From a virus, in IMG/VR virus record IMGVR_UViG_3300044796_000303, positions 1-47,440 of that record: a stretch of DNA of 47,440 nt. One strand, written 5' to 3'. A program made the position numbers and the translations under genes. Each line of letters opens with the position of its first letter. Within the stretch, counting starts at the first letter, position 1. Positions 1 through 47,440 of this stretch are shown piece after piece. The notes under the pieces are model-generated. The model made no database searches and was not told where the DNA came from. It saw nothing but the letters and a program-made list of their open reading frames with translations.

Positions 1-213
1 GCCGCCAAGGTGAAGGGGGAACTGCCCACGCGCCGTGAGCAGTCGCTGCTCTATGCCAACCTCAAGGAAGAATTCAATGAGGCCTGGTACTGGTCTGGCG
101 AGCAGCGCGAGGCAGGTTCCGCCTGGACTCAGGATTTCTTCATTGGATACCAGAGTTGGGTCTACTCGAGCTACCAGTGCCGCGCGCGCGCCGTCCGCAG
201 AATAGTTATTTAA
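1..213 (+). CDS. DGR target protein 2, 3' part (DUF1566, C-type-lectin fold), partial
   Basis: The frame is open from base 1, so this is the C-terminal 70 residues of a gene whose 5' end is missing here. The same gene start lies at 47141; joining 47141-47296 to 1-213 gives one in-frame protein of 122 residues, close in size to target 1 (120). The sequence has the DUF1566/FGE-type lectin signature: LPTRREQSLLYANLKEEF, then WYWSGEQREAG, a variable stretch, and the closing RARAVRR. The variable stretch between Trp42 and the QCRARAVRR end lies exactly over a DGR variable repeat, so it should be the ligand-binding face. The gene is followed after 25 bases by avd. The ligand is unknown. Family call is firm; the join across the window ends is inference. 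Confidence 0.85.
   Translation, partial: AAKVKGELPTRREQSLLYANLKEEFNEAWYWSGEQREAGSAWTQDFFIGYQSWVYSSYQCRARAVRRIVI
102..200 (+). repeat. DGR variable repeat VR2 (allele at window start)
   Basis: Ungapped 99-base match to the template repeat at 770-868. I count 13 mismatches and every one falls on a template adenine, the hallmark of DGR mutagenic retrohoming. The first 25 bases and the last 24 (GC-rich, ending CCGTCCGCAG) are identical to the template; the latter is the likely initiation of mutagenic homology. Template Asn codons (AAY) become Thr, Asp, Phe, Ile, Tyr, Ser and Val. The same repeat, with different bases at adenine positions, is partly present at 47398-47440. Confidence 0.95.
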
Positions 214-238
214 CCATTCAATAATTCATTTATTCAGC

Positions 239-607
239 ATGGCTCTCCACACCGACCTGCCCATTTACAAAGTGGCCTACGACCTGCTCGATGCCATCAC
301 CGACCTTGCCAAAAATATGCCTAGAGACTTCAAACAAAGCATCGGTGGCAAGCTGAGGGATGAAGGCGTAGAGATCGTGACGCTTATCTTCCGCGCCAAC
401 TGTGCGCGCGAGAAAGCGCCCCATCTCGAAACGCTGATCGAGCGGCTGCAGGTTGCCGAGCTGCTGTTGCGCCTTTCGCGCGACAAGCGGCTCATCTCGA
501 CCGGCCAGTATGCCAAGGCCATCGAGTTGACCAATAAGGTCGGCAAGCAGGCAGGTGGATGGCGTCGCTCCGCAATGTCGCCCGCTTCATCAGGGTCACG
601 GCCATGA
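239..607 (+). CDS. avd: DGR accessory variability determinant (Avd-like four-helix protein)
   Basis: 122 residues, almost wholly helical. The opening (LPIYKVAYDLLDAITDLAKNMPRDFKQSIGG), the charged middle helix and the GQYAKAIELTNKVGKQAGGW end match the Avd / 23S-intervening-sequence four-helix family. In the Bordetella DGR, Avd is a pentamer that binds the reverse transcriptase and the template RNA and is needed for cDNA priming. It sits between target 2 and the template repeat, the usual DGR order. The last residues (RRSAMSPASSGSRP) run past the normal family end towards the template leader. No strong Shine-Dalgarno is seen before the ATG at 239, so it may depend on read-through from target 2. 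Confidence 0.9.
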   Translation: MALHTDLPIYKVAYDLLDAITDLAKNMPRDFKQSIGGKLRDEGVEIVTLIFRANCAREKAPHLETLIERLQVAELLLRLSRDKRLISTGQYAKAIELTNKVGKQAGGWRRSAMSPASSGSRP

Positions 608-769
608 TGACTGTGCGAAATGTAGATCTGGTCGTGCCGCTGGCCGATAAGGCCACCGCCATGCGCACCACAGAAACCGCTGGGTTAGTTGCCCGCGATA
701 GGTCTGGCGCAGTTTCCCCGTTGACCGACTGCAGCGGTCGACAGGGCGACGTAGATAGCACGAACAATC

Positions 770-868
770 GCAGCGCGAGGCAGGTTCCGCCTGGAATCAG
801 AATTTCAACAATGGAAACCAGAATTGGAACAACACGAACAACCAGTGCCGCGCGCGCGCCGTCCGCAG
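770..868 (+). repeat. DGR template repeat (TR)
   Basis: Adenine-rich-core copy from which both variable repeats derive. Read in the target frame it gives a run of Asn codons (W-N-Q-N-F-N-N-G-N-Q-N-W-N-N-T-N-N-Q), the AAY pattern that adenine mutagenesis turns into most amino acids without stops. It ends with the same GC-rich 24 bases as VR1 and VR2; homology stops right after CCGTCCGCAG, which marks the IMH* boundary. The 160 bases upstream (608-769) hold no recognised gene; they include a small hairpin (723-727 with 735-739) and presumably form the 5' part of the template RNA. Unusually, the RT reading frame runs through the TR. Confidence 0.95.
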
Positions 869-1992
869 ATAAACCCGAACGCCACCATGCTGATTTTTCT
901 TTTGAGGAACTGGTGCAGGCCTACCTCGACTGCCGGCGCACAAAGCGCAGCAGCGCCAGCGCCATGGCTTTTGAAATGGCTCTCGAACGCAACCTGTTCA
1001 CCCTGTACGAAGATCTGCAGGAAGGCACCTACCGCCCCGGCCGCAGCATCTGCTTTGTCATCACGCGCCCCAAGCCGCGCGAGGTGTGGGCGGCAGACTT
1101 CCGCGACCGCATCGTCCACCACCTGCTCTACAACCGGATCGCGCCGCGCTTCTACGCGGGCTTTATAGCAGATTCCTGCGCCTGCATTCCGGGGCGCGGC
1201 ACTCTCTATGGCGCCCAGCGCCTTGAGGCCAAAATACGCAGCCTGACGCAGAACTGGAGCCGCCCGGCGTACTACCTCAAGCTCGACGTGGCAAACTTCT
1301 TCGTCAGCATCAACAAGCCCATCGTGCGCGAACTGCTCGCCCGGCGCATCACCGAGCCGTGGTGGATGGATCTGGCTGAGCAGGTCCTGTTCCACGATCC
1401 ACGCGAGGATTTCGAACTGCGCGGCTCGCCGGAGCTGCTCGACCGCGTGCCGGCGCACAAGCGCCTCACCGCCCAGCCGCCTCACCTCGGGCTGCCCATC
1501 GGCAACCTGTCGAGCCAATTCTTCGCCAACGTCCTGTTGGACGCCCTGGACCAGCACATCAAGCACGATCTGCGCTGCCGGCATTACGTCCGCTACGTCG
1601 ACGACATGGTGCTGCTGCACGAGTCGCCGCAATGGCTCAACGCCGCCCGCGCCGACATCGAGGCGTGGCTGCCGGCAAATTTAGCCCTGAGACTAAATCC
1701 GGCTAAAACTATCCTGCAGCCGGTTGACCGCGGCGTCGACTTCGTTGGCCAGGTCATCAGGCCATGGCGCCGCACTTCACGAAAAAGAACCGTAAATGAG
1801 GCCTTGAGCCGCGTGCGCCAGATCGACGCCGCCAATCTGTTCGAGACGGCCAATAGCTACTTCGGCCTGTTCCGGCAGGCAACGCACGGCCACCGCGTCC
1901 GCGCGCGGCTGGCCAATGTCCTGCGGTACAGAGGGCACTCGATCAAGGCTGATCTGACCAAAACGTATAGAACAAAAGGAACCACTCTATGA
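811..1992 (+). CDS. DGR reverse transcriptase
   Basis: About 393 residues from an ATG at 811. It copies TR RNA into adenine-mutated cDNA. Visible RT motifs: N-terminal SFEELVQAYLDCRRTKR, the block ITRPKPREVWAADFRDRIVHH, motif A with catalytic Asp159 in LDVANFF, the DGR-type motif GLPIGNLSSQ (227-236, SQ where group II intron RTs have SP), and the active-site YVDD at 262-265, followed by LRLNPAKT and GVDFVGQVIRP. There is no thumb/maturase or endonuclease domain, as usual for DGRs. The start is uncertain: 811 lies inside the TR with no Shine-Dalgarno; the frame is open back to an ATG at 559, and the next in-frame candidate after the TR is GTG 919, which would cut into the family's first conserved helix. 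The stop overlaps the next gene (ATGA). Confidence 0.95.
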   Translation: METRIGTTRTTSAARAPSADKPERHHADFSFEELVQAYLDCRRTKRSSASAMAFEMALERNLFTLYEDLQEGTYRPGRSICFVITRPKPREVWAADFRDRIVHHLLYNRIAPRFYAGFIADSCACIPGRGTLYGAQRLEAKIRSLTQNWSRPAYYLKLDVANFFVSINKPIVRELLARRITEPWWMDLAEQVLFHDPREDFELRGSPELLDRVPAHKRLTAQPPHLGLPIGNLSSQFFANVLLDALDQHIKHDLRCRHYVRYVDDMVLLHESPQWLNAARADIEAWLPANLALRLNPAKTILQPVDRGVDFVGQVIRPWRRTSRKRTVNEALSRVRQIDAANLFETANSYFGLFRQATHGHRVRARLANVLRYRGHSIKADLTKTYRTKGTTL

Positions 1993-2417
1993 AATTACAC
2001 CGCGAATCGGTTGCAGATGTACTTTCAATCGTTGAATCATACGGCCCGTGGGGAGCGGATATTAACGAAGGTCTGCGTTTCCAAATAATTCTAGCCGACG
2101 AAGTGAAGCGTCTTTTAGCTCTAATCAATACTCCAGAGCTGAATGATTTTGCCAAGGGCGTCGTGCTCGAGGCCGTCCACCAACAAGAGCGCTGGCCAGC
2201 TGGTCACGATGAAGGGAAAACTGACGCGGACTGGTTCTGGCTCATCGGTTATCTTGCGCAGAAAGCCCTCTATTCTGCTATGGCAGACGATCACGACAAG
2301 ATGCGCCACCATGTCATAACCACGGCTGCAGCGCTGGCAAACTGGCATTTGCAGATGATGGGCAAGTGCAACATGAGGCCTGGGATTGCCACTCCTGCGG
2401 ATACAGCGCAGCCATGA
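1989..2417 (+). CDS. conserved phage hypothetical protein
   Basis: 142 residues, acidic and helical. It carries the motif HDEGKTDADWFWLIGYLAQKA (around 73-93) followed by a C-terminal HHVITTAAALANWH. I recall this arrangement from small proteins of unknown function in proteobacterial phages, next to recombination or integrase genes. The ATG overlaps the RT stop (ATGA) and an AAAGGA Shine-Dalgarno precedes it, so it is probably translated with the RT. The His/Asp-rich motif could bind metal, as in MazG- or HD-like folds, but no function can be assigned. Confidence 0.75.
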   Translation: MKLHRESVADVLSIVESYGPWGADINEGLRFQIILADEVKRLLALINTPELNDFAKGVVLEAVHQQERWPAGHDEGKTDADWFWLIGYLAQKALYSAMADDHDKMRHHVITTAAALANWHLQMMGKCNMRPGIATPADTAQP

Positions 2418-2653
2418 CCCCCTGGCTCTCCCAACCTGAGATAGATGACCTCTGCAAGCCGCTCACACAGCACGCGGCGCAGATCCGTTTCATTCGCGGG
2501 CTGGGCCTTACCGTGCGTGAAAAACCCAACGGCGCAGCGCTCGTCATGCGCACAAACTTCGAGACAGTCATGAATCCAGCAGGGAACCCACGCAAAAACC
2601 AAAAAATGCTTCCAGATGCCACAGGCTTGCGGCTTATTTTCAGTAAGGGTTAA
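2414..2653 (+). CDS. DUF4224 domain protein
   Basis: 79 residues. The first 45 fit DUF4224: LSQPEIDDLCKPLTQHAAQIRFIRGLGLTV, then a polar stretch and ALVMRTNFE. DUF4224 proteins are small and normally lie directly upstream of a phage tyrosine integrase; they may act as excision or integration accessory factors, though this is not proven. The ATG overlaps the previous stop (ATGA), which decides the start over the longer in-frame ATG at 2366. The integrase expected next is only a stub (2655-2816). Confidence 0.75.
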   Translation: MTPWLSQPEIDDLCKPLTQHAAQIRFIRGLGLTVREKPNGAALVMRTNFETVMNPAGNPRKNQKMLPDATGLRLIFSKG

Positions 2654-2654
2654 T

Positions 2655-2816
2655 ATGCCATGCATGGCTGGCCGTAGAAAAGACAATCCGCTCGGACTTG
2701 AGCCTCGCGTGTATCCAAAACGCAAGGCGTTTTACTACGTCCACCGGGATGGCCGATGGGAACGGCTGGATGGAGCCGGGCGAGTACAGCAAATGGCTCG
2801 CCGGAAGGAAGGATAG
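2655..2816 (+). pseudogene. truncated tyrosine integrase, N-terminal remnant
   Basis: 53 residues starting at an ATG with an AAGGG Shine-Dalgarno right after DUF4224. RRKDNPLGLEPRVYPKRKAF, then YYVHRDGRWERL, is the typical N-terminal arm of phage tyrosine integrases that follow DUF4224 genes. After RWERL the family match stops and the frame ends 15 residues later. The core-binding and catalytic domains (R...HxxR...Y) are absent here and were not found elsewhere in the window. A second frame (ATG 2770) gives EYSKWLAGRKDSEALRAAW but does not resemble an integrase catalytic part. Best read as a deletion remnant; a short functional peptide cannot be excluded. Confidence 0.6.
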
Positions 2817-2859
2817 CGAAGCGCTGCGCGCAGCGTGGGCGGCGGAGCAAGCTTAAAGT

Positions 2860-2958
2860 TTAGGCAAGATGGCCAGGATTGCCGCAATTCGGACATCGCT
2901 TCGCTCCCTGCGGATAAGGCCGGTCGCATATCCGGCACCACTGGAAGCGCGTGGACAC
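2860..2958 (-). CDS. small zinc-ribbon protein
   Basis: 32 residues from a GTG start, ending in a TAA. Two Cys pairs, CRIC (8-11) and CPNC (22-25), followed by a C-terminal His, form a minimal zinc ribbon (WCRICDRPYPQGAKRCPNCG). It starts a few bases beyond the lipase stop and is the last gene of the leftward lysis operon, facing the DGR side. The pattern is too specific to be chance, but the Shine-Dalgarno (GGGG) is weak and function is unknown. Such tiny ribbons occur in many phages. Confidence 0.55.
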   Translation of the reverse strand: MSTRFQWCRICDRPYPQGAKRCPNCGNPGHLA

Positions 2959-2962
2959 GGCA

Positions 2963-3550
2963 TTACCCCAGCGCCGCGATCACGTTGTCGATCATGTGAT
3001 CAGTGACATTCGGCAGCGGCTCTGATGGCGTGCCGATGGCGATCAGTTCGGCCGGGTGCTGCCATACGTGCAGGAGGCGCGGCACCAGCGGGACCAAATC
3101 CTCGCCATTGCGGTACAGGTACACCTTTACGCCGTGTTCGGCCAGCAACGCCCCGATGGTGCCGTCCACCGACACGCGCGGCGGCTCGAAGCCGTAGACG
3201 GCCATGGGCGGCTTTCCTGCCAGGCACAGGGCCGCAGCATAGATGATGGCCAGCGCTGCGCCTTCACTGTGCCCCACCGTTGTCTGCGGCGCGCGCTGCA
3301 TCAGGGCCGGGCTGATGGACTGGAATGCCCGCCAGAATCCCGCATGCACGCCGCCCAGGCCGACAATATCGGTGACCTCTGCATCCAGATCGGCCAGCCA
3401 GCAGGCGATGTTATTGGTGCCGGGAAAGGCCACTGCAGTGCCGTCAGGCATGGTGGTGACAACGGCGCGAGCCGCGCTATCCTCGGCCCCTATCGTAGGG
3501 ATGTCGGAATAGGCGGCTTTGGCCAGTTGCGCGTAGGGCAGCGCGTCCAT
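2963..3550 (-). CDS. alpha/beta hydrolase, lipase class 3-like
   Basis: 195 residues. Family features: PDGTAVAFPGTNN (oxyanion strand), the nucleophile elbow GHSEG with Ser95, Asp151 in NGEDLVPLVPR and His185 in TDHMID, giving a complete Ser-Asp-His triad. Fungal-type class 3 lipases hydrolyse acyl esters. No signal peptide is visible, so release would need holin-type lysis or virion association. Its place at the end of the lysis block suggests a role in membrane or envelope breakdown at release, by analogy only with other phage lytic esterases. ATG overlaps the upstream stop (TGATG); the in-frame TTG one codon earlier is less likely. Confidence 0.8.
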   Translation of the reverse strand: MDALPYAQLAKAAYSDIPTIGAEDSAARAVVTTMPDGTAVAFPGTNNIACWLADLDAEVTDIVGLGGVHAGFWRAFQSISPALMQRAPQTTVGHSEGAALAIIYAAALCLAGKPPMAVYGFEPPRVSVDGTIGALLAEHGVKVYLYRNGEDLVPLVPRLLHVWQHPAELIAIGTPSEPLPNVTDHMIDNVIAALG

Positions 3551-3966
3551 CAAACAACTTTGTCCAGGTTATTGGCCCCGGATTGCTGCGCAGGCGCTGC
3601 GGGTGCGGCGGGAGCCGCCGCAGACGTTATAACGTTCGAGGCCACATGACCGGCCAGCGAGGCCAGCGCGGCTGTGGTGATCTGAACGCCGCTTGATGTA
3701 GCCTGTGACCGCATGGCTGCCGCCGCCGCCGACAGTACAACTGCCTCGCCGCCCCCAGTTGCGGCTGCGGCCGCAGCTGCACCCGCGCCGGATGCTACGA
3801 TGTTTGTGAGTTGCTGCTTACCGATCGAACCTACCTCGCTCAGTACGGCGTCTACACTGGACTTGAGACCCTGCCCGAATGCCGATGCGCTAAAATTACT
3901 GACCAAAGTTTTCAACTCGGCCACGAGGCCGCCGAAAAAACCTTCTACATTAGTTTCGAGTGTCAT
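3550..3966 (-). CDS. Ala-rich hypothetical protein of the lysis region
   Basis: 138 residues from an ATG with a good AAGGA Shine-Dalgarno (the frame is open further upstream but that overlaps the lipoprotein gene). N-terminal part MTLETNVEGFFGGLVAELKT is amphipathic; the middle is an Ala/Gly-rich stretch (SGAGAAAAAAATGGGEAVVLSAA cut at residues about 66-85) that could insert in a membrane; the C-terminus is Ala/Pro-rich. No family recognised. Position between the lipoprotein and the lipase, with 1-4-base junctions, makes it part of the same transcript. Confidence 0.65.
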   Translation of the reverse strand: MTLETNVEGFFGGLVAELKTLVSNFSASAFGQGLKSSVDAVLSEVGSIGKQQLTNIVASGAGAAAAAAATGGGEAVVLSAAAAAMRSQATSSGVQITTAALASLAGHVASNVITSAAAPAAPAAPAQQSGANNLDKVV

Positions 3967-3968
3967 GT

Positions 3969-4136
3969 TTATTCCTTCAGTTTGCATGTGATGCCCGCTG
4001 CGACGGGGGGCATCGTTCCGTTTTTGATCGATTGCTCGATCGCTTCCATATTCGCGCCGTCCTGCAGCGCCACTTGCGGGGTGCAAGCGGTCAGTTCAGG
4101 AGCTGCCAGAGCCAGCAGCAGCAGTGCGATTATCAT
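3969..4136 (-). CDS. small lipoprotein, Rz1-like candidate
   Basis: 55 residues. A hydrophobic N-terminus (MIIALLLLALAAPE) ends in the lipobox LTAC, so Cys18 would be lipidated by signal peptidase II. The remainder is short and polar with one more Cys. The gene begins inside the 3' end of the upstream membrane-protein gene, overlapping it by 41 bases in another frame. Such overlaps are typical of o-spanin/i-spanin pairs (Rz1 in or next to Rz), but the partner here is only 64 residues and lacks a clear periplasmic coiled coil. I read it as an outer-membrane lysis lipoprotein with moderate confidence. Confidence 0.6.
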   Translation of the reverse strand: MIIALLLLALAAPELTACTPQVALQDGANMEAIEQSIKNGTMPPVAAGITCKLKE

Positions 4137-4290
4137 TAATGTGCTGCACGCCCAGGCCGGTCAGCACCTGGAGCGCGAGGCCGGACAGCATGGACGTGTC
4201 GATGTCAGGGCTGTGATGATGCACATAGAGCGCCAGCAGCCAAGTGCCGAGCGCCACCATCCCGATAAAAATTTTCTGCCAGTTCGTCAT
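4096..4290 (-). CDS. small membrane protein, holin-like
   Basis: 64 residues. One clear hydrophobic segment (IFIGMVALGTWLLALYV, residues 7-23), a His/Asp-rich turn (HHHSPDIDTS) and a second, weaker hydrophobic helix (MLSGLALQVLTGLGV). Size, two segments and location among endolysin, nuclease and lipoprotein genes fit a class II holin or lysis-accessory protein. Another holin candidate lies at 5742-5939, so the pair may be holin and antiholin. The ATG has only a GGGGA-like ribosome site. Confidence 0.6.
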   Translation of the reverse strand: MTNWQKIFIGMVALGTWLLALYVHHHSPDIDTSMLSGLALQVLTGLGVQHINDNRTAAAGSGSS

Positions 4291-4298
4291 GATTTCCC

Positions 4299-4934
4299 CT
4301 ATTCAAATTTAAGGCCGGTCTCGACCTCGATCTGCTTGATGTCCGTTTCCGTCACTGGCGCCGATTCGTAGTTGTTCGCGCCCCAGGCCTGCGCCTTACC
4401 GCCCTTCCAGATGATCTTGTAATAGCCTACCGGCACCGGAACCTTGTGTTCGCCTATGGTCTGTGGCGTATCTGAATAGATGGCGCCCGTCACCACGTAG
4501 TCAGGGTTCAGCTTGCGCACCTGAATTTCCAGCAGCCGCCATGCCTGCCGGTTGAGCGTCGGCTGCTGCGGCGTCATGTTCGAGAGCAGGAACGTGTCGC
4601 GCATTTCCTCGATCGTGGTCGCGTCGGCGGCGGGCGTGAGGTGGCCCTGGTCGTAGCCGGAATGCAGATAGTCCGAAACCTCTGCGCGCGTCGATTTATC
4701 CAGGCGCGGGTCTGGGTGGAAATTGTTGGATCTGTCCACGCTTCCCCCGGCGCGAAACTTCTCTGCTGACAAGATCGGCTCGTTGCGGGTCGTGTCGTAC
4801 TTGACCGCATAGAAGGTGTTGCACAGCTCCACGCTGTTCGGCACGTCGATCTCATGCGGGTAGAACTGCGGGCACTGGCTTTGTGCGTGAGCCGCCCCAA
4901 TGGCAAACAGGAAAAGCAGGATGGTTTTCAGCAT
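4299..4934 (-). CDS. secreted DNA/RNA non-specific endonuclease (NUC1 family)
   Basis: 211 residues with a Sec signal peptide (MLKTILLFLFAIGAAHAQS). Family features: the active-site block YDQGHLTPAAD with general base His98, the metal-binding Asn119 in LSNMTPQ, and NRQAWRLLEI. The usual DRGH is DQGH here (Gln96), an uncommon variant at a position that normally contributes an Arg. The enzyme would act in the periplasm or outside after lysis, degrading host DNA/RNA. ATG at 4934 is chosen for its GAGG site and signal peptide; it follows the previous stop by one base. A nuclease in a phage lysis operon could reduce lysate viscosity or attack competitors; this is inference. Confidence 0.85.
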   Translation of the reverse strand: MLKTILLFLFAIGAAHAQSQCPQFYPHEIDVPNSVELCNTFYAVKYDTTRNEPILSAEKFRAGGSVDRSNNFHPDPRLDKSTRAEVSDYLHSGYDQGHLTPAADATTIEEMRDTFLLSNMTPQQPTLNRQAWRLLEIQVRKLNPDYVVTGAIYSDTPQTIGEHKVPVPVGYYKIIWKGGKAQAWGANNYESAPVTETDIKQIEVETGLKFE

Positions 4935-4935
4935 G

Positions 4936-5208
4936 TCAGTCCTCGATCTCGTCAATAATTATCGGATAGTGCGCATCGCGCCATTTCAGGCATTCGGGAA
5001 TGGTGTAGCAGGAATCGTCCACAAAGCGTTTTGCGGTTTTTTTTGGCGGCTTGGCTACCATCGCATGAGCGACGGGCGGAACGGCCAAAGCTGCGCGTGC
5101 CTTCGCGGCCGGATGCATGTAACCGACCATCCCGCACATCCCCGCGAAGAGCAGCGTACTAATAATCAAAACGCCGCAAATAATTCCCATTGCGAATATC
5201 GTTTTCAT
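4936..5208 (-). CDS. membrane-anchored hypothetical protein
   Basis: 90 residues from an ATG with AAGGA eight bases upstream. One N-terminal transmembrane helix (FAMGIICGVLIISTLLFAGMC), then a Pro/Ala/Lys-rich linker (AVPPVAHAMVAKPPKKTAKR) and a small acidic C-terminal domain with two Cys (DSCYTIPECLKW), likely periplasmic and disulfide-bonded. Topology resembles an inner-membrane spanin or lysis accessory, but there is no coiled coil. It lies between the endolysin and nuclease genes. Confidence 0.6.
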   Translation of the reverse strand: MKTIFAMGIICGVLIISTLLFAGMCGMVGYMHPAAKARAALAVPPVAHAMVAKPPKKTAKRFVDDSCYTIPECLKWRDAHYPIIIDEIED

Positions 5209-5289
5209 GTCCAGTCCTTCCAAGGGTCTGGCGGCCAAGGCCACCTGTCGTCCTGCTCCCAAGACACGGCTATTCGGCGAATTCAGCCG

Positions 5290-5745
5290 TCACGCATCAA
5301 ACTGCGTCAGATTGCGCCCGTTGATCACGGCCATGATCTTCTGCGCGTAATCCGGATCGGTGGCGTAACCGGCAGCGGCAACAGCGTCGACGAAAGCCTC
5401 GACCCCCACGCACGCGAAGCAATCCGCATAGCGCGGGTTGTCGAGCAGGAAAGCCGAATGGTCCTGGATGCACGATAGCCAGTCCGGGTACTTGCGCCAC
5501 TTTGCGGGCACGCTCACCCACGCACCGCTGATAAATTCGCGCGTGTACATGGCCAGCACGTCGCCCGTCCACGAAGCGTCTGCCTTAACGCCGAAGAGGT
5601 TGAAGCCCTCCTGGGCGAGCTGTGACGCGCCCCAGCCGCTTTCCAGCGCCGCCTCGGCGATCACGAAGCTGGCCGGGATTTTGGTGGTGGCCGCGCTGGC
5701 CTGCGCGGCAGGCGCTATGGCTGCGATGAAATCTTGTGGTGTCAT
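5290..5745 (-). CDS. endolysin, glucosaminidase (FlgJ-like) domain
   Basis: 151 residues. It fits the mannosyl-glycoprotein endo-beta-N-acetylglucosaminidase family: PASFVIAEAALESGWGASQLA with the catalytic Glu35 in ALESGWG, then GFNLFGVKAD and the C-terminal AGYATDPDYAQKIMAVI. It cleaves the glycan backbone of peptidoglycan. No signal peptide, so export should depend on a holin. ATG 5745 overlaps the previous stop (ATGA) and follows a GGAGGG site. The protein ends with NLTQFDA, close to the family's short phage members; no cell-wall-binding domain is present. Confidence 0.9.
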   Translation of the reverse strand: MTPQDFIAAIAPAAQASAATTKIPASFVIAEAALESGWGASQLAQEGFNLFGVKADASWTGDVLAMYTREFISGAWVSVPAKWRKYPDWLSCIQDHSAFLLDNPRYADCFACVGVEAFVDAVAAAGYATDPDYAQKIMAVINGRNLTQFDA

Positions 5746-5939
5746 TTTCCAAACCCTCCATGAGTGGCCAGCCAGTACATGCCGGCGCTGAAAACACCCG
5801 CCGCGATGCCGCGCGCCGTCCACTTTCCAAATTCAGCCCATTTGCGTTCCAGCCACGCATCGATGGCCGTCCCGATTATTTCGTTCTTTTCTTCCTGACT
5901 CAGCGTGTCGAGCGGGTTTTTTCTGCGTTCTTCAGGCAT
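5742..5939 (-). CDS. single-pass membrane protein, holin candidate
   Basis: 65 residues. A charged N-terminal half (PEERRKNPLDTLSQEEKNEI) is followed by one hydrophobic segment (ARGIAAGVFSAGMYWLATHGG). It immediately precedes the endolysin with an ATGA overlap, the classic holin-endolysin arrangement. One C-terminal transmembrane helix would be a class III-like holin or pinholin topology. No sequence family recognised; alternatives are antiholin or lysis regulator. Confidence 0.6.
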   Translation of the reverse strand: MPEERRKNPLDTLSQEEKNEIIGTAIDAWLERKWAEFGKWTARGIAAGVFSAGMYWLATHGGFGK

Positions 5940-5957
5940 TCCCTTTCCCTTTCCTTT

Positions 5958-7700
5958 TTATGGCGATGGGGCAGACAGTCCCCACGCCGGATAGGGCGCA
6001 GGCACCACTCTCGTTATCCAGTTGTCTATGGTGATCGTCGGCGTGCCAGCCGCGCTGTTATTGAAGTACGCATTGATGTAGTTGCGAATTTCAACCGCCT
6101 GATAAGGCATCTTGATCGGCGCCGTCACCAGCCAGCCGCACCACCCGGAAACCGACATATTCATCGGGTAGTAATAGGTGACGATGGAGCCGCCGGTGCT
6201 CGTGATATACGCGGTCGGGTATGTCCAGTACGCCTGGGTGTAGAACATGATGTTGCCGAACTGGTTAGAGCCCGGCGTGCAGACGTGGACATAAGATTGC
6301 ATCCATTGCCCTGCGTTTATGATGCCCAGCCCAGAAGTGACCGCCGTGGAAACTATTGTCAGGGCGTCATATGAAGTGCTTACCTTCCCCGGCGTCACCG
6401 TGACGGTGAGCTTCTCGTGCTTGCTGTCGATGGCCGACACAGCGCACACGGCGGTGGTGCTGCCCCGGTTGGTGGAGAGCGTCACGGTGAGGTTCGCGGG
6501 CGCGCTGCCGGACATCCCCGTTGCATTGCATGTGCCGCCCGTACCCGTGAATCCGCCGGACGACAGCAGGTTGCCCACAGTCGCGTCCTGGTTGAAGACG
6601 CTGCCGGGGCGCACCACCCTCTGTATTGCCGTGAGCAGCACATTGCCAGCTGCCACCGCGCCCAGGTAGTTAGGGTGTATCTGCCCGGCGATAACGATCG
6701 CGCCGGAACTGTGCGCTACCGCAGCGGTACCTTCCTGCGCGCGCGTGACCGTCCATGTGGTCGTGCCCGCGCCGGCGGTGACCAGCACCTGCTCCTGGTT
6801 GCCCAGACCATAATCCAGCAGCGCCGGGAACGTGCCCGTTGTGGGCATGTTGGCGTTCGTGCCCGAGGCTACGTGGATGATCGTATCTGTGCTTGCCACC
6901 GCTGACGCCAGCGTGGTTTCGCCATCCTCGCGAAACATGGTGATGTTCTGCGTGCCGTCCGCGTAGCTCAGGGCGGCGCTGCGCTGCGCCACGATCACGC
7001 CCGGCGTGCCGGATTGCGCGGCTATCCACGCATTGACTTGGTTGCGCAGGGTTTGACGTGGGTCGCCGATGGGCCAGTCGCTGCGCGGCGTAATATCCTC
7101 AAGGATGATCCAGCGCCCCGTGCCCGTCACCATGTTGATGGCAAGCTGTAGCTGGCCAGTCACGTAGGAGAGGGGCGGCGGATTGGTGGTGCCGGTGTCG
7201 CCGCTGTTGATGGTGTTGGTGCCGCACTCGAAACCGATGACCTTGGCCTTTGTCATGGTCAGGAGTGTGGCCAGGCGCGGGATGCACCCCGAGTAGCCGC
7301 CGACCGGCTGGAGGTGGTCGCCCGCCACGCCGTTGTTCGCGCCCATCAGGCTGGAATTTAGCGAGTTCGGCACGTTGAAAGAGTTGGTGTCGTACCAGCT
7401 ATCGCGGCTGAAGCGAGGGTCTTGCGACCAGGCCTGCGTATATTCCCCGGTGGGCGACGGATCTACCGAGCAATAGATGGACGACACCGTGACGCAGCTA
7501 TTGTCGTTCTGGTCGCTGTAATTGGTGACGCTATCGCCCACCCAGGCGATGGGCGAACCCGTTGGCAGCGGCAGGCTGGCAAATGCAGCCGTAAGGTAGG
7601 GCGAAAGCAGCTTGCCCCCCCAGGCGGTAAGCACCTGAGCCTGTGCAAGCGTCTGCACAGCCAGCGCAAGGCAGGCCAGGATGGGCAGCAGCTTTTTCAT
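5958..7700 (-). CDS. secreted SGNH/GDSL-type hydrolase, large
   Basis: 580 residues with signal peptide (MKKLLPILACLALAVQTLAQA). SGNH blocks: block I WVGDSVTN with nucleophile Ser57, NGVAGDHL (Gly block), ECGTNTINSGD (Asn block) and a His in GQIHPNYLGA (about His342). Family members are esterases or deacetylases acting on sugars and lipids. The region from about 360 on is beta-rich and may be a carbohydrate-binding part. A SASA/SGNH enzyme in a phage often trims O-acetyl groups from surface polysaccharide; a Sec signal on it is unusual for a virion part and points to a secreted enzyme. Start chosen for the GAGGTG site and ATGA overlap. Confidence 0.75.
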   Translation of the reverse strand: MKKLLPILACLALAVQTLAQAQVLTAWGGKLLSPYLTAAFASLPLPTGSPIAWVGDSVTNYSDQNDNSCVTVSSIYCSVDPSPTGEYTQAWSQDPRFSRDSWYDTNSFNVPNSLNSSLMGANNGVAGDHLQPVGGYSGCIPRLATLLTMTKAKVIGFECGTNTINSGDTGTTNPPPLSYVTGQLQLAINMVTGTGRWIILEDITPRSDWPIGDPRQTLRNQVNAWIAAQSGTPGVIVAQRSAALSYADGTQNITMFREDGETTLASAVASTDTIIHVASGTNANMPTTGTFPALLDYGLGNQEQVLVTAGAGTTTWTVTRAQEGTAAVAHSSGAIVIAGQIHPNYLGAVAAGNVLLTAIQRVVRPGSVFNQDATVGNLLSSGGFTGTGGTCNATGMSGSAPANLTVTLSTNRGSTTAVCAVSAIDSKHEKLTVTVTPGKVSTSYDALTIVSTAVTSGLGIINAGQWMQSYVHVCTPGSNQFGNIMFYTQAYWTYPTAYITSTGGSIVTYYYPMNMSVSGWCGWLVTAPIKMPYQAVEIRNYINAYFNNSAAGTPTITIDNWITRVVPAPYPAWGLSAPSP

Positions 7701-8536
7701 TCGCACCTCACCACCCAGTTCGTGCTCGCCAGCACCGACCCCTTGAGCGCCCAGCTCGTCGTGGATGGCGTGGTTGAATATGCCAGGATCGATGTACCCG
7801 CTGCCGTGGAATTCGCGGGCGAGAACGTGCAACTATGCGGGGCGGTCGTCCAGGCCTGAGAAAACGTCACAGTGCAGGTGGTCGTAGTCGCAGAGCCTAT
7901 GGCGATGCCGAAATCGTGGTCGCTCGGGTTGGCAACGATCACCGACGAGATGGCGCCGTTGGTGGTCGTGCCGCACGCGCCCGACGCGATGGTGGGCGAG
8001 CCGCCGCTGATCGCGAGGCGCGCGCGCCCGTACTGGTCGATAGATACAGCATTGGTCTCCGGATTCCGGGATACGCCCGACACGGAAGAGGCTGGCGCAG
8101 TGTTGAACATGTAACCGCCGCCAGCGCCCTGCCCAGTCCCTTGTGAAGCATTAAAGATGCGAAGCGCGCCCGCCAGGTTAAGATTGCCTGCGGCGACGTT
8201 CTGCACGCCGAATGACTGAACAACAGGCGCGTTATTGTCTGCCGCGCCAAGGTTAATGGTTGCCGAGGCTGGCGCGGTGACAGGCACGCCGCTGATCGAG
8301 GCAATAGTGGCAACACCCGACGCATTGATCGACACATCGCCGGTGACCGGGACAACGCCCACAGCGCTGGAGATTTGAGGGGCGGTAAAATTACCGTTAA
8401 CGATCGTCGGCGAGAGGAAAGTGTCGCCATAGCTTATATCCCCGAAAGCCACGGCCAATCTTGATAAGAGCGGAGAAGTCACTACGACCAGCAGAATAAA
8501 TAAAGCTAAACCACTGAGGAATTTTTTTATTGTCAT
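7697..8536 (-). CDS. exported low-complexity beta protein
   Basis: 279 residues. N-terminal signal or anchor (KKFLSGLALFILLVVVTSPL), then a long Ser/Thr/Ala/Gly/Asn-rich part in tail-fibre style (SINASGVATIASISGVPV, NNAPVVQSFGVQNVAAGNLN). The C-terminal 100 residues (about 180-279: GSPTIASGACGTTT ... WVVRCE) resemble the tip domains of phage tail-fibre-like proteins, with four Cys. A GGAGG site precedes the ATG. It ends ATGA-overlapped with the SGNH gene, so the two may work together. Signal peptide plus fibre-like sequence is odd for a virion protein. Confidence 0.6.
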   Translation of the reverse strand: MTIKKFLSGLALFILLVVVTSPLLSRLAVAFGDISYGDTFLSPTIVNGNFTAPQISSAVGVVPVTGDVSINASGVATIASISGVPVTAPASATINLGAADNNAPVVQSFGVQNVAAGNLNLAGALRIFNASQGTGQGAGGGYMFNTAPASSVSGVSRNPETNAVSIDQYGRARLAISGGSPTIASGACGTTTNGAISSVIVANPSDHDFGIAIGSATTTTCTVTFSQAWTTAPHSCTFSPANSTAAGTSILAYSTTPSTTSWALKGSVLASTNWVVRCE

Positions 8537-8538
8537 AA

Positions 8539-8859
8539 TCACTGGCCTCCGGTGCCAGACGAGCAACTCTTTTTCAGAGTATTTGCGACGCTGGTGTCAA
8601 ATGTCGTCACCCATGTATTCACCCCATCGGTTTCAGTGTTTGTATAAACAAAGCCAACGCCGGAAGCGGTCACCGTAATGGTTGAAGCCAAATTGCGCGG
8701 CTTTCCATTCCCAAGGCAATCGCGGTCATAAGAAGCTGAAGCAACCGGATGGGTCTGGTAAAGCTCGGCGTCGGCCCTTGGGACTAAACCGGCCACCTGC
8801 GCGGTTGCAACAAGCGGCAGCGAACAAATTACTGCGAGCACGAGAGTGATTCGTTTCAT
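8539..8859 (-). CDS. small secreted protein
   Basis: 106 residues, signal peptide MKRITLVLAVICSLPLVATAQ followed by a mature domain with two Cys (DRDCLGNG, KKSCSSG) that could pair. No family recognised. A strong AGGAGG site lies before the ATG, just downstream of a terminator, so it may start a separate transcript (8860 region) for the exported-protein genes that follow. Confidence 0.6.
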   Translation of the reverse strand: MKRITLVLAVICSLPLVATAQVAGLVPRADAELYQTHPVASASYDRDCLGNGKPRNLASTITVTASGVGFVYTNTETDGVNTWVTTFDTSVANTLKKSCSSGTGGQ

Positions 8860-8878
8860 TATTTTTCCTCCTGAAAAT

Positions 8879-8898
8879 AAAAAACCGCCCGAAGGCGG
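8879..8898 (-). terminator. rho-independent terminator, leftward
   Basis: Five-pair stem (CCGCC with GGCGG) and tetraloop, followed on the minus strand by a run of T. It separates the tail operon from the exported/lysis genes. The 90 bases between it and the next gene at 8989 hold only a short open frame ending ...GISIKF, too small to call. Confidence 0.7.
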
Positions 8899-8988
8899 CT
8901 AAAATTTGATGCTGATTCCCACGCGCAGGTTATGCGCTACAACCGCCCCTTCCAGCATGCCAACGCCTATCAGGAAGGCTTTACCAAA

Positions 8989-9514
8989 TCACCATGAATA
9001 GGATGATGTATATAGGTTGGTGTAAGAACCTTGCTGGTTGTAGCACTCAAAATAAACCGTTTGCGACGTAATCAGTTGAACAGGGTTCGCTTGCATTATT
9101 CCGTACATCGAGGCACTTCCCCCTATCGAAGCCGCCCCTACATTTTGAATCAAAGACGATATTGCAATCGCCCCAGCGCCAGTTGAATCACCAGAAAGCA
9201 AAAATGTAAAACTTAAAGCACCGGATGCGCCAGAAGTGGAACCTGTTAAAAATCCTGCGCTTTTAGCCGCTGCTGGAACCGCACTCGAAATACTCTGAGA
9301 GGTAAGGGATGCTGTATTCGCTTTTGCCGTAAATATCGCAGGATAGGTCTGGTAATAAAACGTCCTGCCGTTCGGGTCTTGAATCAGGCCAGGCACAAGC
9401 GCGGGAGTGGAGTTCGTCGGCCAGATGCCTATCAGCGCGGAATACGTGTAGCCAAGTCGCTGGTTGTAGCTGCCGGTCTACCACCGGCGAAGTTGTCTTT
9501 AATCTCGTTCCCAC
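8989..9514 (-). pseudogene. tail-region structural protein, apparently frameshifted
   Basis: The good coding part (GLIQDPNGRTFYYQTYPAIF ... NLYTSSYSW, stop at 8989) has no plausible start: its frame continues upstream through SYNQRLGYTYSALIGIWP to a TAG near 9476, with only GTG 9396 inside. The neighbouring frame (GTG 9514, MGTRLKTTSPVVD) joins it smoothly if one base is skipped near 9476. I therefore read a single gene of about 170 residues with a one-base frameshift, or a sequencing error. The sequence is Ser/Ala/Gly-rich, fibre- or tip-like; no family recognised. It lies between the J-linked fibre gene and the lysis block. Confidence 0.5.
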
Positions 9515-9541
9515 GCGCCGCGCAGAAACGGGGGAAAACCG

Positions 9542-10372
9542 TTAGTCCAGCGTATAAAAAAATTCGGTGGTGTTGAGAGACTTTGCACCCGAGGCCGTCC
9601 ACCCGCTGGACGATCCGTTCGGCGCAAAAAGAATGGCTGACCCCGAAGCGCCAAATTCGATTACCCCTGTAGTGATGGTTGACCCGTTATCCACGCTGAT
9701 AATGGGCAACTGATGGGTGCTCGCTGGCTGGATGGCAGGCGGCAACCCTGTCAAAGTAAAAGTGGTTGCGTTGGAGGTTCCGATGATTGCAGTGATCGGG
9801 ATGTACAGCGTCACCACGCCGTTCAATATGCGGTACTTTGCAGTTGCGGTCGGGTTGGTTGCGAAGCCAGTTCCCGTGATGGTGAACGAGCCGTTGCTGG
9901 CGATGGGCTGATAGTTTGCATCTGCATATGCTTTGCTCATCCCCCCATAGTCGCCCACGCGCTCGTCCGTAATCATGCTGTTGGTAATTGCCGTCGAGGT
10001 CGTTTGCAGCAGCACCTGGCAGATGGGGAACTTGCCCGCAGGGATGGCCGGTGCTGATGGGCTTCCGGCTGGCGTTCCGGCGACAACCGCAATTATGCCG
10101 CTAAGCTGGTCGCCCACCACGCGGTCTATGCGCGGGTTGCCTGATGGGGCGGTGAAAGTTGCTGTGGTCTGCTGCGCGTTCGTAACTAGCGCCCCGCCCG
10201 TCAAGATGCCGCCCGCATCCACCAGCACGGTCATGTTGGGCGCAGCGGCGGCGTGCGGCGCGAAATCCTGCGCGATGCCCGCCAGAATGCTCATGCCGCC
10301 GTCTATATTGGCCTTGTACTGCGCGGCGCTCTGCGTTGTGTTGTTCGGTGCTGTATAAGTTGCCACGGTCAT
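9542..10372 (-). CDS. tail fibre-like protein
   Basis: 276 residues. N-terminal half (SAAQYKANIDGGMSILAGIA, then DAGGILTGGALV and NPRIDRVVGDQLSGIIAVVAG) is the pattern of phage baseplate/fibre N-terminal proteins that list IDRVV...G..G...G.P; the C-terminal half from about 150 (NGSFTITGTGFATNPTAT ... FFYTLD) is a beta-rich distal domain. It follows J directly, the usual place for receptor-binding proteins. GGGGG before the ATG is a weak ribosome site. Host receptor unknown. Confidence 0.75.
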   Translation of the reverse strand: MTVATYTAPNNTTQSAAQYKANIDGGMSILAGIAQDFAPHAAAAPNMTVLVDAGGILTGGALVTNAQQTTATFTAPSGNPRIDRVVGDQLSGIIAVVAGTPAGSPSAPAIPAGKFPICQVLLQTTSTAITNSMITDERVGDYGGMSKAYADANYQPIASNGSFTITGTGFATNPTATAKYRILNGVVTLYIPITAIIGTSNATTFTLTGLPPAIQPASTHQLPIISVDNGSTITTGVIEFGASGSAILFAPNGSSSGWTASGAKSLNTTEFFYTLD

Positions 10373-10373
10373 C

Positions 10374-13300
10374 TTAACCCCCTGTTGCGCTGATATTTAC
10401 CGTCCCGCCCACGTCTGTGTCGGAACTGTTGAAAACGTGAACTGTGCAGCCAGTCGCCGTGACAGAATTGACCACCGCCGTCAAAGCCGCAGAACCCACG
10501 GCTGAGGCCGTCACCACCGGGGCGTTATGAAATGTCTGCGCGCCAGCCGTAGTGCTTATGCCCGCTGCCGTGAAGCAGACAGCCGTGCCGCCCCCGGCTA
10601 TCGTTACGCCGCTGCCCGTCAAGGTCTGCTGCACCGCGTCCACCGTTGGAATAAACGAATTGATGCAGGGCGTGTCGCCGTCCGTGGTGTCTATCACAAA
10701 TTCCATCTGGTAATAGCGCGTGTCCGCCGTGCCTATAGTCCACGGCGCATAGCCCGACCACGTTATATTGTCCGGGCTGGTTTGAAGCTCGATCAGCGGG
10801 TCTACCGAGCCGCCGGCCGTGGGCGGAACGAAGCAGCCGACCGAACCCCACACGCGGTCATTCGAGGCGAATCCGCTGTCTATCACCGCGCCCTGATAGG
10901 CGCAGGACGGGAACGGGTTATAGACAAAATCATTCCACAGCGGATCATTCGCCGGGGTTGTGCCGCCCGTGGCGCTGGCGAGCGTCTGGCTGTCCGGGTA
11001 AATCACGCCCGTCCAGTGCTGCACCATGTCGGTCAGCGTTCCGGGCCACGCCGGAGCCTCGTTGTTGGACGAAATCAGCACATTGGCGTTGACCACGTTG
11101 AGGTTGCAGGTCGCGGGCGTGACGGAATAATTGCCCGACACGTCCACCTCGCAGGCCATCAACGTCCAGCTACCCGGCGGGACTTTCGCCGTGGTGATCT
11201 GCGTCCCTTTCGTCACCTTGGTAATCGGGATAGCGGAAGCCCATGCCGTCGAGCCGGGCGGCGCATAGCGGAACTCAAAGCCCGCGATGTAGCCTATCGG
11301 GTCGGGCGAGGCGTTCCACTGGAACACCACCACGTTGCCGTTCTGCGAGGCCGCAAAGCCCGTCACCGGGGAAGGCCTGGAGATGGAACCTTGTATCGTG
11401 TAGGCGGTCGCCGTCACCATCGCCAGCGTGTACTGGCTCGCACCGTACAGGTTGAACGGCAGCAGCTTGACGTAAATGGTCTTGCCCACCCACGCCGGGT
11501 TGTAGGCGTACTTGAAAATCGCGTCATCGAGGCGCACGAACGGCACGCCTGATGCATGCGCCGCGTTGCTGGTGCCATACACCCCGCGCCGAGTGTACGC
11601 GGTCAGGCTGTACTGGTTGGCTCCCGTGAGCGTGGCCGTGGAGTAGGCGATCAGCTCCGGGTTGCCGGGGTCATCAATCAGCGCGAGCGTGTTGTGGTTG
11701 TCCGCATCGGCGCTGGAGCCGCTCGAAATCACGCCGCCGCTCACGCTCAGGTTGATGCCCAGCGTGTCGGTGGTGTCGGGATCGGTTCCCGCCGGATAAC
11801 TCGTAGACGTGACGCCGTAGCGCGCGGGCGCGTTGATGGTGCCTGCCTGCACGTACGTCTCGTTGTCGGTGCTTACCCATACCTGCGCGCCGCCCCAGTT
11901 TGCACCCCCGGCCGAGGCCATCCACAGCTCGAAGCCGGACGCGGTGAGTATGCCCGGCGCGTCGAATATCACCGGCGTATTCGACAAACCCGGATCCGCG
12001 TTCATCATCGTGGTGGCGCCGCCGGGCAGCGGAGGCGCAACCGCCTGCACGGTCGCGTTGTTGACCAGGTAATCCTCGGCGATGATGGAAAGCTGCTCGT
12101 CGCTGTCCTCTTCCACCTGGATAACGCGCACCACCAGGCCGTTGAAACCCAATGCGCTGTCGGTCAGCGAAACAAGGTCCATCGGTTCCAGCAGCGCGTA
12201 TTTCCAGCCCAGTTTGAAGGTGTACTGGTTGCGGACATACAGCACGCGCTGGAGCTTCACCTGCGCCACGTTGCGCGCCACCTGCGCGTCGGTGATGTAG
12301 TCGTGCTGGATGATCGGCATGGGGCGCAGGCCATAGAGGTCGATGTTGGCCTGGTCCTGTGACTGCGCGATGTTCGGGTTGTACTGGTTGGTGCGGTCGG
12401 GAAAGCCCACCTGCACCTGGTTGAAGGCATCGGCGGGATTCGAGCGCGTGACCACTATCGGATCGCCGCTGCCGTCGTCCAGATAATCGTCATCGGTAAA
12501 CGCATACTGCACTGTCGTGTTCGGCGTGAAGGTGACGCCGTTGCCTGTCACGGCGGTATCCCCATAGGGAATGATCGTCAAATTTCCCTGCGACCAAACC
12601 GGGGCCGAATTGGTGATGTCGCACACCTCCTTGATGAAGTCGCTGGCCTGCTGCTGGCTTGTCAGCGCCGGGGATATAAAAATCCCGTTTGCCACGCAGT
12701 AATTCGAGAAGCTCGACGCGCTGCCGGAAAGCCCCGACAATGGTATCTGCGAGCTGTTCACCGCCCCGTACGGGTTCGCGCCGTTCACGCCGTAGGTCGT
12801 GTTGGTGATGTAATCGGTAATCACGTCCGCCGGGTTCGCGCCCTGCACGTAGGGCGTAATGCTGTATGTCCCGCTCCCCGCATCCTGCGTGGCGGTTATG
12901 GTTCCAGACCCCGCATTGGTCGGCTGGATCGCCACGCCGCCGTCGGTCGCGGACAGGCTCGCCGTGGTCGCGTTTGCATCCACCACGGAATAATTCGTTG
13001 ACCCCGAAAACCCGCCCGGCAGGCTGCCGCTGCTCGATAGTTGCACCACGTCGCCGTTTATCAGCAGCCCGTTGTGCGAAAACTGGTTCGTGTACGCGGT
13101 CACGGCGCGCGCGGCTAGCGTCCTCGGCGTGGTGGACAGCGTAAATACGTTCGGCCCCGCGCCATAACCTGTGATGGTCGTCCCCGCCGTCACGCCGGAG
13201 GCGGAAATCACCTGGCCAACGGCAAACGACTGGCTGTTGGTCGGATTGGTCACGACCGTCATCACGTTGCCGCTGAACGAGGCCGTGGCGCCCATCACCT

Positions 13301-14348
13301 CGATTACGCTGATCGGCGTAGAGCCTGCCGAACCCACGCTTATCATCGTGGGGTTGCCCGATGTCGCCCCCACCTGATAGGGATAGGGCGCAAGCTGCAA
13401 CGTGTTGAGCGATTCGGCGTAGATCGTCGGCGCGGTCGCGCCCGAGGTGACAATGCTGTTCGTGCCTGCAAGGGCGTGAGCCGCCGTATCCGCAAACTGG
13501 AAGCTGTTGGCGCTAAAGCCTGCGCTGCTCACATAGTAGGTATTGCCGGCCACCAGCGGCGAAGGCAACACGCCGCCAGGCCCGAGGCCGAACGTCACCA
13601 TCGAACCGGGAACGAGGTTATGATTAGGCCACGAAACCACCGCCGTGCCGCCGCTTGAGATCGTGACCGCGGCCTGCGGGATCAGCACCACGTAATAATC
13701 CTGGTCGGGCGAGTAGGGCGTCGGAACCTCTACCGTGCTCGAAACGCGCACCACGGAGTTGTAAAGCAGCCCGTGCGGCGCGCTTGTCGTGACCGTCGAA
13801 CCGCTGAACGTGCACGTCAGCGGCGTTTGCCCTGCCGAGCCGTACTGTTTCAGGCCGCGCACTTCATACAGGATGTTCGGCATCTGCGCGCTGCTGGAAA
13901 GCTGGAATGCGCTGGATGCGACATACGCTATGCCGGGGTAGCCATCGGCCTGCGTCGGGTAATTCGTCGTCAGGTAGCCCCACGGTGTTTGCGGATAGTT
14001 CCCCTCGAAAAACGTCAGGCCGAGCGCCTGCAGCGTGGTTTGGTTTTTGCTGTTCAGGATCTGACCGAGGCCGATGATCCCGTTCGCGCCACCCTCGCAC
14101 AATCCCACCAGGCCCGCCGCCGTGTAGTTGTAGCTGCTGGGCGTAGAGCCGCCGCCGCCCTTGCCGCCGCCGGATGCGGAAACGGGGACGGCCTGAAAGT
14201 TTCCGTACCACAGCAGGTTGCCGGGTATCATGGCCTGCCCCCACACGATGGGGATAGGCTGACCGTAGATCGATGTTGAAATTTGCAGCCCGGCGATTAC
14301 CGGAGGCGCGCTTCCGCCGCCTTTGGCTCCCCTGATCGCGCCGCTCAC
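10374..14348 (-). CDS. tail tip / host-specificity protein J-like
   Basis: 1324 residues from a GTG with an excellent AAGGAAA site; the frame stays open upstream but overlaps a small gene. N-terminus IAGLQISTSIYGQPIPIVWG and the block EGGANGIIGLGQILNSKNQT match tail-tip proteins of lambda-J-related siphophages; central TSQQASDFIKEVCDITNSAP and KLGWKYALLEPMDLVSLTD are conserved J-family blocks; the C-terminal third has fibronectin-like strands (RPSPVTGFAASQNGNVVVFQ). It caps the tail tube and usually decides host range. An insertion of low-complexity Ser/Thr/Gly sequence (about residues 170-560) makes it longer than the core family. Confidence 0.85.
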   Translation of the reverse strand: MSGAIRGAKGGGSAPPVIAGLQISTSIYGQPIPIVWGQAMIPGNLLWYGNFQAVPVSASGGGKGGGGSTPSSYNYTAAGLVGLCEGGANGIIGLGQILNSKNQTTLQALGLTFFEGNYPQTPWGYLTTNYPTQADGYPGIAYVASSAFQLSSSAQMPNILYEVRGLKQYGSAGQTPLTCTFSGSTVTTSAPHGLLYNSVVRVSSTVEVPTPYSPDQDYYVVLIPQAAVTISSGGTAVVSWPNHNLVPGSMVTFGLGPGGVLPSPLVAGNTYYVSSAGFSANSFQFADTAAHALAGTNSIVTSGATAPTIYAESLNTLQLAPYPYQVGATSGNPTMISVGSAGSTPISVIEVMGATASFSGNVMTVVTNPTNSQSFAVGQVISASGVTAGTTITGYGAGPNVFTLSTTPRTLAARAVTAYTNQFSHNGLLINGDVVQLSSSGSLPGGFSGSTNYSVVDANATTASLSATDGGVAIQPTNAGSGTITATQDAGSGTYSITPYVQGANPADVITDYITNTTYGVNGANPYGAVNSSQIPLSGLSGSASSFSNYCVANGIFISPALTSQQQASDFIKEVCDITNSAPVWSQGNLTIIPYGDTAVTGNGVTFTPNTTVQYAFTDDDYLDDGSGDPIVVTRSNPADAFNQVQVGFPDRTNQYNPNIAQSQDQANIDLYGLRPMPIIQHDYITDAQVARNVAQVKLQRVLYVRNQYTFKLGWKYALLEPMDLVSLTDSALGFNGLVVRVIQVEEDSDEQLSIIAEDYLVNNATVQAVAPPLPGGATTMMNADPGLSNTPVIFDAPGILTASGFELWMASAGGANWGGAQVWVSTDNETYVQAGTINAPARYGVTSTSYPAGTDPDTTDTLGINLSVSGGVISSGSSADADNHNTLALIDDPGNPELIAYSTATLTGANQYSLTAYTRRGVYGTSNAAHASGVPFVRLDDAIFKYAYNPAWVGKTIYVKLLPFNLYGASQYTLAMVTATAYTIQGSISRPSPVTGFAASQNGNVVVFQWNASPDPIGYIAGFEFRYAPPGSTAWASAIPITKVTKGTQITTAKVPPGSWTLMACEVDVSGNYSVTPATCNLNVVNANVLISSNNEAPAWPGTLTDMVQHWTGVIYPDSQTLASATGGTTPANDPLWNDFVYNPFPSCAYQGAVIDSGFASNDRVWGSVGCFVPPTAGGSVDPLIELQTSPDNITWSGYAPWTIGTADTRYYQMEFVIDTTDGDTPCINSFIPTVDAVQQTLTGSGVTIAGGGTAVCFTAAGISTTAGAQTFHNAPVVTASAVGSAALTAVVNSVTATGCTVHVFNSSDTDVGGTVNISATGG

Positions 14349-14470
14349 TGATTTTCCTTCCACACAGGCATGGATATGCACAAATTTCGAGGCGCGCAAT
14401 TCCCATACCACAGAAGATTTGCCGTGCAGGCGTTTGCACCCCAAACGAGAGGTATCGGCTTGCCGTACAT
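14345..14470 (-). CDS. mini-protein resembling the J N-terminus
   Basis: 41 residues. MYGKPIPLVWGANACTANLL followed by WYGN closely parallels residues of J just downstream (IYGQPIPIVWGQAMIPGNLL then WYGN). The stop overlaps the J GTG start. It may be a partial duplication of the J 5' end or a small tail-tip adaptor. The junction sequence AAGGAAAATCAGTGA carries both this stop and the ribosome site of J, so its translation could set the J level. Family of its own unknown. Confidence 0.5.
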   Translation of the reverse strand: MYGKPIPLVWGANACTANLLWYGNCAPRNLCISMPVWKENQ

Positions 14471-14486
14471 TATTCTGCCACCTCGC

Positions 14487-14909
14487 TCATGCCGCCACCA
14501 TCGAAAAATACTTGCACTCGCGCCCGGCAAACTCGCCCTTGCTCGCATCGCCCAACAGCACCATCCCGTCCGGGCGGCTCGCGTGAATGATGGTCGGATA
14601 ATCCACCACGATGGCAGCATGGCTGAAAATCCGGCCAAACTTCCACAGAATGGCATCGCCGGGCAAAGGCTCTTCCACTTCACGCGCGTAACGCGATATC
14701 ACGTTCAGCACGGTTTCTTCGCTGCGATGCAGCATGATGTCGGCCGGGTAATAGGGGATATCGGCATCCTTGATGTCAGTCAGCCCCACGGCGTTATAGA
14801 CGCCCGCAAGGAAAAAAACACAGTCCACGCCCGCGCCCTTGCAGCAGGCGCGGTGGTGCCACGGGGTTCTGAGCCACGTCATGGCCTCAGACACAATCAG
14901 GCGGCGCAT
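14487..14909 (-). CDS. NlpC/P60 family tail peptidase
   Basis: 140 residues. Catalytic Cys30 in GAGVDCVFFLAGVY and His97 in FSHAAIVVDY fit NlpC/P60 (lambda K-like) cysteine peptidases. In siphophages this tip protein cuts peptidoglycan stem peptides during DNA entry or helps tip assembly. Order DUF2460 - DUF2163 - NlpC/P60 - J is standard. The ATG at 14909 is three bases past the previous stop, chosen over an upstream start that would overlap DUF2163. Confidence 0.85.
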   Translation of the reverse strand: MRRLIVSEAMTWLRTPWHHRACCKGAGVDCVFFLAGVYNAVGLTDIKDADIPYYPADIMLHRSEETVLNVISRYAREVEEPLPGDAILWKFGRIFSHAAIVVDYPTIIHASRPDGMVLLGDASKGEFAGRECKYFSMVAA

Positions 14910-14911
14910 GT

Positions 14912-15787
14912 TCACGTCAGCACACTCGCCGGCGGCACGAACCGCATGGCGCGATAATTCTGCGTATTGCCATACGATGCACACGTTGCATATTGATGAT
15001 CGCAGCCCACGAAGGCATTGAACGTGTCCCCCGTTGCAGGCGCGTTCGGGAATGGCGTCATCATCGTAAAAGTTCCGCCGCTATAAGCCTTGATGGTGCG
15101 CCTCACGCCACTGTTCGCGCCGCTGGTAAAGGTGATGTATCCGAGGTTGAAATAACCCGCCGCCTGACTGCTCGCCGTGCCGCTGCTGTTTATGGTCAAC
15201 CCCGTGCTGCCGGACGCAACGGCCCCGGCAACGGGTGTGCGCGCCAGGTTGCACGGCGGCTGATACAGCGTGTTGATGCACGTCGGCTGCCAGACGTTGC
15301 GCGGCATCTGGATGTTGAGTAACTGCAAATTGCTCTGCACCTTGACCTTGGCCTGGGTGCGGCCTCCGTCCACCTGAGACACGATGCCGACGAATTGCAC
15401 GATGGAGCCCACCACCGTGCCGAACGTGGACATGAAGGCGCGCAGCACCTTGATCTGCGCGCCATCCAGATAGTTGCCCACGGCCGCCTGCAGGAACGGC
15501 ACGCCGTTGACCAGCGTTGCGCTGTTGCCGTAGAAGGTGATCTCCAACTCGTCCACCTGTACGCCCACGATGGTCTTGATCTTGTCGCGGATGAACTGGA
15601 TGCCTCCGGACGAATAAGTCAGTCCGTCATCTCCGGGATAAGCACTGGAAGCATTGGTGATGTCCACGTCGGCGCTGGTAATCAGCACCGGGCTCCCCTG
15701 CACCGGCGTTATGCTTATCAGGTCGGCCATGTTAAGCTGATTCGTCGAGCCGAGCAGGCTCACGAGCGCGGGGCTGCCTGATTTCAT
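14912..15787 (-). CDS. DUF2163 / phage BR0599 family tail tip protein
   Basis: 291 residues. N-terminal DLISITPVQGSPVLITSADV, middle VGIVSQVDGGRTQAKVKVQS and the C-terminal Cys-rich block (CINTLYQPPCNLA ... GCDHQYATCASYGN) are typical of DUF2163 with its BR0599 C-terminal part. The four conserved Cys may bind an Fe-S cluster or metal, as in lambda gpL; this is inference. ATG overlaps the DUF2460 stop by four bases. Confidence 0.85.
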   Translation of the reverse strand: MKSGSPALVSLLGSTNQLNMADLISITPVQGSPVLITSADVDITNASSAYPGDDGLTYSSGGIQFIRDKIKTIVGVQVDELEITFYGNSATLVNGVPFLQAAVGNYLDGAQIKVLRAFMSTFGTVVGSIVQFVGIVSQVDGGRTQAKVKVQSNLQLLNIQMPRNVWQPTCINTLYQPPCNLARTPVAGAVASGSTGLTINSSGTASSQAAGYFNLGYITFTSGANSGVRRTIKAYSGGTFTMMTPFPNAPATGDTFNAFVGCDHQYATCASYGNTQNYRAMRFVPPASVLT

Positions 15788-16383
15788 ATCTTGTTGCCGA
15801 GGCTGCCGATAAACTCAAGCTCCTTGAGCGACCAGAGCTGATACATGAATTCCTCGAAATCCGCCGTATCCTTCACGAAGCGGCAGCGGTAGTAATATGT
15901 TCCCGTCCATGTGACCGCCACGCCAGCGCCGGGCGCGGTGGTAAACGTCACCAGGCCGAGGCTGTTGATCGTGTAGGCCGAGGTTGCCACGCCATTCAGG
16001 TATATGCCGGTGATGGCGTTCACGTTCATTACCGGCTCGACTGCGCCGCCGTAGGTGCGGGCAAGCTGGAATTGCGTAGTCGCGCCGTTGCCTGTCCCTA
16101 TGGACTGCGCCGTCACGCTGTCATCGTTCGGGTTATCGTACAGAAAGCTGTCGAACGAGCCCTGCCGCGCATTGAAAAAGCCCAGCAGCGTTTGCAGCTC
16201 GGTAAATCCCGTGGTGGCGCGCAAAATCTCGTAGGTCAGCTTGATGCCCCACTTCGGCGCGGAAAACCACGCGCTGCGGAGTTCCTTGCCAGACGTGGCG
16301 ATCTGCGTCTTGGTGTTCCATTGCGGGGCCTGGATTACCGACCAGCCCAGGCCGGGGAGCGACGGAAAAACATTATTGCTCAT
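15784..16383 (-). CDS. DUF2460 distal tail protein
   Basis: 199 residues. Start FPSLPGLGWSVIQAPQWNTK, the block RSAWFSAPKWGIKLTYEILR, ARQGSFDSFLYDNPNDDSVT and the final RFVKDTADFEEFMYQLW match DUF2460 end to end. These are distal tail / adaptor proteins placed just after the tape measure. ATG is preceded by a normal spacing; stop and next start overlap. Confidence 0.85.
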   Translation of the reverse strand: MSNNVFPSLPGLGWSVIQAPQWNTKTQIATSGKELRSAWFSAPKWGIKLTYEILRATTGFTELQTLLGFFNARQGSFDSFLYDNPNDDSVTAQSIGTGNGATTQFQLARTYGGAVEPVMNVNAITGIYLNGVATSAYTINSLGLVTFTTAPGAGVAVTWTGTYYYRCRFVKDTADFEEFMYQLWSLKELEFIGSLGNKI

Positions 16384-16386
16384 GAC

Positions 16387-19035
16387 TTAGCCCGGCGCGT
16401 TGGCGTTGCCGAGGTTGAACGCGCGCCCTTGTTTCTGGATGGCGTTCATCAAAGTACCTCCGTTCCTGTTCAAGAAAGTCTGAAAACTCGGTGCATCCAT
16501 GGCATTAATGTTGTAGTAGTGATGATGGATGTCGCCACCGCTTCCGCCGCCATCGGTCATTTTTCGGAACCTGTTAGCCAGAGGGGCGGGCAGCACCATT
16601 TCCTCGGCATGGAGTTGCGTCATCGGGTTGACCCCTGCGGGAACGTCATAGCCGCCAGATGCGGACTTTAGGCTGCTGCGCAAGGCCAGCACGGCAGCCA
16701 TAACCCCGGCCCCGATTTCAACAGCTCCCCATCCTGAAAAAGGAGCTGACTGCGCGGCAGCCCCGGCGCCGGCCACAACGGCGCTGTTGCCTACAGATGT
16801 TGCGTCTGCGGTGGCCTCGGTTTCGAGCCCCATCGCGACCGCAGCCTTGTGCGCCAACTGCTGGGCGTTGTAGCCGGTCTGGGCCACAAGAAGATTTTGC
16901 GCCTGCGTTTTCATCCAGCTTTGGATCATCTGCAGGCCCAGCATGTCGAAATCGCCCAATATGGACTTGAGCAACTGCCTGTGCGCCTTCTGCCAGGTGG
17001 TGGTGCCCTGCATCATACCCACCAGCGTCTTGTCCCACTGAGCCTCAATACCGGCGAAGTCCTTGCTCGCCTCGGCAAGCTGTGCTGCGGTTTGCTTGTT
17101 GATGGCCTGCTCGGTTTCGGCATCGAGCTTGATCTGATTCTGCGCTGCCTTGACCTGAATCTGCGCGATGGCGTCGGCGGTCTTTTGCGCGGCGGCAATT
17201 TTTTCTTCGTCCTGGTTGCCGCTGCCGCTCTTGTCTATCTTGGCGAGTTCGAGCTGGAGCTTGTCGGCCTGGTATTGAATGTCGAGCTGGAGCTGCTGCG
17301 CGAGCGCGCTCTTTTTGGCCTCAAGAAGCTGCTGCTCGGATGCCTTGCCCGCCGTTTTCATCCCCTCCCACATCTGCACATAGGATTCCAGGCCATCGGT
17401 CGCGGCCTTGTGGTCGGCCTGGAGACGTTCCGCGCTCATTTCCTGCTCTGTCTTGAGCTGCTCTTTCATCAGCTTGATTTTCAGCTCGGCGATTTTTGCT
17501 TCCACCGCCGCGCTGGTCTCTGGCGAAGCCTTCGTGGATGCAAATGCCGCCACCTGCTGCCAGTAGGTAAGCTCCTGCTGCTTGTCGAGTTCGCGCAGGC
17601 CGTTCTTTTCCATGTAAAACTGGCGCATTTCGGCAAGTTGCTTTTCGTACTGCGGCATCAAGGAGGTATCTTTATCTCCTTTGCCGCCCTTGGCCGACCA
17701 AGGCTTGGCGGCGCCCTCGGATGATTCGTGCGTTTTCGGGCGCAGATCGGCGCTCTGCATGATTTCGTCGAACTTGGCCTGCGTGTCGGCTACGGTTTTT
17801 TGGATCCGCTGGGCGCTCTTGGCGACAGCCGTATCTATCCCGGCCATTGCGCTTTCCCAGTCTCCCTTGATGTTTCCCCACTTGCTCGGGGAAAGCGCAT
17901 CCTCGGCAATGCGCGCAAACCCCAGCAGGGCGGCTTCGCCTACTTCTATCGCGCCGCGTATCCCCTCGAATACAAACCGGAGTGTGCCGCCCAGTTCAAT
18001 TACGGCGATCTCCAGCACCTTGAACACGTTGGATACGAACTGCATGGCGGTCATCGGCTCTGAGCTCAAGCCGAATGTTTCCAGAACAGCGGATTTTATG
18101 CCGCTGAATGCCGCCAGGAACTCGCGCCCCAGCTCGGAAACTTCGTCCCATATCGTCCCCAGCACCGACTTCAGCTCGTCAAGAACGGTGATGAACAGCT
18201 TCATCGTTTCTTTGCTGACGGTTATGGCCTCCGGCCCGATGGAACGGAACCATTGCGCCTGCCTGGTCAGGCCCGGCATCAATTCGTTGCCGACGGCGTT
18301 CTCGATGCCCTCTATCACCGAGTGAACCTCGGCCATCGCCTCTTGATATTTGCGGGAAGCCTCCACCTGCTCCGGCCCGATGGAAAGCCCAAGCTCCTGG
18401 GCTGATTTTTTCGCCTCTTCCATGACCTCCGGGGAGAGGCGCAGCAAGTCCTGCACCTGCGCCCAGCTACGGCCAAACATTTCCGAGGAGGCGAGGTTGC
18501 GGTCCGTCCCTTCCTTGAACTGCATCAGGGCGGAAAGGGCGTTCTGTACCAGCTGCTCGGTGTTGACGAAATTGCCGTTGGCGTCGCGCGTGACCATCCC
18601 CAGGGCGTTCATGCGCTCTTCGTTGTTGCGCACCTGCATGGTGAGGCGCTGGACGCTGCCCATGTAGTCGTCGGTGCCGACGCCAACCATGCCGAGGGCT
18701 TCCTTGAGGGTGCTCGCGGCCTGCGTGCTGATGCCGAGCGTGGCGGCCATCCGCCCCATCGAAATGCCAAGTTCTTGAGACGTCTCCACTGCATGCTCGA
18801 ACATCTCGCCGCCCGCAAAAACGGCGGTGGCCGCCATGAAGGCGCTCTTCATCTTCTCGATGGTTTCGGTGACCTGCTCCAGGCTTTCGTGCATGGATTC
18901 GACGCCTTCGCGGACGGTCGCCTTTATTTCGCCGACCGACTTTCCGACCTCGGATTTCGCCTTAGCAAAATCCTCCGTCAGGCGGGCGATGTTCGCCGCC
19001 ATCTGGATTTCCAGTTCGCCGATTATCGTTGCCAT
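16387..19035 (-). CDS. tape measure protein
   Basis: 882 residues, mostly helical. N-terminal coiled coils (about 1-60), a Phage_tail_TP901-like segment (QELGISMGRMAATLGISTQ at about 88-106), a hydrophobic central region (about 270-370), a long Gln/Lys/Ala-rich coiled coil (about 460-660, e.g. KKSALAQQLQLDIQYQADK) and a C-terminal membrane-active segment (GAGVMAAVLALRSSLKSAS). Length fixes tail length; at the usual 1.5 A per residue this is about 130 nm. It follows the frameshifted chaperone gene and starts three bases past its stop. Confidence 0.9.
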   Translation of the reverse strand: MATIIGELEIQMAANIARLTEDFAKAKSEVGKSVGEIKATVREGVESMHESLEQVTETIEKMKSAFMAATAVFAGGEMFEHAVETSQELGISMGRMAATLGISTQAASTLKEALGMVGVGTDDYMGSVQRLTMQVRNNEERMNALGMVTRDANGNFVNTEQLVQNALSALMQFKEGTDRNLASSEMFGRSWAQVQDLLRLSPEVMEEAKKSAQELGLSIGPEQVEASRKYQEAMAEVHSVIEGIENAVGNELMPGLTRQAQWFRSIGPEAITVSKETMKLFITVLDELKSVLGTIWDEVSELGREFLAAFSGIKSAVLETFGLSSEPMTAMQFVSNVFKVLEIAVIELGGTLRFVFEGIRGAIEVGEAALLGFARIAEDALSPSKWGNIKGDWESAMAGIDTAVAKSAQRIQKTVADTQAKFDEIMQSADLRPKTHESSEGAAKPWSAKGGKGDKDTSLMPQYEKQLAEMRQFYMEKNGLRELDKQQELTYWQQVAAFASTKASPETSAAVEAKIAELKIKLMKEQLKTEQEMSAERLQADHKAATDGLESYVQMWEGMKTAGKASEQQLLEAKKSALAQQLQLDIQYQADKLQLELAKIDKSGSGNQDEEKIAAAQKTADAIAQIQVKAAQNQIKLDAETEQAINKQTAAQLAEASKDFAGIEAQWDKTLVGMMQGTTTWQKAHRQLLKSILGDFDMLGLQMIQSWMKTQAQNLLVAQTGYNAQQLAHKAAVAMGLETEATADATSVGNSAVVAGAGAAAQSAPFSGWGAVEIGAGVMAAVLALRSSLKSASGGYDVPAGVNPMTQLHAEEMVLPAPLANRFRKMTDGGGSGGDIHHHYYNINAMDAPSFQTFLNRNGGTLMNAIQKQGRAFNLGNANAPG

Positions 19036-19038
19036 GAT

Positions 19039-19368
19039 TTATCCTATTGCGCCGCCGGCGCCGGAAAATTGCTGCATGAATTCATCCAGGTCCTGCTCGG
19101 AGTTGTCTTTTGCATCGTGTGAAGCTGAGGTCGAGGCGGCTTTTTCAGGGACGAATCCCAGATATGACGCGACCATGATGTGCACCGGAGGATGCTTGCC
19201 CCAGTAGCGGTTCATCGCCATGACGCGGGGAAGTGTCATGTGCTGGTCCACGTATTCCCACGTCCAGCCCGTGCAGGCAATGAGGTGGGCGTACAGACCA
19301 TCCCAATCTATGTCCCCGCCTGAGCTTCCCCCGATGAGTCCGCCTTCTTGGCTAGGCCGCAGATTTTG
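19039..19368 (-). CDS. tail assembly chaperone, -1 frameshift extension (gpT-like)
   Basis: The frame has no good start of its own for its conserved part (GDIDWDGLYAHLIACTGWTW then EYVDQHMTLPRV); it is open back through the 3' end of the preceding gene in the -1 frame. This is the G/GT arrangement of lambda-like phages: ribosomes slip back one base to make a minor fusion that recruits tail tube and tape measure. Possible slip sites are TTCCCAAAATC (minus strand, about 19362-19372) or the GGGGGAA run (19326-19332); neither is a perfect XXXYYYZ in the right frame, so the exact site is open. The upper coordinate is the approximate overlap start. Confidence 0.7.
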   Translation of the reverse strand, partial: QNLRPSQEGGLIGGSSGGDIDWDGLYAHLIACTGWTWEYVDQHMTLPRVMAMNRYWGKHPPVHIMVASYLGFVPEKAASTSASHDAKDNSEQDLDEFMQQFSGAGGAIG

Positions 19369-19610
19369 GGAACCTGATTGAATGCGGCAACCAATTCGGG
19401 GTAGGAAATCTTCATGGCATCCATTTCAGCCTCGGTCTTTCCGATCAGCAGCCCCACGCTGATGGTTGCCTCGTGCAGCAGCACGTCAACATCACCTTCG
19501 CGAGCAGCCGAACGGTTGATCGAGGCTATGATTTTTTTGACCGCTCCGAGCGCAGGCGCTTCAACTGTGCACTCCTGCCCGGCGAGCACCAGCGTGGTGG
19601 TTTCTTCCAT
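19308..19610 (-). CDS. tail assembly chaperone (gpG-like)
   Basis: 100 residues from an ATG after a GGTAAA-type ribosome site. N-terminal beta part (TTTLVLAGQECTVEAPALGA), then helices (VKKIIASINRSAAREGDVDV, AEMDAMKISYPELVAAFNQV). Size and position between tail tube and tape measure, plus the -1 frame extension, identify the short chaperone form. A longer upstream start (19694) would run through a terminator hairpin and is rejected. Confidence 0.75.
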   Translation of the reverse strand: MEETTTLVLAGQECTVEAPALGAVKKIIASINRSAAREGDVDVLLHEATISVGLLIGKTEAEMDAMKISYPELVAAFNQVPKICGLAKKADSSGEAQAGT

Positions 19611-19631
19611 ATGATTTTTACCTTTAAAAAT

Positions 19632-19653
19632 GAAAAATCCCCGCGAGGCGGGG
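19632..19653 (-). terminator. terminator after the tail tube gene
   Basis: Stem CCCCGC / GCGGGG with loop GAG, followed on the minus strand by a T run. It lies just upstream of the chaperone gene, so it should lower chaperone and tape-measure transcription relative to the abundant tube protein. Confidence 0.75.
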
Positions 19654-19728
19654 ACAACGAACGGAGCTGCGCTTGCCGAGCGAGGATTCAGCAAGCTAAA
19701 GTGATAATTTCCCCGCTACGAAACCGCA

Positions 19729-20457
19729 TTAGTTTGTGATGGACAGGATGCCGATGCTGCCCGCCGCATTTGCCATCGCGTCAAAATCGAACTCGGGGAT
19801 GGTGTAATCGTCCAGCTTGGTGGCGAGCGTGAGCTTGCTGGAGGTGCAGCTATTGAGTTGCAGAGTGACGATCTTGCCGCCCACGTTGGCGGTGAACACG
19901 CCCATGAAGAAAGGCGTGGTGCCCATCAACTGGTTGTTGATGGCGATTTGCGTGCCGCCCGTGGTCGCGGTGTAGAGGTAATCAATCAGCACGCCCTGGC
20001 CGGCATCGGCGGCGGCGAACGTGTAGACGCCCGCAGCAACGCTGTATTGGCCCACCGTGGGGCCGGAGGCAACCTTGGAGAAGGGCAGCCCGGTGGCCGC
20101 ATAAACAACCCCGAGGTCAGTTGTCCAGGTGGCGCTGTTCACCGCCGTTACGGTATAGGCCGTGGACGACGGGATGGTGCCCGCTTCCGATACGGAGGAT
20201 TGCAGCAACCCGGTGGTGGCCGTCTGGCTAAAGAACAGGTCATTGATGGCCGCGCCGTTGAGATTGGAATATTTCGCCTTGCCGCCGATCTTGCCCTTAC
20301 CGCGGCGCAGATCAATGGCGATGTTGTTCTGCCCGTACATCTGCTTGAGCTCGTAAGAAAAATCGAACGAAACGTCCTGCAGGTTGCCCAGCTTGCGCGG
20401 GGTGGAATTGGCGGCGCTGTTTATGCCGTAGAGGTTGCCGGAACCGAAAACTAACAT
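19729..20457 (-). CDS. major tail (tube) protein
   Basis: 242 residues. N-terminus GSGNLYGINSAANSTPRKLG, then NLQDVSFDFSYELKQMYGQN and RRGKGKIGGKAKYSNLNG are conserved features of siphophage tube proteins of this lineage; the C-terminus (LATKLDDYTIPEFDFDAMAN) closes the beta fold. It forms the hexameric tail tube. An AGGAGAGG site precedes the ATG, fitting high expression, and a terminator follows. Confidence 0.85.
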   Translation of the reverse strand: MLVFGSGNLYGINSAANSTPRKLGNLQDVSFDFSYELKQMYGQNNIAIDLRRGKGKIGGKAKYSNLNGAAINDLFFSQTATTGLLQSSVSEAGTIPSSTAYTVTAVNSATWTTDLGVVYAATGLPFSKVASGPTVGQYSVAAGVYTFAAADAGQGVLIDYLYTATTGGTQIAINNQLMGTTPFFMGVFTANVGGKIVTLQLNSCTSSKLTLATKLDDYTIPEFDFDAMANAAGSIGILSITN

Positions 20458-20495
20458 GATGCCTCTCCTTTAAAAATAAAAAAATGGTTGCGGGG

Positions 20496-20741
20496 TTAAA
20501 GCCGGGTTTTTAAATCATCGATTGCAGCGCGGACTTTGTTGTAGGGCTCGGTTGCGCGCAGTTCGGGAATGTTGCCCAGCAAGTCACTGAACCACGCATC
20601 GATTACTGCGTGATGCGCGGGCGGCTGAGCGGCGGCCGCAAGGACATCCTGCGGGGCAGCTTCGGACGGCGGTTGCGCGCCGGGCTGCGCAATGGTTTCG
20701 GGCGCGGGCTGAGATTCGGTTTGTTCATCAGGTGGGCACAT
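20496..20741 (-). CDS. small tail-region hypothetical protein
   Basis: 81 residues from an ATG with AAGGAAAG. The first half is Pro/Gln/Ala-rich and disordered; the second half (VIDAWFSDLLGNIPELRATE, then YNKVRAAIDDLKTRL) is an amphipathic helical domain seen in small proteins beside phage tail tube genes. Possibly an assembly factor. No function assigned. Confidence 0.6.
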   Translation of the reverse strand: MCPPDEQTESQPAPETIAQPGAQPPSEAAPQDVLAAAAQPPAHHAVIDAWFSDLLGNIPELRATEPYNKVRAAIDDLKTRL

Positions 20742-20752
20742 GTCTTTCCTTT

Positions 20753-21145
20753 CTATCGCAGGTAATGAATAATGAAATCTATCGGCTTCACATAGGTCGC
20801 CACCAGCTCGTCGTAGCTGTCCGGGCCTTCGCCATCCTGTATGCAATCCACCACACTCACGCCGCCGATGACGCCGGACATGGCATGACACGCAGACCGC
20901 ACCGCCTCGCGCACGGCCACGGCACCCTCGGAGCTTAAATCCATGCAGTTCACTTGAATGCGCGCCCGGTTCGGTATCGTCACGTCCGGGTAGGAGTTAT
21001 CGGGTTTGCCGCTGACGAGCACGTACACGACTGCGGGAAGCGCGTCATTTTCCGGCCGCATGTCCAGGTAGATGCGCTCGCCCACCAGCGCCGCCAGCGC
21101 GCTGGAGCCGTTCAGCAGCGTGATCATCACGGTTTCGGCTGTCAT
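20753..21145 (-). CDS. DUF3168 tail completion protein
   Basis: 130 residues. ALVGERIYLDMRPENDALPA, then VVYVLVSGKPDNSY and RIQVNCMDLSSEGAVAVREA match DUF3168 (gp17/gpU-like), which terminates the tail tube and docks it to the head. ATG overlaps the gp10-like stop by four bases, the standard order. Confidence 0.85.
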   Translation of the reverse strand: MTAETVMITLLNGSSALAALVGERIYLDMRPENDALPAVVYVLVSGKPDNSYPDVTIPNRARIQVNCMDLSSEGAVAVREAVRSACHAMSGVIGGVSVVDCIQDGEGPDSYDELVATYVKPIDFIIHYLR

Positions 21146-21642
21146 CTTTTTGCCAGTTCCTTGGGGATGCGCTCGCGGCAGTAGTCGGCCATGGCGTCAA
21201 CCGACTGTGCGGCCTTTCCGTCCATCGCGGGGCGCATAAACGGATGGCGCGCAGCTCCCGGGTGGTCGATCCTTTTGACGAAAACGCCGCCGAGAAACAG
21301 GCTGCCCGATCCCGCAGGCTTGATAAAGTGGCTTGCGGTGCCGAATTCGACCATGTGCGCGTAGTAGGCGATCTTGTTGCCCGCCTTGATGCTGGCCATG
21401 ACGCGGCCACGGCGCGAGCGCATGGAAATGCGCAGAGAATCGCGCAGCGCGCCCTCATAGCCGCCGTACTTTGCGTTGCCGCCGCTAGGCGCAGATACCG
21501 GGCAGCGTTCCTGCGCATCCTGCAGCATCACCTTTGCGCCCGCGCGCAGGCCGCCGCGCACGATGTTCTGTTCGATTTTTGCAGGCATTTCGTCGAGCAT
21601 CGCCTGCAGCTCGGAAAGCCCTTTAACCTCAAATTCAGACAT
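21142..21642 (-). CDS. HK97 gp10-family protein
   Basis: 166 residues. FEVKGLSELQAMLDEMPAKI, then RGGLRAGAKVMLQDAQERCP, YYAHMVEFGTASHFIKP and HPFMRPAMDG are the conserved blocks of the HK97 gp10 family, a head-tail joining/tail component. The start overlaps the head-closure stop by eight bases; longer upstream starts lie inside that gene. Confidence 0.9.
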   Translation of the reverse strand: MSEFEVKGLSELQAMLDEMPAKIEQNIVRGGLRAGAKVMLQDAQERCPVSAPSGGNAKYGGYEGALRDSLRISMRSRRGRVMASIKAGNKIAYYAHMVEFGTASHFIKPAGSGSLFLGGVFVKRIDHPGAARHPFMRPAMDGKAAQSVDAMADYCRERIPKELAKR

Positions 21643-21985
21643 CGAGACCCAGACAGTAAAGCTCCATGAATTCCTTGCGGCGCTGATGGCGCACCCACTG
21701 GATGCGCGAAAAGCTCCCATCCGCGAACTGCACGCGCATGTCGTTCAGTATCTGCGGGTAATAGCGCGTGGTGATCACCTGCGAGACGGCGCTGCCCATG
21801 GCCTTGGCTTGCATGATTTCGCGCCCGGTCATGTCCACGATCTCGGCTTTAATCTTGCCGTCCAGGTTCGCTCCGATTGTGGTCAGCGGCGACCACGTTT
21901 CGTCGTGCCCGCCCAGCGCGCCGCGCTCAACGGTTTTTTGCAGGATCGTGATAAGTTGATCCAGCCGCCCGGCCGATACGCGCAT
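21635..21985 (-). CDS. head closure protein (head-tail adaptor)
   Basis: 116 residues. RLDQLITILQKTVERGALGG, then HDETWSPLTTIGANLDGKIK and the final MRVQFADGSFSRIQWV match the phage head-tail adaptor family (SPP1 gp16-like). It seals the connector after packaging. The start overlaps the connector stop by one base. Confidence 0.85.
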   Translation of the reverse strand: MRVSAGRLDQLITILQKTVERGALGGHDETWSPLTTIGANLDGKIKAEIVDMTGREIMQAKAMGSAVSQVITTRYYPQILNDMRVQFADGSFSRIQWVRHQRRKEFMELYCLGLDV

Positions 21986-22608
21986 CAGTAGGTCACCACG
22001 CGGTAAGGATCGAGCAGGCCGTCAACGAAGGGCAGCAGTTCGAGCTTGCCCTTTTGCAGCACGGCCACTTCTTCGCGGTGCTGGAACAGCGTCGCCACTC
22101 GCAGCTTTATCCAGGACTTTATCCCTTCAGGCACGTCGTCCGGCTCGCCGTAGCCCGCCACGAACCGTATCTTCACCGCGCCGACCTGCGGCAGGGTAGG
22201 CTGCCATATCTGCCCGAAAATGGGCGTGATGCGCGTCGGATCGCTGCTGGTGTCCACAGTGTAATTCTCTGGCGGCATCGTTTGCAGCGTGGAGGACATG
22301 TCCTGGTAATTGATATAGCTCACGCTCTGCACCGGGCTTTTGTTGAGCAGCACGGCATGCCCGGGAAGCGAAAAAGGAACGCCTGCGGGGACGCCCATCA
22401 GCATCTGCCCAGGGAAGGCGTCCAGCACCAGGTCCCACGTCGCCGTGATGAACTGGCGCTGGCATACCATTTCTGCGTGGATGCGCGCGGCGGTGATCAG
22501 CGATGAAATCAGCAGGTCCCTGTCCGAGAACTCGTATTCCAGATGCGCCTTGGCCTCTTCGAGCGTGACTGGCTCGCTGCCCGGCGGTGTTACGAGAACA
22601 TATGGCAT
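21985..22608 (-). CDS. head-tail connector (gp6-like)
   Basis: 207 residues. LVTPPGSEPVTLEEAKAHLE, then LLISSLITAARIHAEMVCQR at the N-terminus and KSWIKLRVATLFQHREEVAV near the C-terminus fit the phage connector family (HK97 gp6 / DUF3199-like), a ring below the portal. A strong terminator lies just upstream, so the gene may be transcribed partly by read-through. Confidence 0.85.
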   Translation of the reverse strand: MPYVLVTPPGSEPVTLEEAKAHLEYEFSDRDLLISSLITAARIHAEMVCQRQFITATWDLVLDAFPGQMLMGVPAGVPFSLPGHAVLLNKSPVQSVSYINYQDMSSTLQTMPPENYTVDTSSDPTRITPIFGQIWQPTLPQVGAVKIRFVAGYGEPDDVPEGIKSWIKLRVATLFQHREEVAVLQKGKLELLPFVDGLLDPYRVVTY

Positions 22609-22653
22609 GGGCTATACCGTCGGATTTGCAGTGGTGATCATGTTTTTATCAGA

Positions 22654-22686
22654 TAAAAATGGCGCTCTTTCGAGCGCCATTTTTTT
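22654..22686 (-). terminator. bidirectional terminator between capsid-region and connector genes
   Basis: Nine-pair stem (ATGGCGCTC / GAGCGCCAT) flanked by A5 on one side and T7 on the other, so it can act on both strands. It should separate high-level capsid-region transcripts from the connector and tail genes. Confidence 0.85.
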
Positions 22687-22702
22687 GTTGCACCGATAGT
22701 TC

Positions 22703-23164
22703 TTAAACGACCTGCACCACCGATGCGTTGTTTCCGGCAGATGCCGGGCCGAAGCGCGGATTCACGCCGAGAACGTCGGCGCTCAAAATGGACGCGGCAG
22801 CGGCCACCGTGACCGACAGCGCGACATAGCAATAGCCGTTGTTCGCATCCAAATCATCGACTTTGCATTCGAGGATCACCTGTTCATCGCTGTTGCTGGC
22901 TGCAAGCAACTGGGCGATCTGGCAGGGGGAGCCGGAAGTAAAGTTGATGGCCTTGGCCCCTGCGCCCGAAGAGTTGGTTGCTTGTTGCAGGCTTGCATTG
23001 ATCGTGCTGGTGGCTGTCATGGCCCCGGTTTTAAGGTAGGCCGCGACGCGGTGATAGTTGGCGACGGACACCCACGCAGAAACGACGGTGCTCGGGGCTA
23101 CGCTTGCCGGATCAATGCTGGCCAGTACTGCGACCTGATCCGAATAACGAGTGTTTGCTTGCAT
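22703..23164 (-). CDS. putative virion protein downstream of capsid
   Basis: 153 residues. SDQVAVLASIDPASVAPSTV, then VSAWVSVANYHRVAAYLKTG resembles a small group of structural proteins found next to HK97-type capsid genes; Ala/Ser/Val-rich beta composition. Could be a capsid decoration protein. It has its own flanking terminators on both sides, which suggests strong separate expression, as for abundant virion parts. Confidence 0.6.
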   Translation of the reverse strand: MQANTRYSDQVAVLASIDPASVAPSTVVSAWVSVANYHRVAAYLKTGAMTATSTINASLQQATNSSGAGAKAINFTSGSPCQIAQLLAASNSDEQVILECKVDDLDANNGYCYVALSVTVAAAASILSADVLGVNPRFGPASAGNNASVVQVV

Positions 23165-23189
23165 AACGATTCTCCTGAAATTTGAATAA

Positions 23190-23221
23190 TTAAAAAATCA
23201 AAAGGCGGCTCTATCTCCGCC
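23190..23221 (-). terminator. terminator after the capsid gene
   Basis: Stem AGGCGG / CCGCCT with an eight-base loop and, on the minus strand, TTTTGATTTTTT. It follows the capsid stop (23229). Confidence 0.65.
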
Positions 23222-23228
23222 TATCTGC

Positions 23229-24590
23229 TTACGGGCGGGCAGCCAGCGTGACGAAGTAGCTGCGCGTGTTGGGCGATTTGCCGGTTGGCGGCTGGATGGG
23301 CGCAGCAATGATCGGTTGACCGTCAATGCGGAAGATGAAGCGGAACGCGGTGGCGTTGGCATCGAAATACAGATGCATCGACGTTGCCGTTTCGATTCCC
23401 TCGGCCTTGGTGATGGTGCGGTAGCCGTTCAGCGCGATCAGCGACAGATCGGACTGCGCGCCCAGCGCATTGGCGTGTTCCGTCAGAATCAGCGGACGCC
23501 CGTTCAGGGTGCCGTCATACCCTGCGCGGATGCCGGTACCGGGGGGCAGGAAGATCGGAATCTGCCCGACCACCAGGCTTTCCAGCGCCGGCAGGATGTC
23601 GGGATTGCCCGCCCATATGGCGTTTTTCAGATTGCCCGTCACCAAGCGGCTGCGCATGCTGGAAATGTTCTGCTGGACGATGGTTCCGGTCGCCTGCCCG
23701 GACACCTTGGGCACCACAATCAGCGCATTCCCGCTCATACAGCCCAGGGGCTGTGCGCCGCCGGTGCCGAACAGAATTGCTTCGTTTGTTTTCCACTGAA
23801 TACGGCTGGCGGCAATGGGCGTGATATAGCTGCCGAGCGCCGGGGCATCCGCAAGCAGCTCGTTGGTGATGGGCACCAGCACCATCAGCTCCTTGAGCCG
23901 CAGCATTTCCGCACCCAACTGGAGCTTGGACGGATTGGCTGCCGAGGCCTCGCCCTTCCAGTAGGCCTGCGCACCGTTGCCGCCCCATGGCGTGGTTTCA
24001 TCTTTGGGGAACATCATGCTGTTGCTGGAGACCTCGGTATTCGCCGTCATCGGCAACAGCGAACCTTCGTCCAGCGACAGCGTCCAGATTTCTTTCGAGA
24101 ATTCGGGCGGGATCGCGAACGCGCCATCTGCACCGGAACCTTCGTTGTTGTAGAGCGCAGGCGCGGACGCACCGATCAGCAGACGCTGGTCAATCGCATG
24201 GCCCGTACTGCGCGCTTGAGCTGCGCCGTAGACCGACTTGAAAAAGTCGCCCTTGGATTTGAACCCCCGGCGCGGATCGTCGAGGACGTTATCCCTTACC
24301 TGCAGATCGCCATACGCCGAGCCGTCCACCATCACGATGCCCTGCGCCTGGGCTGTAGCCAGGGCCAGTTCCTGTTCAACATCAATTTGGGACTGGATGC
24401 GTTCGATTTCGCGGGTGCTGGCGTCGGCAGCGGCCTTGAACCCATCGAACTGGACTTGCTCGTCCCCGGTCAGGTCGCGGTTTTCGGCGCCGGATTTATC
24501 CAGCAGCGCGCCGGCGGCTTTCAGGTTGTCGGCTTTTGCCTGTGCGGCGGCGGCCTTTTTGGCTTGCAGTTCACGCAATTTCTTGTTCAT
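23229..24590 (-). CDS. major capsid protein, HK97 fold
   Basis: 453 residues from an ATG with a GAGG site. N-terminal helical delta/scaffold domain (about 1-100: KLRELQAKKAAAAQAKADNL), then the mature domain starting near RRGFKSKGDFFKSVYGA. Conserved HK97 blocks: GAFAIPPEFSKEIWTLSLDE, LMVLVPITNELLADAP, RIQWKTNEAILFGTGGAQPL and the C-terminal IALNGYRTITKAEGIE. The S49 protease upstream should remove the delta domain. The longer upstream start (24650) runs into terminator hairpins and is rejected. Confidence 0.95.
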   Translation of the reverse strand: MNKKLRELQAKKAAAAQAKADNLKAAGALLDKSGAENRDLTGDEQVQFDGFKAAADASTREIERIQSQIDVEQELALATAQAQGIVMVDGSAYGDLQVRDNVLDDPRRGFKSKGDFFKSVYGAAQARSTGHAIDQRLLIGASAPALYNNEGSGADGAFAIPPEFSKEIWTLSLDEGSLLPMTANTEVSSNSMMFPKDETTPWGGNGAQAYWKGEASAANPSKLQLGAEMLRLKELMVLVPITNELLADAPALGSYITPIAASRIQWKTNEAILFGTGGAQPLGCMSGNALIVVPKVSGQATGTIVQQNISSMRSRLVTGNLKNAIWAGNPDILPALESLVVGQIPIFLPPGTGIRAGYDGTLNGRPLILTEHANALGAQSDLSLIALNGYRTITKAEGIETATSMHLYFDANATAFRFIFRIDGQPIIAAPIQPPTGKSPNTRSYFVTLAARP

Positions 24591-24608
24591 GATTTTCCTC
24601 TTGAAATG

Positions 24609-24719
24609 AAAAAACCCGCTCGGGGCGGGCAAAATGGTTTGGGTTGACACAAAAAAACCCGCTCGCGGCGGGTCTTTCTTTTTCAGCCTTCGGGCTGCAC
24701 CGCGCTCAACGGAGCGCGG
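24609..24719 (-). terminator. array of four hairpins upstream of the capsid gene
   Basis: Two near-identical leftward terminators (24609-24629 and 24651-24684, each A-run then CCCGCTCG[G/C]GGCGGG; the second also has a T-rich tail on the plus side), a CAGCC-UUCG-GGCTG tetraloop hairpin (24684-24697) and an eight-pair CCGCGCTC/GAGCGCGG hairpin (24700-24719). They fill the gap between the 69-residue gene and the capsid gene. Confidence 0.75.
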
Positions 24720-24733
24720 CGATTGGGCTGTGT

Positions 24734-24943
24734 CTAGCCCTGATTCATATCGGTAGCTGCGGCGATAACGTCAATGGTCATGCCTTGATCGAGAATGACT
24801 GTTTTTACGTCCAACGGACCGAAGATGTTTTTCATCATGGCGCTCAATCTTTCGCGACCATCGGGATGCAGGAGTCCGGCATACCTGAGCACAAGAACAT
24901 CTCCGGGCTGTACATTAAGGCGTTTAATATCTTCGATTTCCAT
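24734..24943 (-). CDS. small conserved phage protein
   Basis: 69 residues: IKRLNVQPGDVLVLRYAGLL, then RERLSAMMKNIFGPLDVKTV and VILDQGMTIDVI. This PGDVLVLR ... VLD.GM pattern is seen in small phage proteins often encoded near capsid and protease genes. Function unknown; perhaps a capsid accessory. Short beta-alpha-beta fold likely. Confidence 0.65.
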   Translation of the reverse strand: MEIEDIKRLNVQPGDVLVLRYAGLLHPDGRERLSAMMKNIFGPLDVKTVILDQGMTIDVIAAATDMNQG

Positions 24944-24976
24944 TATGGAATTCCTTTATCAATGCAGACGTATGCA

Positions 24977-25951
24977 CTACATCAATTGCAACGCGCGCCT
25001 ACGGGCTTGGGTTTGGCCGGAAACGGCGGGCGCGGCATCGGCAACGACTTCCGGCGTGATCACCTCGGCCTGCTGCCCGCGCTGGGTACGCATGGATTTT
25101 TGCATTTTGGCCACCACGTCGTCGAAGCTCATCACGCCGTCCACCATGTTCTGGGCGAGCGCATCGCTGGCCGACAGGCAGCGGCCCTGCCCCATGCCGT
25201 CGCGCACTTGCGCGACCGGCACGCCGCGCCCGCGCGCCACGGCCTTGGTGAACATGTTGTAGTAGCCGTTCACCGATTGCTGGATGGCGGCGCGCGCTTC
25301 GTCTGTGAGCGGCCCGTAGGGGTTGCCTTCGGTCTTGTATTTGCCCGCCGAGATCAGCTCGACGTTGATGCCGTCTTCGGCCAGCATTTTGCTGATGTCC
25401 TGGTGCGCGGTGTACACGCCTATGCTTCCGACCTCGCCGCTGGGGGTGCAGTAGAGTTCCGAGCAGGCTGAGCCGATATAGTATGCGGCGGAAGCGCACA
25501 GGCTGTTGGCGATGCCGATGACGGGCTTTTGCCCGCGCGCGCCGTAGATCGTATCCGCCAGCTCGTCCACGCCGTAGACCGAGCCGCCGGGCGAATCGAT
25601 GTCTATGAGTATCTGCGCGACCGACGGATCGGCGAGCGCCTGCTGGTACGCCCCGGAAAATTGCTGGAGAGAACAGGAGCCGGGCCCGCTGACATCGTCG
25701 GCCATGTTGCCGCGCTGCGTGATGATGCCGTACAGCGGCAGCACGGCGATGCTGCCGCTCGATGCGGCGGCGACTTTCTGCTGGCGCGCGGCGCGCGCTT
25801 CCTTGTCGCCCGCGATCGCGCCCATGACTTCCGCCGACGGCAGAATGCCGGCCGCCCAGCGCATCATCACGCCGGAGAATTTGGTGAGGGCTGCGGGATG
25901 CAGCGCCCATATCTGGGACATGAATTCGGCAAGCAGGAGTGAGCGTTTCAT
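24977..25951 (-). CDS. S49 (SppA-type) head maturation protease
   Basis: 324 residues. S49 features: IAVLPLYGIITQRGNM, ILIDIDSPGGSVYGVDELAD, the Ser block IANSLCASAAYYIGSACSEL, GEVGSIGVYTAHQDISKML and Lys-containing ELISAGKYKTEGNPYG. It should process capsid and scaffold during prohead maturation. The C-terminus (VITPEVVADAAPAVSGQTQ) is a flexible tail that may act as scaffold. It starts directly after the portal gene and is the normal partner of an HK97 capsid. Confidence 0.9.
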   Translation of the reverse strand: MKRSLLLAEFMSQIWALHPAALTKFSGVMMRWAAGILPSAEVMGAIAGDKEARAARQQKVAAASSGSIAVLPLYGIITQRGNMADDVSGPGSCSLQQFSGAYQQALADPSVAQILIDIDSPGGSVYGVDELADTIYGARGQKPVIGIANSLCASAAYYIGSACSELYCTPSGEVGSIGVYTAHQDISKMLAEDGINVELISAGKYKTEGNPYGPLTDEARAAIQQSVNGYYNMFTKAVARGRGVPVAQVRDGMGQGRCLSASDALAQNMVDGVMSFDDVVAKMQKSMRTQRGQQAEVITPEVVADAAPAVSGQTQARRRALQLM

Positions 25952-27436
25952 TTAGTTGGTTCCTTTTCCAAGTCGCATAAACATTTCGGCGAGTATTTTT
26001 TCATCATTAACATCCGCCATCATCGTGCAAAACAGCTTTGCCGATTCCTCTGAAACCGCCATCGCCGAGGCGATTACATCGGCATCGGCGTCAGCAATGC
26101 CGGCCTTGGCGAACCTTCTCGCCAGCCTTTCGGCATTCGCGGCCAGGAGCGCCCGCAGGCGCCGGGCGCTTTCTTCATCATCGTCCCCGTTCCCATCGTC
26201 GAGAGGAACAGGCTTTTGCTTGGGGATCGGAGGCTGCGCGGGTTTTGCAGGCGTCTGAACGGCGCCTGCGTCGCCCTCTTCTACCATATTGAGCGGCCGC
26301 AGGGGTTCGTCCAGGCCTTCCAGCGGCTCCATGCCTTCCATATTGCGCGCCTCGTTGCGGGCGAGCCATCCGGCATTGATGCCGCTCTGGTAAAAAAGCG
26401 CCCGGGCGGCGGAATCGCCGCGCAGCAGCTCGTGGAACTCGAATTCGATGTCGATTTCTTCATCGTCGAACAGCAGCTCGGCGATGATGCTTGACTCCCA
26501 CATGGTGGCGCGCGGCTGGAGAGCGTCCTGGATGTATTCGAGCGACTGCTGCTCGATGTTGCTGAAGGTGGCGCGGTCCAGGTCGCCCAGCTTGTGCGGC
26601 GGCACGCCGAACCAGCGGGCGATATCGCTGACCGAAAATTTGCGCGACTCCAGAAACTGCGCGTCTTTGTTGGTTACGCCGACTTCGTGGTATTTCATGC
26701 CCTGGTCGAGCACCATGATCTTGTGGCGGTTCATGCCCGTCTGCATCTGCTGCATGGTGTCGCGGAATATCTGGCGCGCTTCCTTGTCCTTGAACATGCC
26801 GGGCATTTCCACCCAGCCGCCCGTGGGCTTGGCATCGTTGGCGAAGAAACGCGAGCCGTATTGCTGCGCAGCCAAGCCGGTGCCGATCGATTCGCGCGCG
26901 CATTCGATGACGGAAATGCCGGTGATGCCGTTCGAAGACATGCCGCGCAGGTGCCACATGGAGCCGCGCGGCACGTTGCGCTTGGTGCCGTCCGGGTCGG
27001 TGACGACATAGCGGTAATCGCCGTTTGGCAGCATTTCCACCTTGACGCGGTCCGGGTGGCGCGGGGTCAATTCGGTGATCTGGCCGCGTCCGTTGGCGGA
27101 AATTTCGCAATACGCATTGCCGCGCAGTTCGAGGTGCCCCTGCAGCATCTGGCGCCACTCGAAGGCGTTCTGGAACCTGTTGGGGCGCTTGTTGAGCAGC
27201 GCCAGCAGCGGGTGCCTGGCGATGCGCTTGCGCGTGCCCGCTTCGTAAAACGATACCGGGAACATGGCCATGTGGCTGGACAGCAACTGCACCGCGCGGA
27301 ATACGGCTGAAAGCCGCATGGCCGAATCGGACGATACGCGCATGCCGCTCAGCGTGGCGATGGATACCGGCTCGAACCAGAATTCGCCGTAGGGCGACCT
27401 GTCACCGCTGTCGGCTTTAATTTTGCTGATCCACAT
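25952..27436 (-). CDS. portal protein, HK97 family
   Basis: 494 residues from an ATG overlapping the previous stop (ATGA). Conserved blocks: SAMRLSAVFRAVQLLSSHMA, FPVSFYEAG, HPLLALLNKRPNRFQNAFEW, LRGNAYCEISANGRGQITEL, HLRGMSSNGITGISVIECAR, RWFGVPPHKLGD and ATFSNIEQQSLEYIQDALQP. Twelve copies form the DNA entry ring. The C-terminus is acidic and helical (DDGNGDDDEESARRLRALLA). Confidence 0.95.
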   Translation of the reverse strand: MWISKIKADSGDRSPYGEFWFEPVSIATLSGMRVSSDSAMRLSAVFRAVQLLSSHMAMFPVSFYEAGTRKRIARHPLLALLNKRPNRFQNAFEWRQMLQGHLELRGNAYCEISANGRGQITELTPRHPDRVKVEMLPNGDYRYVVTDPDGTKRNVPRGSMWHLRGMSSNGITGISVIECARESIGTGLAAQQYGSRFFANDAKPTGGWVEMPGMFKDKEARQIFRDTMQQMQTGMNRHKIMVLDQGMKYHEVGVTNKDAQFLESRKFSVSDIARWFGVPPHKLGDLDRATFSNIEQQSLEYIQDALQPRATMWESSIIAELLFDDEEIDIEFEFHELLRGDSAARALFYQSGINAGWLARNEARNMEGMEPLEGLDEPLRPLNMVEEGDAGAVQTPAKPAQPPIPKQKPVPLDDGNGDDDEESARRLRALLAANAERLARRFAKAGIADADADVIASAMAVSEESAKLFCTMMADVNDEKILAEMFMRLGKGTN

Positions 27437-27615
27437 CAGTCGGTTTCGCCCGGGGTTGTTGAGTAGACACCAATGCGCCAGGCCAGGACTGCGGCCAGCA
27501 CCAGCAGGACAAAGCCGCTCACCATCAGGCCATAGCCCACGTTGACGATGATTCCGCCAGCCGTGATGAGCAGCCATGCAGCCAGCAGGCTCATGTTAAG
27601 TATTTTGATGTGCAT
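27436..27615 (-). CDS. two-pass small membrane protein
   Basis: 59 residues: MSLLAAWLLITAGGIIVNVG and LMVSGFVLLVLAAVLAWRIG form two hydrophobic helices, with a short polar tail. The stop overlaps the portal ATG. A membrane protein between fibre-like genes and the portal is unusual; it could be a superinfection or envelope factor. No family recognised. Confidence 0.55.
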   Translation of the reverse strand: MHIKILNMSLLAAWLLITAGGIIVNVGYGLMVSGFVLLVLAAVLAWRIGVYSTTPGETD

Positions 27616-27618
27616 TGG

Positions 27619-27900
27619 TTAAGAGCCTATTCCCTGGGTCACGAGAAATTTGCCGAGTCCGGAAATCTGCACCGACCCCGAGCTGGAGACTTCGTAGGTG
27701 TGCGGGCCGATCTGCGAGGTGATGAAATCGGCGTGGTAGTTTCCGGCCGAGTCATGCACGATGGAGGAGGATATATCCGTCACCACCTTATCCGGCGTCT
27801 TGATTTGCAACGTCAGCTCGGATGAATCAACCGGCGCGCCTGCGCTTGTGGTAATGGTAAAGGTTATCCTGGCCAGCGTGCCTACAATGTATTCGTTCAT
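27619..27900 (-). CDS. small beta-sandwich protein, Ig-like
   Basis: 93 residues: ARITFTITTSAGAPVDSSEL, then TLQIKTPDKVV and NYHADFITSQIGPHTYEVSS give an alternating beta pattern like the small Ig-like or fibre-accessory proteins of phages. ATG overlaps the repeat-protein stop by four bases. Probably a virion component of the adjacent fibre-like cluster. Confidence 0.55.
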   Translation of the reverse strand: MNEYIVGTLARITFTITTSAGAPVDSSELTLQIKTPDKVVTDISSSIVHDSAGNYHADFITSQIGPHTYEVSSSGSVQISGLGKFLVTQGIGS

Positions 27901-28865
27901 GCGGCATCGCTCATTTGAATGTCCCACGGGCAGCCATCATTCATTGCAATGCGCCAGGGCGCGTAATCGCTGACAAAAATCCGGCCAACCGACACCGGCA
28001 GCTCAGCCGCCAGAATTCCGGCTGCGCAAATGGCCGCAACGCCTGGCAGCGAAGTTATGGTGCTGAATTGCAGCCCAAGCTGCCCGACCGCGCCAGTCGC
28101 CGCCACGCCGAGCGGGAAAGGGATGATCTTCGCGCCGACGCTCCCCGCGGAACAGGTCGCGCTCACTCCGGCGACATTGCCGAACGTGGCATAAATGACG
28201 TTCGAGGCCTCGCACGTAGCGTAGACGCCACTTTCGTTTGCGGCTTGCGCAATAGATAGCGAACCTGCCGCCACAGTTGCAGCCACGCCTGCCACGCCCA
28301 CGCCAAACAGCGGCGCAACCACGCCTACGGCTGACGCGCCGGATATGCCCGCTGCGCTGGGCTCTACCAGCTCGGTCACTATGCCCGCTGCGCTCACGCC
28401 GGCGGCGCCGACTTGAATCGCTCCGATTTGCGCTCCAAGCGCGCCCGCGCTGCCCGTCGCGTATACGCCGTTCAGTGCATATGATGCCGAACTGCCGGAG
28501 GATGCCGAAATCGTCCCGGCTGCTGCCGCGGCGTACACGCCGGTTGCCGTGGCGTAAATTTGTACGCCCATGCTCCCCGTGGCGCCGGTTGCATATACCC
28601 CGATGGCTGGGGGCTCGACCAGCGCGCCAACTGAACCGACTGCACAGGTGCTATATACGCCTTGAGCGGTGAGATCGCCGCTTGCCTTCGGGATTGCGCT
28701 TCCGACTGCACATGTACTTGATACGCCAGTGACGCCGGCTGATGCCTGTGGCGCCGAAGTTCCAACGGCGCATGTTGCGGATACCCCGACAAAAGCCGGG
28801 TTACCTCCTGCGGCAGCGGGGAAAACGCTAACCGGATTGGCCGAAACATAGTCGAACCCGAGCAT
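27897..28865 (-). CDS. Ala/Gly-rich protein with about 13 repeats of 20 residues
   Basis: 322 residues. After a short N-terminus the chain is built of about 13 degenerate units of roughly 20 residues, each starting G-V-[SY]-A/S-T-[CG]-A-V/A-G-[ST] (e.g. GVYSTCAVGSVGALVEPPAI, GVYATGATGSMGVQIYATAT). Cys recurs at the same place in about five units. Such regular Gly/Ala/Val repeats suggest a beta-solenoid or a fibre shaft. The C-terminal 35 residues (IFVSDYAPWRIAMNDGCPWD) are a distinct cap. Likely an elongated virion surface protein; not matched to a named family. Confidence 0.6.
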   Translation of the reverse strand: MLGFDYVSANPVSVFPAAAGGNPAFVGVSATCAVGTSAPQASAGVTGVSSTCAVGSAIPKASGDLTAQGVYSTCAVGSVGALVEPPAIGVYATGATGSMGVQIYATATGVYAAAAAGTISASSGSSASYALNGVYATGSAGALGAQIGAIQVGAAGVSAAGIVTELVEPSAAGISGASAVGVVAPLFGVGVAGVAATVAAGSLSIAQAANESGVYATCEASNVIYATFGNVAGVSATCSAGSVGAKIIPFPLGVAATGAVGQLGLQFSTITSLPGVAAICAAGILAAELPVSVGRIFVSDYAPWRIAMNDGCPWDIQMSDAA

Positions 28866-28868
28866 GGC

Positions 28869-29678
28869 TTACGGGTAGCTCCACACGATCGCCAGAATGT
28901 TGGCGATGTCCGTCTCGTTGTTTGCCGGGATCACGGGCTGGTACGCGGCGATCTGCGCAGCCAGCGCGTTGTACTTCGCCCTGCATCCGGTCAGCCAGTT
29001 CACGCCTTGCGCAAAAATTGAGTAGATCGAAGCCGCGTCAAACCATACGTTCGTGTAGGTTGTGACTCCGTTTGTCGTGGTGTACGTCGCCACCAGCAGC
29101 CCGAACAGCGCCCATTGAATCGTGCCGTCGGTAACTTCCTGCTGAAACTGCGTCGGAAGCGTGGGCTGCGTGGTGCCCGCCGTGCCGCCGGTCATGGCGA
29201 TATAGTATTCACCGTTCACCTGAATCACGTCGAACTGGTTGACCGTCATCGCTGCCGACCACGGCTTCGCGCTCGACATTTTCGCCAATACCGTCGTGGC
29301 GTTCGTCTGCAAGTTGCTCTGATCCTGCGCCCCATAGCAGATGTTGTACGTGCTGGCCCCTACCTTCGCCGCAAACCCGGCAAGAATGGCAGCCTGGCAC
29401 GCCGCGCTGATCGCCGCCGTCTGCTGCGCCTGAACTTGCGACAGCGGTATCGGCGCGCTGGTATAGGTTCCATCGGCGTTGACGGTGTAGGTGTAGTAGA
29501 GCGGGTTCGGAGCTACCGGGTCAGTAGTCGTCCACAGCAGCCCTGCTGCGACAAGCTCTGAAACTACATCTGGTCGCTGGTCGAGCAGCGCCGGGAAAAT
29601 GTTCTGCCCGTTGATAATCACCCCCGAATCTGGCAATTTCGTCAGGGTCTGGCCGTCTGGTTTGTGTTGGTAGAGCAT
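28869..29678 (-). CDS. DUF4376-like fibre-associated protein
   Basis: 269 residues. The part from about 85 (QQTAAISAACQAAILAGFAA), then STYNICYGAQDQSNLQTNAT resembles DUF4376, which occurs in phage tail-fibre assembly or fibre-tip proteins. N-terminal FPALLDQRPDVVSELVAAGL and a carbohydrate-binding-like middle (WSAAMTVNQFDVIQVNGEYY) follow. Overlaps its neighbours by one base. Confidence 0.6.
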   Translation of the reverse strand: MLYQHKPDGQTLTKLPDSGVIINGQNIFPALLDQRPDVVSELVAAGLLWTTTDPVAPNPLYYTYTVNADGTYTSAPIPLSQVQAQQTAAISAACQAAILAGFAAKVGASTYNICYGAQDQSNLQTNATTVLAKMSSAKPWSAAMTVNQFDVIQVNGEYYIAMTGGTAGTTQPTLPTQFQQEVTDGTIQWALFGLLVATYTTTNGVTTYTNVWFDAASIYSIFAQGVNWLTGCRAKYNALAAQIAAYQPVIPANNETDIANILAIVWSYP

Positions 29679-30262
29679 TAGTAAACCCCCGAATTGAAGC
29701 CTGACGGCACGCTATAAGTAAAAGCTGACGCACCGAAGTTGGCTGTAACTTGGCCTGTACTACTAGAAGTGCCTGAACGTGACCACGCGGGGAACAAAGT
29801 TCCTGATATGCTTGAAACCGTCCCCACAGATGATCCATTCTTGTAAAAGGTGACGCTTCCTGCGCCTAAATCTAACGCGATGCCTAAAACATCGCCGGTT
29901 GCATAGCTTGGCACAGTCAAAACATTGGCGTTGTTGTGTAAAATCGCTGCGCCGTTCCAACCCCAACCATAAGCGTCCGAACCGAGTATGATATTCGTTG
30001 CCGATGCAGATGTCGTGAACCCCACCGACAAGGCAGCATTAGCGTTATTTACCGTTATCTCCCAATACCATTTACCAGAACTCTCTGACTTGTTTGCTCT
30101 TCCCAAGTTTTTAGTTGTGGAGGTTGCTGTAGCGGTCAGATTGGCATTACTTATGGTTATTGCCGAAGATTTGTCGGTCGTGCTCCATGTCGCGTAAGTG
30201 TGGCTGACACTACGCGGTTCGCCCATCATCCCAGCCATAGCAAGCGCCGCTCCCACATTCAT
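29678..30262 (-). CDS. SPRY-domain virion protein
   Basis: 194 residues. SGKWYWEITVNNANAALSVG, then FTTSASATNIILGSDAYGWG and GDVLGIALDLGAGSVTFYKN are the core strands of a SPRY/B30.2 domain, a binding fold occasionally found in phage capsid or fibre proteins. N-terminus MNVGAALAMAGMMGEP. The ATG overlaps the previous stop (TGATG). It likely displays a ligand-binding surface on the virion; ligand unknown. Confidence 0.75.
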   Translation of the reverse strand: MNVGAALAMAGMMGEPRSVSHTYATWSTTDKSSAITISNANLTATATSTTKNLGRANKSESSGKWYWEITVNNANAALSVGFTTSASATNIILGSDAYGWGWNGAAILHNNANVLTVPSYATGDVLGIALDLGAGSVTFYKNGSSVGTVSSISGTLFPAWSRSGTSSSTGQVTANFGASAFTYSVPSGFNSGVY

Positions 30263-31296
30263 CAGGCAACCCCAATGCAGTTCCACTTGCTGTTATCAGT
30301 GGAGTATTGAAAAGTCACTCGCAATGGCGTACTGGCAACCGTTGTAGTCGGCAACGCAACAGAGGTTGCGGCATATACGGAGTTCCACGAAAGCGCCCTT
30401 GCTGTGCCGTTGTCTGTCAATATGAACTGGAACACCTGGCCGTCTGATGGTGTTCCAGAAGGCGCTCCAATGGTAGGCGCGACTGATAGGGCCGTCTCTT
30501 TGTGAATATCGTATGACGCACAGTTGGGGGCTGGCGCACTGTTTGACGCTTCGCTGAATACTCGTGTGGGCGTGGACAGACTTATGCCGCCGTTGGTGTA
30601 ACTGACACCGACCTGACCGTTGGTGCTGAATATGTTGACGCCTGCCGTCGAAAAATTAACCGCCGTCTGCGCCCAACCAATCCATGTGGCTCCTGGCTGC
30701 AACGTAATTGGGGCATTCGCCGAAAGCCCGTCAATCGTGCCGCCCGCGCCTCCATTCGCTGCCGAGTTGGGATATACCAGCAGGGTGTAAGAACTCTGTG
30801 AGTTGTCTATAAAATAGAGCGGAGAACCACCGATTGCAGGTGGCACAGGAAGCATGACGCCTTGCCCATTTGCAGTGCCAACCACAACCGAAAGCGGGCT
30901 TACAATCGCTGTTGCGCCCGCCTGGTTTGAACCGGCGGGAACGATATTGGAATTGCCTTGTATGCCCTGCTGAAACACCGACAGCAGCAGCGCAGCGGGC
31001 GCGTCGAGCCATACCTGCGTTGTGCCGCCAGACAACGACAGCAGCGATCCTGTGCTGGAGTACAACAGGTTGCGCGTCAGCGTCCAGTTCGTGCCGCTGG
31101 TCAGCGTGCCGTAACCCACTTCCCAATTTGAGCCGTCGGTCAGCTTGTACGCCACAACATCGCCAGTCGTCGCTGCGGCGCTGACGGCGCGTGTGTTGCT
31201 TTGCGTCGCTACACCAGCCAGGGTGACGGTTCCGGCTCCCGACGTGGTGGTCGAGTCGGTTACGCAGTCATAGGTCTTGATGACCGGAGAGGTCAT
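30262..31296 (-). CDS. beta-rich structural protein of the fibre-like block
   Basis: 344 residues. N-terminal half (IKTYDCVTDSTTTSGAGTVT, YKLTDGSNWEVGYGTLTSGT, RNLLYSSTGSLLSLSGGTTQ) matches phage virion proteins that carry the DGS.WE.G.G...G..L.R pattern; C-terminal half is a beta domain (DGQVFQFILTDNGTARALSW). Probably a fibre or decoration protein that binds the SPRY and repeat proteins encoded next to it. Confidence 0.65.
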   Translation of the reverse strand: MTSPVIKTYDCVTDSTTTSGAGTVTLAGVATQSNTRAVSAAATTGDVVAYKLTDGSNWEVGYGTLTSGTNWTLTRNLLYSSTGSLLSLSGGTTQVWLDAPAALLLSVFQQGIQGNSNIVPAGSNQAGATAIVSPLSVVVGTANGQGVMLPVPPAIGGSPLYFIDNSQSSYTLLVYPNSAANGGAGGTIDGLSANAPITLQPGATWIGWAQTAVNFSTAGVNIFSTNGQVGVSYTNGGISLSTPTRVFSEASNSAPAPNCASYDIHKETALSVAPTIGAPSGTPSDGQVFQFILTDNGTARALSWNSVYAATSVALPTTTVASTPLRVTFQYSTDNSKWNCIGVA

Positions 31297-31299
31297 GGT

Positions 31300-31764
31300 T
31301 TATTGGAGGCGCAGCAGTGCGTTGGAGGAATTGTTGGTCGGCATCAGGATGGTGAAGGTGCCGCTGGTCACTGTCTGCGTTCCGCCAAAACTGCCTACGT
31401 ACACTGCTTTGTTGCTGGCAGATGCGTTGTACATCACGGCCCCAGAGGTGCTGAAAGAGGCGGATGTCCACGACGGGTTTACCGCTGGCGTGGTATAGGC
31501 TGTGGTACCGGACGAGGTCGGCGTGGTGTTGTTCGCCGCCGTGATGTCGTAGCCGCCCGCCGTATAACCGGTGCCGGATGTCTCGTCGCTGTTGCCGGTG
31601 ACGTTGCTGTAGTTGGTGGTTGCGGCGCCATAGGTGCCGGTCAGGGTCGCCTGCAAAAGCGCAACCTTGAAGTCGTGGCCGGTGCTAGCGGTGAAGTTGT
31701 GGACGCCTTGCAGGAGTTCCTGCTTGGCGCTCGTCGGGAATGCTGTGGTCACGGATCCGCTCAT
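31300..31764 (-). CDS. conserved phage structural protein
   Basis: 154 residues. FPTSAKQELLQGVHNFTAST then HDFKVALLQATLTGTYGAAT and TSGTGYTAGGYDITAAN are typical of a small virion protein seen near terminase genes in several siphophages of proteobacteria. Beta-rich. Role not established; perhaps a head fibre base. Confidence 0.7.
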   Translation of the reverse strand: MSGSVTTAFPTSAKQELLQGVHNFTASTGHDFKVALLQATLTGTYGAATTNYSNVTGNSDETSGTGYTAGGYDITAANNTTPTSSGTTAYTTPAVNPSWTSASFSTSGAVMYNASASNKAVYVGSFGGTQTVTSGTFTILMPTNNSSNALLRLQ

Positions 31765-31767
31765 GGC

Positions 31768-32235
31768 TTAAACCCCTGAATGAAATTGGTTGCGGAAAGC
31801 CACGGCCTGGGGAACGCCCGGATTGCGGTCGGCATGCCAGCTGCGCTCGATTTGGATGGACGTGGCAAAGTGGCTGGACAGCAGCGCCTTGATATTGGGT
31901 GCCATTTCGGGGTTGGCAAAATCCGCCTCCCACGGCGTGCCCTTGGCAGCCTGGATGATCTGCGCCACGGCATCATCCAGGGAGAGGTGATCGTCCGGGT
32001 TGTTGGGAGCTTGCAGGCGATCATGCCCGATAGCGGCGATCTGCGCGCGCTCGCCGTTTTGTACGGCGGCGTGATGCCCTTCCAGTATGTCTATGATGGC
32101 CGCTTGCAGTTTCACCGCGGCCGCGCGCTTTTCGCCGGCGACATGCTGGGCGATGTCTACAATGTTTGATGCCGTCGCTTCCGCCCACTTTTCGGGCGAA
32201 TGCGGGCCTCCGTTCGTTATCAGAACGTTTTGCAT
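31768..32235 (-). CDS. conserved hypothetical protein next to terminase
   Basis: 155 residues, helical, acidic: LITNGGPHSPEKWAEATASN, then IVDIAQHVAGEKRAAAVKLQ. It contains repeated His (EGHHAAVQNGE) but no recognised domain. A strong AGGAGAAAA site precedes the ATG. Position between terminase and the fibre-like block suggests a virion assembly role. Confidence 0.6.
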   Translation of the reverse strand: MQNVLITNGGPHSPEKWAEATASNIVDIAQHVAGEKRAAAVKLQAAIIDILEGHHAAVQNGERAQIAAIGHDRLQAPNNPDDHLSLDDAVAQIIQAAKGTPWEADFANPEMAPNIKALLSSHFATSIQIERSWHADRNPGVPQAVAFRNQFHSGV

Positions 32236-32259
32236 TTTTTCTCCTTTCAGAATTACTGC

Positions 32260-33993
32260 CTAAACCACCATAAGTTCGTAGTCGGACCCGATCACCGCAT
32301 ACTTTGGATCGCCCGCCACCACCGCGCGCGACATGGCGACGATGAGTGCAATCGCGGCGTCAATTTTGTTTTGCGGGCGTTGCTTGCGCGGGAAGATGTT
32401 TTCGTTTTTGTCCGTAAAGACTTCGACGTTGCTCATCATCCAGACGAAGGCGGGGTTGCCGTCGTGATGGAACCTGCCCGCGTCTATCAGCGCGGCGATT
32501 TCTTTCATGGGGTCGCTGAGGTAGCGCGTTTGCTGCGGCACGTCCACGACTTCGATGCCCTGGTTCGCCAGGTTCGCGCCCAGCTGCTGGCCGCCCCACG
32601 GATCTTTCGCCACTTCGCGGATGGCGAAGGTTTCGGAATCCGCGAATATTTCTTCCTGGATCATTTCCAGGTCTATCATGTTGCCGGGCGTGACTATTAA
32701 GTGACCGGAATTGACCCAGCCCCGGTAGTGCGCGTTTTCTGGCTTTTGTGTGGCTGCCTCGGGTACATAGTTGCTCGAAAAGGCGAAGTAGTGATCCGCG
32801 CCGTCAATTTCGCGCTTGAATATGTTTAATTTGCTCGCGATGTCTTGTTTGCTGGCCAGATCGAGGCCGATTATGCATTCTTCGCCCGCAAATTGTTCTT
32901 TGGTGAGCGAGGGATCTCCTGCGCATTGCAGGTTGTGCAGGTTTATCCAGGGCGAAGCCGCCGCGCACCAGATGTTGAGGTGTTTGGTCTTGAATACGTT
33001 TTGCTTGCGCGGATCCGAGACGGCGTCGCGGAGCTGCGTTTTAAGGAAATCGATATCCACCGAAACCCCGAAGTTGGGGTTGGCTTTGATCAGTGCGTCT
33101 TCGGTGGTCCAGTCGTCCCCTTCGTCTATGGTGAAGATGATGCCGAAGCGTTGGTCGTTCTCGATGGTGCCTTCGAGTATTTTTTGCAGCTCCACCTGGT
33201 GCGTGTAGCACGGGCCCGAAACATCCGTGCCCGCCGTGGTGATGCCAAGCATCAGCGGCTGCGAGCGCGCGCCCATGCCGGTCTGCATGGTTTCGTAGAG
33301 TTCTGCCGTTTTGTGTTCGTGGTATTCGTCCACGATGGCGCAGCTGGGCGATGCGCCGTCGCCAGGCTTGCCGATCACGGGCTCGAATTTGCTGTTGGTC
33401 TGCGCCACCGACAGGTTGGAGGCGTTGACTGTCACTCCGTACCGCTGCCTGAATTCCGGCGTGGCGCGAGCCATCAGCAGGGAGGGCCGGAATACTTCCA
33501 TGGCCTGGTCCTGCGTTGTGGCGCCGCTGTAGACCTCTGCGCCGAATTCTTCATCGACAGCCAGCATGAAGAGGCCGACGATGCTGGCCAGCGTGCTCTT
33601 TGCATTCTTGCGCGGAACGAATAAATCTGCCGCGCGGAAGCGGCGCTTGGACGTGACGCGGTGCACCCAGCCGAAGACGCTTGCCAGGATGAATATCTGC
33701 CATGGCTCAAGCTTGATGCGCATCTGGCGCGCAGCCCAATCGCCTTTGATATGCGGCATCAGCTCTGCGAAGAGGCAGATGCGCTCTGCCGGGCGGTACG
33801 TTTTGTCTTGGGCGTCTGTCAGCTCAGGGTTGAATATGTAGGGCCATGCACCATCTTCAACTCGCGCCAGGTCATTGAGGTGACGCTGCCCGGCCAGTCT
33901 TACCCATTTGCAGGCTTTGATGCGGCCTTCGACAACGTCGCGCGCGTACTGCGTGGCGATGTCGCCGAAATTTTGTTCTATAGCCGGTCCCAT
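32260..33993 (-). CDS. terL: terminase large subunit
   Basis: 577 residues. ATPase: Walker A VPRKNAKST (127-135), Walker B with catalytic Glu in CAIVDEYHEH, and coupling motif LGITTAGTD. Nuclease: IIGLDLASKQDI (first Asp) and the C-terminal NKIDAAIALIVAMSRA. It belongs to the phage terminase family found with P27-type small subunits and cos-type packaging. The start overlaps the small-subunit stop by 16 bases. Confidence 0.95.
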   Translation of the reverse strand: MGPAIEQNFGDIATQYARDVVEGRIKACKWVRLAGQRHLNDLARVEDGAWPYIFNPELTDAQDKTYRPAERICLFAELMPHIKGDWAARQMRIKLEPWQIFILASVFGWVHRVTSKRRFRAADLFVPRKNAKSTLASIVGLFMLAVDEEFGAEVYSGATTQDQAMEVFRPSLLMARATPEFRQRYGVTVNASNLSVAQTNSKFEPVIGKPGDGASPSCAIVDEYHEHKTAELYETMQTGMGARSQPLMLGITTAGTDVSGPCYTHQVELQKILEGTIENDQRFGIIFTIDEGDDWTTEDALIKANPNFGVSVDIDFLKTQLRDAVSDPRKQNVFKTKHLNIWCAAASPWINLHNLQCAGDPSLTKEQFAGEECIIGLDLASKQDIASKLNIFKREIDGADHYFAFSSNYVPEAATQKPENAHYRGWVNSGHLIVTPGNMIDLEMIQEEIFADSETFAIREVAKDPWGGQQLGANLANQGIEVVDVPQQTRYLSDPMKEIAALIDAGRFHHDGNPAFVWMMSNVEVFTDKNENIFPRKQRPQNKIDAAIALIVAMSRAVVAGDPKYAVIGSDYELMVV

Positions 33994-34529
33994 TGGCTTT
34001 GCCCCGCGCCGTCAAGCGGAAGGGAGGCTTGCCGGTTGTCGCTCGGGTTGACGCGCCCGCGCGAGCTGGGCGACATGCCGAAGCTTTGCAGGTACCAGTG
34101 GACTTCCTGCGCGGCTCGGCGCTGCACCACCCAGTGGTGCGAGTAGATCAGGGAGCCGTTCGGGCTGGGCACCATGATGCCGTCGCCGCCTTTCCACACT
34201 TCGCCCTTGGCCTCGGCTTCGATGCGTCCGGCTTCTGCAGCATCCATGGCGCGCGTGAGCATCGTTTCGGCCCACACCATGCGCGCCCATGCCTGGCAAT
34301 ACAGCGCCAGGGCAGCGCGATCAAGCTTGGAGATGAGACCATACCGCACCAGCTCGGCTGATATGCGGCGCCATTCCTTTTTGGCCTCTGTCCATAAATG
34401 CTTGGGGCACGATGGAATCTCAACCTCGGGATTGAACTCGTGCAGCAGCTCATCAAGAGATTTTTTGCTGGCATTCCCGCGCAGCAAATGAACGTTCGCC
34501 GGGAGCGGCTTAGGCCCTCGTGATCCCAT
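33978..34529 (-). CDS. terS: terminase small subunit, P27 family
   Basis: 183 residues. GSRGPKPLPANVHLLRGNAS, then IPSCPKHLWTEAKKEWRRIS and LISKLDRAALALYCQAWARM are P27-family hallmarks, followed by QEVHWYLQSFGMSPSSRGRV. It binds the packaging site and feeds DNA to TerL. The packaging site candidate lies directly upstream (34600-34715), and the HNH gene beyond it completes the HK97-type cos packaging set. Confidence 0.9.
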   Translation of the reverse strand: MGSRGPKPLPANVHLLRGNASKKSLDELLHEFNPEVEIPSCPKHLWTEAKKEWRRISAELVRYGLISKLDRAALALYCQAWARMVWAETMLTRAMDAAEAGRIEAEAKGEVWKGGDGIMVPSPNGSLIYSHHWVVQRRAAQEVHWYLQSFGMSPSSRGRVNPSDNRQASLPLDGAGQSQWDRL

Positions 34530-34599
34530 GTCAATTTACTCCATCAAAAATGCAAACGGGCGACCCGTTTCCGGATCGCCCGCAGAAAAATAACCGTGA

Positions 34600-34715
34600 A
34601 GATGTCTGCACCCAAGGCACTGACCACCCCCCCCTCCCCAAAACCCCCGCACGTAAAAATTTGTGTACCAACCCGGTCTAGAGAATTTTGCTCCCAGGGA
34701 TTTGACCCCCCTATC
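34600..34715. other. candidate cos / packaging site region
   Basis: About 180 bases between the small terminase and HNH genes (34530-34710) hold no convincing gene. They contain a C8 tract, further C5-C6 tracts, and on the minus strand GGGGGGTCAAATCCCTGGG, a sequence I recall from the same place in cos-type phages with P27 terminases. Position and composition fit a cohesive-end site; the cut positions cannot be read from sequence alone. Confidence 0.45.
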
Positions 34716-35082
34716 CCCAGCGACCATCCTCGCGTGCGGTCTTGCTGTCGTGGCATCGCTTGCTCATGGCCTGCCAGTTGCTGCGATCCCAGAAGAGCTT
34801 CATATCACCCTTGTGTGGAATTTTATGATCCACGACTGACGAGGCTATCGTTCTCTTTTGCCCTGCAAGACAATCGGGACACTCGCACAACGGATGCTCG
34901 CGCAGGAACTGTTCACGCGCCTGCTGCCACTTGTAGCCATAGCCACGCTTCGTTGATGATTCGCGCCGCTGCTCTACCTGCTGCTTTACCTCGCGCTTGT
35001 GCGCCTGGCAGTAGCCGCCACCATCACGGACAAGGGCACTGCATCCTTGTTTCCTGCACGGTTTTGCGGCGGCGATGGGCAT
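34711..35082 (-). CDS. HNH endonuclease
   Basis: 123 residues from an ATG at 35082. Zinc Cys pairs (CRKQGC and CECPDC), then the HNH core ASSVVDHKIPHKGDMKLFW with His/Asp metal ligands and SNWQAMSKRCHDSKTAREDG. Phage HNH proteins beside terminase stimulate cos cleavage by the terminase, as in HK97. The gene starts after a T-run without a clear Shine-Dalgarno; a longer start (35190) would overlap the upstream regulator. Confidence 0.9.
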   Translation of the reverse strand: MPIAAAKPCRKQGCSALVRDGGGYCQAHKREVKQQVEQRRESSTKRGYGYKWQQAREQFLREHPLCECPDCLAGQKRTIASSVVDHKIPHKGDMKLFWDRSNWQAMSKRCHDSKTAREDGRWG

Positions 35083-35095
35083 AACAAAAAACCCG

Positions 35096-35551
35096 TCAGG
35101 CTTGCGCCGTAACGGGTTGATTTCCTCCGGGGGCAATTCCCCCAATAACTGATTGGCGCACATTTTGGTGAGTTGCTCCAAAAATGTCAAGTGATATTTG
35201 CCTGTAAGAAATATTCAAGTGCTGACTCATAGTCCGGCGGTCTATCCCAAGCGTTTCCGCATTCTTTCTCTCAGACCAGCCGAGCCCGAGCATATGCACC
35301 TGAATCACAACAACGCGCTGCACTTTAGGCAACTTGCGGACAGCCACATCCACATCCATCGCAAGCAAATGATCTTCGTCAACGCCCATCGGCACCTTCG
35401 ATTCATAACCTCCGCGATCGCCACCATCGCCGCCGCCCAAGATACAAGAAGCGGCAAAGCCAAGCGCGCCGCCTTCGCATCTGATCGCCCAGCGCCCCCA
35501 CTTATCCAATGCGGCCTTTACAGAAGAAAACTCACCTGATTTTGCTTTCAT
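35096..35551 (-). CDS. putative late regulator, antiterminator Q / sigma-region-4-like
   Basis: 151 residues. N-terminal KAALDKWGRWAIRCEGGALG recalls phage antitermination Q-type proteins; the middle LPKVQRVVVIQVHMLGLGWS, then ERKNAETLGIDRRTMSQHLN is a sigma-70 region-4-like helix-turn-helix. It lies just upstream of the packaging and structural genes, where late activators sit. The ATG overlaps the previous stop (ATGA). Target promoter not identified. Confidence 0.7.
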   Translation of the reverse strand: MKAKSGEFSSVKAALDKWGRWAIRCEGGALGFAASCILGGGDGGDRGGYESKVPMGVDEDHLLAMDVDVAVRKLPKVQRVVVIQVHMLGLGWSERKNAETLGIDRRTMSQHLNISYRQISLDIFGATHQNVRQSVIGGIAPGGNQPVTAQA

Positions 35552-35700
35552 CGCTTCATCCCTTTCAAAACCTGCCTCACCAATACCTGGATACGTCTCG
35601 CTTTATGTTTCCGAAGTTGAAGCAACTTACGACGTTCGGCGCGCTTCCGGTCCAGCGCATCAGCCGGATCGCCGTACATCCAAAACGGAAGCGCTCTCAT
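35548..35700 (-). CDS. small basic protein
   Basis: 50 residues: MRALPFWMYGDPADALDRKR, then a run of Arg/Lys/Leu helices (AERRKLLQLRKHKARRIQVL). Strongly basic, probably nucleic-acid-binding. The stop overlaps the regulator ATG (ATGA) and the start overlaps the stop of the repeat-region frame. I recall similar MRALPFWMYGD proteins in phages in the same position; function unknown. Confidence 0.6.
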   Translation of the reverse strand: MRALPFWMYGDPADALDRKRAERRKLLQLRKHKARRIQVLVRQVLKGMKR

Positions 35701-35969
35701 TTTTTCCATACCTCACCAAGGTATGGAGCAGGTATGGAATCCCGGAAGCCGCATAAACAGGACATCTTCCATACCTTCCATACCTTCCAGACGTAAAACG
35801 AGATACGCACGCGCGCGCGTATATGCGCGGGCGCATGCCTGCGCGCTCGCGCTCGCACGAGGGAAAGGTGTGGAAGGTATGGAAGGTATGGAAGAGCAAG
35901 CACTGGCGCGGCTTCCAGCCTTCCATACCTATGCCATACCTTCCATACCTCGTGGCTAAAATGGGACAT
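35697..35969 (-). CDS. doubtful frame across the GGTATGGAA repeats
   Basis: 90 residues starting inside the primase 3' end. It is dominated by what the DNA repeats encode (HEVWKVWHRYGR, FYVWKVWKVWKMS). Both ends overlap neighbours in coupled fashion (the stop forms ATGA with the 50-residue gene), and similar VWKVWK frames occur behind VirE-type primase genes in other phages. Either a real fast-evolving peptide or an open frame kept so that ribosomes pass through. The DNA repeat is the stronger signal. Confidence 0.3.
   Translation of the reverse strand: MSHFSHEVWKVWHRYGRLEAAPVLALPYLPYLPHLSLVRARARRHAPAHIRARVRISFYVWKVWKVWKMSCLCGFRDSIPAPYLGEVWKK
35704..35949. repeat. array of inverted 9-bp units (GGTATGGAA / TTCCATACC)
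   Basis: About ten complete or near-complete copies in 246 bases. TTCCATACC orientation: 35704-35712, 35767-35775, 35776-35784, 35921-35929, 35932-35940 (one change), 35941-35949. GGTATGGAA orientation: about 35719-35728 and 35731-35739, 35867-35875 (one change), 35876-35884, 35885-35893. Tandem pairs and triplets face each other around an alternating purine-pyrimidine core (GCGCGCGCGTATATGCGCG near 35812-35830), so the region can form large hairpins in RNA or cruciforms in DNA. It directly follows the primase gene. Iteron-like origin, transcript-processing site or terminator-like insulator are possible. Confidence 0.85.
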
Positions 35970-38070
35970 TTTCTTCCTCCCCATTCTGCTGCGCGGGCTT
36001 GTTGCTTGTCGACTTTGCCGTTTTCTCTGGCGGCTTGTACCAAAAGCGAATCATGCCGTTGCGTCTTTCAACCTTCTTGCACCCGAGCTTCCGCAAGGAA
36101 TTGCCAACTCGGGTTTGTAAATCCCGCGTCAATTTCGATGCATCCAAATTCAGGCCGTCACAAGCGGCCATTGCGAGGCTGAATTCCATGGTTCGCCCAT
36201 AGACCCAATCGTGCAAAAGGTCGACTAGCGAATCCTGTTGCTCACGCTTGAGTTGCTCCGGGTCAAAAATCTCGCGCTGCTCGTCGGAGGTTGGCCAAAA
36301 CCGCTCGCCCTTTTCAAACCTGACAAGTGCCTCGGCAAACAACTGATCCCGAACCGACCTGAGCCCCTCGATATTTACGTCATGGTCAACACCAAGCGGC
36401 CAGAAGCGCCGTCCGCCAGTCGGGTCCTTATTCCACTCCCATTCATTTGTAGTTCCGGCAAAAACAACCTGGCGGGGGCAGCGGATTTCACGCCGCCCGT
36501 ATACAGGACGGTATTCGTCAATACGCCTTGAGATAAAGCTCTTCTGCTTGCTGGATTCATGCTTGGCAAGCGATCCCAACTCCTGAAATTCATGCAGCAT
36601 CTTGCCGCGCAAGGCGCTCATAGAATCTTTGTTGTCCAGATTGATATCGCTGTCGCTGAACCACTCACCACCAAGCACAGCCAGCGCGCTACTCTTCATG
36701 CGACCCTGCGTGCCTTCCAGCACAAGGCAGTAATCAAACTTCGCGCCCGGCTTCATCACGCGGGCAACCATGCCCATCAGAAACCAGCGCGACACGCGCA
36801 TCGAATATTCGGTTTTTGGCACGCTCAGGTAATCGCTCGCCCAATCATCCAGACGCGGGATGCCATCCCAAGTAAGCGCGCGCAGCCAGAGTCGCGGCGG
36901 ATGGAATCCGTTCTCGCGAGCAATGACCTCGATGGCTTCACAAACAAGAACGGATGAAGGTGTAAAACTATAAGTGCGTGAGAGCCACATTGCCGTACGT
37001 GAATCATCGGTTGACTCCCATTCCCCGGTCGCGCCACCATGAAACGGAGGCGGCTTGAGCTTTACCACGCGCTGCGCAAATTCATCAAAAGCGACGACGC
37101 CTTTCCACTCTTCGGCATTAGCCAGAATGTCATGCACATTCGCCAGGCAAGGCACCAGATCGCCATGCTTCTTGAGCAACCTGAATTCCCACGACGCGCC
37201 CAAAGAAACCGGCTCTTCGGCTTCGGGTAATGGATCAGCGTCAGAACGCTCGCCGCGCAATTTGCGAATGCGCTGCTGGAACTCCGTGCCGAGCCCTTTC
37301 CCGGAGAAGTCCATCAATTCTCCAAAAAACTTCTCGCCAAAGGCCTTTCTTGCATCCGCACCCGCTGCCAGGGCGAGCGTTTCGGTTCCCCATTCCTTTA
37401 GAGCCACGAATGCTGCGCCGTACCCTTCGGGCAACTGATCATCAGCAAAAAAATCGACTATCGAAAGCACACCGCAGCCGAAGCCGAGCAAAATCTTCTC
37501 GATCTTAAGCGCGGCCTGCCAGCCAGGCTGGCGCTCGCGGGGAAGAATTGCGCCTCCCACAACATCATCGCGCCGGACCTTTGCGCGCTCGCGGGTCAGC
37601 GTCGGCCAAATCGAAACCTTGCGCCCCTTGAGAGGCGACCAGTCCACCTCATCTATTTTCCGCATACCGCCGGGCCACGAAACTACCGCAACCCCGCCAC
37701 CTGCCCATTCGAACAGCTTCCGCGCCCAAAAAGCCTCATGCTCGTCAAACACTACCAAAACAAACCCGAATTCCTTGCCGGCATCACCGAGCGTCTCAAG
37801 GCCATAAAGAGGGCGATATCGCGGAAACTGAATCCAGCGCCAGCCGCGCATGCCGTCCTGATCCACGCACCATGTAAGCGGCAAATGCACAGCTTCGCCG
37901 GATGAAGTCATGAACCGGGCCACATAGCCCAGCAACTGACCGTCCTGGTCAAGGTACTCGAATGAACGCAGCGGCTCCCCGCGTGTCCCATGGCGCACCT
38001 TGGCCTCGGGCGTTCCCCCAGGCACCGGCAGAATCGGAGCCCAGATCGAGCGCGCCTTATCTGATTTCAT
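35956..38070 (-). CDS. primase/helicase, VirE-family (D5-like)
   Basis: 704 residues. N-terminal half (about 1-250) has a toprim/primase-like part (YVARFMTSSGEAVHLPLTWC, RYRPLYGLETLG, VVFDEHEAFWARKLFEWAGG); the C-terminal half is a VirE/P4-D5-type superfamily 3 ATPase: Walker A EGTQGRMKSSAL, Walker B-like region MLHEFQELGSLAK, and the sensor FAGTTNEWEWNKDPTGGRRF. This combination primes and unwinds phage DNA, so the phage initiates its own replication. Last residues NGEEENVPF overlap the repeat-region frame. Confidence 0.85.
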   Translation of the reverse strand: MKSDKARSIWAPILPVPGGTPEAKVRHGTRGEPLRSFEYLDQDGQLLGYVARFMTSSGEAVHLPLTWCVDQDGMRGWRWIQFPRYRPLYGLETLGDAGKEFGFVLVVFDEHEAFWARKLFEWAGGGVAVVSWPGGMRKIDEVDWSPLKGRKVSIWPTLTRERAKVRRDDVVGGAILPRERQPGWQAALKIEKILLGFGCGVLSIVDFFADDQLPEGYGAAFVALKEWGTETLALAAGADARKAFGEKFFGELMDFSGKGLGTEFQQRIRKLRGERSDADPLPEAEEPVSLGASWEFRLLKKHGDLVPCLANVHDILANAEEWKGVVAFDEFAQRVVKLKPPPFHGGATGEWESTDDSRTAMWLSRTYSFTPSSVLVCEAIEVIARENGFHPPRLWLRALTWDGIPRLDDWASDYLSVPKTEYSMRVSRWFLMGMVARVMKPGAKFDYCLVLEGTQGRMKSSALAVLGGEWFSDSDINLDNKDSMSALRGKMLHEFQELGSLAKHESSKQKSFISRRIDEYRPVYGRREIRCPRQVVFAGTTNEWEWNKDPTGGRRFWPLGVDHDVNIEGLRSVRDQLFAEALVRFEKGERFWPTSDEQREIFDPEQLKREQQDSLVDLLHDWVYGRTMEFSLAMAACDGLNLDASKLTRDLQTRVGNSLRKLGCKKVERRNGMIRFWYKPPEKTAKSTSNKPAQQNGEEENVPF

Positions 38071-38308
38071 TACCCAACCCTGGAATCACAGCATCCCCAT
38101 TTTTAATTTTCCAGCGCTCGATCACCACACGCTCCAGCTCGGTATAAAACGCTGCGCTTTTCGTCTCTTTAAAACGCCCCATCCAGCCGCGCCGGAGAGC
38201 CCTCACAGGAATGCTCCCGACGAAGCGCGCGACGCAACACACCCGTCCAAAGTCATAAACACCCCGATCCTTCACGCATAGCCCGCACAGAGCACCTTCC
38301 ACCGTCAA
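38057..38308 (-). CDS. small Cys-containing hypothetical protein
   Basis: 83 residues from a TTG (GTG two codons later is an alternative). Cys pairs CGLC (8-11) and a following CC (24-25) suggest metal binding; the C-terminal half is basic and helical (RALRRGWMGRFKETKSAAFY). Overlaps the primase start by 14 bases and the upstream stop. Possibly a replication accessory; family not recognised. Confidence 0.55.
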   Translation of the reverse strand: MTVEGALCGLCVKDRGVYDFGRVCCVARFVGSIPVRALRRGWMGRFKETKSAAFYTELERVVIERWKIKNGDAVIPGLGNEIR

Positions 38309-38493
38309 ACCCTGTTCTTGTCGAAATTAGCACGCTTCTCACGCACACGAACGATTGCTGCCAGATAGTCGGCATCGTTAAAATAAATCTTGCGGTCCGG
38401 GTCGGGATACCGCTCGATAGCCTCATGGCTCGGGCGCCGCTCCTCCTTAACTTTGGCCGACGGTTTATTTTTCTTCATCCCCATTTCTTTCAT
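38305..38493 (-). CDS. small charged hypothetical protein
   Basis: 62 residues, Lys/Arg/Glu-rich: KKNKPSAKVKEERRPSHEAI, then YPDPDRKIYFNDADYLAAIV. No domain recognised. Part of the short-gene chain ahead of the primase, with coupled overlaps on both sides. Confidence 0.5.
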   Translation of the reverse strand: MKEMGMKKNKPSAKVKEERRPSHEAIERYPDPDRKIYFNDADYLAAIVRVREKRANFDKNRV

Positions 38494-38567
38494 TGTTCGA
38501 TGGCACCCATAGGCCGGCCAGAGCGTTTCACTGGCGATGCGCGTCTGCGCACTGGATGCGGCGACAT
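38490..38567 (-). CDS. possible 25-residue basic peptide
   Basis: MSPHPVRRRASPVKRSGRPM then GAIEQ. Its stop overlaps the next ATG (ATGA), which favours a real coupled gene, and the RRR...KRSGRP sequence is AT-hook-like. Very short and with a poor ribosome site, so doubtful. Confidence 0.3.
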   Translation of the reverse strand: MSPHPVRRRASPVKRSGRPMGAIEQ

Positions 38568-38597
38568 GTTCTTAGGGGGAACTCTTAAAACCCGTTT

Positions 38598-38972
38598 TTA
38601 TCTTTCCCGCGCCTTCTTCGGCGCTATCTGTACACCCAGCGCGGCCACCTCTTGAAGCAGCGACTCCAGCCGCTTCATCGTTGCGGCCTCGGCGATCGCC
38701 TGGTCGCCCAGGTAGCGCGCGATCAAGTAATAAACCGGAGTCAAATCTCCCTGCGTCTGGATATACCGCTCCAGATCGTCCACGCCGAGCTTGCGCTGGC
38801 TGTCGTCGCTCAACATGCAAGACAGATTCCCGGGAGCCACATCCAGCGCCCCGGCCACGCGCGTAAGGCCGCGCTGGTAAACACCAGCGGTCACAACGTC
38901 CCGCACATTCCTAAATCTTTCAGTAAGTTGCGGCTCAAGATTAAGCGTCAACTGCAAGTTTTCAGCACTCAT
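38598..38972 (-). CDS. CII-like phage regulator (Phage_CP76 family)
   Basis: 124 residues from an ATG with AGGAG eight bases upstream. Helix-turn-helix part: VTAGVYQRGLTRVAGALDVA, then PGNLSCMLSDDSQRKLGVDD; C-terminal YYLIARYLGDQAIAEAATMK resembles the conserved end of the CP76/CII-like family. In related phages it follows cro and controls the lysis-lysogeny choice or early replication genes. It is separated from the Cro-like gene by a strong terminator. Confidence 0.75.
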   Translation of the reverse strand: MSAENLQLTLNLEPQLTERFRNVRDVVTAGVYQRGLTRVAGALDVAPGNLSCMLSDDSQRKLGVDDLERYIQTQGDLTPVYYLIARYLGDQAIAEAATMKRLESLLQEVAALGVQIAPKKARER

Positions 38973-39070
38973 CTGTGATAACTCCTGATATTTTGTTTTA
39001 TCCGGGATTTTCAGCATTTATCAGTGCCAGCGAGTAAAAAGCTGGCCATGCAAACCACGAAACTACCCTC

Positions 39071-39107
39071 AAAAAAAATCCCGTCCGGGTTTGCCAGCCG
39101 GACGGGA
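39071..39107 (-). terminator. strong terminator between Cro-like and CII-like genes
   Basis: Ten-pair stem (TCCCGTCCGG / CCGGACGGGA, nine-base loop) followed on the minus strand by T8. Its place recalls the tR1 terminator between cro and cII in lambda. The 193 bases from 38973 to 39165 otherwise hold only a 55-residue frame that runs through this hairpin, which I do not call. Confidence 0.85.
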
Positions 39108-39165
39108 CCACCCCGCACCTGTCGGGCGCGGCACCTGCGGAGAGCAGATTCAGTTTGGAGGGCAT

Positions 39166-39336
39166 TTAGCGCTCCACCTCAATTTTTACGACAACCCCAC
39201 GCCGGAGCCAATAATGGACACGCGCCCAATTTGGCTCCAAGCGGGAAATCCGGCACATCCACACAAGCCACATCAAATAAAACCGCAGCCACCAGCGGAT
39301 ACGCACGCTTACGCGAATTTCGTACAAGGAAGTCAT
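39166..39336 (-). CDS. single-pass membrane protein
   Basis: 56 residues from an ATG with GGAGGG nine bases upstream. SLYEIRVSVRIRWWLRFYLM, then WLVWMCRISRLEPNW and a C-terminal RRGVVVKIEVE: one membrane-embedded stretch flanked by Arg. I recall similar RIRWWL small proteins in early operons of proteobacterial phages. The frame is open back to ATG 39468, which overlaps the Cro-like stop (ATGA) and also has an AGGAGG site, so a 100-residue form is possible. Confidence 0.6.
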   Translation of the reverse strand: MTSLYEIRVSVRIRWWLRFYLMWLVWMCRISRLEPNWARVHYWLRRGVVVKIEVER

Positions 39337-39464
39337 GCGCCCTCCGTAAAAGGCGGGCACCCGCAGCCGTGATAGGATGGAGCTCTCACACAACACACCA
39401 TCACGAAAGGGATGCTCCCGCAAAAAACGCCCGGGGCGCAGCTCGAATTTCTGGCGTAAGAGCT

Positions 39465-39740
39465 TCATGCCGCCTCCTGGTGAACTTGCCTGGGCATCCC
39501 GTCGTCAGGATGAGGGTAAATGTCATCACGCAATTCATGAGGCGTTACGCGCCATTCGGTTGCCAGCGCGATCGGGATCACATACTCGGGCGGCGGAGTT
39601 TCGCCCTTAAGGCCGTTAAGCCACTTCCAGACATGCCCCTGTTGCACGTTGCTACCGGGCATAACTCGGCGGATAGCGGCGGCCAGGGCGACTTGGCCGT
39701 TCACCAATTCAACTGCTCTCGATAAGGATTCTTTACTCAT
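39465..39740 (-). CDS. Cro-like repressor (YdaS family)
   Basis: 91 residues: SLSRAVELVNGQVALAAAIR, then RVMPGSNVQQGHVWKWLNGL is the YdaS/Cro-type helix-turn-helix, followed by PPPEYVIPIALATEWRVTPH. Divergent from the CI gene with an 88-base intergenic region that holds the operators, the standard genetic-switch arrangement. It should start the lytic early leftward transcript. Confidence 0.8.
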   Translation of the reverse strand: MSKESLSRAVELVNGQVALAAAIRRVMPGSNVQQGHVWKWLNGLKGETPPPEYVIPIALATEWRVTPHELRDDIYPHPDDGMPRQVHQEAA

Positions 39741-39763
39741 GATTCGCACAGAATACGCCAATG

Positions 39764-39827
39764 GTTGTACTAATGTCAACGCCCTTAGTTGTTTGCCATT
39801 TAACAACTTTGGCAGTACAAAGCCAAA
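39764..39827. promoter_or_regulatory. switch operators between Cro-like and CI genes
   Basis: Three inverted repeats in 64 bases: GTTG-N9-CAAC (39764-39780, GTTGTACTAATGTCAAC); AGTTGTT-N8-AACAACT (39787-39808, perfect seven-base arms); TTTGGC-N8-GCCAAA (39808-39827, perfect six-base arms, ending next to the CI start). Such closely set palindromes between divergent repressors are expected binding sites for CI and Cro. Promoter hexamers here are not clear enough to name. Confidence 0.7.
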
Positions 39828-39828
39828 T

Positions 39829-40479
39829 ATGGAACTAGGAGAACGACTTAAGGCCGCAAGGAAGAACGCCAAGATAGGGCAAGAAAAGCTTGCTGAACTG
39901 TCAGGCGTTTCTCAGCAAACTATTTCAAAAATAGAACGCGGCAAGGTCGAGGCGTCAGGCTTTGTAGTACACCTCGCGAGTGCATGTGGAGTTCGTCCCG
40001 AATGGTTAGCGATGGGAGAGGGTACTATGTGTGCTGATATTCAAAAGAATACAGAGTCAGGTCCAGACATAAGGGGTAGAGTTCCGCTGGTTTCTTGGGT
40101 ACAGGCAGGAAAATGGGGCGAAATCATTGATAATTTTTCAGCAGGCGATGCCGAAAAGTGGCTACCCTGTCCTGTCAATCACAGTAGTGGTACATTCGTC
40201 CTGCGTGTACGCGGCGAGTCTATGTTTAACCCGAATGGGCGTCCTTCGTTTCAGGATGGTGATCTGATATTTGTAGATCCTAACCGTCAAGCAGAACATG
40301 GTTCTTTGGTTGTAGTGCGCCTTGAAGATGACAAGGAAGCTACATTTAAACGGCTGGTGATAGAAGGCAAAAATCAATATTTGAGGCCTCTTAATCCTGC
40401 ATGGCCTGAGCAAGTGGTGCAGATCAATGGAAATGCTACAATTTGCGGTGTTGTAATATTCAAGGGAGAGGAACTGTAA
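39829..40479 (+). CDS. CI-type repressor with S24 peptidase domain
   Basis: 216 residues. N-terminal HTH (about 1-60): MELGERLKAARKNAKIGQEK, then LAELSGVSQQTISKIERGKV. C-terminal LexA-like S24 domain: cleavage site Ala93-Gly94 in WVQAGKWGE, catalytic Ser131 in RGESMFNP and Lys174 in ATFKRLV. RecA-stimulated self-cleavage would link induction to DNA damage. ATG 39829 is set by the family start; the frame is open further up but covers the operators. The gene is less GC-rich than the structural genes, as phage immunity regions often are. Confidence 0.9.
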   Translation: MELGERLKAARKNAKIGQEKLAELSGVSQQTISKIERGKVEASGFVVHLASACGVRPEWLAMGEGTMCADIQKNTESGPDIRGRVPLVSWVQAGKWGEIIDNFSAGDAEKWLPCPVNHSSGTFVLRVRGESMFNPNGRPSFQDGDLIFVDPNRQAEHGSLVVVRLEDDKEATFKRLVIEGKNQYLRPLNPAWPEQVVQINGNATICGVVIFKGEEL

Positions 40480-40482
40480 AAA

Positions 40483-41313
40483 GTGAAAAAGAGAATTTTT
40501 TATTCTTCCGCGATTTTCCTTGCCGCCTTAGTCGGTTATTCCAGTTTCGGATTTTCAGAAATATTACTCGGCATCCTAAAATGGAGCGATGCGAAACTCA
40601 TTATTTCACTCTCATTGATAATTTCCACAATTGCCTCAGTAATTTTTTTCTTCAGCCTTAAAGCGGCGGGATTGGGAAATAAACCAATAGACAAAAATTA
40701 TAAGCCAACCAGAAAATTTATAATTTTTACATCAATACTGACAGTTATAAGTTTTTCTTTTGGATTAGTTCAAGCACATTCTGATTATGTTGAAAAAGAG
40801 CCTGCAATAAAAAAGGCTGAGGAAATACAAAAGAAAAAAGCCTCTTTAGCTGATGCGGAAAGAGAAAGAGAATCAGCTCTTACACCGGAACAAAGGGCTG
40901 CGGAAGCAAAGATCAATGCAGATCGGGCGCAAGCCGCCTCCGATGCAGAAAAGAAAATAGCCCAGGAACAGGAAACAAAAAAGAAGCTGGAAAGCGATGC
41001 AAAAGCAAAGCGTAACTTGCAAATGACCATTGCTGCAATGGGTGCCCAAGATTTAAAAAACAGCATGAAAGACCCAGACTCTTTTGAGTTGAAATCCCTT
41101 CTGTTTATGCCTGACGGCGCTGCCTGTTATGAATATCGAGCAACGAATAGTTTTGGCGCTCACCTTAAAGGTGAAGCCGTCTATACGCCCAAAGGAAAAC
41201 TTTTAGTACATGAACAAAACCCAAATGCGTTTATTTCAGCTTGGAACAAAGAATGCACTGTTTCAAGCGGCGAGGAAATAGCCTTTGTTGTTAATCAGAT
41301 TGGCCTTAAATGA
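40483..41313 (+). CDS. AT-rich membrane protein with coiled coil (moron)
   Basis: 276 residues from a GTG four bases after CI, so co-transcribed in the prophage. Three hydrophobic segments (IFYSSAIFLAALVGYSSFGF; LIISLSLIISTIASVIFFFS; FIIFTSILTVISFSFGLV), then a coiled coil of Lys/Glu/Ala (about 108-175) and a C-terminal domain (AAMGAQDLKNSMKDPDSFEL, CYEYRATNSFGAHLKGEAVY, WNKEC) that occurs in other bacterial and prophage proteins of unknown role. Clearly richer in A/T than its neighbours. Expressed with the repressor, it may change the host envelope or exclude other phages; no experiment-based name applies. Confidence 0.7.
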   Translation: MKKRIFYSSAIFLAALVGYSSFGFSEILLGILKWSDAKLIISLSLIISTIASVIFFFSLKAAGLGNKPIDKNYKPTRKFIIFTSILTVISFSFGLVQAHSDYVEKEPAIKKAEEIQKKKASLADAERERESALTPEQRAAEAKINADRAQAASDAEKKIAQEQETKKKLESDAKAKRNLQMTIAAMGAQDLKNSMKDPDSFELKSLLFMPDGAACYEYRATNSFGAHLKGEAVYTPKGKLLVHEQNPNAFISAWNKECTVSSGEEIAFVVNQIGLK

Positions 41314-41326
41314 ATCTCTTTTATGT

Positions 41327-41677
41327 CTACTGGAGAAGCGATTCCAGTATGGATTTTGCAGCTTCCTTGACCACATAGTACGTTAGATCTAGCCCCTTTC
41401 TGCGCACCAACCCCTTCACCTGGTTCCACACCGAATGAGCGCGGATAGAATCCAACAGCTCGCGGCCTTCCCACGTTTGCGAAAGGCCCACGCAATCTTC
41501 CAAGCCATCACCGGCCACACACTTGGCACAGATCAGCCCAGCCTCATTCATGATCTTGAAGTGGTAGGACACCATCCGCGTGTCCCAGCCCGGCACGTCG
41601 CCCGGCATCAGCCTGCCGGATTCTGTCTTTTCCAACGCAAGAAGAATTTGCCGTACTAAATCCCAGTCTCGCTTCAT
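41327..41677 (-). CDS. DUF2513 protein
   Basis: 116 residues. MKRDWDLVRQILLALEKTES, then VSYHFKIMNEAGLICAKC and AHSVWNQVKGLVRRKGLDLT match DUF2513, a winged-helix-like family common in phages and mobile elements. Convergent with the moron gene and divergent from the early operon. A GGGGATGAG site precedes the ATG. Possibly a regulator of the nearby promoter. Confidence 0.8.
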   Translation of the reverse strand: MKRDWDLVRQILLALEKTESGRLMPGDVPGWDTRMVSYHFKIMNEAGLICAKCVAGDGLEDCVGLSQTWEGRELLDSIRAHSVWNQVKGLVRRKGLDLTYYVVKEAAKSILESLLQ

Positions 41678-41745
41678 CTCATCCCCTCGATTAAGCCGCA
41701 GGACACCCATGCGGTTTTTATTTTGCCACAAATACGCTTTTGGTT

Positions 41746-41776
41746 GTTGACAATTATACAACTATAGGCGTATCTT
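41746..41776 (+). promoter_or_regulatory. early rightward promoter with overlapping operator
   Basis: TTGACA at 41747-41752 (perfect -35) and TATCTT at 41771-41776 (4 of 6 for -10) with 18-base spacing. The -35 lies inside GTTGACAATTATACAAC (41746-41762), whose reverse complement matches the switch operator at 39764-39780 in 14 of 17 bases. Upstream both sites also share AATACGC...TGGTTGT. The site should let CI (or Cro) repress the early operon that starts at about 41780. Confidence 0.65.
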
Positions 41777-41869
41777 TCTCCCCGCTGCCACCCAAAAGGC
41801 AGTTTTTAAGGGGAGAAACCATGGCAAAACCCGGCTTCAAACACTTCAGGCCTTTAAGCCCGTGCTGCT

Positions 41870-42127
41870 TTAATGCTCAGTCGGGTTCCCGTCCATCTTG
41901 CGCAGATGAATCTCCGCTTCAACGGCGGCAAGCGCAAGAGTGGCTTGCTTCACTCCCAGCGCCGAAACCTTCCCCGTTGCCCTGGCTGCGCCTATGGCTT
42001 GTTGCAGATGCACATGCAACTGCCCCACGTCTAACTGCCGGGAAACGGCTGAAACTACGAGCGCTAATGCTTCGGCTTGAGCTTGCAGAACTTCTGCAAA
42101 CGCTTCGCGCAAAAATTTTTCGTCCAT
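41870..42127 (-). CDS. small conserved phage protein, antisense in early region
   Basis: 85 residues: MDEKFLREAFAEVLQAQAEA, then LALVVSAVSRQLDVGQLHVH and the helical AALAAVEAEIHLRK end. I recall MDEKFLRE... proteins from phages as conserved hypotheticals. It is encoded opposite to the surrounding early operon, together with DUF2513. A plus-strand frame from ATG 41821 (good GGGGAG site) overlaps it fully but has no family features. All-helical; function unknown. Confidence 0.6.
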   Translation of the reverse strand: MDEKFLREAFAEVLQAQAEALALVVSAVSRQLDVGQLHVHLQQAIGAARATGKVSALGVKQATLALAAVEAEIHLRKMDGNPTEH

Positions 42128-42168
42128 ATATCCCCCCAAAAAGCGACAGCTTACCTCAAGGAGAAAAC

Positions 42169-42534
42169 GTGGCTCAAAAATTCATCCTGACCGGCCCGCA
42201 AGGCATCGGCAAATCAATCGAGGCGGAGCGCATTATCGCAGCCCTGAACCTCAGCGGCTTTTATGACGACTGGGATGGAGCCAGCGATTTCCCTGCAAAT
42301 TCGCTGGCAATAACCACACTGCCGCGCGCCGACATGGTCTTTGATAACTCAGCGTCCATTCTGATCGTGGAGGATAGAAAAGCATTGCTCGATCTCGTTG
42401 CCGCACTTGAACGTGCAGCACAGACCAGGGCAGAAGTTCGCGGGTCCGATGGCGGATGCGGCCATGGTTTAGAGCGCCAACCCTATGCCCGGTTCGCCAC
42501 GCCCTGCCAATGCGAGCAAGCAAGGAGAGCATGA
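42169..42534 (+). CDS. small P-loop protein
   Basis: 121 residues from a GTG with AAGGAG. KFILTGPQGIGKSIEAERII carries a Walker A motif (GPQGIGKS, residues 9-16); DMVFDNSASILIVEDRKALL could be the Walker B strand. Too short for a full AAA+ or kinase, so possibly a minimal NTP-binding helper in replication or recombination. The frame continues up to ATG 41821, but the family-like part starts here. Stop overlaps the next ATG (ATGATG). Confidence 0.65.
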   Translation: MAQKFILTGPQGIGKSIEAERIIAALNLSGFYDDWDGASDFPANSLAITTLPRADMVFDNSASILIVEDRKALLDLVAALERAAQTRAEVRGSDGGCGHGLERQPYARFATPCQCEQARRA

Positions 42535-42791
42535 TGGCCGCTAAAAAAATCCACACCTACATCGGCGACCATGGGCGCGCGCTGTGCGGTGCGAACTCGG
42601 TCCGCAGCCCGTCCACCAAGATCGTCTCCAATAGCGATTTTGTCGCGCTCCCGCATGCAGAGCGCTGCGGCGTCTGCGCCCTGCGATATAAGGCGCGCGG
42701 CTACGCCATCGAAATCCCCAAAAAGAAAAGGCCGCAGCGCAAAGCCGCGCCGCGCCCGGCTCCGCAAACCCTCTGGTACAACCAACTTTAG
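42531..42791 (+). CDS. small protein with His/Cys pattern
   Basis: 86 residues: KKIHTYIGDHGRALCGANSV, then FVALPHAERCGVCALRYKAR. His-X-Cys and CGVC suggest zinc binding; the C-terminus is very basic (KKKRPQRKAAPRPAP). Several phages carry similar short CG...C..C proteins in their early operon. Good AAGGAG site. Function not known. Confidence 0.6.
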   Translation: MMAAKKIHTYIGDHGRALCGANSVRSPSTKIVSNSDFVALPHAERCGVCALRYKARGYAIEIPKKKRPQRKAAPRPAPQTLWYNQL

Positions 42792-42799
42792 GAGACGCC

Positions 42800-43369
42800 A
42801 TGCGATTCGACCTAAAAAAAGCAGCACAACACGATATCGCGGACCGGCAATTCCGCGCCCTCAAATCCCTCGAAAATCACGACTACGAAATACAACTATT
42901 CGAGGACCTTTGCGAAGTCCTGCGCCAGCACGGCCTCAAATTCGCGGCTGGTATAGACACCGCGAGCATCGAAGATGGCCAGCCGCTTGAATACATCATC
43001 ACCCTCACGCGCGACCTCTCGCACCAAGCGCCGGCGCTGCTCATCACGCTGAGAGACATGGGCTGCGAAATAAAATCCAGCCAGCGCAAAATCGAAGCGG
43101 CCCACATATGCAACAGCCACCACTTTTCGTGCAGCGAAGCGCCCGACTTCACCGTGCGGGTGATTCGCGATAACCACAGCCATGATGAAGCGCTGGGTGA
43201 AATGCAATCCTGCTTCGACAAGCTATGTTTGTACGACAACCTTGAGCAGTTCGTGCGCACGTCGCTGATCCCGGCCTTGAACCGCGCAGCTGCGGATGGC
43301 TATACCATCAACGAAAAATTCCTCAGCTTGGGCGAGGCAATGAGCGCTATCGGCGAGGTGCCAGCATGA
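42800..43369 (+). CDS. early-operon hypothetical protein
   Basis: 189 residues: RFDLKKAAQHDIADRQFRAL, then LFEDLCEVLRQHGLKFAAGI, ITLTRDLSHQAPALLITLRD and CEIKSSQRKIEAAHICNSHH. Mixed alpha/beta, no recognised family. AGGAG site eight bases before the ATG; stop overlaps the next gene. Codon use like its neighbours, so a resident early gene. Confidence 0.6.
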   Translation: MRFDLKKAAQHDIADRQFRALKSLENHDYEIQLFEDLCEVLRQHGLKFAAGIDTASIEDGQPLEYIITLTRDLSHQAPALLITLRDMGCEIKSSQRKIEAAHICNSHHFSCSEAPDFTVRVIRDNHSHDEALGEMQSCFDKLCLYDNLEQFVRTSLIPALNRAAADGYTINEKFLSLGEAMSAIGEVPA

Positions 43370-43575
43370 AAGCGCGCCGCGACCTCACCAAAGCCCAGTT
43401 TTTTGAGCGGCTACAAAAGCTCGGCTTCAAACCAACCGGCTTTTGCGGCTACGTCACCTTGCCCGAGCCTTGCACCAACATCTCGGTGTGCGCATTCAAT
43501 TGCGCAGGCAACCGCAGAGCCCAACTCGCCTATCTAATCGCCGAACATGAACGGCTCCAACGGAGGGCAGCATGA
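43366..43575 (+). CDS. small early-operon protein
   Basis: 69 residues: RRDLTKAQFFERLQKLGFKP, then TGFCGYVTLPEPCTNISVCA and a C-terminal RRAQLAYLIAEHERLQRR. Three Cys in the centre. I recall similar LTKAQF...L...GF proteins in other phages as hypotheticals. ATGA overlaps on both sides. Confidence 0.6.
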   Translation: MKARRDLTKAQFFERLQKLGFKPTGFCGYVTLPEPCTNISVCAFNCAGNRRAQLAYLIAEHERLQRRAA

Positions 43576-43712
43576 ACGACCACGCCCGCCGCATCGCCCT
43601 CAGCCGGGCGCGCAAAAAACTCCACCGCACTATCGCGCTCGGCCTGATCTGCGCCGTGGCCGCGCCCTACATCCTCTATCTCATCGTCACCGCCCCCTGG
43701 AGCCCGCTATGA
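43572..43712 (+). CDS. 46-residue single-pass membrane protein
   Basis: NDHARRIALSRARKKLHRTI is a basic N-terminus, followed by one hydrophobic helix (ALGLICAVAAPYILYLIVTA). Start and stop both overlap neighbours (ATGA), which strongly supports it as a gene. Inner-membrane peptide with cytoplasmic N-terminus by the positive-inside rule. Function unknown. Confidence 0.55.
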   Translation: MNDHARRIALSRARKKLHRTIALGLICAVAAPYILYLIVTAPWSPL

Positions 43713-43837
43713 GCCTGCGCCGCCGCATCCATGCACGCATGAAGGCGTCTGCACGCTTTCTGTCAAACACCGTTTTCTGGATGCGCCGGGGGCACGCGCC
43801 CTGGGCGGCACTGGCGAAGGCGAGGGTCACGCTGTGA
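43709..43837 (+). CDS. 42-residue basic peptide
   Basis: SLRRRIHARMKASARFLSNT, then VFWMRRGHAPWAALAKARVT. Highly basic with a few aromatic residues. ATGA overlap at the start and GTGA overlap at the end make translation likely. No family recognised. Confidence 0.5.
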   Translation: MSLRRRIHARMKASARFLSNTVFWMRRGHAPWAALAKARVTL

Positions 43838-44004
43838 ACAAACACGCCCAAAACCTGCGCGCCGCCCTCGCGCTGCATCCACAAGAAATCGCCAGCCTCT
43901 TCGGCAGCGGCAAGGTCGAAGCTGCGGCTGACGAAATCGACCGGCTGGAGCGGTTAGCGGAAATGTCCGGTGGCAACTCCTCTCAAGAATCGGACAAAGC
44001 ATGA
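43834..44004 (+). CDS. 56-residue early-operon protein
   Basis: GTG start overlapping the previous stop (GTGA) and stop overlapping the next ATG (ATGA). NKHAQNLRAALALHPQEIAS, then LFGSGKVEAAADEIDRLERL: two amphipathic helices. Function unknown; may be a small regulator. Confidence 0.55.
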   Translation: MNKHAQNLRAALALHPQEIASLFGSGKVEAAADEIDRLERLAEMSGGNSSQESDKA

Positions 44005-44921
44005 CCCAGATAGCAATCCTGAATTGCCTCGAAAAACACGAAGCGCTCACGGCTGCGCAGTTGACCGAACATCTTGCCCTCGCCAAAGACGCCGTGGGCA
44101 TAAACCTCGCTGCACTCACCCGCGCCAAGTTGGCGCGCGGCGAAAAAGACGAAACCACGCAAAAGCCGGTGTATGAAATCACCGCAGCGGGCCGTGCTTA
44201 CCTGAAAGGCCGTCCGGCCCCATCAGCTCTTGCGCCTGAAATTGAGCTTCCTGGGGATGGTGATGACGATGCGGATGAAGCGAGCACGGCACCCGAAGAA
44301 ACTGCCGCGCCTATTGCTCCAAAACCAGCTCCCCTGCCAAAAGTGCAGCCAAAAACTTCAATTCCGCAGCCAACCCAACCCCAACAGGAGAAAACAATGA
44401 CGCAAGCCAAACCTGCCGCACCCCAAGTGCGCGGCTCGACCAAAGCCATTATCGAAGCCGTGACAAACCACCCCGGCATCAAATTCGAGCCGCTTTTAAA
44501 AGAGATCAGGAAAACCATTCCCGAAATCACGGAAAAAAAGCTCAAGGACATGACCTACCAGCTCGCCGGCACTGGCCGCATCGAAGCGCGCGGCCAGGGC
44601 GATGATCGCACCTACCATCCGGGCAAGGCCGGCAGTAAAAAAGCTGGCGCAACCAAGGCAGTTGGGCAGAAAAAAACCAAAGCCCCGGCAAAGGGCAAAG
44701 CCGCTAAAAAATCGTACCTCAAGGCAGCCGCGCCCGCGCCGGTGCCTGCGGCATCAATCAAAACCCCTGCGCCTTTGATGCCACAAGATCAGCGCATCCA
44801 CTTTGGATTTGTGGCCTTTGAGGACGGCTCTTTGACCATCCGCAAAAACGACTCAACCATCCAACTCACCGCCCGCGAAGCCGCCGCCATCCAGTTCGCA
44901 AGCTTACAACAAGGAATCTGA
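44001..44921 (+). CDS. winged-helix DNA-binding protein with basic linker
   Basis: 306 residues. First winged-helix part (1-70: TQIAILNCLEKHEALTAAQL, then LAALTRAKLARGEKDETTQK), acidic Asp/Glu and Pro-rich linker (about 72-130), second winged-helix-like part (about 144-200: STKAIIEAVTNHPGIKFEPL, KLKDMTYQLAGTGRIEARGQ), a Lys/Ala histone-like tract (about 213-240) and a C-terminal small beta domain. It lies directly upstream of the ParB-like gene and may organise phage DNA or regulate transcription. Confidence 0.65.
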   Translation: MTQIAILNCLEKHEALTAAQLTEHLALAKDAVGINLAALTRAKLARGEKDETTQKPVYEITAAGRAYLKGRPAPSALAPEIELPGDGDDDADEASTAPEETAAPIAPKPAPLPKVQPKTSIPQPTQPQQEKTMTQAKPAAPQVRGSTKAIIEAVTNHPGIKFEPLLKEIRKTIPEITEKKLKDMTYQLAGTGRIEARGQGDDRTYHPGKAGSKKAGATKAVGQKKTKAPAKGKAAKKSYLKAAAPAPVPAASIKTPAPLMPQDQRIHFGFVAFEDGSLTIRKNDSTIQLTAREAAAIQFASLQQGI

Positions 44922-44923
44922 CC

Positions 44924-46750
44924 ATGAATGCACCCCTGAATACCGCAGAAACCCCAACAGAAACGCTGCTGCATCCATCGCTGGACGAACTCGTCCCTTC
45001 GCCCACGCAGCCGCGCATCCGAAATGGCTTCGATGACGCCAGCCTGGGCGAACTCGCCGCCTCGATCGGGACTGTGGACGTCGCACAGCCCATCCTGATG
45101 CGCGTGCGGCAGGATGGCAAATATGAAATAGTTTGCGGCGAGCGGCGGTGGCGTGCATCGAGGCTGGCGGGCAAACGGACTATCCCCGCCATCCTGCGCA
45201 CCCTCACCGATATACAGGTGGTGCAGATACAACTCATCGAAAACGTCCAGCGCAAAGACCTGGACGAAATCGAAGAGGCCGAGGGCTACCACAAGCTCCT
45301 GCAGCAGACCGATCCGGACACCGGCAAACCATTCACCGCGGACCGGCTCGCCGAATTGCAAGGCGTGAGCAAGGGCACCATCTATGCGCGGCTCAAGCTG
45401 CTGGATCTGTGCGCGGAAGCGCGCAAGGTATTCTTCGAGGGCAAGCTCGAAGCATCCACTGCGCTGCTCATCGCCAGAGTATCGCCCGAAAAAATCCAGA
45501 TGGAAGCATTGGGCGACATCCTGCGGCAGGAAATGTCCTACCGCCGGGCGCGTGACCACATCCAGCGCAAATACATGCTCGAACTCAAGCAAGCCATTTT
45601 TGATATCACCGATGCCACGCTCGTCAAAAAGTCGGGAGCCTGCGCCGAATGCCCCAAACGCACCGGCAACCAGCCCGAACTCTTTGGCGACGTTAAAAAC
45701 AAAGACGTCTGCACCGACCCGGTTTGCTACGGCATGAAAAAAGCCGCGCACTACCTGAACATTCGCAACCAGGCCGAGGCCGAAGGGGCGAAGATCATCA
45801 CGGGGGATGCAGCGAAAAAAATCCTGCCGTATAACCACGCCAAGCACTATCTCGAGGAAAAGGGCTTTGCCACGCCTGACACAAAAATCCCCAATGACCC
45901 TAAAGGCCGCACCTGGGGGCAAGCCATAAAACAGACAAAAGCTCCGATCAAAGCCGCCATCATCGAGAACCCGCATGAAAAGGGAGAAATCATCCAGGCG
46001 TTCAACATGGCGGACGCTGCCAAGGCGCTGCGCGAACAGGGCTATGAAATTACCTTGCGCGGTCAGGATTTCCACCCGGTAAAAACCGAGAAGGAAAAAG
46101 CGGAAGCCTCCAGACTGAAAGCCAAAACCAAGGCCGAAAACATCTACCGCGCGCGCCTGGCGCAGAGTATCCACGAAAAGGCTGAACAAGCCCTTTGCGG
46201 CGAAAACCCGCAACTTCACCCGGAAATATTCCGCTTGCTGGCCAAGGAAATCTACAACCACTCCAAGGCCTATGCCGTCAAGAAAAACCTGGCCTCAACG
46301 GCCCTTGGTGCAAAAGCGGAAAAAATGATGGCGTACGAGATTGACCCGGCGTTCATCAAGCACATGGACACCCTCACGCCCCAGCAGTGCCTGCTCATCA
46401 TGGTCGACCTGATCATCGCCCGCGAAGAAAAAGTAGAAGACTGGCAGGTAAAAAACAAAGACGAGCCGGACACCATGCTCGCGCTGGCCACCATGCACGG
46501 CATAGATGCCGCAGCCCTCAAAACGGAGGCCGAGCAGGAAGTCAAGACCGCGATGGACGCCAAGAAAAAGAAAGCAGCGCCCAAGAAGGCAGCGGCTACG
46601 CCCGCGAAAAAAACACCGGCCAAAAACGCCGGCAATTGGCCCTTCCCGTCGCCGGCCGAAGGCGTTGCCGCCAACCAGGATGCGCCGGCAGCAGTTAAAC
46701 CCGCAAAGAAAAAATCAACCGCATCACAACCACAAGGAGCTACAGCATGA
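44924..46750 (+). CDS. ParB-like partition/DNA-binding protein
   Basis: 608 residues. ParB N-terminal domain: LDELVPSPTQPRIRNGFDDA, IVCGERRWRASRLAGKRTIP (GERRWRA, residues 72-78, the CTP/arginine patch), IQLIENVQRKDLDEIEEAEG. HTH part: FTADRLAELQGVSKGTIYAR. A Cys cluster (CAECPKRTGN ... CTDPVCYGMK, about 239-270) may bind zinc. The C-terminus (about 545-608) is Lys/Ala/Pro-rich and histone-like. No ParA is encoded here. Such ParB-like proteins occur in phages and mobile elements as partition, replication or nuclease-like factors. The stop overlaps DGR target 1 (ATGA), tying the two together. Confidence 0.85.
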   Translation: MNAPLNTAETPTETLLHPSLDELVPSPTQPRIRNGFDDASLGELAASIGTVDVAQPILMRVRQDGKYEIVCGERRWRASRLAGKRTIPAILRTLTDIQVVQIQLIENVQRKDLDEIEEAEGYHKLLQQTDPDTGKPFTADRLAELQGVSKGTIYARLKLLDLCAEARKVFFEGKLEASTALLIARVSPEKIQMEALGDILRQEMSYRRARDHIQRKYMLELKQAIFDITDATLVKKSGACAECPKRTGNQPELFGDVKNKDVCTDPVCYGMKKAAHYLNIRNQAEAEGAKIITGDAAKKILPYNHAKHYLEEKGFATPDTKIPNDPKGRTWGQAIKQTKAPIKAAIIENPHEKGEIIQAFNMADAAKALREQGYEITLRGQDFHPVKTEKEKAEASRLKAKTKAENIYRARLAQSIHEKAEQALCGENPQLHPEIFRLLAKEIYNHSKAYAVKKNLASTALGAKAEKMMAYEIDPAFIKHMDTLTPQQCLLIMVDLIIAREEKVEDWQVKNKDEPDTMLALATMHGIDAAALKTEAEQEVKTAMDAKKKKAAPKKAAATPAKKTPAKNAGNWPFPSPAEGVAANQDAPAAVKPAKKKSTASQPQGATA

Positions 46751-47109
46751 ATGCACCAATCGAACATCCCCATCTTGAACTCAAGGAAGGCGAAAAACTC
46801 GCATTCAGCATCACGTTGCCGGACGGCAAAACCACCCACACCATCCTGCTGCCCGGCGACAACGACGACGCCTCCTGGGAAAAGCAAATGGAGTGGGCCA
46901 AATCCATCGGTGGGGACCTGCCCGATCGTTCCGAGCAAGCCCTGTTCTTCCAGTACATGCCGGATGAATTCCAGAAAGACTGGTACTGGAGCAACAAGCA
47001 GCGCGAGGCAGGGGCCGCCTGGGGTCAGTATGTCAGCAGTGGGAGCCAGCATTGGTACGGCAGGAGCGACCAGTGCCGCGCGCGCGCCGTCCGCAGAGTA
47101 GCCATTTAA
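46747..47109 (+). CDS. DGR target protein 1 (DUF1566, C-type-lectin fold)
   Basis: 120 residues. GEKLAFSITLPDGKTTHTIL, then LPDRSEQALFFQYMPDEFQK and WYWSNKQREAG lead into the variable stretch and the closing CRARAVRR. It matches target 2 over most of its length and ends in variable repeat VR1. The ATG overlaps the ParB-like stop, so translation is coupled. No signal peptide or membrane part: the protein is cytoplasmic unless built into the virion. DUF1566 domains are known DGR targets in bacteria and phages. Target 2 follows after 31 bases. Confidence 0.9.
   Translation: MNAPIEHPHLELKEGEKLAFSITLPDGKTTHTILLPGDNDDASWEKQMEWAKSIGGDLPDRSEQALFFQYMPDEFQKDWYWSNKQREAGAAWGQYVSSGSQHWYGRSDQCRARAVRRVAI
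46998..47096 (+). repeat. DGR variable repeat VR1
   Basis: Ungapped 99-base match to the template (770-868) with 17 differences: 13 at template adenines and 4 at non-adenines (TR 785, 786, 804 and 835, all to G). The last 24 bases are identical to the template and VR2. Template Asn codons become Gly, Tyr, Ser, His, Asp. The few non-adenine changes suggest an older, partly drifted target or selection after retrohoming. Confidence 0.95.
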
Positions 47110-47140
47110 CCATTCAGTCATTCATCAATTGGAGCAGCCA

Positions 47141-47440
47141 ATGAATAAAGCAAAAAATGCATTTCTCGCCTCCATCCTCAAGAAGGGCGAGCAGTACGCC
47201 GGCATCATCCTGGGCAAGGATGGCCAGCCTGACTATCACCTGGTATTGCTGCCAGGCGAAGCGGAGAAAGTGAACTGGCAAAGCGCCAAGGAATTTGCCG
47301 CCAAGGTGAAGGGGGAACTGCCCACGCGCCGTGAGCAGTCGCTGCTCTATGCCAACCTCAAGGAAGAATTCAATGAGGCCTGGTACTGGTCTGGCGAGCA
47401 GCGCGAGGCAGGTTCCGCCTGGTATCAGGATTTCTACTAT
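47141..47440 (+). CDS. DGR target protein 2, 5' part (DUF1566), partial
   Basis: 100 residues to the window end, starting at an ATG with GGAG eight bases upstream. KKGEQYAGIILGKDGQPDYH, then LVLLPGEAEKVNWQSAKEFA and GELPTRREQSLLYANLKEEF. From 47297 on it is the same sequence as bases 1-144. The first 52 codons complete the gene that begins mid-frame at base 1. See that entry for fold and role. Confidence 0.85.
   Translation, partial: MNKAKNAFLASILKKGEQYAGIILGKDGQPDYHLVLLPGEAEKVNWQSAKEFAAKVKGELPTRREQSLLYANLKEEFNEAWYWSGEQREAGSAWYQDFYY
47297..47440 (+). repeat. terminal overlap with bases 1-144
   Basis: 126 identical bases, then five differences in 18 (positions equal to 127, 128, 140, 142, 143 of the start copy). 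All five lie on template adenines (TR 795, 796, 808, 810, 811). This supports a circular map of about 47296 bases with two alleles of VR2 at the ends; the partial VR2 allele here is 47398-47440. A tandem third target gene is the alternative. Confidence 0.85.

Follow-up and report, generated by a model that had tools for sequence, protein, structure and literature searches.

The window analysed here is the whole of a 47,440-nucleotide stretch, positions 1 to 47,440 of the IMG/VR virus record IMGVR_UViG_3300044796_000303, and it carries a diversity-generating retroelement (DGR). This is very probably an active element of a temperate phage, in which the reverse transcriptase (RT) and the accessory variability determinant (Avd) rewrite two tandem genes for small, free lectins at their 3' ends. 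An earlier reading, made from the sequence only, had proposed a DGR with two tandem C-type-lectin targets; the A-biased repeats, the RT, the Avd and the lectin fold were all confirmed. The features are listed in Table 1.

The cassette and its relatives

The cassette combines an RT of the DGR clade, an A-restricted pair of template repeat (TR) and variable repeat (VR), a C-type-lectin target ending in a VR, an Avd and variation in the population. It is a DGR, and the cassette type is already known. The RT, picked out earlier by its motifs YVDD and GLPIGNLSSQ, matches PF00078 and phrog_1423, and the Avd-like gene matches PF22296 and phrog_3206. The best PDB match of an RT profile of the clade was the RT of BPP-1 (8ub7, E 5e-48). 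Stop and start codons overlap at 46747 and 1989, and the ParB-like gene is probably in one operon with the DGR. In 33 related loci, too, a homologue of this gene lies close to the DGR.

Table 1. Features of the cassette and its surroundings, in the order of the joined ends
Feature	Position	Strand	Details
ParB-like gene	44924-46750	+	PF02195 E 8.8e-25, PF17762; stop overlaps VP1 start
Target 1 (VP1)	46747-47109	+	120 aa, class A, C-type lectin (Lcl_C/DUF1566-like)
VR1	46998-47097	+	17 mismatches to TR, 13/17 at TR A
Octamer tract behind VR1	47104-47132	+	ATTTAACC ATTCAGTC ATTCATCA ATTGG
Target 2 (VP2), 5' part	47141-47440	+	class B, 122 aa once ends joined
Terminal overlap, second VP2 allele	47297-47440	+	5/144 differences vs 1-144; VR2 part 47398-47440
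Target 2 (VP2), 3' part, first allele	1-213	+	
VR2	102-201	+	13 mismatches to TR, 13/13 at TR A
Octamer tract behind VR2	208-236	+	ATTTAACC ATTCAATA ATTCATTT ATTCA
avd, accessory variability determinant	239-607	+	122 aa; PF22296 bAvd E 2.8e-13; phrog_3206 'Avd protein of DGR' E 8.6e-35
RT-15 structured RNA (RF03018)	576-770	+	cmscan 166.6 bits, E 2.5e-40, gathering 82 bits
Template repeat (TR)	770-869	+	100 bases, 30 A; VP frame reads QREAGSAWNQNFNNGNQNWNNTNNQCRARAVRR*
Reverse transcriptase (RT)	811-1992	+	PF00078 E 1.9e-14; phrog_1423 E 3.4e-117
ORF overlapping RT stop	1989-2417	+	phrog_25267 E 1.5e-35; same probable operon

Read in the target frame, the TR is Asn-rich (AAY), which is the usual DGR design. 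The sequence-only reading had made it 99 bases long, one base short; its mismatch counts at template adenines, 13 of 13 in VR2 and 13 of 17 in VR1, were reproduced. With 30 A in the 100 bases of the TR, this restriction has a hypergeometric P of 1.7e-8 for VR2 and of 1.8e-5 for VR1. VR1 has four non-A differences, more than most relatives; its last rewriting may therefore lie further back, or have used an older TR. The final 28 bases are identical in TR, VR1 and VR2, and in the comparison of IMH and IMH* the differences are confined to the flanks. No third VR was found on either strand of the whole window, where the next-best TR match scores below 17 (shuffled maximum, 15.7).

Related loci were collected by an RT scan of IMG/VR (80 viral loci) and by an RT-alignment scan of bacterial genomes (80 loci); both sets are best matches and not a random sample, and a small number of the loci are duplicates. 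The bacterial loci are mostly from Betaproteobacteria and Pseudomonas, the nearest being from Gallionellaceae, Sterolibacterium, Hydrogenophilaceae and Sideroxydans. Going by the taxonomy of these nearest loci, the host is probably a betaproteobacterium. When 158 TR/VR pairs were scored neutrally, with an equal penalty for every mismatch, the mismatches fell on 1934 of 4929 template A, 19 of 2167 T, 22 of 5311 C and 10 of 3626 G, so that 39% of the template A was changed vs 0.3-0.9% of the other bases. Bacterial genomes supplied 165 more pairs, with 2073/5038 for A vs 28/11346 for the other bases. Variation is thus far from evenly spread over the template: 98% of the TR/VR mismatches in related loci are on template A.

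The sequence-only reading had called dual-target phage DGRs uncommon, and DGRs with more than one VR or target do make up 13-29% in published surveys (PMC10743442, PMC3521204, PMC6642488). For this lineage the claim fails. The VR count was limited to the 142 related loci whose sequence reached 2.5 kb or more upstream of the RT; of these, 129 have at least two VRs and some have three to five. Dual targets are normal here. The tentaclin DGRs of gut phages (PMC10743442) are similar in that one TR serves two C-lectin targets. Those targets differ in domain architecture and are proposed receptor-binding proteins, unlike the two targets of the window, which are both small stand-alone lectins of one family.

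Circular genome and recent diversification

IMG/VR lists the record as linear and as a whole virus entry. The circularity allowed for by the sequence-only reading is borne out by the 144-base end overlap and by VR spacing as in relatives. The initial 101 bases of the overlap are identical; all five differences are in VR2 at TR A, of which the 144 bases hold 12 such sites (P 1.6e-6). With the ends joined, the VRs lie at -1184 and -784 from the RT, which matches the nearest relatives (L015, -1181 and -782; L021, -1192 and -791; L024, -1186 and -788). The simplest reading of the window is a complete, circularly permuted temperate-phage genome whose ends meet within the cassette. Most simply read, too, the assembled population held at least two VR2 alleles, and the overlap is then a record of activity, the allele evidence coming from this one assembly overlap. 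Since the two alleles differ only at TR A, the population appears to have been diversified recently.

Diversification of VR2 probably broke the assembly at the cassette, and the linear listing is probably due to DGR variation in the end repeat. A complete phage genome can appear linear in metagenome catalogues when DGR variation has left its ends no longer an exact match. Other catalogued DGR phages may be misclassed as linear in the same way.

Close copies among the relatives vary likewise. Loci L085 and L087, which have identical RTs, differ at 14 positions in 3.4 kb, and all 14 are in VRs at TR A; L030 and L031 have one difference, in a VR at a template A. A search of IMG/VR with the exact 24 bases of the TR 3' end gave no match, and hence no near-identical copy of the window for a population comparison. 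Mutagenic retrohoming by the cassette is very probable, and the DGR appears to be active or recently active. In the proposed mechanism, with retrohoming chemistry and order taken from BPP-1, the RT with Avd would copy a template RNA (RT-15 plus TR) to cDNA while misreading A, and the cDNA would replace the 3' ends of the two tandem target genes. Each target would be a small, free C-type lectin with its variable hairpin as the binding face.

Two other explanations were weighed against an active, circular element. The cassette might be a decaying remnant with old differences and a DGR that no longer works, as the four non-A differences of VR1 could suggest; this is very improbable, with two VR2 alleles in one assembly that differ only at template A, and with Avd, RT and RT-15 all intact. 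The contig might instead be linear, as IMG/VR classes it, with its ends formed by two different tandem targets and three targets altogether, and 14 relatives of the first set do carry three VRs. This reading is also given hardly any credence: the overlap starts with 101 identical bases, whereas paralogous targets here are far apart, and the joined ends reproduce the VR spacing of the nearest relatives.

Template RNA, RT frame and octamer tracts

The RT-15 RNA abuts the 5' end of the TR and was found in the same position in all six relatives tried (L005, L013, L024, L097, L115 and L137). It is the probable 5' part of the template RNA. The RT-n RNAs are said to come from Weinberg et al. 2017. 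In BalMu-1 (L174), the Rfam RNA RT-14 was located at 7798-7941, between TR and RT and thus downstream of the TR.

The RT had been taken to start at 886 (+). The conserved core does begin there, but it has no in-frame start of its own: the frame contains an ATG at 811, inside the TR, and is open already from the ATG at 559. The distance from TR to core is about 16 nt. An in-frame start between TR and RT core exists in only 17 of 113 distinct loci. The TR-to-core distance takes 12-13 values, and yet the phase is constant in 128 of 131 loci, or in 75 of 77 after clustering of the RTs at 80%. Two of the exceptions (L051 and L059) have an ATG immediately after the TR, and for the third (L128) the anchor was probably mis-set. 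Given the constant phase over so many spacer lengths and the few starts before the core, the RT frame must enter through the TR.

RT-15 itself is in phase with the RT in 77 of 106 distinct loci, the window included. Through RT-15 the RT frame is stop-free in 68 of these 77, vs 0 and 0 for the other frames, and in 1 of the 29 unlinked loci; phases were taken unconditionally and the non-fused loci served as controls, because conditioning on an open frame is circular. The frame is open through RT-15 in most betaproteobacterial members. Ribosomes reading through the template RNA, or starting within the TR, may feed the RT. A functional N-terminal peptide encoded by RT-15 was considered and dropped, since the peptide is unconserved and codon periodicity is absent from RT-15 (0.22/0.25/0.25 vs 0.17/0.14/0.45 in the RT). 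Overlap of TR and RT as such was reported earlier (PMC3521204). Unlike in the DiGReF group 3 DGRs of that report, conservation of the frame is shown here by a phase that stays the same across many spacer lengths, and the conserved frame also extends through RT-15.

BPP-1 (mtd/avd/TR/brt) resembles the window in its Avd and RT, the order target-avd-TR-RT, A-specific changes and a C-type-lectin target ending in the VR. About 150 nt separate its TR from its RT and hold the RNA that recruits RT-Avd (PMC12875486), whereas the structured RNA of the window lies upstream of the TR and ends at the TR 5' end. The window's TR continues into the RT gene, through a frame that is conserved and mostly free of stops. 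BPP-1 also has one tail target of 381 aa, in contrast to two targets of 120-122 aa outside the tail module, and a GC hairpin after the VR (8-bp GC stem, GAAA loop) that is required (PMC3240598), where the window has an octamer tract and no GC hairpin. Judged from the sequences compared, the departures from BPP-1 are the RNA upstream of a TR that runs into the RT, the missing GC hairpin and the octamers.

A search for a GC hairpin with a 7-10 bp stem and a GRNA loop found only 5-bp stems within 90 nt of VR1 and VR2; BPP-1, F2, ZX4290 and Dulem 37 were positive controls of the script. Stems of at least 7 bp follow 3 of 133 VRs of viral loci, and some members of the Pseudomonas group of the clade do have the GC hairpin. 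The octamers have the consensus ATTYARTM and occur as 3-4 units with a strict period of 8, 3' of the VRs of the clade and not of the TRs. In the window, both VRs are followed by four units. The three-unit pattern has five matches in the whole window, four of them behind VRs (expected, 0.13). At least three strict units follow 159 of 271 distinct VRs vs none of 133 TRs, with 0.45 in shuffled sequence; when one mismatch per unit is allowed, 261 of 274 VRs qualify (shuffled, 18). Among periods of 5-11, none except 8 gave such a run behind VRs, and period 12 gave five. Free autocorrelation of the VR 3' flanks is strongest at lag 8 and shows a 4-base sub-period as well. The shared string ATTTAACCATTC was rejected as a fixed element, as it has exact matches in 9 of 271, and the octamer period is the real invariant. 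No report of octamers behind VRs was found in the papers that could be searched.

The octamer tract may mark the acceptor for retrohoming. It could also act in termination, with stops in all frames, or at the RNA level in the operon, since a period of 8 steps through the three frames, the units often hold TAA, TAG or TGA, and the tract begins at the stop codon of the target itself. This alternative is rather unlikely: the tract lies behind the VRs of proximal, distal and remote targets and never behind TRs by the strict counts above, which is what an element identifying the target would be expected to do. Somewhat to the doubtful side is the joint proposal that octamers replace the GC hairpin as acceptor mark, that ribosomes read RT-15 plus TR as the leader of the RT, and that pairs of non-virion lectins are diversified. 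If true, it would couple template, messenger and enzyme in temperate phages of Beta- and Gammaproteobacteria. Discrimination of target from template by DGRs was worked out mainly in BPP-1 with its required hairpin; in this clade the hairpin is missing in nearly all phage contigs and a periodic tract is near-universal, so that a simple swap could test target recognition.

Single comparators from other DGR groups (L172-L177) have their hairpin 7 or 8 bases behind the VR: Lagaffe has AATCTGNN at 8, and F2, ZX4290 and BPP-1 have theirs at 7. This spacing is perhaps a general, overlooked feature.

Target proteins and their setting

The targets are small homologous proteins, with several N-terminal classes across the relatives. 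The AF2 model of VP1 (pLDDT 93.2) had as its best Foldseek match the C-terminal domain of Legionella Lcl (8q4e, TM 0.72, E 6.9e-5). The sequence match is weak: VP1 scores 20 bits against PF07603 (Lcl_C/DUF1566), below the Pfam cut-off of 34.9, and 67 of 74 relatives match this family at E <= 0.01. The predicted fold supports a kinship of the targets with Lcl_C/DUF1566. Legionella Lcl is a longer bacterial protein without a DGR, of which this domain forms one part, unlike the stand-alone DGR targets found here. VP1 is in one supported clade and VP2 in another, and their order is the same in the nearest relatives, so their duplication is old. Both lack a hydrophobic leader and contain one Cys each. 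No stop codon was found in any VR examined in the window and the relatives, and the variable codons are mainly Tyr, Asp, Gly, Asn and Ser. The two VRs gave no sign of a common ligand: their variable residues are not more alike within genomes (0.142) than between genomes (0.124), 17 of 200 shuffles being as high.

In the window, the minus strand carries the structural genes, with terminase at 32-34 kb, portal and capsid at 23-28 kb and tape measure and tail at 10-19 kb. The plus strand carries the DGR, which follows a CI-like repressor and the ParB-like gene and is on the strand opposite to the tail genes at 5.9-19 kb; its targets are outside the tail module. Phages Magia, QDWS, Cruim01 and Haboob also have their DGR in the early/lysogeny arm. 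Of 24 long contigs checked, the 17 that have a PF00589 integrase all have it downstream of the RT, at a distance of no more than about 5 kb; in one of them that distance crosses the contig ends. The tail module houses the DGR in BPP-1, Lagaffe, BalMu-1, ZX4290 and Dulem 37.

With the targets in an early/lysogeny operon and not in a tail module, switching of tail tropism is not the default reading; the targets may act outside the tail, probably early in infection or in the lysogen. There they could be non-virion binders, for superinfection exclusion, counter-defence or neutralisation of a variable host or phage ligand, with the two divergent copies having different ligands, a reading held at a little under even chances. 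The early operon, the missing leader peptide, the single Cys of each protein, the separate clades of VP1 and VP2 and the within-genome diversity of the variable residues are consistent with such binders, although virion proteins of phages need not be encoded in the late operon. Both lectins might instead be virion parts, for example tail-tip modules on a fibre, with a DGR that switches tropism as in BPP-1. Tropism switching is the best-characterised function of phage DGRs (PMC3240598), the five comparators named above have tail-module DGRs, and a small adaptor could be supplied in trans. A virion role is nevertheless considered improbable, if well short of negligible: in the window and the four named relatives the targets are on the strand opposite to the tail genes, beside ParB-like, recombination, repressor or integrase genes, they have 120-200 aa and no trimerisation or attachment domain, and Pseudomonas phage Medea1 keeps both of its targets in a recombination region without an RT. 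Hypervariable lectins occur in the lysogeny region of many temperate phages of the clade, some of which are isolates or come as prophages from cultured Pseudomonas and Burkholderia; in such a place the lectins may serve a purpose other than tail tropism.

In Medea1 (L170), two tandem DGR-type lectin targets, near copies of those of Cruim01, were located at 4959-6267. No RT was found anywhere in the genome and no Avd near the targets. Medea1 thus appears to be a natural loss of the diversifier with the lectins kept.

Burkholderia phage Magia and Shewanella phage vB_Sb_QDWS belong to the same RT clade (68-69% aa identity) and share the small tandem lectins and the early/lysogeny location, and Magia has RT-15. 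They differ from the window in a class C proximal target, and Magia also in an extra VR in gp46. The Magia record already names two genes as possible DGR targets. In Magia (L005), gp46 (12163-12627), annotated as hypothetical, carries a VR at 12517-12607 and by this repeat appears to be a third target beyond the two named in the record.
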